Shown here: piece by piece, positions 1-64,000 of the stretch
Position numbering within the stretch: position 1 is the stretch's first letter
Layout: every line of letters begins with the position of its first letter
Assembly: GCA_009869945.1 (NCBI GenBank)
Contig: WIXG01000197.1
Span: forward strand, 1 to 64,000
DNA: 64,000 nt
Source: Mesaphorura yosii
Taxonomy: Eukaryota > Arthropoda > Collembola > Poduromorpha > Tullbergiidae
Reading direction: 5' to 3'
Notes under the pieces: generated by a model
The model's database searches: none
Told to the model about the DNA's origin: nothing
Seen by the model: only the letters and a program-made list of their open reading frames with translations
Position numbers and translations under genes: made by a program

Positions 1-430
1 AAAGCTCGTGCAGCATTTTTGTAGACTAATTTGCACATATTCGTGTTCAGGGGAATGAGTAGGACAAGAGAAAATGAATTTCGCATATGGATGCTTGCCA
101 TCACCTCGGACGGGTCCCTTGTAAGTCTAGTGAACTAAGTATTAATTTTAAGTTTCATGGTAGATTCGGTTACTCTAAGTTTCACTTTAAATCAATAATG
201 CTATGGAATACTCTGCCAGATAATGTGAGAGAATGTAACACATTTCCACTTTTTAAGAAGCTGTTAAGAATATTTGATTCAAAAACAAGAAAAGGTAATT
301 AAAGAAACGCGCCACGGCTAAATTATATTAATCAAACATTGTAAGTCCAATAAATTGAGTTTTGTTTAAATTACACAAAACTTAGAATGTTAAACTGGAC
401 AATATTAACCAGCCAATAAATAAATAAATA
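1..430 (+). mobile_element. 3' remnant of a non-LTR (LINE) retrotransposon
   Basis: An open frame at 87-302 ends in a block around LWNTLPDNVREC followed by FPLFKKLLRIF. This is the hallmark tail found at the very C-terminus of many LINE reverse-transcriptase ORFs of the CR1/L2/Jockey type, where a hydrophobic 'lWNsLP' block precedes 'FKkxLk'. Upstream of 87 the same frame has stops (for example TAG and TGA near 57-80), while another frame stays open, so the copy looks frameshifted and dead. The frame ends in TAA at 300-302. It is followed by about 110 bp of AT-rich 3' UTR-like DNA and a simple (AATA)n tail at 415-430, as expected for a LINE 3' end. No reverse-transcriptase catalytic motif is present; the body would lie left of the window. 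The clade is not resolved. Confidence 0.6.
415..430 (+). repeat. (AATA)n tail of the LINE remnant
   Basis: Four tandem AATA units mark the likely 3' boundary of the retroelement copy. A matching target-site duplication could not be tested because the element's 5' end is outside the window. Confidence 0.55.
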
Positions 431-1968
431 CGAACTCAAACCCGCAAGAACGCCAGTCTTTACCTTATGCATACGTTCGGCCTATGGTTGGTGTTGACAT
501 AAATGAAAAAAAAATGGGGAAAGGTAATCATCACATCAAAAGGGATTTGTCATTCATGTCCGTTTCCGACACACGACCCTGCATAAGAAAAAAGTTGTGT
601 GCGTCCAGTCACCACGGCTGCCAACCATGACCGTTTAGTTTGTCCGATCAGTTAAGCAAATCAGATTGAAATTCGAACTTTCAAACATGAATCACATGTT
701 CCGTTTCGATTCGTTTAATTTTCCGCCGATTTGGTACGGAGTCAACTTACCGTAGCACACAAACATAATGCTCAACTTCATGAATCGTGCATTGAATTGT
801 GCTTGAATTCTCTGACAATATTTAATTATATTCGCATTTGTACGGATTGAGGAGAACCCGAAGCTCAAAAGCATGGCATGATTTCATGACAACAATTGTC
901 TGCAGTCTTGTGCGGCGCGAACTTCACTCCAGTTCTTTGTGGAAATAGTTTCGTTTATTGAATATGTAGAGAATTCGTGAATGGGACTTGCGGCGTTCAA
1001 TTACGAAATGAAAAAGATCAAAGACTGGTTTAATAAATGTCTAAGGGTGGTATAATAATAGAGTGCTAGAGGAAGTTGCGTGGCATATGCTCGTTCAAAG
1101 GCCCTTGTCAATCTTTTGTTGTCGATTGTTGCATGTATTAAAAGCATATTTGCTTTCGGGCTTTATCTTCAATAATCAATCCCCGTGCCCTTGCCTCGTG
1201 GCGTGAATGGTTGAGACAACAACATCAAAGAAGAACTCATTTCGTATTGATACAACTTGATGCAGCATCTGCCAGGAAATTTTATTCTAACTTTTGGTCA
1301 TCAACCAAGCTACGCGACGACGGGGTCCAGTCCACTGAAACTCTTTCCAAAATAGAACCTTTTAGACAATGAGCAAAGATAAAGCAAGGGGAAAGAGTGA
1401 CAGTGCACACGCTCCGGATCCAGTCCCAGTAATCACTGTCCTCGTCTTTCCTGTCGTTGCAGCAAATATTGTTCAGGAGCAGCGTTAATTGATCTCATAT
1501 TGTGTTGCCTATTCACACCCATGGGTCCGGAGGGTTCCGTATTCAGCTTTCACTTGAAAAGTATCGAAAGAAGATTCGTCTTATCGGTTTAACTCATCAC
1601 CTCGGTTTAAACCGAATTCTGAGGAAAAAAACAAAGTAAAATTCGGACTAAATTCGTCATACGAGTCGCCAGAATTGGGCTCGGTATGCTTTATACATCA
1701 CTTCAGTGTGCCATGACTCATCTTCGCATCACACAACCACCGTATGAAGCATCAATGTCAGAGCACGTACTGCACTGCAACAGCCTCATAGCAAAATGCG
1801 CTGGTAATAACTTGTCTGTACCACCCTGGCTGCTTAGGAGTGTATGGAGGAGTATTTTAAACCCAAAGTCTGATTCCAGGTCGGAGTACCTACGAGCTTA
1901 AAATTAACATGAACCTGGGCGCCAGCTCAAGGAGCCTTAAAACAAAAGCTGAACCGCATGGAACTTAC
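431..1968. other. Non-coding stretch, probably intron of the secreted-protein gene
   Basis: No convincing coding exon is seen. If the signal-peptide exon at 1969-2053 is real, this lies within or downstream of its first intron. The strongest minus-strand acceptor is at 1619-1620, preceded by a long T-rich tract. Reading on from it in the required phase gives only 12 codons before a stop. A weaker acceptor near 805 would open a Cys-containing 20-codon frame ending at a good GTAAGT donor near 751. A perfect 12-bp palindrome, CGGTTTAAACCG, lies at about 1604-1615, beside that T-rich acceptor. Confidence 0.35.
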
Positions 1969-2053
1969 CTCTAAGGCCCGAGTCCATCAAGATGGTCTGC
2001 GGCAGGAGACACACGATGGCGACAAAAAAGACTATTGCCACAAGAGACTTCAT
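1969..2053 (-). CDS. First exon of an unidentified secreted protein (signal peptide)
   Basis: Read on the minus strand from the ATG at 2053, 28 codons encode MKSLVAIVFF, then VAIVCLLPQT, then ILMDSGLR. This is a textbook signal peptide: a basic n-region, a hydrophobic core of about 13 residues and a polar cleavage region. The exon stops exactly at a consensus donor (GAG|GTAAGT, donor at 1968-1967) in phase 1. Many small secreted proteins and neuropeptide precursors begin with such an exon. A TATA box lies about 45 bp upstream of the ATG, implying a very short 5' UTR. I do not recognise the family, and the downstream exons (left of 1969) could not be placed with confidence. Function is therefore unknown beyond likely secretion. 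Confidence 0.6.
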
Positions 2054-2094
2054 GTCGGGGAAGCCAAAGCAAAGTCACAGCCACAATGCAACGC

Positions 2095-2102
2095 TTTTAT
2101 AA
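2095..2102 (-). promoter_or_regulatory. TATA box of the secreted-protein gene
   Basis: TATAAAAG on the minus strand lies 42-49 bp upstream of the ATG at 2053. With the usual spacing of about 30 bp, transcription would start roughly 15 nt before the ATG. The pairing of a perfect TATA box, a signal-peptide ORF and a consensus donor supports a real promoter. Confidence 0.55.
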
Positions 2103-2608
2103 TCTGAAAAGGATAAAAAACGCACATTAATCATGGGTCGCATTGTTGAGCAGCGGCATATTGTGATCCTTAACTGCCACTATCAATGACAATCGACAAT
2201 GGACCATGCGCATCAAGAATCAGGCAAACAAGGAGCACACACTGTTTCTCAACAATAGTGTACATATCCTGAACTCAGGCACGGCCATGAATCATACAAG
2301 ACGTCGAAGTAAAATCTATGTGGCATCGGATCGTATCGCATCGCAATTTGCCCAAGCATTTATTTATAGAGTTACAAAGCCGTCTGGAGATTTGTTTTCC
2401 AACCCTTTCGTGCTTCTCTGTTTTCTTTTCTTTGAGACAAAAATCAAAAGCAGTTCATTATTTATAAAATGCTAATAATTCATATCTGCTCCGCGTCAGG
2501 GTTCACCCTTTTCTCCATGTTTCCGTACAGAGTACACCTTGAGACTCATAATCAGTTAATAATGCATGCTAGTTGATGGCTACACTCGGCAGTATTTACA
2601 TTTCACTT

Positions 2609-2641
2609 GTACGTGTACGTGTACGTGTACGCGTACGCGTA
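2609..2641. repeat. Short GTACGT tandem repeat
   Basis: Alternating GTACGT units grade into GCGTAC units over about 33 bp. The tract is self-complementary in part (GTAC and ACGT are palindromes) and could form hairpins. It looks like a small microsatellite. Confidence 0.7.
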
Positions 2642-5600
2642 GAAATGAGAGTAGTGAGCAGTGCAGTACAGTGGGAAAGGGTTAAGGGTTTAAATTTAAC
2701 TCTCTTTCACATCTCCGGTCTTTGAATGTATGTGTACGGTAATAAATTATCATGGGAAGCCCTCACAGTTCGCTTACTCTTTCTCTTCGTATTCTAAAGC
2801 CCAAGTTCAAGTTCTTGCTTCAGCAAAGCCCCTATAAATAGAGTTCTCATGCACTCGTGTTCCTAAGGGACTCACTTTGCTTAAGAGCAGGACTTAACTC
2901 CAGAAATAATATTATTAAACCAAAAAATTACTTAACATGCCCAGCGTATTGTGTATATCATTAAGCTGATAAAATAAGAAATTTTTAACAAGGTGCAGGG
3001 AAGCGAGAAAACTTGTCTCACAGCGGTGACCTGGACCGACTGACACATTCAGGCATTTCGCCCATATAAGGGCCATCATGAAGCGGACAAAAATAGCCAA
3101 ATGAGAATGGCAATGGAAATTATTGCTATGCAGGAGATAAGTACGGCGTATAATGCTAATAACGGCTATAATTATGCGTGCGATCATAATATTTTGATCT
3201 CTTATTATTAACGCTATTAATAGGGATTGCCATAATAATTAACGTCAGACTCAATTACTTTATCCCCTCTCCCGCGTCGCATTGCACGGTGAGACGGCCC
3301 AGGATCCGAAAATTGCCACGAGGTCATCGTAGATTGTAACGATGCAATAACATAACCTGTAATGTCTTTAAAAGGTAAACACAACACATTACTCTCGGTA
3401 CGCATACGCACGTAGTGAGCAACAACGGCAGGGCCAAGCCGAAGATAAAGGCGCAATTGCGGTTTTAAGATCCGTACAAAATTAAATGATTAAAATGCGA
3501 AGTTCAATGCATGATGCTGGTGTATAATGGGGGAATGGGCTATAAATGTGACATATCCACTCGGCAATGAATGAGTAATTTACATTAAATTAATACAGGT
3601 CATAATTTACACACATTCATAACGTGCACTTTCTAATTTCTGATGACTAACGCATGAATAGCAAAGCATGCGCCGATCTTTTTCAGGTCTCGAAAGTACT
3701 GAAAGAAGAGTGGAGTTGACTTCTTCACGGCTTTGTATGAAAAATTGTCTGTTAATGATTTTGCAGCTGCAATGAAATGCTTGGAAACTATGAACGGTGT
3801 TTGAAAATGCGTATTAATACGCACTGAAACCGAGGTAATCTCCTACAAAAATTATGTCATAACTCAATTATTTTTAGATTTATGTTACAATTTCTTAAAA
3901 CTACACTGCTCAGAGTTGGATTCTCAAATATTTCTCAAATTTGGGAAGCCATGACCGTGAAGTTAATGTCTCGAACTGGGAAAATTACGAACGTTTACGA
4001 AAAGTGAATGTTCCACGAGTACGATTATTTTCATGTTCGGCCCGTTTAAGAACAAATTTACCGAAATTCCAGGGCCGCGACCACGCCAGGCCAGACCGAG
4101 ACAGAGACTTCCGGGAAAATACATAGAAAATGGCTGGAAATCGGTTGCAGAATATTCCATTACCTCGTTCAGAGTTGCAGACTGGAATGAAGGCCAATAC
4201 AGCTTGTACGCGGTTGCTGAATGTAATGCCATATTTTATTACATTATTATGCTATTATTACGGCATGAATGTAATGTAATGTGGGAGATCCACAACGGCG
4301 CTGCACTCAAGTAATCCAGTTAATAGTATCAAGAAATGCAATAGCTGCAGTGCACTGCCTCGCAATGCGGTGTGGACTGGAAGGATACGCTGGAAAAAAT
4401 TCATTCAGACTGAGCGCAGTACCAGAACGCCAGTGGAGAAATGTAAACGGAAATGAACCATTTTGTGTGGTCGATCGTGGCCTTTAGCAGGTCATGGCGT
4501 CTACGCATTTCCTCAATCCATTTCCAGTGGAAAGCAAAAGATTTTTCACAAGTTGGACAAGACCTCAACTGCATACAAATGATGCCGTTAAAATCATGTT
4601 TTCGTCAAGAGAATCCGGTGCAAGTAATTGAACTTGAAAAGCCTGCATGCAGTTCACAATCTTTCTCCAATTTCCATTCTCCGAACCGAGTTCAAGTTCC
4701 GAGTGAGCATCTTAGGCACATTTGAATACCTACACGATTGATGAACAAAATTTCTCAATCACCCATTCCCCATCTTAAATCATAAATGATCTGTAATTTG
4801 AGGCTTTGGTAAAGGTAAACATAACTGACAGGTTTCACTTTAATGCCTATCAGCACCACGGCCGGTGGTGCAATAAAAAATCTTGGTTGTGTTCTCTTTT
4901 CTCCGAGAGTCCAGTCCAGTCCATTAACACTCACAAACAGTCTCAAGGGTTGAGAGGGAGTTCATTCTCAGTCAGCCCAATTATAAGTTTGTGACTCATT
5001 CTTGGTGCGCAGTCCCATTCGAAGGCTGACAACTCCATAATTAATTACACCTGCTCCTATTCGCCTTTGCTTGGTTAGCATCAATTTCCTTGTTCGAGAT
5101 CCAAGATCCTGCGACTCGTGAGTGGAATGCTGCAGGCTCCTGCGAATGGCTGGCAGTTGGCAGTGCCTTTGACATGATTTGACTGGTGCTTAAACCGACC
5201 TCACAGAATTAGTGAACAGCAATAATAGAATGAAACCTTGCACTCTGCATAATGAGATAACGAACAAACCAAAACTGTGGATTTTCGAGGCGAGGTCTTG
5301 CATTCGCGCTCGTGATGTCAGTGTCAATCACTCAACATTCACATTAGCATTAATTTGGATGAACATACATTTCAGACCAGTCCGGAATCGCCGCGTGCCG
5401 GGCTTGCCTGGTTGACTTTGGCAGCTTAGCATTCCAGGTCTGCGTTCGAAGATGAATAAATAAACAGTTGCATAATGGCAGCGTAACACCACAACACAAC
5501 TCTTAATGTCTAATGTCAATGCACTGAGTTGTGCTGGGATTCTGAATTGTATAATTTAAAATTCGCTGCTTCTATCCTACAAATGGAGGAATCTTGATGC

Positions 5601-8600
5601 GGAACTCTTGATGTGTATAATTAAAATTTCTGTACATAGATCAACAACATCTCTGAAATTCAAATTACAGGAGAGAGGAAGAGAACCGTATTATTACGGG
5701 AATAAGTTTTAATCTTCTCCATTTCGGCCCAGGTTAAGGAAACCATGAAAGCCTGAAGACAGAAAAGTCGACTGGTGGTCGAGGCTGCTGCTCATCCAGT
5801 CGAAATAAGATGAGAGCATAAGATGAAAGAGAAAATTAATATCTAATCTGCACTCTGTGCAGGGAGCGGGGGAGATGAAGAGAATGCAGAAATTGAATGA
5901 GAGCTGAGTATTTATGATTGTCATGGAATTAGACGGCGACGACGAACAAGACTCTTCAACTTCCTTCGTCTCCGTTTCATCACGGTGCAGGTTTCTTTCA
6001 TGTATTTAATGCCTGTATAAGAGCCTGGAACAAATTTCAGGTGCAGATAGCTTGAGTTGTTTGCAATATCATTTTTCCAATTTCAAGTCTGCGTTCCTCT
6101 GCCACGGCCAAGCGAAAAGCGAGGCATTGCAGAAAGTATAAAAGAAAGCATGAAAAGAAGATTGCACTCTCGCCAGGTACTTGTTTCGGCGTCGCTCCTT
6201 TCGTTTAGGTATTATGGTCCCATCATCCAGATTCCATGCTTCTGAGGCCGCCAACCTCCAGTGCAGATGCAGCAACCGTATAGTAGTATAAAGTTTTGCC
6301 TTGCACTGCCACCGCGGCTGCCGGTAGTGCCAGTGCAATTTTCGTATTTCATTTTGCAAGGTGAAAGACCAATTGTGAATTTCTAAACTTCAAATGATAC
6401 TCACAGACTTGTCATAACAGCGCACGCTTAATGCAGAATTCCGGAATCCGCCAACTTCATTTCATAACAATATCTCTGCCGGTGCAGTGCAGTGCTGCGT
6501 TCCTTGTCAACTTCTCGTTGTCGACTCGCTGTTATCTCGTTCCTCTGACTCTCTAATTGTGAAAGTGAAATCTTTCCGACGCACGACGCTTGCTGCTAAA
6601 TGCCTACGCTACGCTAAACTTTTCCAAGCGTTTGCATGTTTCGGTTGAAGCACCAGAGACACGGGCATGAACGATTCACTTCTAACTCCTTGGCATTGGC
6701 ATGTACAATTCCTACTCTCACTGTTCGCTACGTTTGTTGCTGATAAAAGTGATTGTCAGATTGTGCAGGGAAATCATTTTGATGTGTGTCTCGCATTTTG
6801 ACAGCAAAATCCTCGGCGCGCGATCCGATGTCGGATATCGCTCACAATTCAAAGTGGTGGTAAACCATGAATCATTATTATTCGTTTTGATGTCATGGCT
6901 TTTAACGAAGAACTTGAACAGAGTTCATTCCTTTCAAACTACGAAAGTGTGAATTCGGAGCCAAGAATGGAGAGCTCTTTCCGAAACAATTTGTAAACTA
7001 GACACCACAAACCATTTGAGCTCAAGAGTCGAGACTCGTGCCATCACAATCTTAACGCGACGTTTCTGCATCTTGAGAGCTTGCATTTATAATTAGATGG
7101 GATGTTCCATAAAAGAGTAATTTTCAACGCAGCAAACCAAATGACATGGAAAATTGTAGAAATGCACTTTGCACTCAAGTTCTTTGCAGTTTTTGTTTGT
7201 TACTCGATGCAAGATGCAACCTGAAAGAGCATTCATTAAAAGAAAGGCCTAGCCTTTCTTGTTCTTTACTATTTACTTTTACGGCTTTTATCATGACTGC
7301 AGAATTTTATGCATTGTCCAATTCGAAACCACACACAAAGTGCGTAATGAATATTTAAGAGAGATTGAACAAGCGTGATGCAAAATGCAAAGGGTGGTGC
7401 AGTGCAAGAAGATCGAGGGTCATAAAGAGGAGTCCAATTGACATTTTACGACCTCCGAGTGAGAACTTAAAAATTTACGCACTGACATCCAGTCTGTTTT
7501 ATTCCTGATGAACAGGCTGAATAAACGCATCCGTTGTGCTCCTCTCCAGTTCAATCGCAGATCTAAAATGCAGTGTGTTAACACGCTACTTCAATTATTA
7601 AGGTCTTGATTCTGAATTCTTACGAATAAACCAACTCAATAGCGCTTATCAAAGATACTGATGTAATCGTAAATGAGAATTTTCAGCTTGTTCAGCACTC
7701 TTGGCTCTAATTTCCCACAAATACTATTCTCACCACCAGTACAATCTGAAACTTATCTACTGCCTTCATGATCTTTCTCTTCCGTAAACAATAATTAGAT
7801 TTCTATTTTCCGTGATCATCGTAATCGACTTCTGTTGGCTGGAGGGCGCGGAAGCGAAATTAGATTGCATAAGCAGAATCCTAACGCTTAGGCAGCACCC
7901 TGCTATAAGATATCTCGAAATGAGCTAATGCGTAACTGATAGAGTTTCAAACCATGTGCTATGCAATTAAAAATGAGCAAAATCAGTCCCACAAATTCAG
8001 ATTCGAGTTGAACGCTGGCTAATTTTGCACTTATGCCAAGGGCAAGTGTCGGGGGACAGTTATAAAAAGTACAACTTGAGAAAATCAGCCTAAAAATACC
8101 TGGCTTTACAGCTACTATAAATAGCTAAATTCATGCACGAAAATGGGCACCGGCCCCACCGCCTCATTTAATAAAACCACGAAAGAATGTACCTTTTTAC
8201 TAGTAAGTAAACTTTGGCATAATAAACTTTATGCTGCGCAGTGCGGCACTCGGCTGTATGGCGGTGTGCTGGGTCCTCCAAGAGAACATGAAAATATTTC
8301 CCAAATAAGGAAGGTTAACAATTTCATAAATATTTAAGGATAAGGCATAGAAAAACAAAAGGGGGAAAAGTAAAAGGAAAAGACGATCATGAGGCACTGC
8401 CACAGGAAAATGATGACTTTACGAAAAAAGAACTAGCATGGCAGAGAGCACACCAGAGCCGAGAAAGATCATTATGGATGGCTTGCTATTCATTTGCCTT
8501 TCCTTCCACGCCACGCACCTTGTTAAAATTTGTTACTCGGAAAGTTGCCTACCACACCTGCATCAGAGGTTCTTGAAGTCATGGACTGTCTCGTGACCGT

Positions 8601-11600
8601 TAATTTTTGCCATGCATACTCGTCTTCGTTGTCGTCAAAATTGCTCGAGCTATGGACTGAAAAGAGGCTTGGTTTAGAGCATCTCAATACAGTGTATAAA
8701 AGTGTAAAACTTGTTGAAATTACTAGAGTTAATTGTGAATAGAATTCTGGCTTGGCTTGGCAGATTGTAATTACTGGAACTCATGCAGCAGCCTATCTCG
8801 CCTGAGTGCATCAGTCGAGTTGTGGTTTCTTGAATACATAGCACGTGCTATTGTACTTGAGCATACTGAAGTGAAGGAGTTGAGATTTCTGGGATGTTTT
8901 AGAAAGTGCAAACACCTCATCGTCGACTGCAGATTTGCTGCGCGCAAAGTTAACACATTTTCCACAAAATCAAAAACCAGAAGCAGAAAATTTGTAGAAA
9001 GAATTATTAAGTGTGGTCTCCTTCCAATGATGATAAATGCACTTGTATTTGAACCTAACACGCAACTTGCACAACTTGGTCTCGTTTTCCTGGTTCTCTG
9101 TTTCATCCTGTTCGTTGCGCACACGCAGTTCACGAACTCTACGAGGAAATTTTTCTTAAAATGTGCGTAAACAAAACACAAATATTAAGAAATTCTGACT
9201 TGTGTCAAGAATTGCTTTGACGACGTGCTCATACACTTGAAAATCCGAAGTCATGCAGGATTTCCCTCGCCAAATTGGGTTCTGTTCTATTTTAAAGTGA
9301 TTATCGGGATTGAACCAAATTAACGCACAGAAAGTGATTTTGGTTCCGAAGCATGACAATCACTGCACGATGGTAAGCAAGAAATGTAGTGTTTGCTAAT
9401 TTCGTGGAGACGATGCATAAAATGGAACAAACTCTCCAAATGCTCAAGCGCAAAGGAAAACTTACTTGGCAACGATAATGAGGTGTCTTTGTCTCGGAAG
9501 CATCCAAATTTCAGATAGCGACAGCAAAACCTCCTTTATTTTCGGTAGCTCCGTTAACAAAGTCGAAAGAAATAAGGAATTTTCGTCTCATAGAGTTGGG
9601 TCCAAGTAAAGCATGACTCTGTCAGTAGACGATGTGTTTTTCCGCCGCGTCGTAACTGGCTGAATGAGGAGAAATGACAAGGGCGATGGTTGCTGCGCTG
9701 CTAGCGTCGCGCGGCTATCTTGTATCCAACTTGAGATTGCACAGGGTAATAATATAATAGGGAAATAGGCAAAACTTTCCTTTGTCGTATTTTCACATTT
9801 ACTTTTATTCAAACGAAAACAAATTCACATTGCACATTACACAGCTGAGACTCGTCGGTTCGCGTTCTGGTCCGTCCGCTCTTAAAATACTTTGCGAAAG
9901 AGTTTGTCCTCATAAAAATAAAGAAGCGTGCGTGAAGATGTACTCTGGACCGTATTGTTACCGTCAGTTATTACGTACAAAGTATAGACACAAATTCTCA
10001 ATGTCGAGTCGAGTATTACGACGCAAGCAGTGCTTAAAGTTTGCAACTCGCAAGTCTTTGGTGATATCATAAATAGTACAAACACTGCAGGTCCACCCAA
10101 AAAAATTCGAAGGATGAGCAGTTGTAGCTTGGGCAGTTGGTTGAAGATGACACACACTTGATAATTGGCACATTAAGGAGCACAAACAAGATCACTAGTC
10201 AGTGCTTAAACTCTCGCTTGATAATTGTCCTCTTAATCCAGTTAGAGTGAAGGAGAGCGTAAGCCGATGAAGATGAGACATGAAATAGCGTCAACAGGGC
10301 CGTCGCCTTGTGCGAAAATGAATGTCTTCAGTCTTTTGAAGATGTGATGGTGGCGATTAGTAGCGTTTTATGAACTGAAAATCGTCAGTAAAACAACATG
10401 TGTAAACGTATCAACAACACGAAAACATGCATTAATTATACTAATCTTGTCCTTCTAATGCGCGGCTGCTGGTCACGGTCTATTTGAAGACCTTGTGAGT
10501 GTATTATCTCATCTTGCCGTGCCGTGCGAGATTAGCCTAGATTCGTTTCTCACAACTCGAATGAAATCAATTCCCGTCACGACCAAGAAACTTACAATTT
10601 ATGCCGTTCAAGGGGCAATGTGTCGCAATCGCAAATTTCGTACTGCGGCGGAAACGTGTGTCAGCAATGATCAACGGAGAAAGCGCGTGCAGTGCAAAAA
10701 TTGTGCGTTGAAGTTTCGATGAAACAAGGTAGTGTCAGTCTGCTGTATAACCGGATAAAAATAGACACAGATGTGATCTCCTCGACTGCATGTGGTAAAC
10801 TGAAAGCTGATTCAGATGAAAGTGAGCTTTTGTACAAGAGAATCTTTCATGGCGAGGGTTTCCTGACTCTGCTACCATGACACACCAGTTACTGCACGGC
10901 TTGGTAGGGGTAAATCAAGACACGCTTACGCTCACGAGACAAGAGACGAGTCAGCCCCGGACTCTACTCACACAGTACTTGGACCTGAAACTATTCTGTG
11001 GCATAATGTACTTTAGCATTTAGTGCTGGATGTTATAGACAACTTTCGCTTTCGCATGGCACGTTCCTTGATAGTTGGAGAATGCATTTCGCGAATTCAA
11101 AATTTTAATTATCACTAACCAGCTAAAATTCTTTATTTTGGTTATGAAACCAACTTAGCTTTAATTTATGCTTTGGCGTGGTATGTCTTGTGTTTCAGGT
11201 TCCCAGTTGTGAGTTGACAGGAGGTGTTGATAGGGTTTCATTTATTGATATGAAATTAAGGACTTGCTTGCTTTTTTTTTTACTCTGCGCTGTGTATATC
11301 CCAAGTATTCCTCCAGCAAAAATGGAACAACGCACGTTGAATAAGTCATAAGTTGCTTCCTCTCTTTCTTTGTTTTAGATTGATTTATTTGGACAAGCTA
11401 AAACTGAAAGCCATGAGAAAGTTCGCATTTCACGTTTCCATACATATGTAAACAGTGTGAGACAGTACGCTAGATATTCGTGGAGGAGATGGATCGGTCT
11501 AAATTGACTGGTCGACAAATACTGCTTAAATAGTGGGAGCTTCTCTTGCACACCTTTAGATTCCAATTGCTTTTCCGGCTACATAAAACGCGATACCTGA

Positions 11601-12718
11601 ACAAGGTATTGAATAATCAATACGTGCGAGTTCTGAATCTTGTGACGTGCTTTGATCGAATATATTTAAGCCTTCAAGCGCCGTAAACATCACACACCAA
11701 CAATGGTGATAGTTGAGAATTATTAATTTTTGTTGCTGGAACCGTGCGAGAAAAGTTGACTACTGCCATTGTGCTGTCAGAATTCAATATTTAGAAAAGT
11801 TGTTGCAAGCATCGCTGCAAGCATTGGCAGGGTAGAAAAGTTTAATTTAACCCAGGCAAGGCAGGTTCCTTCTGTCGTCTCTTTCTCGCGCAGAGGCGGA
11901 AGTACAAAACATGAAAATTAAAAATTTATCAAGCTCGAAAGTTTCTCCCCTGAAGACGAAAAGTTTGCGAGAAGCGGAGGAGAATTCGCAAGAGTGGAGC
12001 GTTGTGCTTTTGCGGTTATTTGTATTGAGGCTATAAAAGTTGGTGCACCGAATAAGACGAAATTCGTGATTCGATTCCAGACCGAATAATAAATGGATGA
12101 ATTAAAGTGCACAATGCGTAATAAAGTTCATGACCAAAACATTCATGACAATTACATGCTCCATAGTCTCTTACCCAGTCCGCGTATCTTAATCTTTGGT
12201 CATTCCATTAAATGGGAGTGGGTTTGATGTTCCTGACTACGAGCATGACTTGGACAGAAAAATGGGCTTGGTCCACTCTGGACCGAGCACGCATGCAGTC
12301 TGTAAAAATGTAACATGAAGCAAATGATTCACCAACGAACAAGTGCTCGATTTGTCATTGAATGTTCACCTACTTTAACAATGACCCCAATTTTGAGTTT
12401 ATTTGGCATCTTCTGCGATTTGCTAGTCGAGATTCTAAATGTACAATTTGGGATTTTTCTGGAGAGATTATTTTTACGACCAGCTTGTCTTGTTTTTTCT
12501 GACGTTCTCATTCTCAGCAAGCACTTTATGTAGCTTCTGCTTCTGTTCCCGAGCCAGTGAACAACACGAATGAAAAGGATTTGTCATTGTCGTGTTAGAG
12601 TTATTAAGCACGATTTGTCTCTGCTCATAAATGAGGCATAGATACGAACTCTTCCATCTTCTTCCACTTTTGTGTCTTGAGGAGTGCGTACCGAAATCAA
12701 AGATCAAGGTTACGAGCA

Positions 12719-12738
12719 CAGGCCAGGCCAGGCCAGGC
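12719..12738. repeat. Short GGCCA tandem repeat
   Basis: Three adjacent copies of GGCCA, a small GC-rich island in AT-rich DNA. A related GGCCA-containing stretch occurs near 4085-4100. Confidence 0.6.
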
Positions 12739-15700
12739 GACTCCGGTGCATGTTTCTTTTTGACCCCCACGGAGGTAAAGATCGACGAGAGAATATTGAT
12801 GACAACCCGGGAATAACCCAACAAAGCAACATAGTATACGTACAAAATTATCCAGCACGCAACTTCTGGAATGGACTCAGACGGTGAGAAAGGTTACATT
12901 CTTGTGCTCAATGATTTAACTGAAGTACGAGCTCTAATTCATTAGACTTCGCACTTATGTTTATCTCCGTCCTTACAGCAGGAAGCGCAGTGCAGTTTTC
13001 ATTAAGGAGGCAGACACGGAGCAGCTCTCAATGACTCAAGAGGCGACACAACCTAAGAATATGGATATGACAAGCGGACAGTGACAGATTTCGTCAATGC
13101 ACTCAATAATCAAATGCTTCGAGGAACCACTCTGTGTCTGTGCACGTACAAATCTTGATTTAACTGCAATTCTTGTCAAGACGCGAGTTTTCAGCTTTCT
13201 CAAGCTTTTGATTAAAATGGGGTCACATTTAAAGTTAATAAATTTGATTGTCAACAGCCTCGCTCTTAATACCATTATTTATGGGTTATGACGACTTGTT
13301 GTTTAGGACTTTTCTTAGAACGACCTTAATTAACATAGCTATTAGGACAAAACGCGATCAAATGATGAAGTGGTACGGGACTGTAATGAAGAGTTGACGT
13401 AGTTAATTTCCTTATTGCTCTGACCAGAGCGTGTGGTCTATCCAATCCAGCGTTATACGTAATGCCCACCAACAGAAGTTTTGATTATAAATATGAGCCT
13501 GAGCACAGGGTCGTGATCTTTCCGTGCAACCGAGAGCTTTATTTATCGGAGCAGGTTACACCCATCGAAGGAAGCACCCATGGTTTAGTAATAACAGTTC
13601 AACAGGGAAGTAATGGGAAAAGGAAGGGTTAAATTAAGCCATTTCGCCGAACATTCTCCATACTTTGCTCAAGTCAATAGCCATTCGCATAGAAGGCTGT
13701 GTGAGATCATGGCATGTGTGTCTTGCGATAAGAAGCCACATTCCAGTTTATGACGGCACTTGGTTGGTCAGACACCTTATTTGTTCAAAATTTATGTAGC
13801 CGTCCGAAGTGATTTTCCATTTTTATAACGTCTGCTCTGCGATCATTGACTATGAAATTCTATAGCAAGGCAAACCACCAGACATAATGGTAACGTACGT
13901 GTGATTCGGTCATTCAGGAGTCACCACACCAACTTTGTTTTGGTTCCATCAATCATAAAATGAAAGTGTTGATCGCATGAATCTATTCAGAGTCACGTTC
14001 CTCGCACATACGCCGACCACCGTTTAAATCATTAATACTTCATGTGTCACTATTATTAACAGACTTATGTTTCATAGCGCGAACGTTTGGCCAGAGAGGA
14101 ACTTGTCGTGGCTTTGACTGTAAAAAAAAATTCAGTTTGATTATTTATTTTTTGGAAGATACGGTCGATTTGAGTGAGAGATTATCTTCTGTCGCCGCCC
14201 TCTGAGTGACAGAGCTGCTATGAAATGAAGCTTTCTCAGCTTCTTGACATCGGTTGTACTCTGCGCATTGATAATCAATAGTTAAAGATGAAACGTATGC
14301 TGACATGGAGAGCTGTAGTTTCTGATCCTTAAATCAGTAACCAGTAACCAGCTAGCAGTTCTAGAAGCTGATTTCCTTTTAAGTGTTGAATCCGAGTCAA
14401 AGTCAGTAACGCTGAAAGTCTTAGACGGAAGGAAGAGGAAGAGTAGAAAGTTTACATAAAAAGAACGAAATTGCAAAGATCGAGGAAATCCATTTGAGAA
14501 AGAGTTCTTGTAGTGTTATTTTGTCGAAGTTTCGATGGTAAGGAGGCCAGACAATTGGAGATGAGGAAGGTAGGGAGAACATTTTCAGAATCTGTCAAAA
14601 ACTTCAAGTGAAAAAGGAGCAAGAGTGCATTTGTAAGAAAATAAGTGAAAAAAATGAATGTAAGTCAAAATAAAGGAGGAAAAAAGGATCCCATTTCTCT
14701 CCAGGGAGTCAGTCACACATCAAAAATACCTTTGAAATAATGTACACTATTACCAAAAGTACAATATGTCATTCGTGAGCCTGCGGTCGCACTGAATGCG
14801 AGTTTAGGCGCAGGATGCAAGTGCAGCAGTGCACCACTGACTCATTCATTTTGGATGGTTGCTAGGATACGGAGTTGGACAGGAGATTGAATCTGACTTT
14901 CGGAATTGAGACCTCGAATGACAATTATTTCTGAATAAATAAGTGTAAGAAGACAAGCAATAAATTGGTGTATTCGGTGTTTCATCGCTTTCGCAGATAG
15001 CCGAGAAATTAGTCGAGTTAGTTGATTTGTCTCTCTGAACAAATAATGGAAAAAATCAAGATAAATGTAAACATTCCTATGTTCTCGATCTAAATGTGAA
15101 CGGTTTTGGCAACACACCCTTTTAAATTTCGAATTTCACGCATTCTTAATGCAGCGTATCGCCTTGTGTATATTTTCATGGCCCACCGAATTACTGGAGC
15201 AAGGAGTCTATTCTTTTGTAAGTATTTCGAGTATTTCCTGTAGCTAATTATCATATCTCGCAGCATGGGATGGCAGCATGGTCATTCAGGCCTGCAATAA
15301 GGTATTTATTGATGGAAGACGAAGTGATTCGTGTGTTCGTGTCGTATCAATTTCAGCATCGTCCTTTTTAGTCCTGTGAAGGTGCTTCAGCAGCCTCTTG
15401 TCCAAAGGTGCAGTTTAGAACAATTTAGCACTTTCCGTGCCGTTTTGGACTTTGGACCAACTTGGTGGTAGTTTAAAACATCGTCGTGCTTTGATCTGAG
15501 TTCAGTATTGTAAAGTGTGAATTATGGGATGGAGTTGGGCAGCACGCGAAGGAGCACGTGCCACTATATCTGTCTGCATTCCCGTGTTTGTTTTTCAAAT
15601 CATTCATTTCACACTCTGTTAATCAATGTGTTCCTTCAATACTTCACCGAGCTCGCTTAGGTGAGTGTTCCAGTCTTCTTTTATGTTTTAAACTGTGATT

Positions 15701-18700
15701 ACTTAACAGATTTGTACCAACAATAACAAAAATTTGAGAGTTGCCCACTCAATTCGTGTTCTGAGGCATCATGACCGCATAAATTCCACTAATACGCATT
15801 AAAGTCAAAATATTGAGCGTATGAGCTTGTGGAGTAATAAATTTCAATATTACGTAAAGCAATTTAAATTACTCGTGTTCATACCTATAAATCCGTGCCA
15901 TACAAGGCATAAATACACGATAAACAAAAATAATATCAAGTTTCACTTTTTATCTTGTAACTTTCTCGTTTTCCGTGAGTTACGGGAAATGTAGATCTAT
16001 TTTGCTTAATTTTGAAGCAGTGTGAGTAAAATGCATCAGCAAGTCACAGCTGCTCAAATAATCAGTCCCAATCTCGTACACAGTTATGTTCAACCCCTAG
16101 ACAGTCGACTGGTCCTGCGTTCAAGTAAGTTCAGCACAATAAAGTGGCCTGTGAATTGATGTCGTGTATCAAATTTCTGTCTCCGTACATTGTTGCTCCT
16201 CAATTTATATGACTTTCGTATTGTATTTTGGAATGTGGCAATCGTTATTGCAATCGTGGTCTGTGATTCAACAATTCTGCCTTATTTGCAATGCTCTGCG
16301 CACTCCTATTTGTTCATTATTCTATGCTTCTCCAGAATTCAAGTCGACAAAGCAGGGAAAAGTGGAAAATGCTGATGAAATTCAATATTGCTCGAACCAA
16401 AAATTGTCTACGTCGAATATTTATGCAAGCAGTCTGCCAGCACGGGCGAGACTGATGTTGAGTGGCGCTTTCCTTCCTTCTTCCTTTTCAATTCTTGTCA
16501 CTCAGCTAAGCAGCACACATTTTTCAATTCCCTTAACCAAATATACAAAGTTTGTTCAATTTGACACTGGAAAGGGTAGAAATGGGAATGCACCACGGCG
16601 AGGCGTGCTGCTGCTGCGTGCTGACTAATTACACGAGTCTTTCCCTCCGTATCAAATTACACGTGAAAATACTGCAAACTGGGACTTGCAGCCACATCGC
16701 ATAGACAAAATATTATGGAAATCGGAGTCGGTAATAAATGATGAGTCTGACTGATTGACGATTCGTCGACTAAAGAGAAAAAGGCATCATTATTTTACGC
16801 GATGATATAACCTCGGGGCTGACTATTTGTGAGTGTTTGTGAGAGCACGCCGTGCTCGAGGGACGAGAATGCTCATAAATTATGATTGGCTCTAATCTCG
16901 CCAACTTTATTTTGAGTGTTTGGGCTGCTCCGGCTTCAGCACCGAGTGTGAACCACGCTCGTCATTCATGAACCCACTTAACAGTCTGTATCGGAATATT
17001 TACACTAATTTAACTTTGTAATAATATTTTGATCCATAATTTTTGTGGCTGTCTAGATGTCTGCTGCGCTGCGTAACAGCTTGGGTGGTTCTATTTTCTC
17101 AAGAGTCAATTTTGAAACAATTCAATTTTAATACAACACCATTCTGGGCGATGAAATTCACTTTATGCGGACAATTAAGTCATTCTCTGCCTGCCTGATT
17201 TGCCAGTTGCTACTTTATTATAATGATGGAAGAGCTCCGTTCAACAATTGTTATTCTTTGCAAGAATTATTACTTTTATTTTAAAACAATGTTTGCTTAA
17301 ACTGCGCAACCTTTTCATCGACGACGTGTGTTCTGAGCTGCTTCACCCAAATTCAAGTCATGTGCATAGGAATAATCTATCACTCATCTGCATCCTCCTC
17401 TCTTGTCCGAGTCCTCGTCTTCCTGTGTGATCAATCCTTCAAACACAATGAACCCACAAATGCTTTAACAAACGCCAACTGTTGACTTCTCGCCGCCTGG
17501 CATACTTCTGGCTGAATGGATTGGATTCCTCGTCACATCATTTATCATTTTTAATATTTGTAAATAACAAACACAAAGTGAGATGAATTAAGACCTTTCG
17601 AAAATGTGCTAATAAAGTCTACCACAGCTGTCGCGGGTACAGGTTATCACTTTCTCTTCTCATCTGCAATTAAATGCTAACTATCCGAGATCCATGAAAA
17701 GGAAATGGTGGGCCTGGTCGTAGCTCTCATCAAGCGAAAGAGCATTGAAGGTGCAAACTGCGATTACGAGACGTACATTTCAAATTGCATAACAGTCTAA
17801 TGAAGATTGCGTAATAGTCATTGTGATGACAGACGTCTTTTATTAATTACTAGCTTATCTTGAGTGTAGAGACGCATATTAAAAATATCGTGCTCTATGA
17901 ATGTCGTGTTAAGTTTATTTGCGAAATCATGCCATCATCCCATCCAAATCCTAAATTTAATTGGAATCTTAAAAAGAAAGAAGGCTTGACACCGGGACGC
18001 TTCGGTTGTCAACGCGGGCCCATGTTCCAGGGCAAACCCAGTCAACTTAGCTAGTATTAATAAAGCCTGACATTTACTGTACCGTACTACTTAGATAACT
18101 TAGATTTGCCAGTGAAAACCTGAGTTAGATTGACGGTGATCATGAAGGAATGTGAGTTTCCAACCGGAAAAGGCCTTCTAGTTTCTGCAGAACCACGCAG
18201 ATAAATTCCACAACCATGCTACTCAAGTAATGCTCGCTTCGAAATGACAAACATTCAAGACACTGATCTCAGATTATCACAGGAACTCCAAGAATTTTAG
18301 TTCGTTCATTATTTCAGCAACGATTAAAAGATGAAGCATCAAGTCTGTCGATTTCTTTCACGGAGAGAAGTTGAAGTTGATGTTTGAAAGATGAGTTAGG
18401 ACTCGATCCTGGTAATTGGTAGCATTTGTTTTGTAGAACAAGTCCATGCAGAATCAGAAGCATCGCCTCAAACCCCGACTAACGGAGTCAACGAGGATAA
18501 TCATTCTTGAAAGACACAAAGACAATAACAGTAAGTCAAAGATAAGAGTCTTGAGAACTCTAACGACTCACCTCGTTAAAAGAACATGTTTTCGTGGACG
18601 GGGAGAGAAACCAACTTTTCTCTGTGCTTTGGCATGAGGACCTTGTTGTTGCTCCTGCTCTGTCTTTTTAAAATTTCATGATTCATCTTTGAGATAAGAA

Positions 18701-19925
18701 GTTTTAAAAGAGATTTCTCAGACACGGTTAACCATTATGATATCACACAGTAGTCCATCTGCTCGAGCTGGAGCATTGAAATGTCTCCAGTTATTGTTGT
18801 TGCCAATTACAGTTTCTTTCATTCACCGAATCCAGAATTCGTGAGAAAACTTTCGCATCTTTCAAGGGAAATTATAGCAGATTCTAAATACTTTAGTTTG
18901 ACTTCCAAACCGCTGGCTGAGGTGCTATTTGAATGTAGGAAATTGGGATATTAACCTATACTCGATTGTCAAACGTTGATAAATAGCATAAATCGAAATC
19001 AATTAAATCATCCAATGTCGAATGTGCGAGAAAAGCAACGAGTTTAAGATTCTGCATTGTATCGTCGCAGTGTCCAGAAACAAACGATCAACACGACAAA
19101 GAACAACACCGCGAACAACGACGACAAAGAATTCTGCTACAATTTACCGACGATGACGACAGGTTCGAATGCCTCTTGAAGGAATGCTGCCGAAATGTAG
19201 AAACTTGGTGGCTTGATGAAGAAGCCGTCGCACTTTATAGCTCACAAACAAATAAAAACGCCAGATGAGCCGACCCGATCCTTACTTTCGAACCGCTTGA
19301 AAAATTTATACATTTTTTTATTCGCCGTATCGCATCAGGGCACAGTCGAATAAAGACGACATGACAGAATTTTATGCAATGCAACACAGTTGGACACAAC
19401 ATTACATGCAATTGTCATTATTGTTCAGTATGGAAATTCTGTTGATTGTCGGCAGTTCTTATGTTGTGATTCAATCCAAGAAAACAAGAATTACATGGAA
19501 TGAATTTTAGTACCTCTCAGTTGGCTGGCTGACAATGACGCGATGTGATCATACTGCATGCTGGATGAAATGTCTCTGGCTACATAACATTGCACCATCT
19601 ATTTGCATTGTTGCAGAGAAGGAGACAGGCACGGTGAGCAGCGACATAATCAATTTGAATTATGTTAAAGAGCTTCAAAGCACTTGAGAGCATTCGAATT
19701 GCATGCGCATGAAACGTCGATTAAGATATCGTACGATTTTTGTTACTGTGCGTTGTCGCCCTAATGTCCAACGAACGCTGAGCAATGACAATGATGTCGT
19801 TTCTATAAGCACAGTTCGACAATTGCGATTCACGGAGATGACACACGACAACTCCATGTCGAAATTCACAACGCATCCATTTCCAAACGCCGCAGTCATT
19901 TCGCGATGGCAAAAAATAGCCATAT

Positions 19926-19963
19926 TTTATTAAGGAGATCTCATGAATGAACCGAAGTTTATT
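19926..19963 (-). promoter_or_regulatory. Candidate polyadenylation signals of the FGFRL1-like gene
   Basis: Two AATAAA hexamers on the minus strand, at 19963-19958 and 19931-19926, lie about 190-225 bp downstream of the stop codon at 20151. That spacing gives a short and reasonable 3' UTR. Which one is used cannot be decided from sequence alone. Confidence 0.45.
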
Positions 19964-20150
19964 AATTACAAGATATTGTACAGAATGTGTACGTCAGTAT
20001 TTAGTAAAAAGTATCTAGCATAGTATTACTAATCCTAACAATCGATAAATAACCGAAATCACACTTGAATGTAGCGATTAAAGAACGAGGATTAAATTCT
20101 TCGCTTTAATGGACTAAAATAATAATTTTAATAACACACTATTCCACATT

Positions 20151-23100
20151 TTATGTCCAATGCCCACAATACGAAGACGCATGATGACTTGCGCTTGAGC
20201 CCACGAAGGTCGGATGGCATTGTTCATAGATTCTTGAGCCATGGTCGTCCATATCAATCGACTCGTGCTCAAAGCAGTTACACTTCGACAATGTCATTTC
20301 AAGCGTAGGGCCGTCGCTCGCTGCGACTTTATGACTGCCCGTCCTGCCATGATGGTGATGATGATGGTGTGTATGCTTGTGATTTGTGCTAACTGAATTT
20401 CCGTTCGCACCGCTGCCATTGCCATATGCGAAATGGTTTATCGCAGCGCTTCTCTTCGCATCCGCCACCGAATCGTGGTGACCACCCGATGAGGAAGAGG
20501 ACGAGTGCGTAGAGGTTGTGGAGACCAGCAACTGATGGCAATCGTGCCCGTCGTTCTTGCTTGTCCCCAAATGGCGGTGATGGCTGAGATGGTGGTATTT
20601 CGACGGAGACGAGTTGTAATTGTTGCTCCCAATCATAATAGATGGCAACGGTATTGAAGTGCCGTTCGATAATGTGGAGGACGACAGCTTCTTGGGGATA
20701 ATCGTCTTCGACAATTGCTTGGGCTGACTTTCTTGATATTTCCGAAGAACGCAAGCTCCACCAACCATTAAGAGGGCTAAGATGAATGAAATTCCGATAA
20801 CCAAGACAGGAAATGAAATTATCGTGGCGGACGCTGCCGCGGACGATGAATTCGGGTTCATCAATGCCGTAGACTCATCTGAAGGAATTGAAACATCAAA
20901 TATTAGTGGCGATCTTTAAGTTTATAATTCGTAATTGCTAGAATCTGACTTACCTGCATCTACAACCTTGAGTACTGCGATTTCTTTGAATGAGTACCCT
21001 GCACTGTTAGTAGCCAAACACACATACGAGCCAGAATGGGAAGGATCCGACCTTGCAATGATGAGTTTGCTGATGAAAGTCCCATTTCGCTGAGATTCCG
21101 TGATTCGGATACCTTTGTCCTGTGTTTCCTGCAACAATGAACAAGTATTTCTTGAAACGGATGTTCTGAATCTAATTAGTAAGTTCATACTGAAAACTTT
21201 GAAATAATCAAGCAAATGTCTTTATTTATCATTGTCATTGTTGTCTTGGTGAGGCATGCATACATACCTGAATCACTAAAACGTGGTGATTATCATTCGG
21301 AAGAAGTCTGTGTTTATGCCTTCTACCACTTTGACTGTTAATGGAAGTCTTCAAGTAGTAATCATCGTCTGGGACACGCTTTAGCCATTTGATGTGTGGT
21401 GGCAGCGTAGACAGGCTCGCTCGTACAATGCACTCCAGAACAGCTTCGTTTCCAACCATCACCGTCGTATTGTTTGGGTCTCCAGTCGCCAGCTCGGGCC
21501 GTCGCTTTTCAGCAATCTCTGTAATCACATGCCAAAGCGTTAAAATTATATATACGGAATAAAAACAAAATTGCTCAAATTTCGGTCGTTCAAAATGAAG
21601 GCTGAGAACTTACCGGTGACGTACAGTTGAATGTTCAGCTCCACTTTACCCGCAGTGCTGTTCGCGATGCACGCATACACGCCAGAGTCGTCGACCGTAA
21701 GTTTGCTCAGCAACAGAGTCCAGCTCGACCATTTCCATAATTTGTCACCAACCGATTTTCCATTCTGTGAGCGAGGAAAGCGGATTAATGAAGGAGCCCG
21801 CACAATGGGATTATTTTGCCTCCCTTCGTATGGACCTGAATTATTCCCATACCTTTAACCAATTAATTTTTGGTGTCGGTGTGCCCTTGGCCTCGCACCG
21901 CAATCTAATGGTGTTCCCATAGGTGACTTGCAAAGGGCCAGTCTGCTCTGTTGTTTCCAGTGTGAACTTTGGCGGTACCGCCGCTGCTCTCCCAGACTCC
22001 CTTCTCCTGTCATTGCTGTTGCTGGGATGGTTGCTGTAAATCTTTTCATCTGCGTCCACCATCTCTTCATCTATAAGAAACCAAAACAGCCATGATAGAG
22101 TAAAAATTCGGATTCGGGTTTGGCTAATTATAAGGCGGCGAAACATTAGCACGTAATGCAAAAATAGTAAAATATTAGAACTAAAAAGAGTTCGAATTAA
22201 ATTTATATCAAGGCTTTACGCTCTCTTTCACTCTTTCCAGAACACCGACAATGTTTGTTTTATGTGTCAATTTTCTAATTGATCTCGGATTGAAGCAGCG
22301 TAACACCTGCATGTCCATTGAGTCTAGTCATTGAGAAAATAAACGGCTTAATTTTCCTAGTAACTCGTTTTGATGATCAAATTACTACAAGGAACAATAC
22401 GCCCTTTACGAGCCGAAAATTGCTCATTTCAGAGGATTTCCACAAGAGCGAATGCAAAAGGGTTTCATTTAATTCGTATTGGCAATGCATAAGGAGGAAT
22501 TATCGTATTGAATTTCGTCGAGAGAGTTTCTTCGAGTAAGTCCTTTGAAACTAATATTGTAAAGAATAATTCCGCACTGGAGACCGCCGTTGGCGTGAAT
22601 AGTGTGAACAACTCCAGAGTGCATTGAAAGGTAATCAATAGATTATACTATTTTGACAAAATGTAGGCTTGAAGAGTAGAAAGACCGGCACAGTTGAGTA
22701 TAAACTAACGGCAAGGCATAAGATGGTGGATCCGACCTGAAGATGCAATAATGCAGGTTACATATGCTCATTCCAACGACTTCTTCCAACGGATTTCAGG
22801 AACAGAGAAAATTTATTATGCCGAAATTGACTTGAGATCTACGGATTTATTGGTCAAAACCTTCGAAGTATTCATGTGACAGATTGACAGACTACGTACG
22901 GTATTCTATCAGAAACGGAGATATTGGAGATGAGAATAAAAGTGCCTCATTGAAAATGTGTTACTTCAAGAAGGAAATAGCTGAGATGTCCGAATCATTT
23001 CTTATTTATTATCAACAACATGAAGTGTGAGGCAGAGGGTAGGAAACTTTATTTTCCAGACTTGGTTGACATCAAGTGCTTTCGACTTGAGCACGATTCA

Positions 23101-26100
23101 GACCAATGCCAGATGCACATGCCGGAGCCAGACTCGTACTAATTGCTTTTGAATTGTTCAAGGTACGGTCACTCAAAATCGTTCAACTCACTTGTGCGAG
23201 ACTTGTCACTTTGCAGGCTGACGTATGAAGGCGTCAAAACTCTTATTATCACCTTTCTTTTCATTTCGTTGTCTTCTGTCACTTCACGTGTCATTTGTCA
23301 GGCGTCTCTCAGAAATTTAATGAGTCTTGAAGAAAACAAGCTCGAAACTGTATTCAAGTGGATGAAGTGGGAAGACTACTCTCCATGTCGTTGTCATTTT
23401 GTTCCGAAGTCTTTCCAGGACGAACACTTGAGCAAGTAATTTTAGCAACATCTCTTGCACGATTGGCTATGTTGAGCCATACCATACGAGTGTAAAATAT
23501 GATTTGTTTCGCCGAAGTCGAAGTCACAAGTTGCCCACCTTGATTTTGAATCGTTGAACCGCAACGCGCAAGATGCACCATCGAATCATTCTTCCTCTAT
23601 TTTCTTTTACGCCTCTGAAGAGTCTATCTGTCTAAATAAAAGATTTTCTGAATGATACTTCTCATATGCTGCGTCATTTCTTAATTTTCCAGTACAGCGT
23701 TGTGTGGCTAAGAGTTGCATACCGGTTCACAACACTTGAGTAGTCAAGAAAGAATAACAGACACGACAAAGGCTGCTGGTTCTTGGGTTCTTAATCTTTC
23801 AAGGTAGTCAGTTTTCAGCTTCAACCAGAGAGAAAGAATAACAATATTGCTAGACCTACAAAAACTCTCTTGCACATATTTTTGACTGCTCGAAGCTGTC
23901 CAGTTCAAAAGCTCAACTCTTACTTTACTTTCAAAAGATTTACAGATTTGCGCCTAGAAACTGAAAACACTTGCAAATGTAGGAATGGATTTCCGAAAAT
24001 GTTAACCAAAGCCTTGCCATTACCTGAAGTGACATTCAAGGATTCTCGATAAGTGGAGTTATGACTGCAATGAGCATTGAGCTGCTGATCGGACAGTCTA
24101 AACGGCAAAGAATGATTAATGCGTTCCTGGACTTGGAATTCTAATGAAGGAACAATGCAACCAATCTACCAGCCTGAGTCAGTACGGATATGCAATTGGC
24201 AGCGCAGTACAAGCTAATGATGGTAGTCAGTTTAAAGTAAAAGGCAATTGTCATTCGGAAACAATGCCTCCGAAGCAAGAGAATGGATGGAAACAGTTGG
24301 TGGCTGATGTCCTTCGAATTGACTGAGTTTGCTCATCGAGTCTGGGATCATCTGCTTCGCAATACTGGAGACCATGACTTGGTCGTTGGATAATTCCTAG
24401 TATTCAAGGAATTCCAGGCGTAATCGGACGCGGAATTCCAAATAAATCATGACCTTAGCTCGTCGATCCTTGGGTCTAGGCTTTATATGCTATTAATTGA
24501 AATATTTGACTCCACGTTGCCAGTTTTGTGAGTCGGTCTTAATTAAGGATCCGTGCTAGTGTCTTTGTCACTTGGCGTTGTCCTCTGACGTGTGTATAAA
24601 TTAATCTCACAGTTTCGCCTTATTTCGAAGTCTAATTTTGTTTATGGGACCATTAGGATGAAAAATGGTAAATAAAATAATAATGTGTCTTCTGTTTTGT
24701 GGTACTTGTTAATACCCCCTGCAGTTTTCAGTCTCGAGGCGGGGACGCAGACACATGGCTGGGCTGTGCGAAGAAGGGACAGATGAGACCCTTGATAAAC
24801 GCATAACTCTATAAAATTCTCATGTGTCACCTTCGTCGTCGAGCAGGCACTCGAGGTTTCAGGTAAGCCAGAGACTGCTGCGACCAACTGACATAAAAAC
24901 TCAACTCAATTGTGCCAGCCAGGCCATGTCTCGACCATCACAGGAACCAAAAAGGTTTCTTTTTAATGTGTGTCAGCTGCAGCAGCAAGACAATAATAAT
25001 GACAATCATTCCAGACCAGAGCTCAGAAACAATGAACAACTGGAACGAGCATTACAAAAATATTTCGAAAAGACAATTTAGTCTCTGTTGTCTTATTTCT
25101 CATTTTCAGAGTGGCTTTACTGAAAATAATGTTGTTTTCTTGAAACAATGAGATAAACCAAGGCTGCCCGGAATCATGGAGCTGCTCTGTGACATAAGTC
25201 ACATTCTTCTTCGTCATCATCGTTTTCTCTTATCGGTCCAGGAATCACAGGTTTTTCTTGAAATAAAATTGAACCCACTTCAAGTGTCATGATTTTTCAA
25301 GATGAATTATGAAAATTGCATTTTTCACGCTTGAATTTGACTCTGCTCTGCGCAAGGAACAAGTATTACCCAATTTGGAGCGGAAACGCCTGCCTGTCTT
25401 GAACCTCTCTCCTGTCCTCGACCATTGCACTTCGCACGGTTTGGCATGGCTACGCTTTTCGCTTTTGTCGGCACCGACAGGATCTCGAGAAAGGAAAAGT
25501 GTACGAAGATAACAATGTGAATAAATTTCATTCAGTTTTGAATCTTCCTATCGGTGCCATTGTTGGTTAGAGTCCGGGGTATGACAAATTCATACTGCTG
25601 TCGAGCGAGCCTGCTTTGTGAGTGCAATTGGGAGAATGATTGAGCCGAGCGCATCGCAAACATTCTGAACGACCGAATTTTGAACTTGAACTCGTATGAG
25701 CAGAGCAGCCAGTAAAGGGCAAAGCAAGAGAATATTTGCGTAATCTACAATAATATTTATTAGCACATCTTTATATGCTTATGGTTTTGCAATTCTGTGT
25801 GTGTATGTGTGGGCAACAAAATATAATTTTGAAGCAGATCATGAGTGCTGCACAAATTCAGATGTAAATATGTTAATCGTCAAGCTGGTCGCTGTTACTT
25901 TATGCAAACACTGACAGCGGGCGGGAAGCATTTACCGAACACCGCCTACCACAGGTTTCAGTGTTAAAATCGCACAAAATTTGAGAAGCGCGGTAGCCCC
26001 TACCCTCAGGTTGCAGCGGTTGCAGCAATTCACGTCGGGCTTCTTTTTAGTTCAACAGATATGGGTATGTAGACTAATGCAGCATTCATGAAATCGACCT

Positions 26101-29100
26101 CTGTCAAATAGATAATGGAAGTTCCCAAACTGGTAGGAAGCTCAGGTGGCAGCGGAGGAAGCAACCTACCTTTGATGCTTGAGAAATGTCACTTTCTTGT
26201 ACTATTTCTTAAGGACCGTTTTGTTATATCACTGCTCATAACGAACTTGTTTCCTCGCGTTTCATCGAGCGAAGCATATATAAATGTGTAACCGAAGAGC
26301 CCGATGTAAACGGGTTGAGAAGGGAGACAGAACATTTCCTATGATTTTGCATCTCCGGAACGTAGGTCACATCGAACGCAGAAGAAATCGACCAGTTCAA
26401 ATTTCATTAAATGAAGCTGTGTTTTGATGGGGCACAATGCTAGCTAGCACGGCCAATAATCTTACAGGTTTGCGTCGGCCGATTTTATCACATTCTACTG
26501 CAAGCTTGGGACTGATACGGTGGCTGCGTATGCATGCGCTCGAATATCCTTTCGTTTCGTACCTTAATGTTTGCTTATGCTGATGCTTTTGTTTCATAAT
26601 TTTGCTGGTAGAATACGTAATTATTTCTCTGCTTCTATTCTTCTTTCCATTACTATTTCTTTATCATGACTTTCGCGTACACATAAAGTCGTAAGATGTG
26701 CTAGTCTGAACATGCTTGTCATGAAGTATTTATTAAATCTGTATTGACGCTGATGACCAACAAGGCACTAAAAGAGACCGGTTTTTATATTTCTTAAAAA
26801 GGAATTGGACTTCACTGCGATGCGATAGCCTGCCAGCCTGGTTGAATAAATGGAGATTTACAGTATCTACACTTCTCCAAAAGAATCTCTTTGAATCAGA
26901 TGCAAAATAAATAAAATCTGAAATCATGCGGTTCATCTCGTTTCGTCTTCCTCTTCAACTTACTCCTCATTTGTTCCTACTCCCACTGTTGGCCTTTGTT
27001 GTTGTGAGAAGTAAAAGAAAAAGAGAAAACACCGACAGAGATCACATCCCAGTGCGGTTTCTGAGGACGCCGAGCTGAATGGAGAAGCGCACGCGGTTTC
27101 TCTGGTCCTTTCATGACTAGTCATACAAATGAAACAGATTCGGACAGGAAGAAGTGATAAAATTTCGCATCCCTTTCGGGATCAAGGCTCAGGTAAGAAA
27201 TTTGCCGGTAATGATCAGGGAGGAGAGGAAACCACGACTCAAATCCCGAGCCGTTATTGCCATTTGGGCTTTATTGCAAAGTTCTCTTGAAAGTTTCCTA
27301 ATAGCCTTTGAAGGTGCAAACGCCGAACCACAAATCGTAAAACCAAATCCGTCAATAGATTCAGAACGAGAGTCGGTGTAGAAAGAAAAAAGATTCTTTC
27401 TACTTTTCCGCTGTGCGTGAAGAATTTAATGTCAAAACCAAATAACAACCCGTTTTGGTTAGAAGGCGCAAAAATCAATTCGTCCCAACGAACCGAAATC
27501 ACGTAAGAAGAAAAATTTCTGCAATGCAATGGTCAGATTTCTGCAAGTCTTGGGGGTAGGTGTGCACAATTTTCTTAAACACTTCATTCCCTCAAGCTAT
27601 TTCTCAAGCCGGTCGAACGATTTGTTCAAATAATGAGACGTAAGCTGCTTATTAGCCCGCAAAAAGACACCTTTCGGCCACTGGATTTATGTTTTCGAAA
27701 GCAAGTAAAAAATGGATAGACTGAAGGAATTGGAGTAAGATTGAAGAGGAAATTGTAGCCCTGTGCAGTCATTTCACGCGAGGTACTCAACAATTATGGG
27801 CTACCTGTCTTTCTTTGACCGGCAGACTTTCGAATGCAGACGAAAATTTTTTGTACAGGGTAAATCACATCCTTCGCAGCAGTAATGATGCCTCATGACG
27901 TTCATAAATTGTTTTATGACTATTTACGTAGTCATTACGATTCACAGCGACATGCAGCAATACATCGTACTCAAGAAAGGACGGCCGACAAACTCGTTTA
28001 CAAATTGTTCGGCGAAACTCAAGCATGGAATCACTGTGCAAATCATTGTGTAATTGTCCAATTCGCGTAAACGTAATGCGAGCACAGTGAGACGAGTTTA
28101 CAAAAATGTGGGCATACCAGAAACGATGAGCCGTATTCTTGCCGACTGCGAGCCAAACCCATTAACGCCTTTGCACTCGTAAATGCCGGCGTCTTCAGAG
28201 TACATGGAGCGAATGCGCAGAGTCCTTCCGTTGACGCGGAGTCTTGGTGACCATGCAGGTGTAATGGATTCGCCATCCTGTAAGAAGCATAAAAATTCGT
28301 TAAATTTTTGAGTTGTATGCGCCACGCACCAGGTCGAAATCAGGCTGATCAATCAATCAATCGATGTGGGCATGGAACGAGATACTCGCGCACGCAACAG
28401 AGTCTAATTATACTGTTGCCGCGGAGCAGACGGAGCAGAAGTGGTGCGTAGTTTGATGCACTCACGCATATGCACTTTTTGCTCACGGGGCGGTACAGTA
28501 GTCAAAGCAAATGGGCAATCGCATGCGAAGATGATATACTATTAGAATTATTATTGCTCACTCAATTACCTATTTAAGAAGGAGAAAATTGGAAAAGTAC
28601 ACACACACACAACTCGCAACTCCATTCCCAATCATCGAGTCACACCTGTTCAGCAGCAGAAGCGTGTGTAAGCGCCTCGTTTGTTTACTTATCGCTTGCT
28701 TCAGACCCACACGGCATAAAAAACCAAGCCAAGAAAGATAAATTGAGTGCTTAATGCATAATCGAAGTGTGTACGAGAAAAAGCTGCCGTCCGCGATCGC
28801 GTCTCTGGACAAAAAGTAAGCCGTGCTGCTTTTTCTTTAAGAAAGCATACATGAGACTTGTCAGGAATTAAAATTCAGCGCATGAAGCGTGTGACATGCA
28901 CGAAAAATCCACAAAGTGAAATTAGACGCGATCGAATGAAATGAGTTTAACCGTAGCCAAGATGAGATAGTGAGCAGAAGGAAGGAAGGAGACGATCTTG
29001 ATAACGTTAACAAGAGCACGAAAATGAATCAAGTCCGAATTATCACATGCATAATACGGTGACTATTGAAAGCCACAGGGCTGTGCTGAGACTGTTGGTA

Positions 29101-32100
29101 TCAATGCTGGTGATCAGAATCACATCCATTCATTCGTTTGTCCAGGTGTATTGCTAAGTGAGAATCTGGGGCAGCGTTTTGATTTGGTATTCAACACAGT
29201 GCTCAAGTTGTAACAAATGGCAATAATAATAATAATGATAATTTGTATATTTATTCTCGGCTCCTACGTACTGAGACAACAAGTGGCAGTAATTATGGCG
29301 AAGTTAATAGATTGTTATTGGATTTTACGTACCTTATACCAGTCGATAATGGGGCTTGGATCACCATCAATGGGGCAGGTTAATCGAAACTCCTGGCCAA
29401 GTTGGACTACTTGGAGCGGCTTCAATTCATTGGACAGGATCACCGGTGGACCTGGAAAGAATCAAATAAGTACACTGATCAGCATTTAGGCTGATTCCAA
29501 TTTGCAAATGGGTTGACAGTTGGAACGCTGTACTTTGCCTTTGTTGTTTTGCTTTGCTTATGAACTCATGATTATATGATAGAAGCCGACAGTTTAAATT
29601 GCGACAGCGCAAGATGCTGAGCATTAGTCAAGTGAGGTGGCAATTAGTTAACACTCGCAACTGCTCAGGACTCGTCTCTGCTTCTTGGCTTTCTGTTTCA
29701 TTCCTTTCGTCTTCCACATCTTCTGTCAAAACAAACAATTTGTTGCATCGTTCATATTCAATTTTCATTTCCCAACCACACCATCATCTCGTTAGTATTT
29801 TAAAAAAAAACTTCCACTCCTCTCCGGGACGTTGCCTTAACCGATTTAGCCCCAATACTCAGTCAAGTATATTGTATCCATTAACCACATAATAAATTTA
29901 CGTTATTGAACACTTTCTGCTTTCGTTCCCACTCCTCTCAGACATGGCAGTGCAGGGTTTTGTTCCTCTTTCCATATTTCATCACCGAAACGCAAAAGCC
30001 TTCTGTGAACCCTGAGCATGCTGCTACTGTCGTGATATGATAAACAGAGCAGTTATCTTGGCTTCACAAGATTCCTCTTGACGAATACGTTCCATATTGC
30101 CTCTGCTTCTTTATTTTGGCTAAGACATTGCGATGACAAGCAATAAATTGGCCATATCTACCCTACTTCCATTATGAAGAGTTCTTCCTATATTTTGACA
30201 CAGGCGTCATTTTCTGAGGGATTCAGAGACTTGGCTCTTTCCCATACTCGAACGTTGCAGGAGAATAAAATTAGTAACTAATCCGTGAGACAAATCTCCT
30301 GAATTTGAAAGTTATGCGCTGAAGAAGCAGCTAAGCCGAAGCAAGAGATATTCAATTAGGATTCCACTTGCCTGGTGCCTGTCACACGCGGTAATTGTAA
30401 GGAACATCTGAAGAACTCTTGACCACTTTACATTCAGTGTACGACTCACAACTCAATTTACACTTGTTCAATTAAGAAATACGTCGGCCTCTCGATTGAG
30501 TCTGACTGCTGCATCAAAATACGTATGAAATCGAAATGGGCTCATTATCTTGGAACAGTCGAGCTACGGCCACGGCCAAAGATTGGTAAACCGGATTGCT
30601 GGAAGCCGGAATCGAGTCCATTTGTTACGGACAAATATACTACTGTCTGCTATGTGCATACTAGTAGAGTGATGAGACAAGTACGATAATGATGACAAGA
30701 CATGAATGAGGAAATATGTTTCCAATGTACACTAATCACAAGAACGAGGGACTCAAACCGTCTACTCTTGTGTAACTGGTTAGACCTAAATTTAAGGGTC
30801 GCAATCGCAATAATAAAAAGTAAGTAGTATGCATGTAAAGCCTTGAGTTGCATGATGCAGAGAAACATTTTGAGCTGTCAACAACTAATTTCATCATTAT
30901 TCTTCTACTGCAGTTGTCCATCCCGAGAAGAGTGTTGAACCTGGACATAATTTTCCAGCAATAGATCCTCGTGAATGAATTCTCTTGCATTCCAGCATTG
31001 ATATCAAATTCTTTGTCTAAAACATGAAATTGCATTTGCCTTCAATTTGCAGGATGTCATTGAATCATCGTGAAATGATCCAACTGGAAACGTTCTTCCT
31101 GGCTAAACTCTCTGGCTTTCAGGTCATTCGTTTACTTTTGCTCGGAAATGGATGTGACTTCGACTTCGGAGCCGCTTGTCAAAAGAAAGACTGTTGTCGA
31201 GGCACGAGAGTTAAAACAAACTCACGCAAACACAATGAAGCGTATCCCTCCAATTTGAAATCCACTTTTCCAGCAAGCCTTTTACAAAGTTAGGAGCTCA
31301 AATTACAGTAACACACAAAACACCTTCCATGACGCCCAACCAAATTTTCGACTTCCAAAAAAAGTGGGAGAGGAGGAAGGAGCGGACGAGGAGAGGAAGA
31401 CATTCAATATCTTGAACAAACATTACGTTCATTTTTCTCTATTCCTTGGTGAAGTTTTAAATTTCAACATCATCGAAAAAAAATTGAGTTACATTTAAAA
31501 AAGTTTCCATTTCACCAAACCCATACTCGTAATGAATAATTGCGTCCAACGTATTCTGTGGACAAATTACGCGAGATACGCAAGAGGGTTGGATTTCTTG
31601 GACTTGTAAGATTATCAAAGTTGACAGCAGCTTCATGCTCAATCTTAAAGGTTGTCTCGACTTCGATGGCTCTCCCGCTCGTACGAGGCTACATGACATT
31701 ATTCCGGTTGGAATCAGGTGCATGCATGAGCAAGTCTGGAATCACATTATGCGTTCTTGCCAGACTGTTCAACCCTTCCATGGAGCCTAATTAAATTCTG
31801 AACTCAGCACGCACGCACACACATCAGGCAGACGATCGGGATCGACGCCACGTAAAATCAAATCTTGCATCAAGTTTGCAGTGTCGAGTGAGTTTACATT
31901 AATTCGAAGGGAACGCCAACGGCTGGAATCAAATGCAGGTCTGGGCGCACACGCAAAGACTCAGCATTTATAAATTCCTGGTAATTGAATTGCTCCAATA
32001 ATCGTGCAAGGTGGCTGAGGGTGAAATTATTACAAAAACGCGAAATCCACTTTGAAATTCGAATTTCTATCTTCACCTCCTTAAGAATATTTACTCGGTG

Positions 32101-33723
32101 CATGTTATTGTAGTAAAATCAAGATGATACAGAAATTTTCTTCTTTATTCAACGCTGAGTAGGATCTCACGTTTACAGCAGGGTACTGTATCACGAAGAG
32201 ACTATTGTGTGTGTCCATGCATGAATTACTGCCTCGGAGTATTAAATTCTCAACCCATTGTTGTTTAAATATTCCAAATTATTCAGTTCGTTCTTCTATG
32301 CAAAACCAAACAGCAAAGGAATTACCCGGAGATTCGAGGAGATTTTTGAGGGAAAATGTTCGACACTAGATAGATGCTAAATGCGTATACTTTACATCTT
32401 TTCTCAGCAACCTAACTACACAGTGGAATAAAACTTCGAAATTGTGCTCTTTTGAATTTAATTTGTATTTTGAAGTGTGGCAGCCAAAGAGAAGCTGAAG
32501 AAATCAAAACAACCACGAAGAAATAGCATAGCACCTCACGCTACACAATGGCTTTAAATTTAAACAATGAGTAAAGTTTTGATACAAAGCAGACAGTTTT
32601 CAAGACAGGTAGCGTCAGTAAAAGGAAATGCACTTGCTTCCTTCAGGAGCAATGCGCAATGGCTGAGAGTCTTCACTCGCTGGAGAAAAGAAGACAGAGT
32701 TCTAACAAAGTGACCAAAGAGTATGTCCGATGATAAGATTGACCGCACGATGATACATTAATACACTAAATTAGAGTAAACTCAGCCAACCACACAATGG
32801 GATAAAGTTGAGAATCTCTTAAACTGTAACAACGCACCCAAAGAAAGTGATGGACATTTCTTATGCATGCATGAGTCAAGTATCATCCTGCAACAATGAA
32901 ATATAAAATCAGCAGGACAATGATGCGAGTGGAAAAATAAAGTGCTCGTGATTCCAGCAGACACTCGACACAATACGAAAATCTTTTCAATTTCAATTCA
33001 CTCTTCTTGAATCTGACTCTGACTTACGCTGAGCACAAAAAATAAACACCACTGCTATCGCGCGAGCTTCCCAGGAACATTGCCGTCGAACAATGGGACT
33101 GAACTACTTTACTTTTACTTCAGGATTTGGTTAGCAGAGTACCTGCTGCAGAGTACAATTAAAAGAGTTACGAGCCGGGAATAATATTTATTCTCCGGCC
33201 GGCGACTCTTCTCACATAAATTCTTCTCGACAATGTATAAATATAAATAGACACGGGAAAGTGTAAGTAGGCCTTCTAATTCCTGCCAACTCATTCTGAC
33301 AGCGTAGAGCATTGTTATCAGTTTCAGCATCAGTTGCATTTTCTAAAAAATGTGTCTACCAGCTTTCGCATTACGCAGCCAGGTAGATCTAAGTGGGCTC
33401 TATTCAATTACATCAGAGTAATGAAACGCAACTCCTCGCACTTCAGAAGCTGCAGTGACGAAGTTTGAGTAAACGATCTCCACCGTAGCTTCAATTAATC
33501 ATTTGTACGCAGTATTAAAACTATGCACCGCACGCCCACAAAAGACACAATCATGACAAGCTTGATGAGAAGAAAATTTGACATCCAACTTACCTCGCGG
33601 TGTATCTCCAGCCACACTTAGTGCTGCGTGGCTCAAGATCCACCATGCCAAGATGACTGACCAAAATATGATGCAAGGAGTAGAATTTCTAATACGGGAC
33701 AACATTGTCACGCTGTTAATCAC
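20151..33723 (-). CDS. FGFRL1: FGF receptor-like 1 (kinase-less, three Ig domains)
   Basis: Eight exons: 33723-33594, 29451-29333, 28277-28118, 22070-21853, 21764-21614, 21518-21268, 21128-20954 and 20878-20151. All join in phase to 643 codons plus stop. Residues 1 to about 38 are a signal peptide. Ig1 (44-136) contains LTCPIDGDPSP and EDAGIYECKGVNGFGS. Ig2 (about 155-260) contains RLRCEAKGTPTPKINWLK and DSGVYACIANSTAG. Ig3 (about 260-400) contains NTTVMVG, IKWLKRV and GSYVCLATNSAGYSF. These blocks and the intron phases match vertebrate FGFRL1 closely. One membrane span lies at about 420-442. A 200-residue cytoplasmic tail follows, Ser/Gly/His-rich with a HTHHHHHHH run, and has no kinase. Known FGFRL1 proteins bind FGF ligands and heparin and act as decoys or adhesion receptors at the cell surface. 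The tail is about twice the usual length. Another start, at Met7, is possible. Confidence 0.85.
20335..20390 (-). other. Histidine-rich segment in the FGFRL1-like tail
   Basis: The cytoplasmic tail encodes NHKHTHHHHHHHG using mainly CAC/CAT codons, visible as an ATGGTG repeat on the plus strand at about 20348-20375. Vertebrate FGFRL1 also ends in a His-rich region, which is reported to bind zinc. The match supports the family assignment, although simple-repeat expansion could also produce it. Confidence 0.6.
22071..28117 (-). other. Intron 3 of the FGFRL1-like gene (6 kb)
   Basis: This phase-1 intron separates the Ig1 exon pair from the linker and Ig2 exons. I see no nested gene in it. Open frames such as 23354-23581 (minus) and 25309-25512 (plus) have no recognisable content. 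Its size contrasts with the 60-350 bp introns of the 3' exons of the same gene. Confidence 0.55.
28278..29332 (-). other. Intron 2 of the FGFRL1-like gene
   Basis: About 1.05 kb of phase-0 intron splitting the Ig1 domain after WYK, where vertebrate FGFR-family Ig domains are also commonly split. It contains a short AC microsatellite near 28598-28611. Nothing else is evident. Confidence 0.55.
28598..28611. repeat. Short AC microsatellite
   Basis: A run of about six AC dinucleotides within intron 2 of the FGFRL1-like gene. Confidence 0.7.
29452..33593 (-). other. Intron 1 of the FGFRL1-like gene (4.1 kb)
   Basis: The intron separates the signal-peptide exon from the first Ig exon. First introns of this kind often carry regulatory DNA. 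A 45-bp purine-rich tract (GGGAGAGGAGGAAGGAGC and flanking A/G) lies at about 31356-31401. No coding exon was found. Confidence 0.5.
31356..31401. repeat. Purine-rich (GA) tract
   Basis: An almost pure A/G run of about 45 bp on the plus strand, in the first intron of the FGFRL1-like gene. GAGA-type tracts are common in arthropod regulatory DNA, but a role here is not shown. Confidence 0.5.
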
Positions 33724-36700
33724 TTTGAGTTTTGCTTGAATCTGACTTGCGTGGTCCTCGTCTCAAGTGACAACTAACTACTAACTCGTCAGTTTAGCTG
33801 AGCTGGAACTCTGTTGACAAAATCAAAAGAAAGTTAGACATATTCAGTCACATTGTCACACTTTGGAAAGAGTGAAACGATGAGCAATTGACACGCCTTC
33901 GCGGCAGTGAGTGGGTTCTGAATAATTACCGTTCCGTATTCAACGCACATTTATCATACCGTAAGGTTTCAAGTAGTTTTGTGAGAAATTTGTCAGGCAC
34001 GAACTTCTCGAGATTTATGACCAGCAATTGTACTAATAATCGATCCTGAAAAGGTTTATGGACAGAAACCCAGAAGCAAAGACGAAGAGAAGACGATGTT
34101 AGTCTTGCGAGCTGTGGTCCCACTTACGGAGACAGAAAGTGACATAGACGTTTAGACAAAGTAGCAAAGCATTTGGTCCAAGGGGTTTTGAGCTGAAAGC
34201 CTGAGAAACGGCTCAAGTTTTCTGTTTTTATTTTTGTGAACTCGAGCATCGAGCAACAATGGAAAGGGGGCTGAAAGAAATTCTACGCCTCATTTCATTT
34301 TCTTTACTTAAGCATTGACCTTTAAAATTTCTGAAAAAACATTTGTCAGAAATGTGACAATATATTATTCTTCCCATTACTCACACTGTCACACTTACTC
34401 AGCGCACTTCGTCTCCGGGCAGCCTGCTCAGCTTTCCACCCTCTACGGATCAGAAGTATGAAAAGAATCGGGACAGCTTGCACCTCTCCGTACGAATACG
34501 AGTACAGATGAACGCGAGAAATTCGTTTTTCAGAGAAAAATTTTCTTTGCCAATGATGAGTTAGTTGTGCGTTGCAAAATTCGCAAACTTGTTGAATACG
34601 TAACTTAATAATCAAATCTTAAAATTGCAGCCGTTTACTCAACATCGCGAGTTCATCTTTCATTTATGCTCGCATATTACACAAGTTCCATGATTGTTCC
34701 GACTTTTACAACTCATAAAACTGTTCATAAATTTATTACATGTTTGTGACTTTTGTTGCTTTATTTTATACGTTTTTTGCTTTCAACCCAAAATGCATAA
34801 ATTTACTCCCGGACAACACGCTGGACTTGAATTTAGCCGATTTCAGAGCTGTTCCTCAAACACTTACGGCGCAATAGAATGAAAAAAATCCATCGAGCAT
34901 GTAAATGCGATGATGATTATGAGGATTCATTACAATGTAACATGCTTACTACAAGTCGTAAAATGGAAGAGCGCTGCGCGTCTCCGAACATGCTCAACAG
35001 GTTGTCAAATTTTACGATTCTGTGACTACTCTATAAATGCCGAAATTCAAGTAAAGGGACGAACTGGATTTGCTGAATTTACTACAGAAATTTTCATGAT
35101 CCCTAAAGTCAATATGTTTAATTCAATTAGCTGCCCGAAACAACAAGGTGTTACACATCGTGATGGAGGTGAGATTAATTTCATACGTTGAGCCTTTCAC
35201 ACCGGTTTACGCTGTGCAATGGGGAAAGACCACAATATAAAAAATGATTTATTATTTTTACCCTCCTCGTCTCCTCTTTAATCCGCTTTGCGTGGTCATT
35301 TGTACTTGACATTGGTCTCGCTGTGTTTTTAATAACTTCACTTAACAACTTTATTGAATTCTTTCATTTATCATTATATTAAAGAGTTAAACGTAAATGA
35401 TGTGTGCGCGACGCATTCTTAATTCTTTCGGATGTCAAGAATCGCCCGAAAGGGAAGAAACTGGTCTGTCATCATCACCTGTCTCTGTCGTGGTCATGCG
35501 GATTATGCATGAATTGGGCACAAGCGTAATTGAAAACGCTCGTCTTGCTAATTAGATGGATGACAGGTGTTGAAGATTAGAATACGAAATGAGGCAAGAG
35601 TAGATTGCAATAGAAAGAAGGGTTGGAAGCAGCTTTTCCGCCTTGAAACCGTGCAGTACGAGAGAACGCGGATTGGGCCATCGCCTTCTGTCCACCCTTA
35701 AATTATATCTCAGAACGAGAAGGAGGGCTGAGTTGCGAAAATATTAATTTCTGTTTTGTTTATGGTGTTGTAATTACAGATCGGTCTTTCGTACTTGGTA
35801 AATGGTTGTGAACAGGGCGGAATGACTGATACAGTAATTGTAGGTGCTAAAAGTTAAAAAGCATCTTGAAAAATGAAGTTTACTTACGACGAGCGTAAAA
35901 TCGAGGAATGAGACTCAGCGCTTCTTTGAAGATGCAGGCCGCAAATTGGCGTTCTCGTTCACGGCTTTACGAAGAAAGTCTTCTACGTCAAATTACTGGT
36001 TATGCTATTTAACGACTTCGTCGATGCCTCAAAATTCGCGAAGCGCGATCACATTTGAGACACCGGTGGATCACGTTTGTCAGTTTTTGCGCTTCTGTCG
36101 GTCATTTTCGAAGTTTGTCTCAAATTTAACTGCACGCACAGGACACGGAATTTGACCAGTTCACTGATAACGTTCCCTTAAAATTTGAACATTTATTGGC
36201 TGCTGGCTACGAGAAACGTGAGAACTAATGAACTTTGATGCTTGGAGCTGTTTGTTATTGTATGAGATGTTGAAAGACAGAACCTTTTCTGTCAACTGAA
36301 CCAGTCTTACTCAAGGCAGACACTTCTTATAGTAAGGAGTAGAAACGTCTTTCAGTTCACGTACGACCGGTCCTCTCGGGACTGAGCAGTGCCAGTACCA
36401 GTGCACTGTATGAGGGATACAGCGAAATATGGACACGCATAGAAAAACTCACGTTGTTGTGATGGCTCCTCGCAGCACTCTCTCTACTCTCGGCTTGAAA
36501 AGGGTCTACTGACTTGAAGTGGGACTGAATTGACATGGCACATTGTAAAAGATTATTTTCTTAACTTGATTTCAATAATATAATTCTGCCGCCATTGAAC
36601 AACAGCGAGACGCGCTCACAAGTAGTGCATCGAAATGAATTGAAATGTGAAATATGGTTTGGGAAATACAGTGGTTTGTAATGGAAGTATAAAGTACTCA

Positions 36701-38530
36701 TGAGTCCTTATTATTTCCCTCTTGGACCATTCAAATGCAAACGGACGGACTTCTCGCTCCAGTTCAAAAATAATTCTTTCATGGCATGACAGGCTTGAGT
36801 GAACACATTATCGACAGCACGGGCCATGGGCACGACCAGTCTTTTATTCAGGGAATCAAGCCAGCGTGAGTAGCAGAATCAGACCAAAAAATTAGCAAAT
36901 GACAGTTGATTCTTATCACAATTAATGACATGATTAAAATAATTTAATGAAATGATATCATCCATGGGTTGCGATGATTGCAATCTTCACCTCGTCAAAC
37001 TGGTAACAATTTATGGGCGGAATCTTAAACTCTTGAATCGAAGATCAGGCGTCAGGCCACACGTGAACTTGCGATGACTTATTTCGATCCCAAAGTGAAC
37101 AACTTCACTCGCCCAGCTGAAATCTGTGCGTTTCAATCAGGACAAAGGAATACAAATTCCCGAATGCAGCAGGACACACAGAAGTGTTTTCATTTTGAGA
37201 TTGAGTATATAAAATCTAACCATCATTCATCCGTCTCCATCCATTCTGCGTCTCCGTTGCTGGCTGGAAATCTCTTGACCCAAACAGCTCACACAAAGGG
37301 TCCAAAGTAAACACTGTGCTGTGGAGTTTGCGTTGTAATGCGAAGGGTACTTGGGCTTTGGGTATAACGAAGTCTCATAGTGTCTTCCTTCCTGTTGGCT
37401 TCTTTCACAATTGTCATTTTTGATGGACTTTTGTGCTCTCGTGGAGACGACCAGAAAAAGGTTCTGTTTTCATGAAAAAGGTGACTCCGCATGAGTTTAT
37501 CTGAAAGTGTCATAGTTAGTTTAGTGCTTAAATAAGTAATGGTTGCTGTCATGTTACTTACACAATGCACTGTTAGGACAGTCAAGAGAAAAGGAATCCT
37601 CGAATCTCGTCTCTTGACTCTCTTGTCTCTCTTGTCTCTTGCAGCAATCATAACTGGCCAGAAACTAGTCTACTGCCTGAGAAACACACAGAGATAAAGC
37701 CGTGGAGGTTCTTAACAATCGGAATCCGATTTTATTGCCTTACCATCAAAGTTAAGATGAATGCGAGTCTGCTGCTGTCGCGCTTGCCTGGAAGTCTTCC
37801 TTCAATTTCTTCATCATTCTTACAATCTGACTTTTGTGTACTGTCTACCTTCCTGTACTGTTTAGCTGGTCGGAGATGCAAGTGAAACCCTCGACTTCCA
37901 AGTAGGTCCTCTCCCTAGACCTGTGCTTCTTTAAGTTACTCTTGTATGATTAATGGCTTCATTCCCTCGTCAAACGACAATGCAACACGTTTACAGTGGC
38001 ATGTATGAAAATTTGGCAAATGGTTATGAATCAAGTTCATGCGACGTTCCGTAGGAATAAAATGTTCATCGACGTCAACGAGAAACAGTATCACTTTATT
38101 AATAATAAACATTTATCCTTGCATTACATAATGAAAATAATGAAAGCACTCGGATCGGTAGCGGATGTAGAGATTCTGTTCGAGTCTGGTGTTAAATTAA
38201 GTCATGTCATCCACTGGGCACTCGTTCGACTGGCGATGGTTTTAAAATTGATCACCATTTGATTGAACTTTATAAATTCTGTTCGGAAGTTGGAATTTCA
38301 ATTAGAATACCCATCTCATATGTGTATGGTAACTTACAAGTTGTTTCCCGCGATACCTCTCAACAAATCTATCGGGCAACCCAAACAGTAAAGAATGTTA
38401 AGGTCAGACATTAAATTATTTACGTCTGGGCACAGTTGTTAGCGGTGGTCACCCGGGTGTTAGTGCTTTAGCTTTAACCAGGGTTACCTGCGCGAAGCGG
38501 CGGCATCACTCATCGGGTTCTTCTTTAATT
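33724..38530. other. Intergenic region between FGFRL1-like and ING genes
   Basis: About 4.8 kb that should hold the promoter of the minus-strand FGFRL1-like gene at its left end and the 3' UTR of the ING gene at its right end. No TATA box is evident just upstream of 33723. Frames such as 37289-37651 and 37996-38262 show no recognisable domain. An imperfect TCTCTTGT repeat lies at 37605-37642. Confidence 0.5.
37605..37642. repeat. Imperfect TCTCTTGT tandem repeat
   Basis: About four degenerate copies of CTCTTG(T/A) with intervening TCT, a pyrimidine-rich microsatellite. Confidence 0.6.
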
Positions 38531-38536
38531 TCTTGC

Positions 38537-38542
38537 TTTATT
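38537..38542 (-). promoter_or_regulatory. Candidate polyadenylation signal of the ING gene
   Basis: AATAAA on the minus strand about 260 bp downstream of the ING stop codon at 38802, a plausible 3' UTR length. Confidence 0.35.
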
Positions 38543-38801
38543 TCTTTCTTAATGTACGTTGAGGGCTTGTAAACCGTATCTAAGCCTTTATACTTTAAGG
38601 TAGATTGATTCTTTCCTATGTCAACACACACAAGACAAGAGAGTTAAGTAGGACAAACATTAAAGCAGTGTATGTTATTTCAAAACAAAATGCGCATTTG
38701 GCTGACTCCATGCCCATGACGCCCGCAAGAATTGAAAAGGTAATACACATTAGCATACTGGAAATTCAAAATGAAAAGCAATGAATGCTATGAAATAGCA
38801 T

Positions 38802-40331
38802 TCAAGCCTTTTCCTCTCTTTCGCGATTATATTTTTCAAGTTCTCTGAGGAACAGAGCCTTGGGTTTCATTATCGTTGCCCGCTCACCACGACATTTAGG
38901 GCAGAACCACTTTCCCTTTGGCTTGGTAGTCAACGACACGCAGGAGAAATGAAACCACTCAATTGGGCACAGATCATTGTCACATCCAATCATATCACCG
39001 TAAGAGATCTGAAATCAAAAGTTCACAATTACATAGCAAGCAGGAAGCGTTTTTCAATTAGTAACTAAATTCAAAGAAACAGGCATTACCTGATCGCAGA
39101 GACAATATGTCGGCTCATCGGGATCAATTGGCGTGTTGGTGGGTGGAGAATTTGAACTTCCCGTTTGTTTTGTGTTGGTTTTCTGACGTCTATATTGCCT
39201 TTTCTTTTCAGCATCTGCTGTTTTCTTTTCTTGCTTCACCTTGGCTACTGCCGCACTGGCGTTTGCCAGCACTCTTTCTTTGTGTGATCCCCAGCTGACA
39301 CGCTCCTTCTCGTGCGACTTGTCCACGTTGCATGCGGAGCTCGGTCCTGCTTTGGCAGGAGGAATGTAGTGTTGACTAGAATTTCCGGCAGCATGAGAAG
39401 TAGATGAAGTGGGTGGCATCGCGATGAATGGTTTTATGTCAATCGACGGTTGATCCGCGTGCGATGTTGTTTCCGATGCTGTTGGACCTAAAGAAGGTGG
39501 TACAAATACATCATTCCGTGGACGTCGGGCTCTCTTCTTCTCGGAAGTTTCAACGATCGTAGTTGGCTCCACAGGCTCGTGCTTCACCTTCACGTGTTCT
39601 GGATAGCGAAAGTAGGATTGGGAGTTATATTATTACACTTTGAAATGCAGTAGATATTTAATATGCAAAAGTTGGGAACTAGAAAAGAAATAATGTAGAT
39701 TCAAAGCTTATCTGCGTCACGAAAACCTTGTAAAATGGGACTGCATTCGAAAAATTCAAACATTTTTTGTGAATAATGATCAGTTGCAGAATTTTCTGAC
39801 GAAATTTTTTTCCATTTTGAAGCGAACGCGTAGGAGAAATGTGATTTTCGCCTTCCTAATTGTGGGGAAAAGAAGAAAGGCAACTTACCGATACCAGAAT
39901 TCTTTTGGTCCAGATCCAATTGAGCCGTCTTATTCTCCAGAATATCTTGTATCTGTTGCACAATTTCCAATTTTTGATCGCCAATTTCTTGTGTTCGAAG
40001 CAGCAAGGTCTCAACCATTGAAGTGATTGCAATTGATGCAGCTTCAGCATCCGGATCATTCTTCTTTTCCTTTAACGTAGTGAGCATATCCAATAGACGC
40101 TCAGCTTCTTTTACATGACCTTCACATAAAGTTGGAAGTAGTCGAATATTTAAAGTACAGGATAACAAGTCTCCTAGTCTCTATCAACGTACGATTGCAC
40201 TCCGCATCATACTCTTTCAACCGCGATAAATGCTTTTGCAGATCATCAGGAACATCGGTAACCGCGTCCACATAATCCTCGACATAGGTTGTAGCGTAAA
40301 CGGCTGCTACTGCTGATTGTTGGGAGTACAT
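38802..40331 (-). CDS. Inhibitor of growth family protein (ING1/ING2 type)
   Basis: Four exons: 40331-40193, 40119-39889, 39598-39090 and 39008-38802. They join to 361 codons plus stop. The N-terminal ING domain (about 14-110) has [20 protein letters not shown] and [22 protein letters not shown], which correspond to the coiled-coil dimer region of ING1 and ING2. The middle is a Lys/Ser-rich linker longer than usual. The C-terminal PHD finger (about 287-336) reads [22 protein letters not shown] and then [26 protein letters not shown]. All C4HC3 zinc ligands are present, along with the Tyr, Met and Trp positions of the H3K4me3 pocket. ING1/2 are readers in Sin3-HDAC complexes in the nucleus. 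Human ING2 is 280 residues. The exon 1 to exon 2 join is the least certain, although it closes the frame. Confidence 0.9.
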
Positions 40332-43315
40332 TCTTCCTAAGCCTGGTTATGCAATCAGTCCTACAGAAATAAAAGAATTTAATGTCAGTTAGCTTAAGTC
40401 TATCAAATCCCAAATTTACCAACTGAACCGATATCTAAATGCAGAAATACTTCCGTGTAACGTCTTTTTCCACAAAGCAATCGACGAACATTTTTCTCCA
40501 AAGATCTTTTGTCACACTCATTATCATAATTCATTTTTCCACAATTTTTAAATTAAGTGCAGGTATGCAGGTGCAGACATCGACGATACTTAAATGAGCA
40601 AAAAATGAACAAGAAATCCTACGCGCGTACAAAACCATTGCACCAGACACCATATCATATTCCACCTGCTTGCACAATCACTTTATAATTGTTTGCATTT
40701 TGTTCATAAATATTGAGTATTAATAAATTCCAAGTTCGTATTACTTATTATCATTCTTTGACTTTAAAGTGAATGCTTAACATTTGTAGCAAGAACACTG
40801 TGGAATCAGGTTATTGTGGAGAACATTTTGTGGGAAAACGCGTTGTGAAGAAACATTGCGAAAAAAGACCATTGGTCCGTGTAAGCTGAATTAAAGTCAC
40901 TCATTTAGTCACCTAAATTCGTGTTCGCCGAATTATCGATACGCTCCAAGGAAAGCAGAATAAAAAGAACACAGTGTATGCTACTGGAATCTAAACTAAG
41001 TCCCAGATATTTGGCTGATGGCATTGGAGCTAAAACAATCCGCCTGACCTAAAAAACATGCGACAAAACGTTAAGTTAAATCGGTGCCGGCACAACTTCA
41101 TTTAATATTTAAAGTCGGGACACTGGCTTTCGGAACACAATGCGGCTCAAAATCAATCACGGTTGTTGTTTTCGAATACTCGTGCGATGTTCGTGCTTGA
41201 GTTTCTTTGTTCGCAGCTGCTGCTTCATGGTTCACCATTTATGGACAGGAGAAGTCTGCAATGCAATGTAATATAAGATTTCAATTGGTCCAAATTACTT
41301 GCTGGAACCAAAAATTAGTTCGTAATTTGATTAATACTTCTAAATTTACTTCAGTCCTATCTATCACCCTAGGCTCATGGTAAACTCGCCCAATTCAATC
41401 GCAGTGCATGGTTTAACGACTTCAAACCAATTCAATCAGGAGTCTTTCCTGATCAAGCATCTATTAAAATTCCCAAAATTAACTTAAACAAAATGAATAA
41501 ATGTGGTCCAGGGGAGATGATTATGATTATGGCCCGACGTCAGTCCTCCCTGGATTCACAAGTCCACAATCATGCGCATGTTAAGCTGAAGTAGGACATC
41601 GAAGAATCACCTTGGAGGATGAAAGAATTGATGAGCCGGGTGGTTGGAGCTCTGACTTGTCTATTTATTTTTTAGCCACAAGGTTCTCGATTCCATACAT
41701 TTATGGCTTTCGCAAAAATTTATAACCCTTGCTTTTCAGCTGCCCTATGCACTTGGCGCACAGAAATGCATCGTATTCTCAGTGCTGAACTGACCGTGGT
41801 AAACTTGCATGGCGAATAAGGCAAAACATATTTTTGATTTGAAAAGGGTTATTTGAGCCATAGCTCGCAGTACAACATCATGTCAGGGCAATCAATTTTT
41901 GTTCAAGAACTGCTCGGGTCGGTACTACTCTCGACAAGCACGTGGAAATGGATTGAATGAAATCAAAATTGAGATCACCTTGTGATCGGCGGCTGGATCT
42001 GTGAGGCCGAATTCGTCTTTTCAGATACCACCGATTCACAACCTACTTACATGAATGGGCGTCCTCGATTCTCCTTAGAACTCTAGAGCAATTTTTGTAA
42101 GTCACCCGTTTACCTGATTGAAATTGCACGGAGTAATGCGTCGAGGCCGGACGCAATAATCCATTTTTAGTGTGATGAGGAAAATACTGAATCTTAATGT
42201 TCTTTTTAGTGCAGGCATATCCCATTCTACAATGCAAATTATTAAAGGTGGCAGTCATTCCATGTGCCATGACGCCAAACGTGATTGTTGATTCTGGTTC
42301 TTATGAATGCATGCGATGCGCTAATTTTTTGCTGACTTGTTGCCTGCTTACCAAATAATTCCTACGTAATGATTTTCCCAGCCGCGTCAACCTTGGGAAA
42401 ATCAAGACCTCGTACGCAATAATCAAAACTATGATGAAATTACACATATGGAGGAAAACAGGTCAGACTGGAGTGCAAGACGTAAGAATTTCATGCCCAA
42501 AGGGAGGAAGAGGATACCTGCTTTATCCATTATAATGCAAATTCCAATGTCTTCAATTTATTGTGTGCAAAGGACTGCTCCAATCACACAGGAAACGCAT
42601 GGCGAACAATGAAATGGACGAAATCAAAGGAATACAAAAATTCCTCAATGAGCGTCACATTTATTCTAGTGATCATTCGACTTAATGCGGTCGTGTCAAG
42701 GGTCAGTTAACACGTTTAAGATTGAAGTCCAAAATTCTAGTGCAGGTTTAATCGACTAGCGTTCTGCCCTCGTATCAGACATGATATCCTATCAGAATTC
42801 CAGTTACAGTCGGTCACAACTCGCGAGTGCTGAGGCCAGTCACGTCATCGCATCGTCTTCATTTGATGATATTTCAGAGTACATGAGGCACAAAGTTGCA
42901 CGTGAATGGTAAAGCCAGCAAACCGGTCTCGCTTATTGCTCTTCGATGGTTAACCTCATTCAGATCGCACATCAAAGCATCATTAATAACTTTTTGCCGA
43001 GTTCGCGAGAACGTTCACTTACGCAAGTCAAACTCAGGAAAATTTCAGTCAGAATCTTCGTGTCCAGTTGAGTGGTACAGCACATGCTCGTCTCTTCACT
43101 CGATTTCAAATACTTTTGGCGTACAAGAACCACCAAGTCAGAAACCACAATCATTTGCCGATTCCCAATTTTGATTCTCAGCCTTCATTCCATGATCTTC
43201 CGAATTGATCTTACAATTCCTAAACCAATTTCTTTCGAGAGGAGTTCGACACTACTCAAAGTATTAATCAGCTAATTGCAATTTAAGTTCAATTCAACTG
43301 TCGAAATCTATCAAA
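40332..43315. other. Intergenic region between ING and ACAT2
   Basis: The two genes are divergent (ING minus, ACAT2 plus), so this 3 kb must contain both promoters. No TATA box is close to either start. I recognise no further gene. The frames at 42043-42270 and 42896-43174 lack any domain or splice logic. Confidence 0.5.
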
Positions 43316-44822
<1,507 letters not shown>

Positions 44823-44929
44823 AAATGTCTTAGATAAATTTTAAGAGAAATGATCTTTAGATAAGCAACTGTTTACTTATAACTCAAGTTCAAAGAGTAT
44901 GACATTTATTTTGTTCATTGGGATGGATT

Positions 44930-44935
44930 ATTAAA
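44930..44935 (+). promoter_or_regulatory. Polyadenylation signal of ACAT2
   Basis: ATTAAA, a common variant hexamer, lies 108 bp downstream of the ACAT2 stop codon. Confidence 0.4.
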
Positions 44936-45456
44936 GAAACACTACGCTAGTTCTACACTTGAGTTCACTATGAATTAATTGACTAAATATAATCTTTTTC
45001 ACTCCGTAAAATATAAGTTGCGAGTTGAGGTATGTTGACTACCGAAATATTTAGGCGGCGAGGATCTGACCTGACATCTGTCATGCATGCGCATTACTGC
45101 CTCACAGGTATTGTGCGATTGACCGATTGACTACATAAGTCTCCTCATGGGGAAACAGGTATGAAATTGTTAAAAATTGGGGTCGAAGTCCCCTCGTAGA
45201 CGCCCCCGTATTTGCAGGTCATATAAGTCAAGTTTTCAATTTTTGCGGGAATACAATAGGTACAGACGATTGAAGAAATTAGAAAGTAAATTAATCGTAA
45301 AAATTTCAAATTGGTATTGGCAGAGATTCTCCAGAACGCTTTATATCACACCAGCGATGCCTGCTACAATGTTTGTTGATGCTATAGACCATAGCAATTT
45401 CTGAGGAGCATCACTGCACTCTCACGAACCGCAGGCGGGACTGACTTGACGACAGG
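44936..45456. other. Convergent 3' intergenic region (ACAT2 / PPME1)
   Basis: About 520 bp between the ends of two convergent genes. It holds their 3' UTRs; no coding signal was seen. Confidence 0.5.
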
Positions 45457-47154
45457 TTATATTACACTGGGGAATACTAATGTCTTCGATCCAGCTCTTG
45501 ATTTTGCAATGCGGTGGCGTATCAGGAAAGTTGCCAGCTCCATTCCAACTTGGTCTGGCTTATCCTCCTGGACAGCATGCCCGACGTCGTGAATACAAGA
45601 CATTTGGAATTTACCCTGCATCTGGGCTATTGTCAGTTCTTTGTCCAGACGGTCCACATTCGCGAGTAGCAGATATTTTGGACATTCCACATTCAGAAAC
45701 CTATTAAAAGGACAATCAATGGTGCGTATTTTTTAGTAAATGTAGCAATAGAAGTGTGGTTTCAGAAATAATTATGCTTACTTTCTCGACATGCCTGTAA
45801 ACCATCCCAGCCAATAAGGTTCGGTCTTCATGACATCAATTCGCCAAGTAAATTTTTGGGTAGCGGGCTTTTAAGTTGAAAACAAAAAATCTATTGAAGA
45901 CACAATCAAATATACTTATACGTATACAATGATGTCACAAACCGGGTTCATCTCAGACTTGGGAAAAACAGGATTGCTTGTAGAAGCCGGCGGATCTTCA
46001 GCCTCATCTTCTTCCATAATTGCATCGACGGTAGGAACCTCGAATTCTGCTCTCGCAGAATTTTCGGAGTCTGTAACACCGTTTGCTCCATCATTTTCCT
46101 TTCGACTAGACGATTTGACTTCCTGTACTTGACCAGGAACCGAAAGCCTCGCGCTATATTGACTGCGTACTTGTCCAGTTTTTAAACTATGAACAGTAGT
46201 GAACATGAGCAAATTATCTGACAGATGACAAGTTCTGGAAATTTACTAGCCAGAGATTTGATCAATTTCAGCGCTTACGTCCATTCTATTGCCTTTTCTA
46301 CAGATTCAAATCCTGTAGGGCGACTTTTTATGATGGGCTTCATTGATGGCAGGGCATCAACAGCACTTCCCTCGACGATGTCAATGATAAACAGAGCCAG
46401 AACTTTCATGTACAAACTGTTCTGCTCAATATCTGCAAAATATTACGCAGCTCAAATACTGTATTATGGACATTATTGTCGTTCACGTGCTGCACGTTAA
46501 CTCACGTTCAGCCATCTCGATGGCCAGTGCGCCGCCCATGGAGTGACCAACGAGAACCAACGGATGAGTTGCCAACTCAATCTTGTTCAGTACTTGTAAT
46601 AGGTCTCTGCAATTGAAATGACCGTTCTTTTTAATAGATAAAATATTTCGGGAAAGGAATGATTGAGAACAGACACTTACGATATAAGTACATCAAAGCT
46701 AAGTTTGTAGTCGTCCTTGGTTTTGGTTAGCCCGTGGCCACGAATATCAATGGCTGCAAATTGAACATCCGTCATGTATTGATCTGCTTCCGTAATTGTT
46801 TCTCCCCATGTTAGGCCAGAATGTCCGCAACCATGCAAGAAAACGAGGACTGGTTCGGTTGGTGCGAATGCTTTAGCTTCTGATTGCTTGTATCGTAGGA
46901 ATACACAATACTCTCCCGTTTCAGCTCCAGTTTCGTCTTCAATTTTTGTAAATACTTGTTCAGCAAAGACTCCCGACCAATGAATTGGAGTGAAGTCGTT
47001 AAAGCGCCCACTGCGATTAAATTCGGCGAGTTTAATGTAAGTCAGGGGTGACGAGACTAAAATAAATTTGATCCACTTACCGACTCATTTTTGATTCCGG
47101 TCCAGCCTTGCGAGGGGCAGTACGACCAAGGACTGCTCGTCTTAACTCGGACAT
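45457..47154 (-). CDS. PPME1: Protein phosphatase methylesterase 1
   Basis: Seven exons: 47154-47081, 47010-46681, 46606-46506, 46432-46279, 46186-45922, 45867-45782 and 45700-45457. They join to 417 codons plus stop. This alpha/beta hydrolase removes the methyl ester from the C-terminal leucine of PP2A catalytic subunits, which inactivates or remodels the phosphatase. The oxyanion region is FLHGCGHSGLTWG. The nucleophile Ser157 is in LVGHSMGG, the acid is Asp186 in FIIDIVEGSAVDALPSM, and the base is His378 in HDVGHAVQEDKPD. Other family blocks are RSQYSARLSVPGQV, FTWRID and YWLGWFTGMS. Before FTWRID there is a variable acidic insert (IMEEDEAED), as in human PPME1. The exon 5 donor is inferred from GTATAAGT, and a nearby in-frame alternative exists. 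Confidence 0.92.
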
Positions 47155-48662
47155 TAACAATAATTGCAATTTTGTAATCAATGAGGGTATTGGACTAGTG
47201 GAAAGAAATTTATTGGCTAGCTACATGTATTGTGACGTATATTTTGTAAGCGAAGGTTTTAAGTAGAAAACGGGTGGACACTGATGGGAGTTCCGAGTGA
47301 AGTGATTACTTAAATGACAATCGGCGACTAATGACTAACTTGGCTTAATTAAATTTTAAAAAAGTACAACACGGGAGATATGCGTACACTGTCTATTGTG
47401 TACCCGGACGACGTAGCCAATACAAACAGAATACTGTTTTTGCTTTTCCCTCTTCTCCTTTTCGAGGGTGTAAACTTTGTCCAAATGAAGGAAATTGCAT
47501 CAAACAAATATGAACTTTGTTATTCAGGGTTTACTGTTATAAAATTCAGGATAACTTGGCTCAAAGTTTAGATTTAAGCAGTACACCATCGTTTTTCATT
47601 TCTTGACAGATAGAAAGATACAGTGAGAATCAGCACGCCCTAAAATTATTGCGGAATTCATATGCAGAGTAGAGTAGAATGACAGTTGGAAGGCAACTGG
47701 GTAACTGAGCATTCCTGTTAACAACCATCAGCCATCTTATTGTAAGCCTAATAATACTTTAAAGAGCAGGCCGTTGCGTTTACGACAATCAATGAATTAT
47801 TGGCAATGTACTCAGAATGTTAAGCGAAAAGTCGGCTTGGTTCGCGTGGTTTGATTAGTTAATTGGATGTTAAGAATGAACAATATGAGTCATTAAGCAA
47901 CAATCTTCTACAATAACTTAATTCAATATCAATCGCGCTTGTCACACGAAATACTTTAAGTCGTCTTAGCCATAAATCTAATAGCAAGGCGTCGTATGTA
48001 CAAATTCAATTTCAATGGAAGACAATGGACAATATGTTAAGTATATACCGGTCAGGAGACAAATTAAAACTCCGATTCTTACACCAAGTTCTCTTATGCA
48101 CACACCTTTGTATATAATGCGATACATTAGTTAGCGAAGGTTTCAGCGTAGTAATTATCCGGATAAAACAATCATTTATATGAACTCGTTTAGCCTTTGC
48201 ATAGATATAAGAGGAATGTTCCGGTGGTACAATGTTAATCAAACAATAATGTTTACGTATATTAAGATTGCATTACAAGACTTTAACGAGGTTTCAGTTA
48301 TTAAATAGCGCTAATATTTGGACCCTTCATTCGCCTCAATTTCGGAATCACATTGAAGTAATAATGATTGTCCATCCATTTCAGCAGGTATCACTGGCAA
48401 AAGGCAACATGATTGCGTTTGTGCTAACGTTCAAAGAAATGTCACCATATTTTCTCATCCAAGGCAGCTGCTTCGATCTGAAGATTTCATGTACTGACTG
48501 ATTGCTGTTATCATGTGTAGTTAAGGTTATAAGTACTGATGCTTCGTTGTTCTAACTTGGCCAGATGATGTTGATTTCAATACAACGGGACTCACCGCTG
48601 GATATATGGGAGATGTAAATCCTGTAAGCCAGAAAATAAAAGATTTAGATTCTTTATATCGA
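47155..48662. other. Intergenic region between PPME1 and PTP-PEST
   Basis: About 1.5 kb between two minus-strand genes, containing the PPME1 promoter (left) and the PTP-PEST 3' UTR (right). No other gene or clear polyadenylation hexamer was identified with confidence. Confidence 0.5.
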
Positions 48663-51600
48663 CTAGACTACACCGTGTCTTGCTGTGTCCTTCAACTCGC
48701 CTCCATTTTCGTCGGCTAGGTTCAACTCTCCATTCGGCATTGATTTGAACCCATGTGACTTATCTTTCGACTCAGCCCAATTTGCAAACCTTGACCGTAC
48801 ACTGGCGGCCTTCGCCTGAAATGCACCAAAAGCTCGGCTGAGTGATTTCGGAGAGCTGTCGGAAATATTTCCGTTAGAAATATTTTGCTGCTGCTCATTG
48901 TCGCTGCTACCGGAAGTAAGAACAGTCTTATTTAAGTTCATATTATTCGGTTGTTGCGAGCCAATAACGCTTCGATCAGAACCAGGCCAAGCAATTCCCA
49001 TTTCATGTCGCTGTCTCGCAGTTTCCATCAAGTCTCGTTGCTCGTGCCCAAGAGTTAAGTTTCGCTTCGCCTTGGTTCTCGGTGGCGGAATTGGTGTTAT
49101 TTCGTTATTATCGCTCCAGTACGCTCCTCGTGTAAATAATGCATTTGAATGACTTCCGGCGCCATTATTTCTTTGCTGAGCATCCGAGAAGAAGGTGAAT
49201 GGCGACTTGTCTTGAACTAAAGGTTGGTGTTCACCATCAGCAAGTTCAAATTGATCCGAAATGGATTCAAATGAACTGGTCTTCTTAAAGCTGAAGCACG
49301 ACAAGCCTCCACCATCCGGATGCTGTTCCATGTACTGACTTCGCGATGGAGATTTCAAGGATCGGTGGTATTTCAGATTGTTTGACTTTGCTCCCAAATT
49401 GGAACTGTTCGAAGTGGATGACGCTGGTTGCGGAGTATTCAAGCCCTCGAGTAGGATTTTAATTTCTTCCAATTTATGCTGGAATTGCGACTCATTGAAA
49501 TTTGAAGCTTGGCCTTGCGAGTTTAGGTCGGACGAGAGTGACCTAAACTGATGACCTTCAATGGCGTTGTAATTTCCGCTCATTCCGTTGTAGTGCGAAG
49601 GCGATTCGTACTTGTCCCTGCTGACATACGTGGAGGATATGTGCATCGGACTCGGTTTGTCTTCAGGCCAGATCGGTTCATAATCTCGTCGATTTTTCAC
49701 TGGAGCTCGGTCAGCCGAGCTCATGCTAAATGTCGGTGTCGCATACGACGAGGAATTGGATGAACTGTGTGAAAGTGGAAACGTCTGCGATTGGGTCAAC
49801 GGTTGGACGGGATTTTGGTTCGTCGTTGAGTGGTACTGATGGCCATCGTTCTGAGCTTCTTTCCACACTGCCTGTCTAAAGCTATTTCGCCTTTCTCGAA
49901 TCCTCAAAGGTGCGCGGGCGGAATTCATTTTTGGGGCCGAGGTCAATGACACAGTGTTGATGCTTGAGTAAAGCGGTGAGGCCCGGGACTTGGATATCAT
50001 TAATTTGGCACTGTCAACTCTGTCATCTGACTCTGACGAACTCGACAACGAACCCTTCAGAATAGGTTTAGGCACGATGTTGATATTCATCACTCCATCT
50101 GCACTCCTCAAAGAATGGACTGATTTCTGAGGTCCAGATTCTGGATTCTGGTTTCTGGGGTGCTTGAACACAGAACTACCCTTCATGTGTTGGGAATACA
50201 AGCCATCAATTGATTGACTCGGAGTGCTTGGCAGAGAATTCTTAGGTGTTCCGGTGTTGCTATTTGAACTCTCGGAGGAGTTCCCGACAGATGTTGATAT
50301 GATGGAACTTCTGGAGTCTTTCGTTCTCTGAGACAGCGCAGTCACTCCTGCTGTTGGTGATTCGTCGTAATTCTTCGACATCGGTGAGTAACGGTCGTTA
50401 TTGGTCAGAGAAAGATTTGTGTACGGGTTTGTTCTGGCCACTCTGTCCCGTTCAAATGCGATTCCGTTTAACTGTGAAATACCACTTCGCTTCTCCGATT
50501 CTTGCTTATCTGATGCAGGCATCTGTTGGCCAGAATTAGCGATTTCACCAGTCAGAAAATCCCGAGCTGCAAATAATGGCTTCACTTTTATTACACGTGG
50601 TGTCGACTGTTTTGATTCGTCAGGTTTGGCAGACGGGATTGTGATTGGTGTAAAGAGGTCATTAGCTCTATTCTTGGTCAGATTCTCGTCTGAAAATATT
50701 CTATCCGTCAGCTTCAACTTTTCGTGTTCCCAAACGTGACTTTGGCTCCTCGTCAGGGCGCTACCGTTTTGCTCTCCAGATGAAAGTAGTGCAAACGATC
50801 GCGAATTCACGGTGTCATACTTCTTCTTTCCAGCTTTGTTGGTTCGATTCGATGACCCAGAGCTAGGTTTATTAAAGTCCTCCATTTCTTTGGCGGTGCC
50901 AAGTTTAAGCTTGTTCCCTCCGTACCCGATGTTCACATAGTTTGGAGATAGCTTTCTAACGTCGACCACAGACGGAGGAGAAGGTTTCCTTGGTGGAGAG
51001 TCGGTTCGAGACTGAGGATTCTCCACACTTTGAGTGGCTGTGTGAACTTGGGGTTTCACTGATGACGAAACAACGGACTGTGCCTTCGGAGCTTCTATCT
51101 GCCTCATTGAAACCTTAATAGGATTATGCGAAAGCGAGGAGAAACCACCAGTTGGGGACCCGGATGCTGACAGACGGTCAATACTGTGCTGGTTGTCTTC
51201 TGCCGTGGATTTGCTGTATCCGGTATTAGAGCGAATCGTCGGACTAGGGGGACAGTCAGAAGATTCCATGCTGACTTTCAGCGATTTGCTGCGCTTAATT
51301 GGTAGAGATGGCTTGGCGAGTATTGGTGGTTTCCCGTTACTACTTTTCTTTAACTTTTCTCTGTTTCCGTCGCCAGCCTCAACCTGCACAGTAGCCAAAC
51401 TATCTTTTGTCTTGGTTCCAGAGAGACCTAGACTCGGCGAATTAGATCGCTTATTGCCAAACGAGGACGTAAATGAATAGAATCTTGAAGACGACACATC
51501 GCTTTTGGCACGGCTTAACTGTGTGCTGCCCTTCTTTTCCTTTCCCTCTTTAGGCGAGCGCTCGAAGAATTGTTTTAGTTTGATGATACTTGGTTTGCGA

Positions 51601-53511
51601 AGGAGTCCCGATTTTGAGGAGCTTGTTGTCGGTGGTTCGGGCTTCAAACTGTTATCCTCGACGACGCAGATTTCATCTTCTTCTGCCTGCCGATTAAATT
51701 TACTGTTGTCCTCTGGGCCAGCACGTCCAAGTAACGCGTTCATTGCGGCTTCGTTCCGTTTTAGTCTCACTGAGCTAGAAACTTTGCTGGCGTTATTCAT
51801 TTTTGAGGTGGAGCTCAGCATTGGTGCCGTTGTTGATTCCACGTTGCTCGTTGCGAGACTGTCTTTTCGAGAAAAATCCGTCGTAACACCATTTCGGTCG
51901 GCTCGAAAATCACTGTTGAATTCAATTGTCTCGTACGTTGGGTCATCCAAATTCAGATCTTGCTTTTGTTGAAATGGAAATCCGTTTGGATCCAAATTTG
52001 CGTAAATATGGGCGTCAATTATTTTAAGTTGTTCTTGAAATAACTCCTTCACGGCTCGATGAACTAGAATGTACTGGTCCTTCGTTTGAACCATCGCTAT
52101 TCGTTGACGCCGCATATCCATCACCAACTGAAACAAACTGAAGTCCGCCGTAAGCTTCTATCATAAAAACGAAAGGCATGCGTCAGTTTGGGTATCCATA
52201 AAATGACACATTTTACATAGTCAAGATTTTAAACGCGCACCCCCAGTCTTAGAAGGCCCCACACATAGTCGATGGCACAAATGGTACCAGTTCGTCCACA
52301 ACCAGCAGAACAATGCACCAGGACGGGTAAGGTTTCGGAGGTTTGGCAGTCACGAATCAGCCTCACCATATCAAGCAATGGACTCACTAAACAACCAAGA
52401 CGTAGCAATTAGTTTTGTTAGGCAATCAATATATTCGAATTTAAGGGCATTTCATACCTCGGTTTGGAATTCCGTGATCTGGCCACGCAGAGTAATGAAA
52501 TTGACAGACATTTCTTTCCTCTGCAATGTTGCAAGGCCAAATTAGGTAAATATACACCGATTTCTCAAAATACTCTTGGCAAATGTGAATCACCTTTCTC
52601 TTTCCGGGCGTTGGTGTATCGTATTCTCATTGTTCGAACAAGGAAATCAGGGCAAACATTTCTACACTTCTTCAGCCACACAGTCACATCCCCGAACTGT
52701 TTCTCGATATCATCTTCCTCCACCCAGTACTTTTCACATTTATGCTGTAAAATAAAATGGAAGATGAGTTAAGATGAGTTTCTAGCGTACAAATCAATCA
52801 GGGTTAGTTGAATGACTCGAGTTGTACCTTTCCCGATTCCTGCTCCATGCAAGCCATAACGATTACTTGCACTTCGCACTCGACCACCATCTTCCAGAAG
52901 TCGTTGACGGTGTGCGCAAGCGGGCCCTGGCAGGCAATGTACGCGGATGACCCGCTCGCACCTTTGATAAAGTTGGCATTGATGTAGTCACTTCCAGGGA
53001 CATCGTCCGTGGGCGTGAGAGTAACTCGTGTGTAGTCAACTGAGAATTGAAAAATCGAGTGACCATGAGAGAGCACATTCAAGGGCTATTAACTTAGGAA
53101 AATCGACATGTGACACTTACATGGTAGAATATCCTTATACCGATTCTTCTTTCTGCTCACCGATTTCTCTCCTTCCTTGCACTGATACTCTGGATCGGTC
53201 TTCAAGTTTTCACTGCATATTTTCAGCTCCTGTTGATTTAAATGAACAAAAATTGTACAATGATACGTGCGACAAGTTCAAAACCGGAGGAACGGTTCTG
53301 AGCCTATTCCGGTTTGGGTTTTGGCTATTTGGCTTTGGCTTTTGCTCACCTGGAATTCCTTTTCGTACGCGTCAATTCCACAGCTTCTCTGCGACTCATA
53401 GCTCTCCACCAAATTGAGAAAATTTTGCAAGATGGTTCGAAGTGGCACGATATTATTGTTGGACGAAGATGACACCGATGAGGGAATGTCATCCACACCT
53501 GCAGTCTTCAT
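48663..53511 (-). CDS. PTP-PEST-type non-receptor protein tyrosine phosphatase
   Basis: Seven exons: 53511-53350, 53229-53121, 53039-52828, 52744-52594, 52520-52458, 52386-52241 and 52157-48663. They join to 1445 codons plus stop. The PTP domain occupies about 20-320. It contains the pTyr loop KKNRYKDILPFDYTRV, YINANFIKG, a Q-loop with AMVQTKDQY, the acid loop WPDHG (Asp226) and the signature VHCSAGCGRTG with Cys258 and Arg264. The sequence CGRTGTICAIDYVWGLL is distinctive for the PTPN12/PTPN18/PTPN22 group. After the domain comes a tail of about 1120 Ser/Asn/Pro-rich residues, all in the 3.5 kb last exon, with PIPPPRTKAK (about 1303) as a possible SH3 ligand. Family members dephosphorylate Cas, paxillin and related adhesion proteins in the cytoplasm. 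The tail is about twice the length of that in human PTPN12, and its C-terminal homology box was not recognised. Confidence 0.9.
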
Positions 53512-56158
53512 AGCTGTTCATGTCATTCGCATGGTTAATCAGTGGACAGAATTAAGTGCACTTGAGGTGTTATGTGGAAAATAATGGACGTCAAAGCAAT
53601 TGGCTCAACTTCTATGGTCGTGCGTTACATGTTTCTAAACCAGCAATTAAGAAACTCAGTCACAGTCACAAGTCAGAACAAAATACCTGTTACATATCCT
53701 AATATATCAATTAAAACTCTTTAAACAGGTAGAGTGCATACAAATACGTACAGAAAATAAATGTACACACAACTCCGTAATAATCAGGGCATGTCTATGT
53801 ATAGGCAGGCAGGAGCAGCAGTCTCTACAATGCACAACACAGGGCAACGCATAACAATGCAATTCTACAGGTTCATTATAATTCCACAAGATACAACTCT
53901 TGTGTTTATCTGAAAGGAAATAACGCCCGCAGCCGATTCATACTCAAGTTCTCTCTCTGGTATGCAGTACGAGATGATGATGATTCGCTCCTCGTAATAA
54001 CACAAACATCTTGCACTGCATTTTACGCATTCAGCAGTTGGGTGCGTTGCTGCATTTAAGACCTTTAAGCGTACGTAAGACATGTGCAACAGCAAAAGAT
54101 TAAGTCTGTTGCGTGCCTCACAGCGAGCATGCGATGAAAAACAGAATACTCCAAATTACCATATCAGCCAGTCATTCCACAACTGACCTTTGAACTATGT
54201 CAATCACAGATGCTGTGAACGGGAACATTCGTAGTCTAATTAATGAATGTCAACACTTCATCAATACTGCAGCGATTCAATCAGCGGCTAAGGTGCGCTG
54301 AATGTCCATCGAGATCAGACTATTTCAATACTTCTTCCTCTGTAGAGGAAAAATGTGGGCGGCAACGCAGGGGTTTCTTACAACACTGATCTGTACTAAA
54401 GGGAGTGCAGTGGCAGTGCAACAATGTGAAGCTCACTCACAACAATGCTTGTGCAGCTTGTGCTTATGCATTCGCACTGTCCATGTGTGTAACCTATGCA
54501 AAATGTGCTGATGAATATTTTCTAACAACTATGCGTTACATCGCGCAAGAATGCGGGCCATGAGACAAGGTTGTAAAGTTCAAGCAACGACTCCTCGCTG
54601 TTGCCTTATTGAAGGTCTGTTGACCAAGGTGGTTGTAGGAGATCTCCCACGCGCAACATGAATGGAGCAGATCAATCCACATAACCATCTACAGAAAAAT
54701 TGGCAATTGACACATGTGGATGAGAGACAACTGTCGATAGAAGAGGAGATTATGGCGCTTGATGTGGGATGCTATAATTGCCATCACCTAAATGCCTCCA
54801 TTTCGCAGCACAAGAAAGTTGCGAGTTTGAGAAACAAATGCACTTGAGCCCTGTGATGAGACGATTTTGTGAAATCTACCGATGCCGAATGTCAAAATTT
54901 CAAAATGTCAAAAAGTTAAACGGTCGATAGAAGGCAAATGTGTGAATGAATCTGGGCATGGACAACAGTAAATTTGTCCAAGAACATTTCGCGCTTTCGC
55001 GTCTATGAAGCCTGTTAATGCATTTTACTAGATCAAACTCTAAAGACGCAACTGATGAAATACTGTCATGTCACCTCAGAGCTAATTAGAGTCAGTTGTT
55101 CGGCTAGATTCTGGACAAGGACAACAGTCCCCACGTGACCCGTCCGCGTTCAGCCGAGGCGTAGGACCCAGACGTCTGGACCCACGTAATACGACTTGTG
55201 CGGTGAGACGGAGACACTTTTGGCACTGACCACGTGGTGCCTTCCGAGCGTCTCAGTTTCAATCAATTTGGAGCCTCTCGGTTAATATTTACGGGTGTTG
55301 ACCACACATTTAGCGAACTAGCAGATACAGACATGTAGAATACAGACAGTAGACATTGCATTCTCAAGCATACTGTCAATTGCAGATTTTCAACCTTTCA
55401 ATTCCACCGAATTGAAGCTGCAAGCGGATCAAGACCAAGAAGTCAAGAAGTGAAGCCGCATAAATCAACATAATCATGTAAGTTTGAGCGTCAAGACAGT
55501 CCGGGACAATGGAAAATGCGCACCGCAGGGCTTCGTTCACGGATTGCATGACATCTAGACTTTCTCATGTGGCGTTGCTCGTTGCCTCACTATCAAATGG
55601 CTCCGCACAAATGTGAGGCTGCACGCAGGCAAGAATGTGCGACAACAAGTATAGAAACGGCCAAACATTCGACTCTGATTCTATGGTAGCAATTTTGACA
55701 TGCATGAAGCCTCTGTGCTGTTGTAGTGCTTGTTTGAGCGCAACATTTGCCTCTACTCAACTGTGTTTACTGTATGCGGCTTTAGTCCGAAACCATCACA
55801 AAGTAATGCTCATATGTAAAACAAGAGGAAAGTGTACTATTATGAGACCCGCCACATGAAGCAACAACGACGAGTAAAGGCACAATACGAGAGAAACACA
55901 AAGTTGAACTTCCTTCACTGACCTTTCAAGTCGCTAGTGGTCACCAGACAACGTACAGAGGCAACTTTGAATTAATAAGCCGATAATTGACTCGATCCTC
56001 ATTTTAGTTTTCTTAACTAATTGACATCGACTTTCAGTTTACGTATGACTTTACGTATGTCTACTCCAGAATCGCATTCATTTCGAATCCTTTGTCAGGA
56101 TATCGTTGATAAAGTCTACTTAAGTAGCTACTAATGCACCAGAGGAGAGTGGCAACAA
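53512..56158. other. Divergent intergenic region between PTP-PEST and HCF
   Basis: About 2.6 kb shared by two divergent genes. Near 55474 a GTAAGT donor follows an AG-rich leader-like stretch, which could end a non-coding first exon of HCF. A short upstream ATG at 56132 opens a frame that overlaps the HCF start out of frame. No protein-coding gene was recognised, and the frame at 54662-54847 lacks recognisable content. Confidence 0.45.
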
Positions 56159-59100
56159 ATGAAGATGGAGCCGACGATACCGATGGAACCAATTACGAAA
56201 TTGGAGCGACTTGAAACCGAAGAAGTCGTCCCCAGTGCTTCAATGAAATGGGAACGAATCTACGACACCTCTGGCGCCCAGCCCCGGCCAAGACATGGGC
56301 ACCGCGCCGTAGCTATCAAAGATCTAATGGTCGTGTTTGGAGGAGGAAATGAAGGAATTGTGGACGAACTCCATGTTTATAATACAGGTGACTGATCCGT
56401 GCAAGCAATGTTGAAGTATTTCCTCTCCCATATCCAATTTCTCCGTCATATTTAATTATATGTTTGGAATCTGTAGTCACAAATCAATGGTTCCAGCCGA
56501 CATTGAAAGGTGAGATTCCCCCTGGCTGCGCAGCATTCGGATTCGTGGTCGACGGGACACGAATTATCTGCTTCGGAGGCATGCAAGAGTATGGAAGATA
56601 TACTAATGACCTTTATGAATTACAGGTAAGATAGGTCAAATTACAAGATAATAATTATCACAATGAAATATCAGAGCTCTTTCAATTAAATAAGTGAACA
56701 GTTAACGGAGAAAGCCATTTGAATTTAGGCTTCGCGTTGGGAATGGAAGAAACTCAAGGTGAGAGTGCCGAGAAGTGGACCTGCACCGCTGCCGCGGCTG
56801 GGGCACAGCTTCACGCTTATCAATGGAATTGCGTACATGTTTGCTGGATTAACGAACGCAACAGAAGACCCGAAAGTGCGATACCCGAGATACTTAGCCG
56901 ACCTTTACACACTGGACTTGCGAAATCAAGGATATGCCGCTTGGGATATTCCCACCACCTACGGACCCGCTCCACCACCGAGGGAATCTCACACTGCCGT
57001 TGGCTGGGTCGACAAGGATGGTCAACATCCCAAGCTGATCATATATGGGGGCATGAGTGGATGTCGTTTGGGAGATCTCTGGATCCTAGATATCGGTAAG
57101 TAGTTACAATTACAACGATCTAGCTATGTCTTATTTTTACTGTGTGTGCTTAGCTACAAAGAAAGGAATGAAATTATGAAAGGAGGAGGCCGACACCACT
57201 GTATTTCATGTTAAAACAATTTTCTGTGTTGCTTCGCAGATAACATGGTTTGGATCAAGCCAGAAGTCCGTGGGATTCCTCCACTTCCCCGGTCTCTACA
57301 CAGTGCAACTTTGATTGGAAACAAGATGATAGTGTTTGGAGGATGGGTGCCGCTCGTACTCGATGACCTCAAATTGTCAAGCCATGAAAAAGAATGGAAA
57401 TGCACCAACACGTTGGCCTGCCTTGATGTGGAAACAATGAGCTGGGAGAACATACAATTGGATGCCTCGGATGAAGACATCCCGCGGGCTAGAGCCGGTC
57501 ACTGCGCGGTTGCAATCAATTCAAGAGTTTACATTTGGTCTGGCCGTGACGGTTATCGCAAAGCCTGGAACAATCAGGTAAAATGTCACCAATATATATT
57601 TAAATGCCTAAATGAAATGCATAAGAATGAATGTATCTTTAAAATCTTTTAACCAATAATTCTACTCTGTGTGCAGGTTTGCTGCAAAGACTTGTGGCGA
57701 TTGGAAGTGGAGAAGCCTGGACCACCAGGACGTGTGACGTTGGTTCGTGCAACATGCGGTACTGTGGAACTTACGTGGCCCGTGATGCCAACAGCTACTG
57801 CGTACCTTCTCCAGACGGAAATGTACGAAGGGGCCGTATTACGCGAAACGCCACCGCTAATCAATGTGAAAAAGGAATTGAATAATGCACCTGCACTTGT
57901 CATGTCACCCGACTCAAACGAGCAACTAACGTCAGAGAAGAAATTATCAATACAGCAAAGAAACATTGTCAGCCCTCTTCGACCTCCGACTGCAGCCACT
58001 TCGATGCAACCTAACGCGAGTCCAAAAACCTCATTCAGCGTTGTGCTCAAGGGGAGATCACCAGGGGCACAAATTTTGAGCGCTCCTTCTCAGATTCAGC
58101 AAATGTCAGAAACATCGGGGATAAGAACTTCATTGTCTGCGCCGATTTCAGTCGGAAACATGACAGCCAGACCCGCACTCAGAGCTACGGCCCCAACCTC
58201 AGGCGCTGTTTCTCGAGGTATGTAAACTCATGATTTTTTGAAGTCACTAAGTTTAATTGCGAAGTAAAATCTTACAAACTTGTGTTATCTCTAGTGCGAG
58301 TGGTCCCAGCAGTATCAGCCAGGAACCCTATTCCAGGTACTGCCGTTATGCAGTATCTGAGCTGAACAGCTATTATTACTATTTTGTTTCCATTGTATGC
58401 TTTATGCCATGCTTTCCTTCGCAGGAACTTCCCAACTGCTGTCCGTCTCTCAGGCTCAACTCTCTCAAATTGCACAGATGCCAGGAGTGCGAGTCGTGAC
58501 CAATTTGTTGAGAAACAATCCTCCAGGTACGACTCGAGTACAACAGGTCAATGTTAGTGCTGCGCCCAGTGCGGGATCTAGTGGCCAGTTGAGCGGAATG
58601 CAGGTAAGTCCGTCGCCAGTAGAAACACTGAGAACTGTTCTGGATGAGGTCGCTAAGGCACTAATTTCTCTCTGACGTTGGATATTACTTAGGTTTTAGC
58701 GTCCGCTGCAGCCGCAACCCAAAAAATGGCTACACAAGCACAGCCACAGACCTTGAAACTCGTGACCACCCCAAGTGGACAGCAGGCAATATTAACTCAG
58801 GATGGAAAGGTGTTGCCGACTACAAGCGTCAGTGGAGCACAAACCATGCGCTTGACGAATCCTGGCACCACACTTGTCAGAAGCGGAAGTGCTGGTAGAC
58901 ACATTGTTTTGCAAAATTCAGCTGGACAAAGAATAACCACGCCACTCGGCCAGCAAGTGTTTCAAGTACTGAAATCCACTCCAATGGGCGTGGTAAGTCG
59001 TTAGTGTACAAATTTGTTCAGTTAATGCTAATTAGTGACTAGTATTAGCAGTGAAACGGTCATTAGCACATAGCACGTAATTAGTGGTTGTAGAAGGGCT

Positions 59101-62100
59101 ATCAGATATTATCTTATAGCTACCTAGCGAAAGTAGAGAGCATTAATACGGTTAGTACTGTATCGATTTTGAGGCATGTGTTACCTATAACCAATTGCCC
59201 AGTTTGCCCTCATGTTGCCTTCTAAGTCCACACGAAAGCGAAAACTTTATTTTTTCGATGAGCCTCTACGAAAACAACGCGCTTCACTAACTTCACCTCA
59301 CTCCAAGGTAATAAATAAAGTTATAACGTAAATAACGTTTCGATCAAAAATTCTCCATATAACGTCAACATTTTGTCAACGCTTACAGAATCTCCCGCAA
59401 ATAACGTACAGCCGCGGACTACATCAAGACGTCCTCTCGTTCAAAGAATACTACAATTTAAGGTTGATTTGGTTAACGATTTCCTCTAGAGCGTAACTAA
59501 TAAACTATTTGATATTTCTAAGCCGGAACGCTCAAGCTTACCGCGCAGTGGCTACTCAAGCAGAGCATCAAGACTGCCTAGGATTGCAAGCAGAGAAGTC
59601 ACCAGGATGCAGAGACCTAAAGAAAAACGTGGAAGCAAGAAAGAGACTCCAGCTCCAATGTTGGTGGCTACGCCGCTTCGAGCCGCAAACGTGAATCAAA
59701 TTTCCCTAGTGCCAGTCTCTCGGCCTCAGCTACCTGCGGCGAAAGAAGATTGCCGACCTGGTCCTTCAGACAAATACGACGTGACCAACGACGCAAACGA
59801 ATATTTTTCACGTTTCATTCCTTCAGAGGTAGTAATTCCGACATCAGAAAGAATACAGCCTCGCACCGATCCCATATCACCAACACCAACTGATCGTGGT
59901 CTCCCGGTACTCACTCTCAGATCTTATCCGAGCACACATGCACAACGGCTATCTTCCATCAATCCCATTCAGCTGGCTCCAACTGTTTTCAGCTCGCCAT
60001 TCGTTCCCGGGACTTTCCGTTTCGTTTCTCCCATCAATCGCAATCAACGGCTTCATACTGCTGTGAGAATCACGGAAAACGCTTACAGGGGCTTTCGTCG
60101 AGTACTACATCACCCTCCCTTCAATACCAGGCCATCTACTTCCGGTGAATGCAGTGTCTGGGCACTCGCTCTCAGACCTTTACCGACCGCATCTGAACAA
60201 GAACACCCTCCCATTCCCTCGATTCCACCTGACCAAACACCTGCAGACCAGGAATCTCTCACGGTTCTAACATCGACACCATCTGAGCGCAGTCTTGCAC
60301 AACAGCAACAGAAACGTCTCGTAGGTATTATATTGACACCACCTGATCACAGTCCTGCACTTCGAGAACGAGAACCTCCCACCTCATCGACACCACCTGG
60401 TCAAAGTGTCCCGGCAGCGATAGCAGGTGCTTCTGAGGAAGTCAAAAAGACACCACCACATTCTCTCAGTCCTTTCCCGGAAATACCGCCAAGACCTATC
60501 AGCCCTCTCCCCATTATACCTCAACAACGGGAACCTGATCCCATCAATTCCACTGACCAGTCACCGCCTCAGAATCAGAATAGGCACTCGCCTGTCTTGG
60601 ATGGACACTTAAGCCGACGTCCACTTAAGGCGTCTCCGTCCAAGAATCAACCAAAGAAAGCGCAGCGGAAGCTGACATTGACTGAACCGTTCAGAGGTAG
60701 GTTTAAGCCGCTAGGGGTGTCGGCTCAGACCCCACCCATAAAAGAAGCGGCGGATTCCACCACCAGCGAATCATCATTCTCACATATAAGTGTAAGCCTG
60801 TCGACATGAGTGTACCAAATCTCCACAGAAGCAACAGTATTGTGTGGCTTTTGTTAGCAGTGTCTGAACATGCCATTGCCTACGGATGCAGTAAACCAAA
60901 TACTGGCGGACGCAGCATGGGCCTCCTCGTATGGTAGAGTGAAGTTGCTCCAACAAATGTTGCTGTCACAGGGTGCACCCTCAACCCAGGGTAACGCCTC
61001 CCGTACGTCACAAAGTCATGGTTCGTTCAGAGCTTCCAAGTGGATGTCATTGACCAATAAACACTGCTACTTCTTCTGTAGCAGAGCACTCGGGATTGGT
61101 GCAGTCGTCTCAACCGGGGATCTCCAAAGCTGATTCGCCGGATTCTACCCGTGACCCACAAAATTACATGCCAGCAATCTTCCGGGGCTCCTATCAACGG
61201 CGTCCGATTACAGAGCCGCGCAATGAAACCTCATCTGCACAGGCTGATAGCCCTGCTTCTCGAACCCAGTCCCCGTTCAGTGGAAGTCAGCGGCAGGAGG
61301 CACCAATTGAGATCACAACGGGAGGTAGTTCGGAGCCAATGGACCATGCGGTGCCGCTCTTGTCGGGGCCGCCTTTTCTGATCTCAGGCTACATACCTTA
61401 CTCCGGTGGGATTAGGACGTCATTTTCCAACCATGGACATCAGAATGTGCCACCAATACCAACTGAGCCAGCCATCTTTGAACCTCGACCGTTCACGACC
61501 ACCACACAACCTTACTCCGACGGTATCAGGGCTAGGATCAGTGCGTCATTTTCCAACCGTGGACCAACAAATTTAAATGTGCCACCGACATCGACTGAGC
61601 CAACAATCTTTGAATTACTTGCAGAGCCACCGTCACAGACTCCTGTAAGGTGCACGTTGGCATGTGCTGAAAAGGCTCCCAGCTTTCAATTAACAACGTT
61701 TCATTTCAACCCAATTTTACAAATCTTTTGCATGGCTTGACAAGATGTTACCGATTTGGGTGGCTAATGATGTTAATTCACTTTTTCATCAGCAGATTCC
61801 ACGGACTGGATTACCAGCAGGCACTGTTGTCAGTGGCACCGGAACAATAAATAAACCAATCAGACAACCCACCATTGTAAAGCTTGTTGGATCAGGTAGG
61901 AGTGATATTATTTGCTAAGTGTTCGCAGTTCGTGCTGATACTGAGTTTACATGTTTCAAAAAAATTGCAACAGGTGCATCTGCATCAGGAAATCAGACGT
62001 ACATCACGACTAACCAACAAGGCCAACAGATTATCAGCATCCCCGCTTCGAGTCAGGCGAATCCATGTAAGCTAGCTTTCGATATATTTCATTGTGCAGT

Positions 62101-64000
62101 GCAAATCGAATGGAAGCAATAAATGCTCGTTACTTTTATATAGCTGGTACTGGCACAATTATGGCATCAAAGGCGGGTGGTCAGCCAGGAACACGGCCAG
62201 CCATTGTAATGGCGAGAGGAGCTCCAATCAGAACTTCGACCGGCCAGCAGGTGGTTTACCTGAACCAGGGCGCAGTTCGTGGTGTGACACAGACTGGTGC
62301 GCCAGGTACGAAATCAAAATATTCTCATTTCTCTTCTGAACTTCTTCAGTTGGAAGTTATTATTTATCCTGGAGTATGTATTAAATATAATCCTCCCTAT
62401 TGACCAGGTGCACCGAGAGGACCGGTTCAAGTCATTGTGGTTCCGCCAGGGCAATCTCCGAACAGAGTGGTCGTGCCAAGGAGTGCCGTCCAACAGCAAC
62501 CGGCGAGACAAGGTTTAATATATTACCAAACAGAAGACGGCCGTTACTTGGCGTTGTCACAGAGCGCATCGACCACTAGAATAACTACTTCGATGACCAC
62601 CCCACAACCTCTTCCAGCGATTGTATCGAAGCCCTCGACTACTGAATCTCTTTCCAAGGTATGAACGATATAACGACTCATAAAAATCGATTGAAGTGTG
62701 CTGTGGGTTTGGGCTATGTCGTTGCTGAACAAAGGGGGGCCCATAGGAATAGAATCTTGTCATGATGCAATCTAATGCAAATGAGCCGCAAGCATTGTGG
62801 GTAGGATTAAATTAAATCTTGATAGCAATTCTATTCTTACAGGCTCTGTAATCTAAATTGTATAATTCAATAGGAGTGTCTTTGGAGTACTCAGTAACAA
62901 CGAATCTCTCTCTTTCTCTGATGCTAGAATCCAACTGAAGCAGAACCTGCAGAACAGGAAGTTCCGCCGCCAAAAGAGGATAAACAAAAGGAGAACAATG
63001 TGGCAGTAGACGAAGTGAAGGCAGCTGGTGAAGTGCAGGATCAGGCCGAGTCTTTCGCCGCTGAAAGTGCTGACACAACTATTGCTTCTGCAAGTCTTGA
63101 TTCGTCCACCCAGTCCATGGAAACAGATGAGAGTGACGGGCCGAACGCAGTCGACTCTTTGCAAGATTCGATGCCTGCCAAAGATGAGACTCCACCTGTG
63201 GTTGACCAAGCCGGTGATGCTGTTGATGGAAACGCACCTGTTGCTGCCAACAGTATGTTATAAAACAACGTTTTTATTAATTGCGTTATGTTTATCCTTC
63301 TAATAACATTGGTTCTCTGTTCCCCACAGATGACGTTCCAATTGGCTTGAGAGGTGGAAATATATTCTGCTGGAAGCGTCTGCCTGGGCTTCAGCTTAAA
63401 GGTGGAGGAGCCGACGAAACTGAGAAGAAAGAGGACATGGGCATTACACAAGCACCCGGAGAACACCCGTGTACAGTCTCGGATTCTAAGGATGAAGGGT
63501 CTACGTTAAGCCAAACCGATGATGAAACCGTCACAAAGGAAAAGTCTGCAAATGCAACGCTTGAAGCTGAGCAGCAACTAACGAGCGAATCAGTTCCTAT
63601 GGATGGTGCTGCTGTAGTGGACGTCACCAGAGCCGATGATGGTATGTGAGATGATGAAATGAATCATTAATGCTCGCACTCTTCGGGTAGTGCGAAGAAC
63701 GTAGACTGATTTTACTATACTTGGAATAGGAGCAGAAGGGGGGCTAAATTCGAATGTGGGTGCCAGCGAAAACACCGAGCAAAATGTAGTGACAAATATG
63801 CAACAGGAAGAGATCAAGGTTGAAATGACAGATACCTCAACTGTTGCTGCATTGTCTAGCCAAGACCATACGATACAGCCCATTATCAAACGGGAAAACG
63901 ACGACTCACAAACGGACATTGTCGACTCATTGGCAAGCATGCAAGATTTGAAGGATGACTTTAAGATGAACCCTCTGGACACCCTGGCATCTGCAGCGGT
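56159..64000 (+). CDS. HCFC1: Host cell factor (HCF), 3' end outside the window
   Basis: Core exons: 56159-56387, 56477-56625, 56729-57095, 57240-57577, 57677-58217, 58295-58336, 58425-58603, 58693-58992, then (after the cassette at 59227-61644) 61796-61895, 61974-62066, 62144-62305, 62408-62658, 62928-63252, 63330-63641 and 63730 onward. Residues about 29-380 form the six-bladed kelch propeller: VVFGGG, ICFGGM, YMFAGL, IIYGGM, IVFGGW and YIWSGR. Blocks such as [28 protein letters not shown] and [19 protein letters not shown] are near-identical to HCF-1. The first fibronectin-3 strand region ([16 protein letters not shown]) follows, then Gln/Thr/Pro-rich basic sequence and an acidic region. 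HCF is a nuclear co-regulator that tethers transcription factors to chromatin modifiers and OGT. The C-terminal FN3 pair lies beyond the edge. The third blade has AG instead of GG. Vertebrate HCF cleavage repeats are not seen. Confidence 0.93.
59227..61644 (+). CDS. Phase-matched exon cassette inside HCF (697 codons, Ser/Pro-rich)
   Basis: Five exon-like segments lie between HCF exons 58693-58992 and 61796-61895: 59227-59307, 59412-59462, 59523-60791, 60861-60990 and 61085-61644. Each has AG/GT borders, and the phases run 0-0, 0-0, 0-0, 0-1 and 1-0. The set therefore inserts into the phase-0 HCF junction without shifting the frame or adding a stop. The encoded protein starts with a basic stretch (RKRK, then LRKQR) and is then Ser/Pro/Thr-rich with repeated TPPD/TPPG motifs. 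No known domain was recognised. The acceptor at 59226 follows a strong pyrimidine tract. The second segment has a competing acceptor at 59388 that would break the frame. Alternatives are optional splicing, or a nested gene starting at the ATG at 59212. I favour HCF-internal exons. Confidence 0.6.
61396..61617 (+). repeat. Coding tandem duplication in the HCF cassette
   Basis: Two diverged copies, about 61396-61485 and 61510-61617. They encode [14 protein letters not shown], then [12 protein letters not shown], and PYSDGIR with SASFSNRG, then [12 protein letters not shown]. The second copy has short insertions. Conservation of the reading frame between the copies supports protein coding. Confidence 0.65.

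Follow-up and report, generated by a model that had tools for sequence, protein, structure and literature searches.

A coding-like insert in the long intron of the HCF gene of the collembolan Mesaphorura yosii

Results

The HCF locus and its eighth intron

We analyzed a window of 64,000 nt from Mesaphorura yosii (contig WIXG01000197.1, positions 1 to 64,000), in which 15 HCF exons can be modelled on the + strand from 56159 to the end of the window. The HCF-type Kelch propeller is present (Kelch_HCF, PF13854, E = 1.5e-55 on the single exon 57240-57577), and so is the C-terminal Fn3 module (fn3, 6.6e-08), which lies just past the window's end, at L011:206-1039, and continues the window's last HCF exon; the neighboring piece, L011:1088-1276, returned no family match. 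Among the 13 other HCF introns within the window, lengths range from 77 to 269 nt, while intron 8 spans 2803 nt. This intron lies between the Kelch part and the C-terminal module, which is where an earlier note on this DNA had placed it. A search of the species' own genome with exons 1-9 (E up to 1e-5) recovered no second HCF copy without the insert. Apart from the locus itself, this search turned up one weak match on contig C94, 27% identical to the Kelch part. Protein-family searches of the genome gave 66 matches to the arthropod cuticle family Chitin_bind_4, which point to an arthropod, and four weak PBP_GOBP matches, which do not discriminate between an insect and a crustacean; COX1 gave no match, and neither did insect odorant receptors, in a search in which no control responded. 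The features of the locus are as follows.

56159..58992, + strand: HCF exons 1-8 (spliced model), encoding the Kelch propeller and the start of the basic region; the exons end at 56387, 56625, 57095, 57577, 58217, 58336, 58603 and 58992
58993..61795, + strand: HCF intron 8, 2803 nt, from the modelled exon coordinates
59212..59307, + strand: candidate alternative first coding exon, with an ATG, an in-frame stop upstream at 59188 and a strong donor
59227..59307, + strand: block 1, 81 nt, weak acceptor at 59227
59412..59462, + strand: block 2, optional exon, 51 nt, coding-like composition, weak donor
59523..60791, + strand: block 3, large coding exon, 1269 nt, 423 codons, with a stronger in-frame acceptor inside it at 59730
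60861..61002, + strand: block 4, coding exon, donor at 61002, or at 60990 (130 nt) as in the earlier note
61085..61644, + strand: block 5, coding exon, 560 nt, containing a duplicated segment (about 61395-61482 and 61509-61614)
61645..61740, + strand: open-frame tail with a stop at 61738-61740; it scores as intron and would be a 3' end only of an independent gene
61796..64000, + strand: HCF exons 9 onward, encoding the remaining basic region and then, by eye, an acidic region

The five blocks total 2,091 nt, and each is preceded by AG, followed by GT and free of stops in frame. Their lengths (81, 51, 1269, 130 and 560 nt) keep HCF in frame between GTG (58990-58992) and the ATT that starts at 61796, exactly as the earlier note described. 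Joining 58992 directly to 61796 likewise preserves the HCF frame, and thus inclusion of the insert is possible and not required. By our own estimate, about one in nine unrelated sequences would show a fit of phase and frame at both borders. With the internal splice sites of the earlier note, an unbroken ATG-to-stop frame of 733 codons runs from 59212 to 61740; that note was silent on both the ATG at 59212 and the continuation of the last frame to the stop at 61738-61740.

Coding signal in intron 8

The open frame around block 3 extends for 439 codons, which exceeds the longest frame in 1000 first-order Markov sequences of equal length and dinucleotide content (mean 134, maximum 381). We then scored the intron with a small, purpose-built gene parser trained on nothing but the codons, introns and splice sites of HCF, so that the core is coding-like by a yardstick independent of the core itself. 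At penalties of 12, 14, 18 and 22, the best in-frame filling of intron 8 comprises 59523-60791, 60861-61002 and 61085-61644, and blocks 1 and 2 are dropped; at penalty 8, block 2 is kept and blocks 3 and 5 are split into pieces. With its in-frame connection to HCF exon 9, this parse scores 258 bits at penalty 14, against at most 104 bits in 60 random sequences. The blocks 59523-60791, 60861-60990/61002 and 61085-61644 are far beyond chance.

The five-block, 697-codon insertion proposed earlier is therefore upheld in blocks 3, 4 and 5 and loses blocks 1 and 2 in the parse. As an exact model it is not the best one, since it trails the three-block model of 657 codons by 11 to 35 bits. For block 4, the parse prefers a donor at 61002 to the proposed one at 60990; both are phase 1.

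Other features of the DNA are also those of coding sequence. The GC content of the insert exons, 0.515, resembles that of HCF exons (0.508), with HCF introns at 0.351. Spacings between repeats within the same exon are divisible by three in 13 of 14 cases (the exception is D7, at 868 nt), although the repeat families overlap and the 14 spacings are hence not independent events. Among five repeat pairs compared for dN/dS, three of which were too short at 4, 5 and 8 codons, the block 5 pair alone is long and clear. Across 29 codons, its two copies differ by eight synonymous and eight non-synonymous changes (dS 0.52, dN 0.13), a synonymous count reached in 0.85% of 2000 random placements, and the gaps between them are whole codons (4 and 2). 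A 24-codon pair in block 3 is less clear (dN 0.58, dS 0.84).

How the insert is entered

The 5' side of the insert is the weaker one. We built splice matrices from 14 HCF introns, or from 20 acceptors, the six additional acceptors having been collected, in each of two rounds, from L011, L012, the window and 20 other stretches. By these matrices the acceptor at 59227, which has A at -3, scores below about 60% of the AGs in the window and does not outperform a random AG, while the donor of the same block, at 59307, ranks in the top 1.4% of GTs and is strong. A pyrimidine run before 59227, seen by eye, might be taken to support this acceptor, but the matrix score does not confirm it. The acceptors at 59412 and 59523 are mediocre and fall below all 20 reference acceptors. 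These verdicts are soft, because A at -3, which 59227 and 59523 share, occurs in none of the 14 HCF acceptors and in one of the six others in either round. Block 2 is coding by score and has a weak donor, and the donors at 60791 and 60990 are weak as well.

Two other entry points were considered. The acceptor at 59730, which is 69 codons into block 3, is the best in-frame acceptor (top 0.9% of AGs), yet it is passed over by the parse. The acceptor at 59490 is also in frame and better scoring, and was set aside, since the stretch 59490-59522 has an intron-like score.

An in-frame ATG lies at 59212, 15 nt upstream of block 1, with an in-frame stop at 59188. A strong donor, an ATG and poor acceptors upstream are what a first coding exon looks like, and they give rise to the alternative that a promoter in intron 8 drives a shorter, HCF-C-like protein, starting at 59212 (or at an ATG at 59607) and running into exon 9 through the donor at 61644, while full-length HCF would skip the block. 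Across penalties of 8, 12, 16 and 20, the best internal-start model and the best full-length model differ by 2 to 6.4 bits, in an order that varies with the penalty, and the internal start comes out on top at 8. By score, entry from exon 8 and a start at 59212 or 59607 are thus not separable. Against an internal start, the ATG at 59212 is embedded in pyrimidines and its context, with C at -3, looks poor by eye, and we estimate that an in-frame ATG would fall within five codons by chance in about 1 of 13 cases. On balance, we regard an internal start as a serious but rather unlikely alternative.

How the insert is left

The 3' side is better defined. The donor at 61644 ranks in the top 3% of GTs and looks real, and the acceptor at 61796, itself a member of the training set, ranks in the top 0.2% of AGs. 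Beyond this donor, the tail 61645-61737 (31 codons, 93 nt) has an intron-like score: no coding window of the insert or of HCF scores equally low, whereas 5-35% of intron windows score as high as the tail, depending on the model. Neither AATAAA nor ATTAAA, the two hexamers searched for, occurs in 61645-61795, and the next AATAAA after 61644 belongs to the AATAAATAAA stretch at 61846, within HCF exon 9.

These observations bear on a second alternative, a same-strand nested gene independent of HCF that would run from the ATG at 59212 to the stop at 61738-61740 and encode about 733-737 residues. In its favor, its own ATG-to-stop frame of 733 codons is intact, its composition differs from that of HCF, and the AATAAATAAA stretch begins at 61846, within HCF exon 9. 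However, for each of three matched starts, terminating at the stop at 61740 costs about 14 bits relative to leaving through the donor at 61644, and a free ATG-to-stop parse falls 16-30 bits under the HCF-joined parse at five penalties, with ATG and stop uncredited. The flanking HCF exons are also close, 219 nt upstream and 55 nt downstream. Because of the intron-like tail, the hexamer-free gap, the cost of the stop and the good donor at 61644, the chain, wherever it begins, is most probably spliced to HCF exon 9, which makes an independent nested gene less likely; we consider such a gene unlikely. If the nested gene were nevertheless the true arrangement, it would amount to an orphan gene of 700 residues, packed very tightly into its host on the same strand.

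The earlier proposal that the insert is joined to HCF fares well at its exit, where the splice at 61644 is the better by about 14 bits, and less well at its entrance, where exon 8 and an internal start lie within 2-6.4 bits of each other.

The encoded peptide and its relatives

The insert encodes a peptide with 14.6% Pro, 12.6% Ser and 8.6% Arg and a net charge of +26, and it departs from HCF in Pro (14.6 vs 8.0%), Arg (8.6 vs 4.8%) and Val (4.0 vs 8.0%). Block 1 encodes two short basic clusters. The region had been described as disordered, and its Uversky score of 0.421, with the boundary at 0.427, places the insert just marginally on the disordered side. Sites of the type SP/TP number 23, compared with 20.8 in shuffles (P = 0.32), so that they show no enrichment and a special phosphorylation role is unsupported.

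Pfam returned no family for the whole 733-residue translation (E up to 1) or for blocks 1, 3, 4 and 5 taken singly (E up to 10; block 2, at 17 residues, was left out), and the PDB sequences gave no match (E up to 1). Block 4 has an ankyrin-like spacing by eye, where Pfam has no match. Within the species' own 93 Mb genome the insert matches only itself, both as block 3 DNA and as the 733-residue translation (E up to 1), and this single copy rules out a multicopy transposon or repeat family. Pattern searches of viral contigs yielded 15 hits for block 3 and 2 for block 5, and those of prokaryote genomes yielded 78 for block 3; none was confirmed. A narrow literature search found no report of such HCF inserts. 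The module is perhaps lineage-specific, judged by its lack of relatives in the searched collections, which contain no other animal genome.

Discussion

The reading of this locus with the best score is a coding insert that lies between the Kelch part and the C-terminal module and is connected in frame with HCF. We propose that intron 8 holds three, and up to five, HCF coding exons by which the Kelch-Fn3 linker is extended, a proposal to which we give an even chance. The open frame, coding bias, splice-site strengths, phase fit and single copy are observed; inclusion in the mRNA, entry from exon 8, flexibility and function are inferred. The insert exons would most likely be spliced between HCF exons 8 and 9 in all or some transcripts, and the linker would gain some 650-700 residues enriched in Pro, Ser and Arg. 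Such a linker is probably flexible, and the module may act as a regulatory tether, with docking sites and basic patches, rather than as a folded enzyme or domain.

Several observations count against this proposal. No clearly good acceptor opens the insert, a stronger one (59730) lies inside block 3, and the donors at 60791 and 60990 are weak. The amino-acid make-up is unlike that of HCF, the ATG at 59212 has a stop upstream, and the direct junction 58992|61796 is in frame. The weakness of several splice sites would also suit an untranslated, coding-looking relic of an old gene or duplicated exon block, but 657-737 codons uninterrupted by stops or frame breaks, an HCF-like codon bias, dN below dS in the block 5 duplicate and in-frame repeat spacings make this the least credible of the explanations considered here.

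HCF links transcription factors with chromatin modifiers, and the cutting sites of various animals fall in its middle part, with proteolysis by Taspase 1 in flies and by OGT in vertebrates. The Taspase 1 consensus is Q-[FILV]-D-G-x-D-D. Scanning the three + frames of the unspliced sequence of window positions 56001-64000 and of L011 502-4000, we found five [FILVM]DG sites, none of which by eye fits this consensus. An internal start would make an HCF-C half tipped with a new Pro/Ser-rich module, and it is conceivable, if very unlikely, that promoter choice and splicing here replace proteolysis as the source of separate N and C products.

If the extended linker is real, it would join the vertebrate PRO repeats as the second instance of a big exon arising in the center of HCF, and it would offer a test of whether the HCF linker tolerates or uses new regulatory sequence. 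The nested genes known from introns elsewhere resemble the insert in that an ATG-to-stop frame fits within the host intron. Unlike them, the insert has an intron-like tail, and 61645-61795 holds no poly(A) hexamer of the two kinds searched. With HCF and HCF-1 it shares a setting of a Kelch_HCF domain, a basic and then, by eye, an acidic region and a downstream Fn3; what sets it apart from them is 657-706 added codons, which fall within the basic region and differ from HCF in composition. The PRO repeats of vertebrate HCF-1 sit between the Kelch and Fn3 parts, and we noticed no repeats of the PRO type in the insert by inspection. Drosophila dHCF is described as having Kelch, basic, acidic, Fn3 and NLS parts (PMC3234250) and carries a Taspase 1 site (PMC3234250, PMC4840301); the arthropod layout of Kelch, basic, acidic and Fn3 parts is shared with M. 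yosii. The vertebrate PRO repeats are reported to be encoded by single large exons and to have no related cellular sequence (PMC4840301). The insert has a similar address and a similar large-exon look, and its sequence is unrelated. On the best reading, it would be a coding module without known relatives, in collections free of other animal genomes, occupying the same part of HCF in an arthropod.

Splice acceptors and a candidate poly(A) signal

NAGNAG acceptors are present at exon 9 of HCF, the host cell factor gene (window 61793-61796), and at exon 5 of the insert, the coding-like blocks within HCF intron 8 (61082-61085), each allowing one additional codon. Exon 9 also contains AATAAATAAA at window 61846-61855, which could possibly serve as a poly(A) signal, either premature or nested.

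Neighboring genes

The features annotated around HCF are as follows:
Window 43736-44509, + strand: thiolase exon (Thiolase_N, 9.8e-61)
Window 48663-53085, - strand: gene for a protein tyrosine phosphatase (match to Y_phosphatase)
L011 (the stretch continuing HCF past the window end) 3222-4362, - strand: isocitrate dehydrogenase-type gene (Iso_dh, 2.3e-10 and 7e-09), immediately downstream of HCF

The Y_phosphatase match lies at window 52804-53085 on the - strand (E 3.4e-24), and the phosphatase gene holds a 1164-residue open frame in which the last part of the catalytic domain (2.3e-04) precedes a long Ser-rich stretch. Antisense to the thiolase exon runs a 257-codon open frame that probably just shadows the coding strand.

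Ankyrin-like spacing in the insert

Searched singly against Pfam (E up to 10), insert exon 4 returned no family for a stretch encoding 24 residues (window 60906-60977), whose G-to-GA spacing resembles, by eye, that of one ankyrin repeat.
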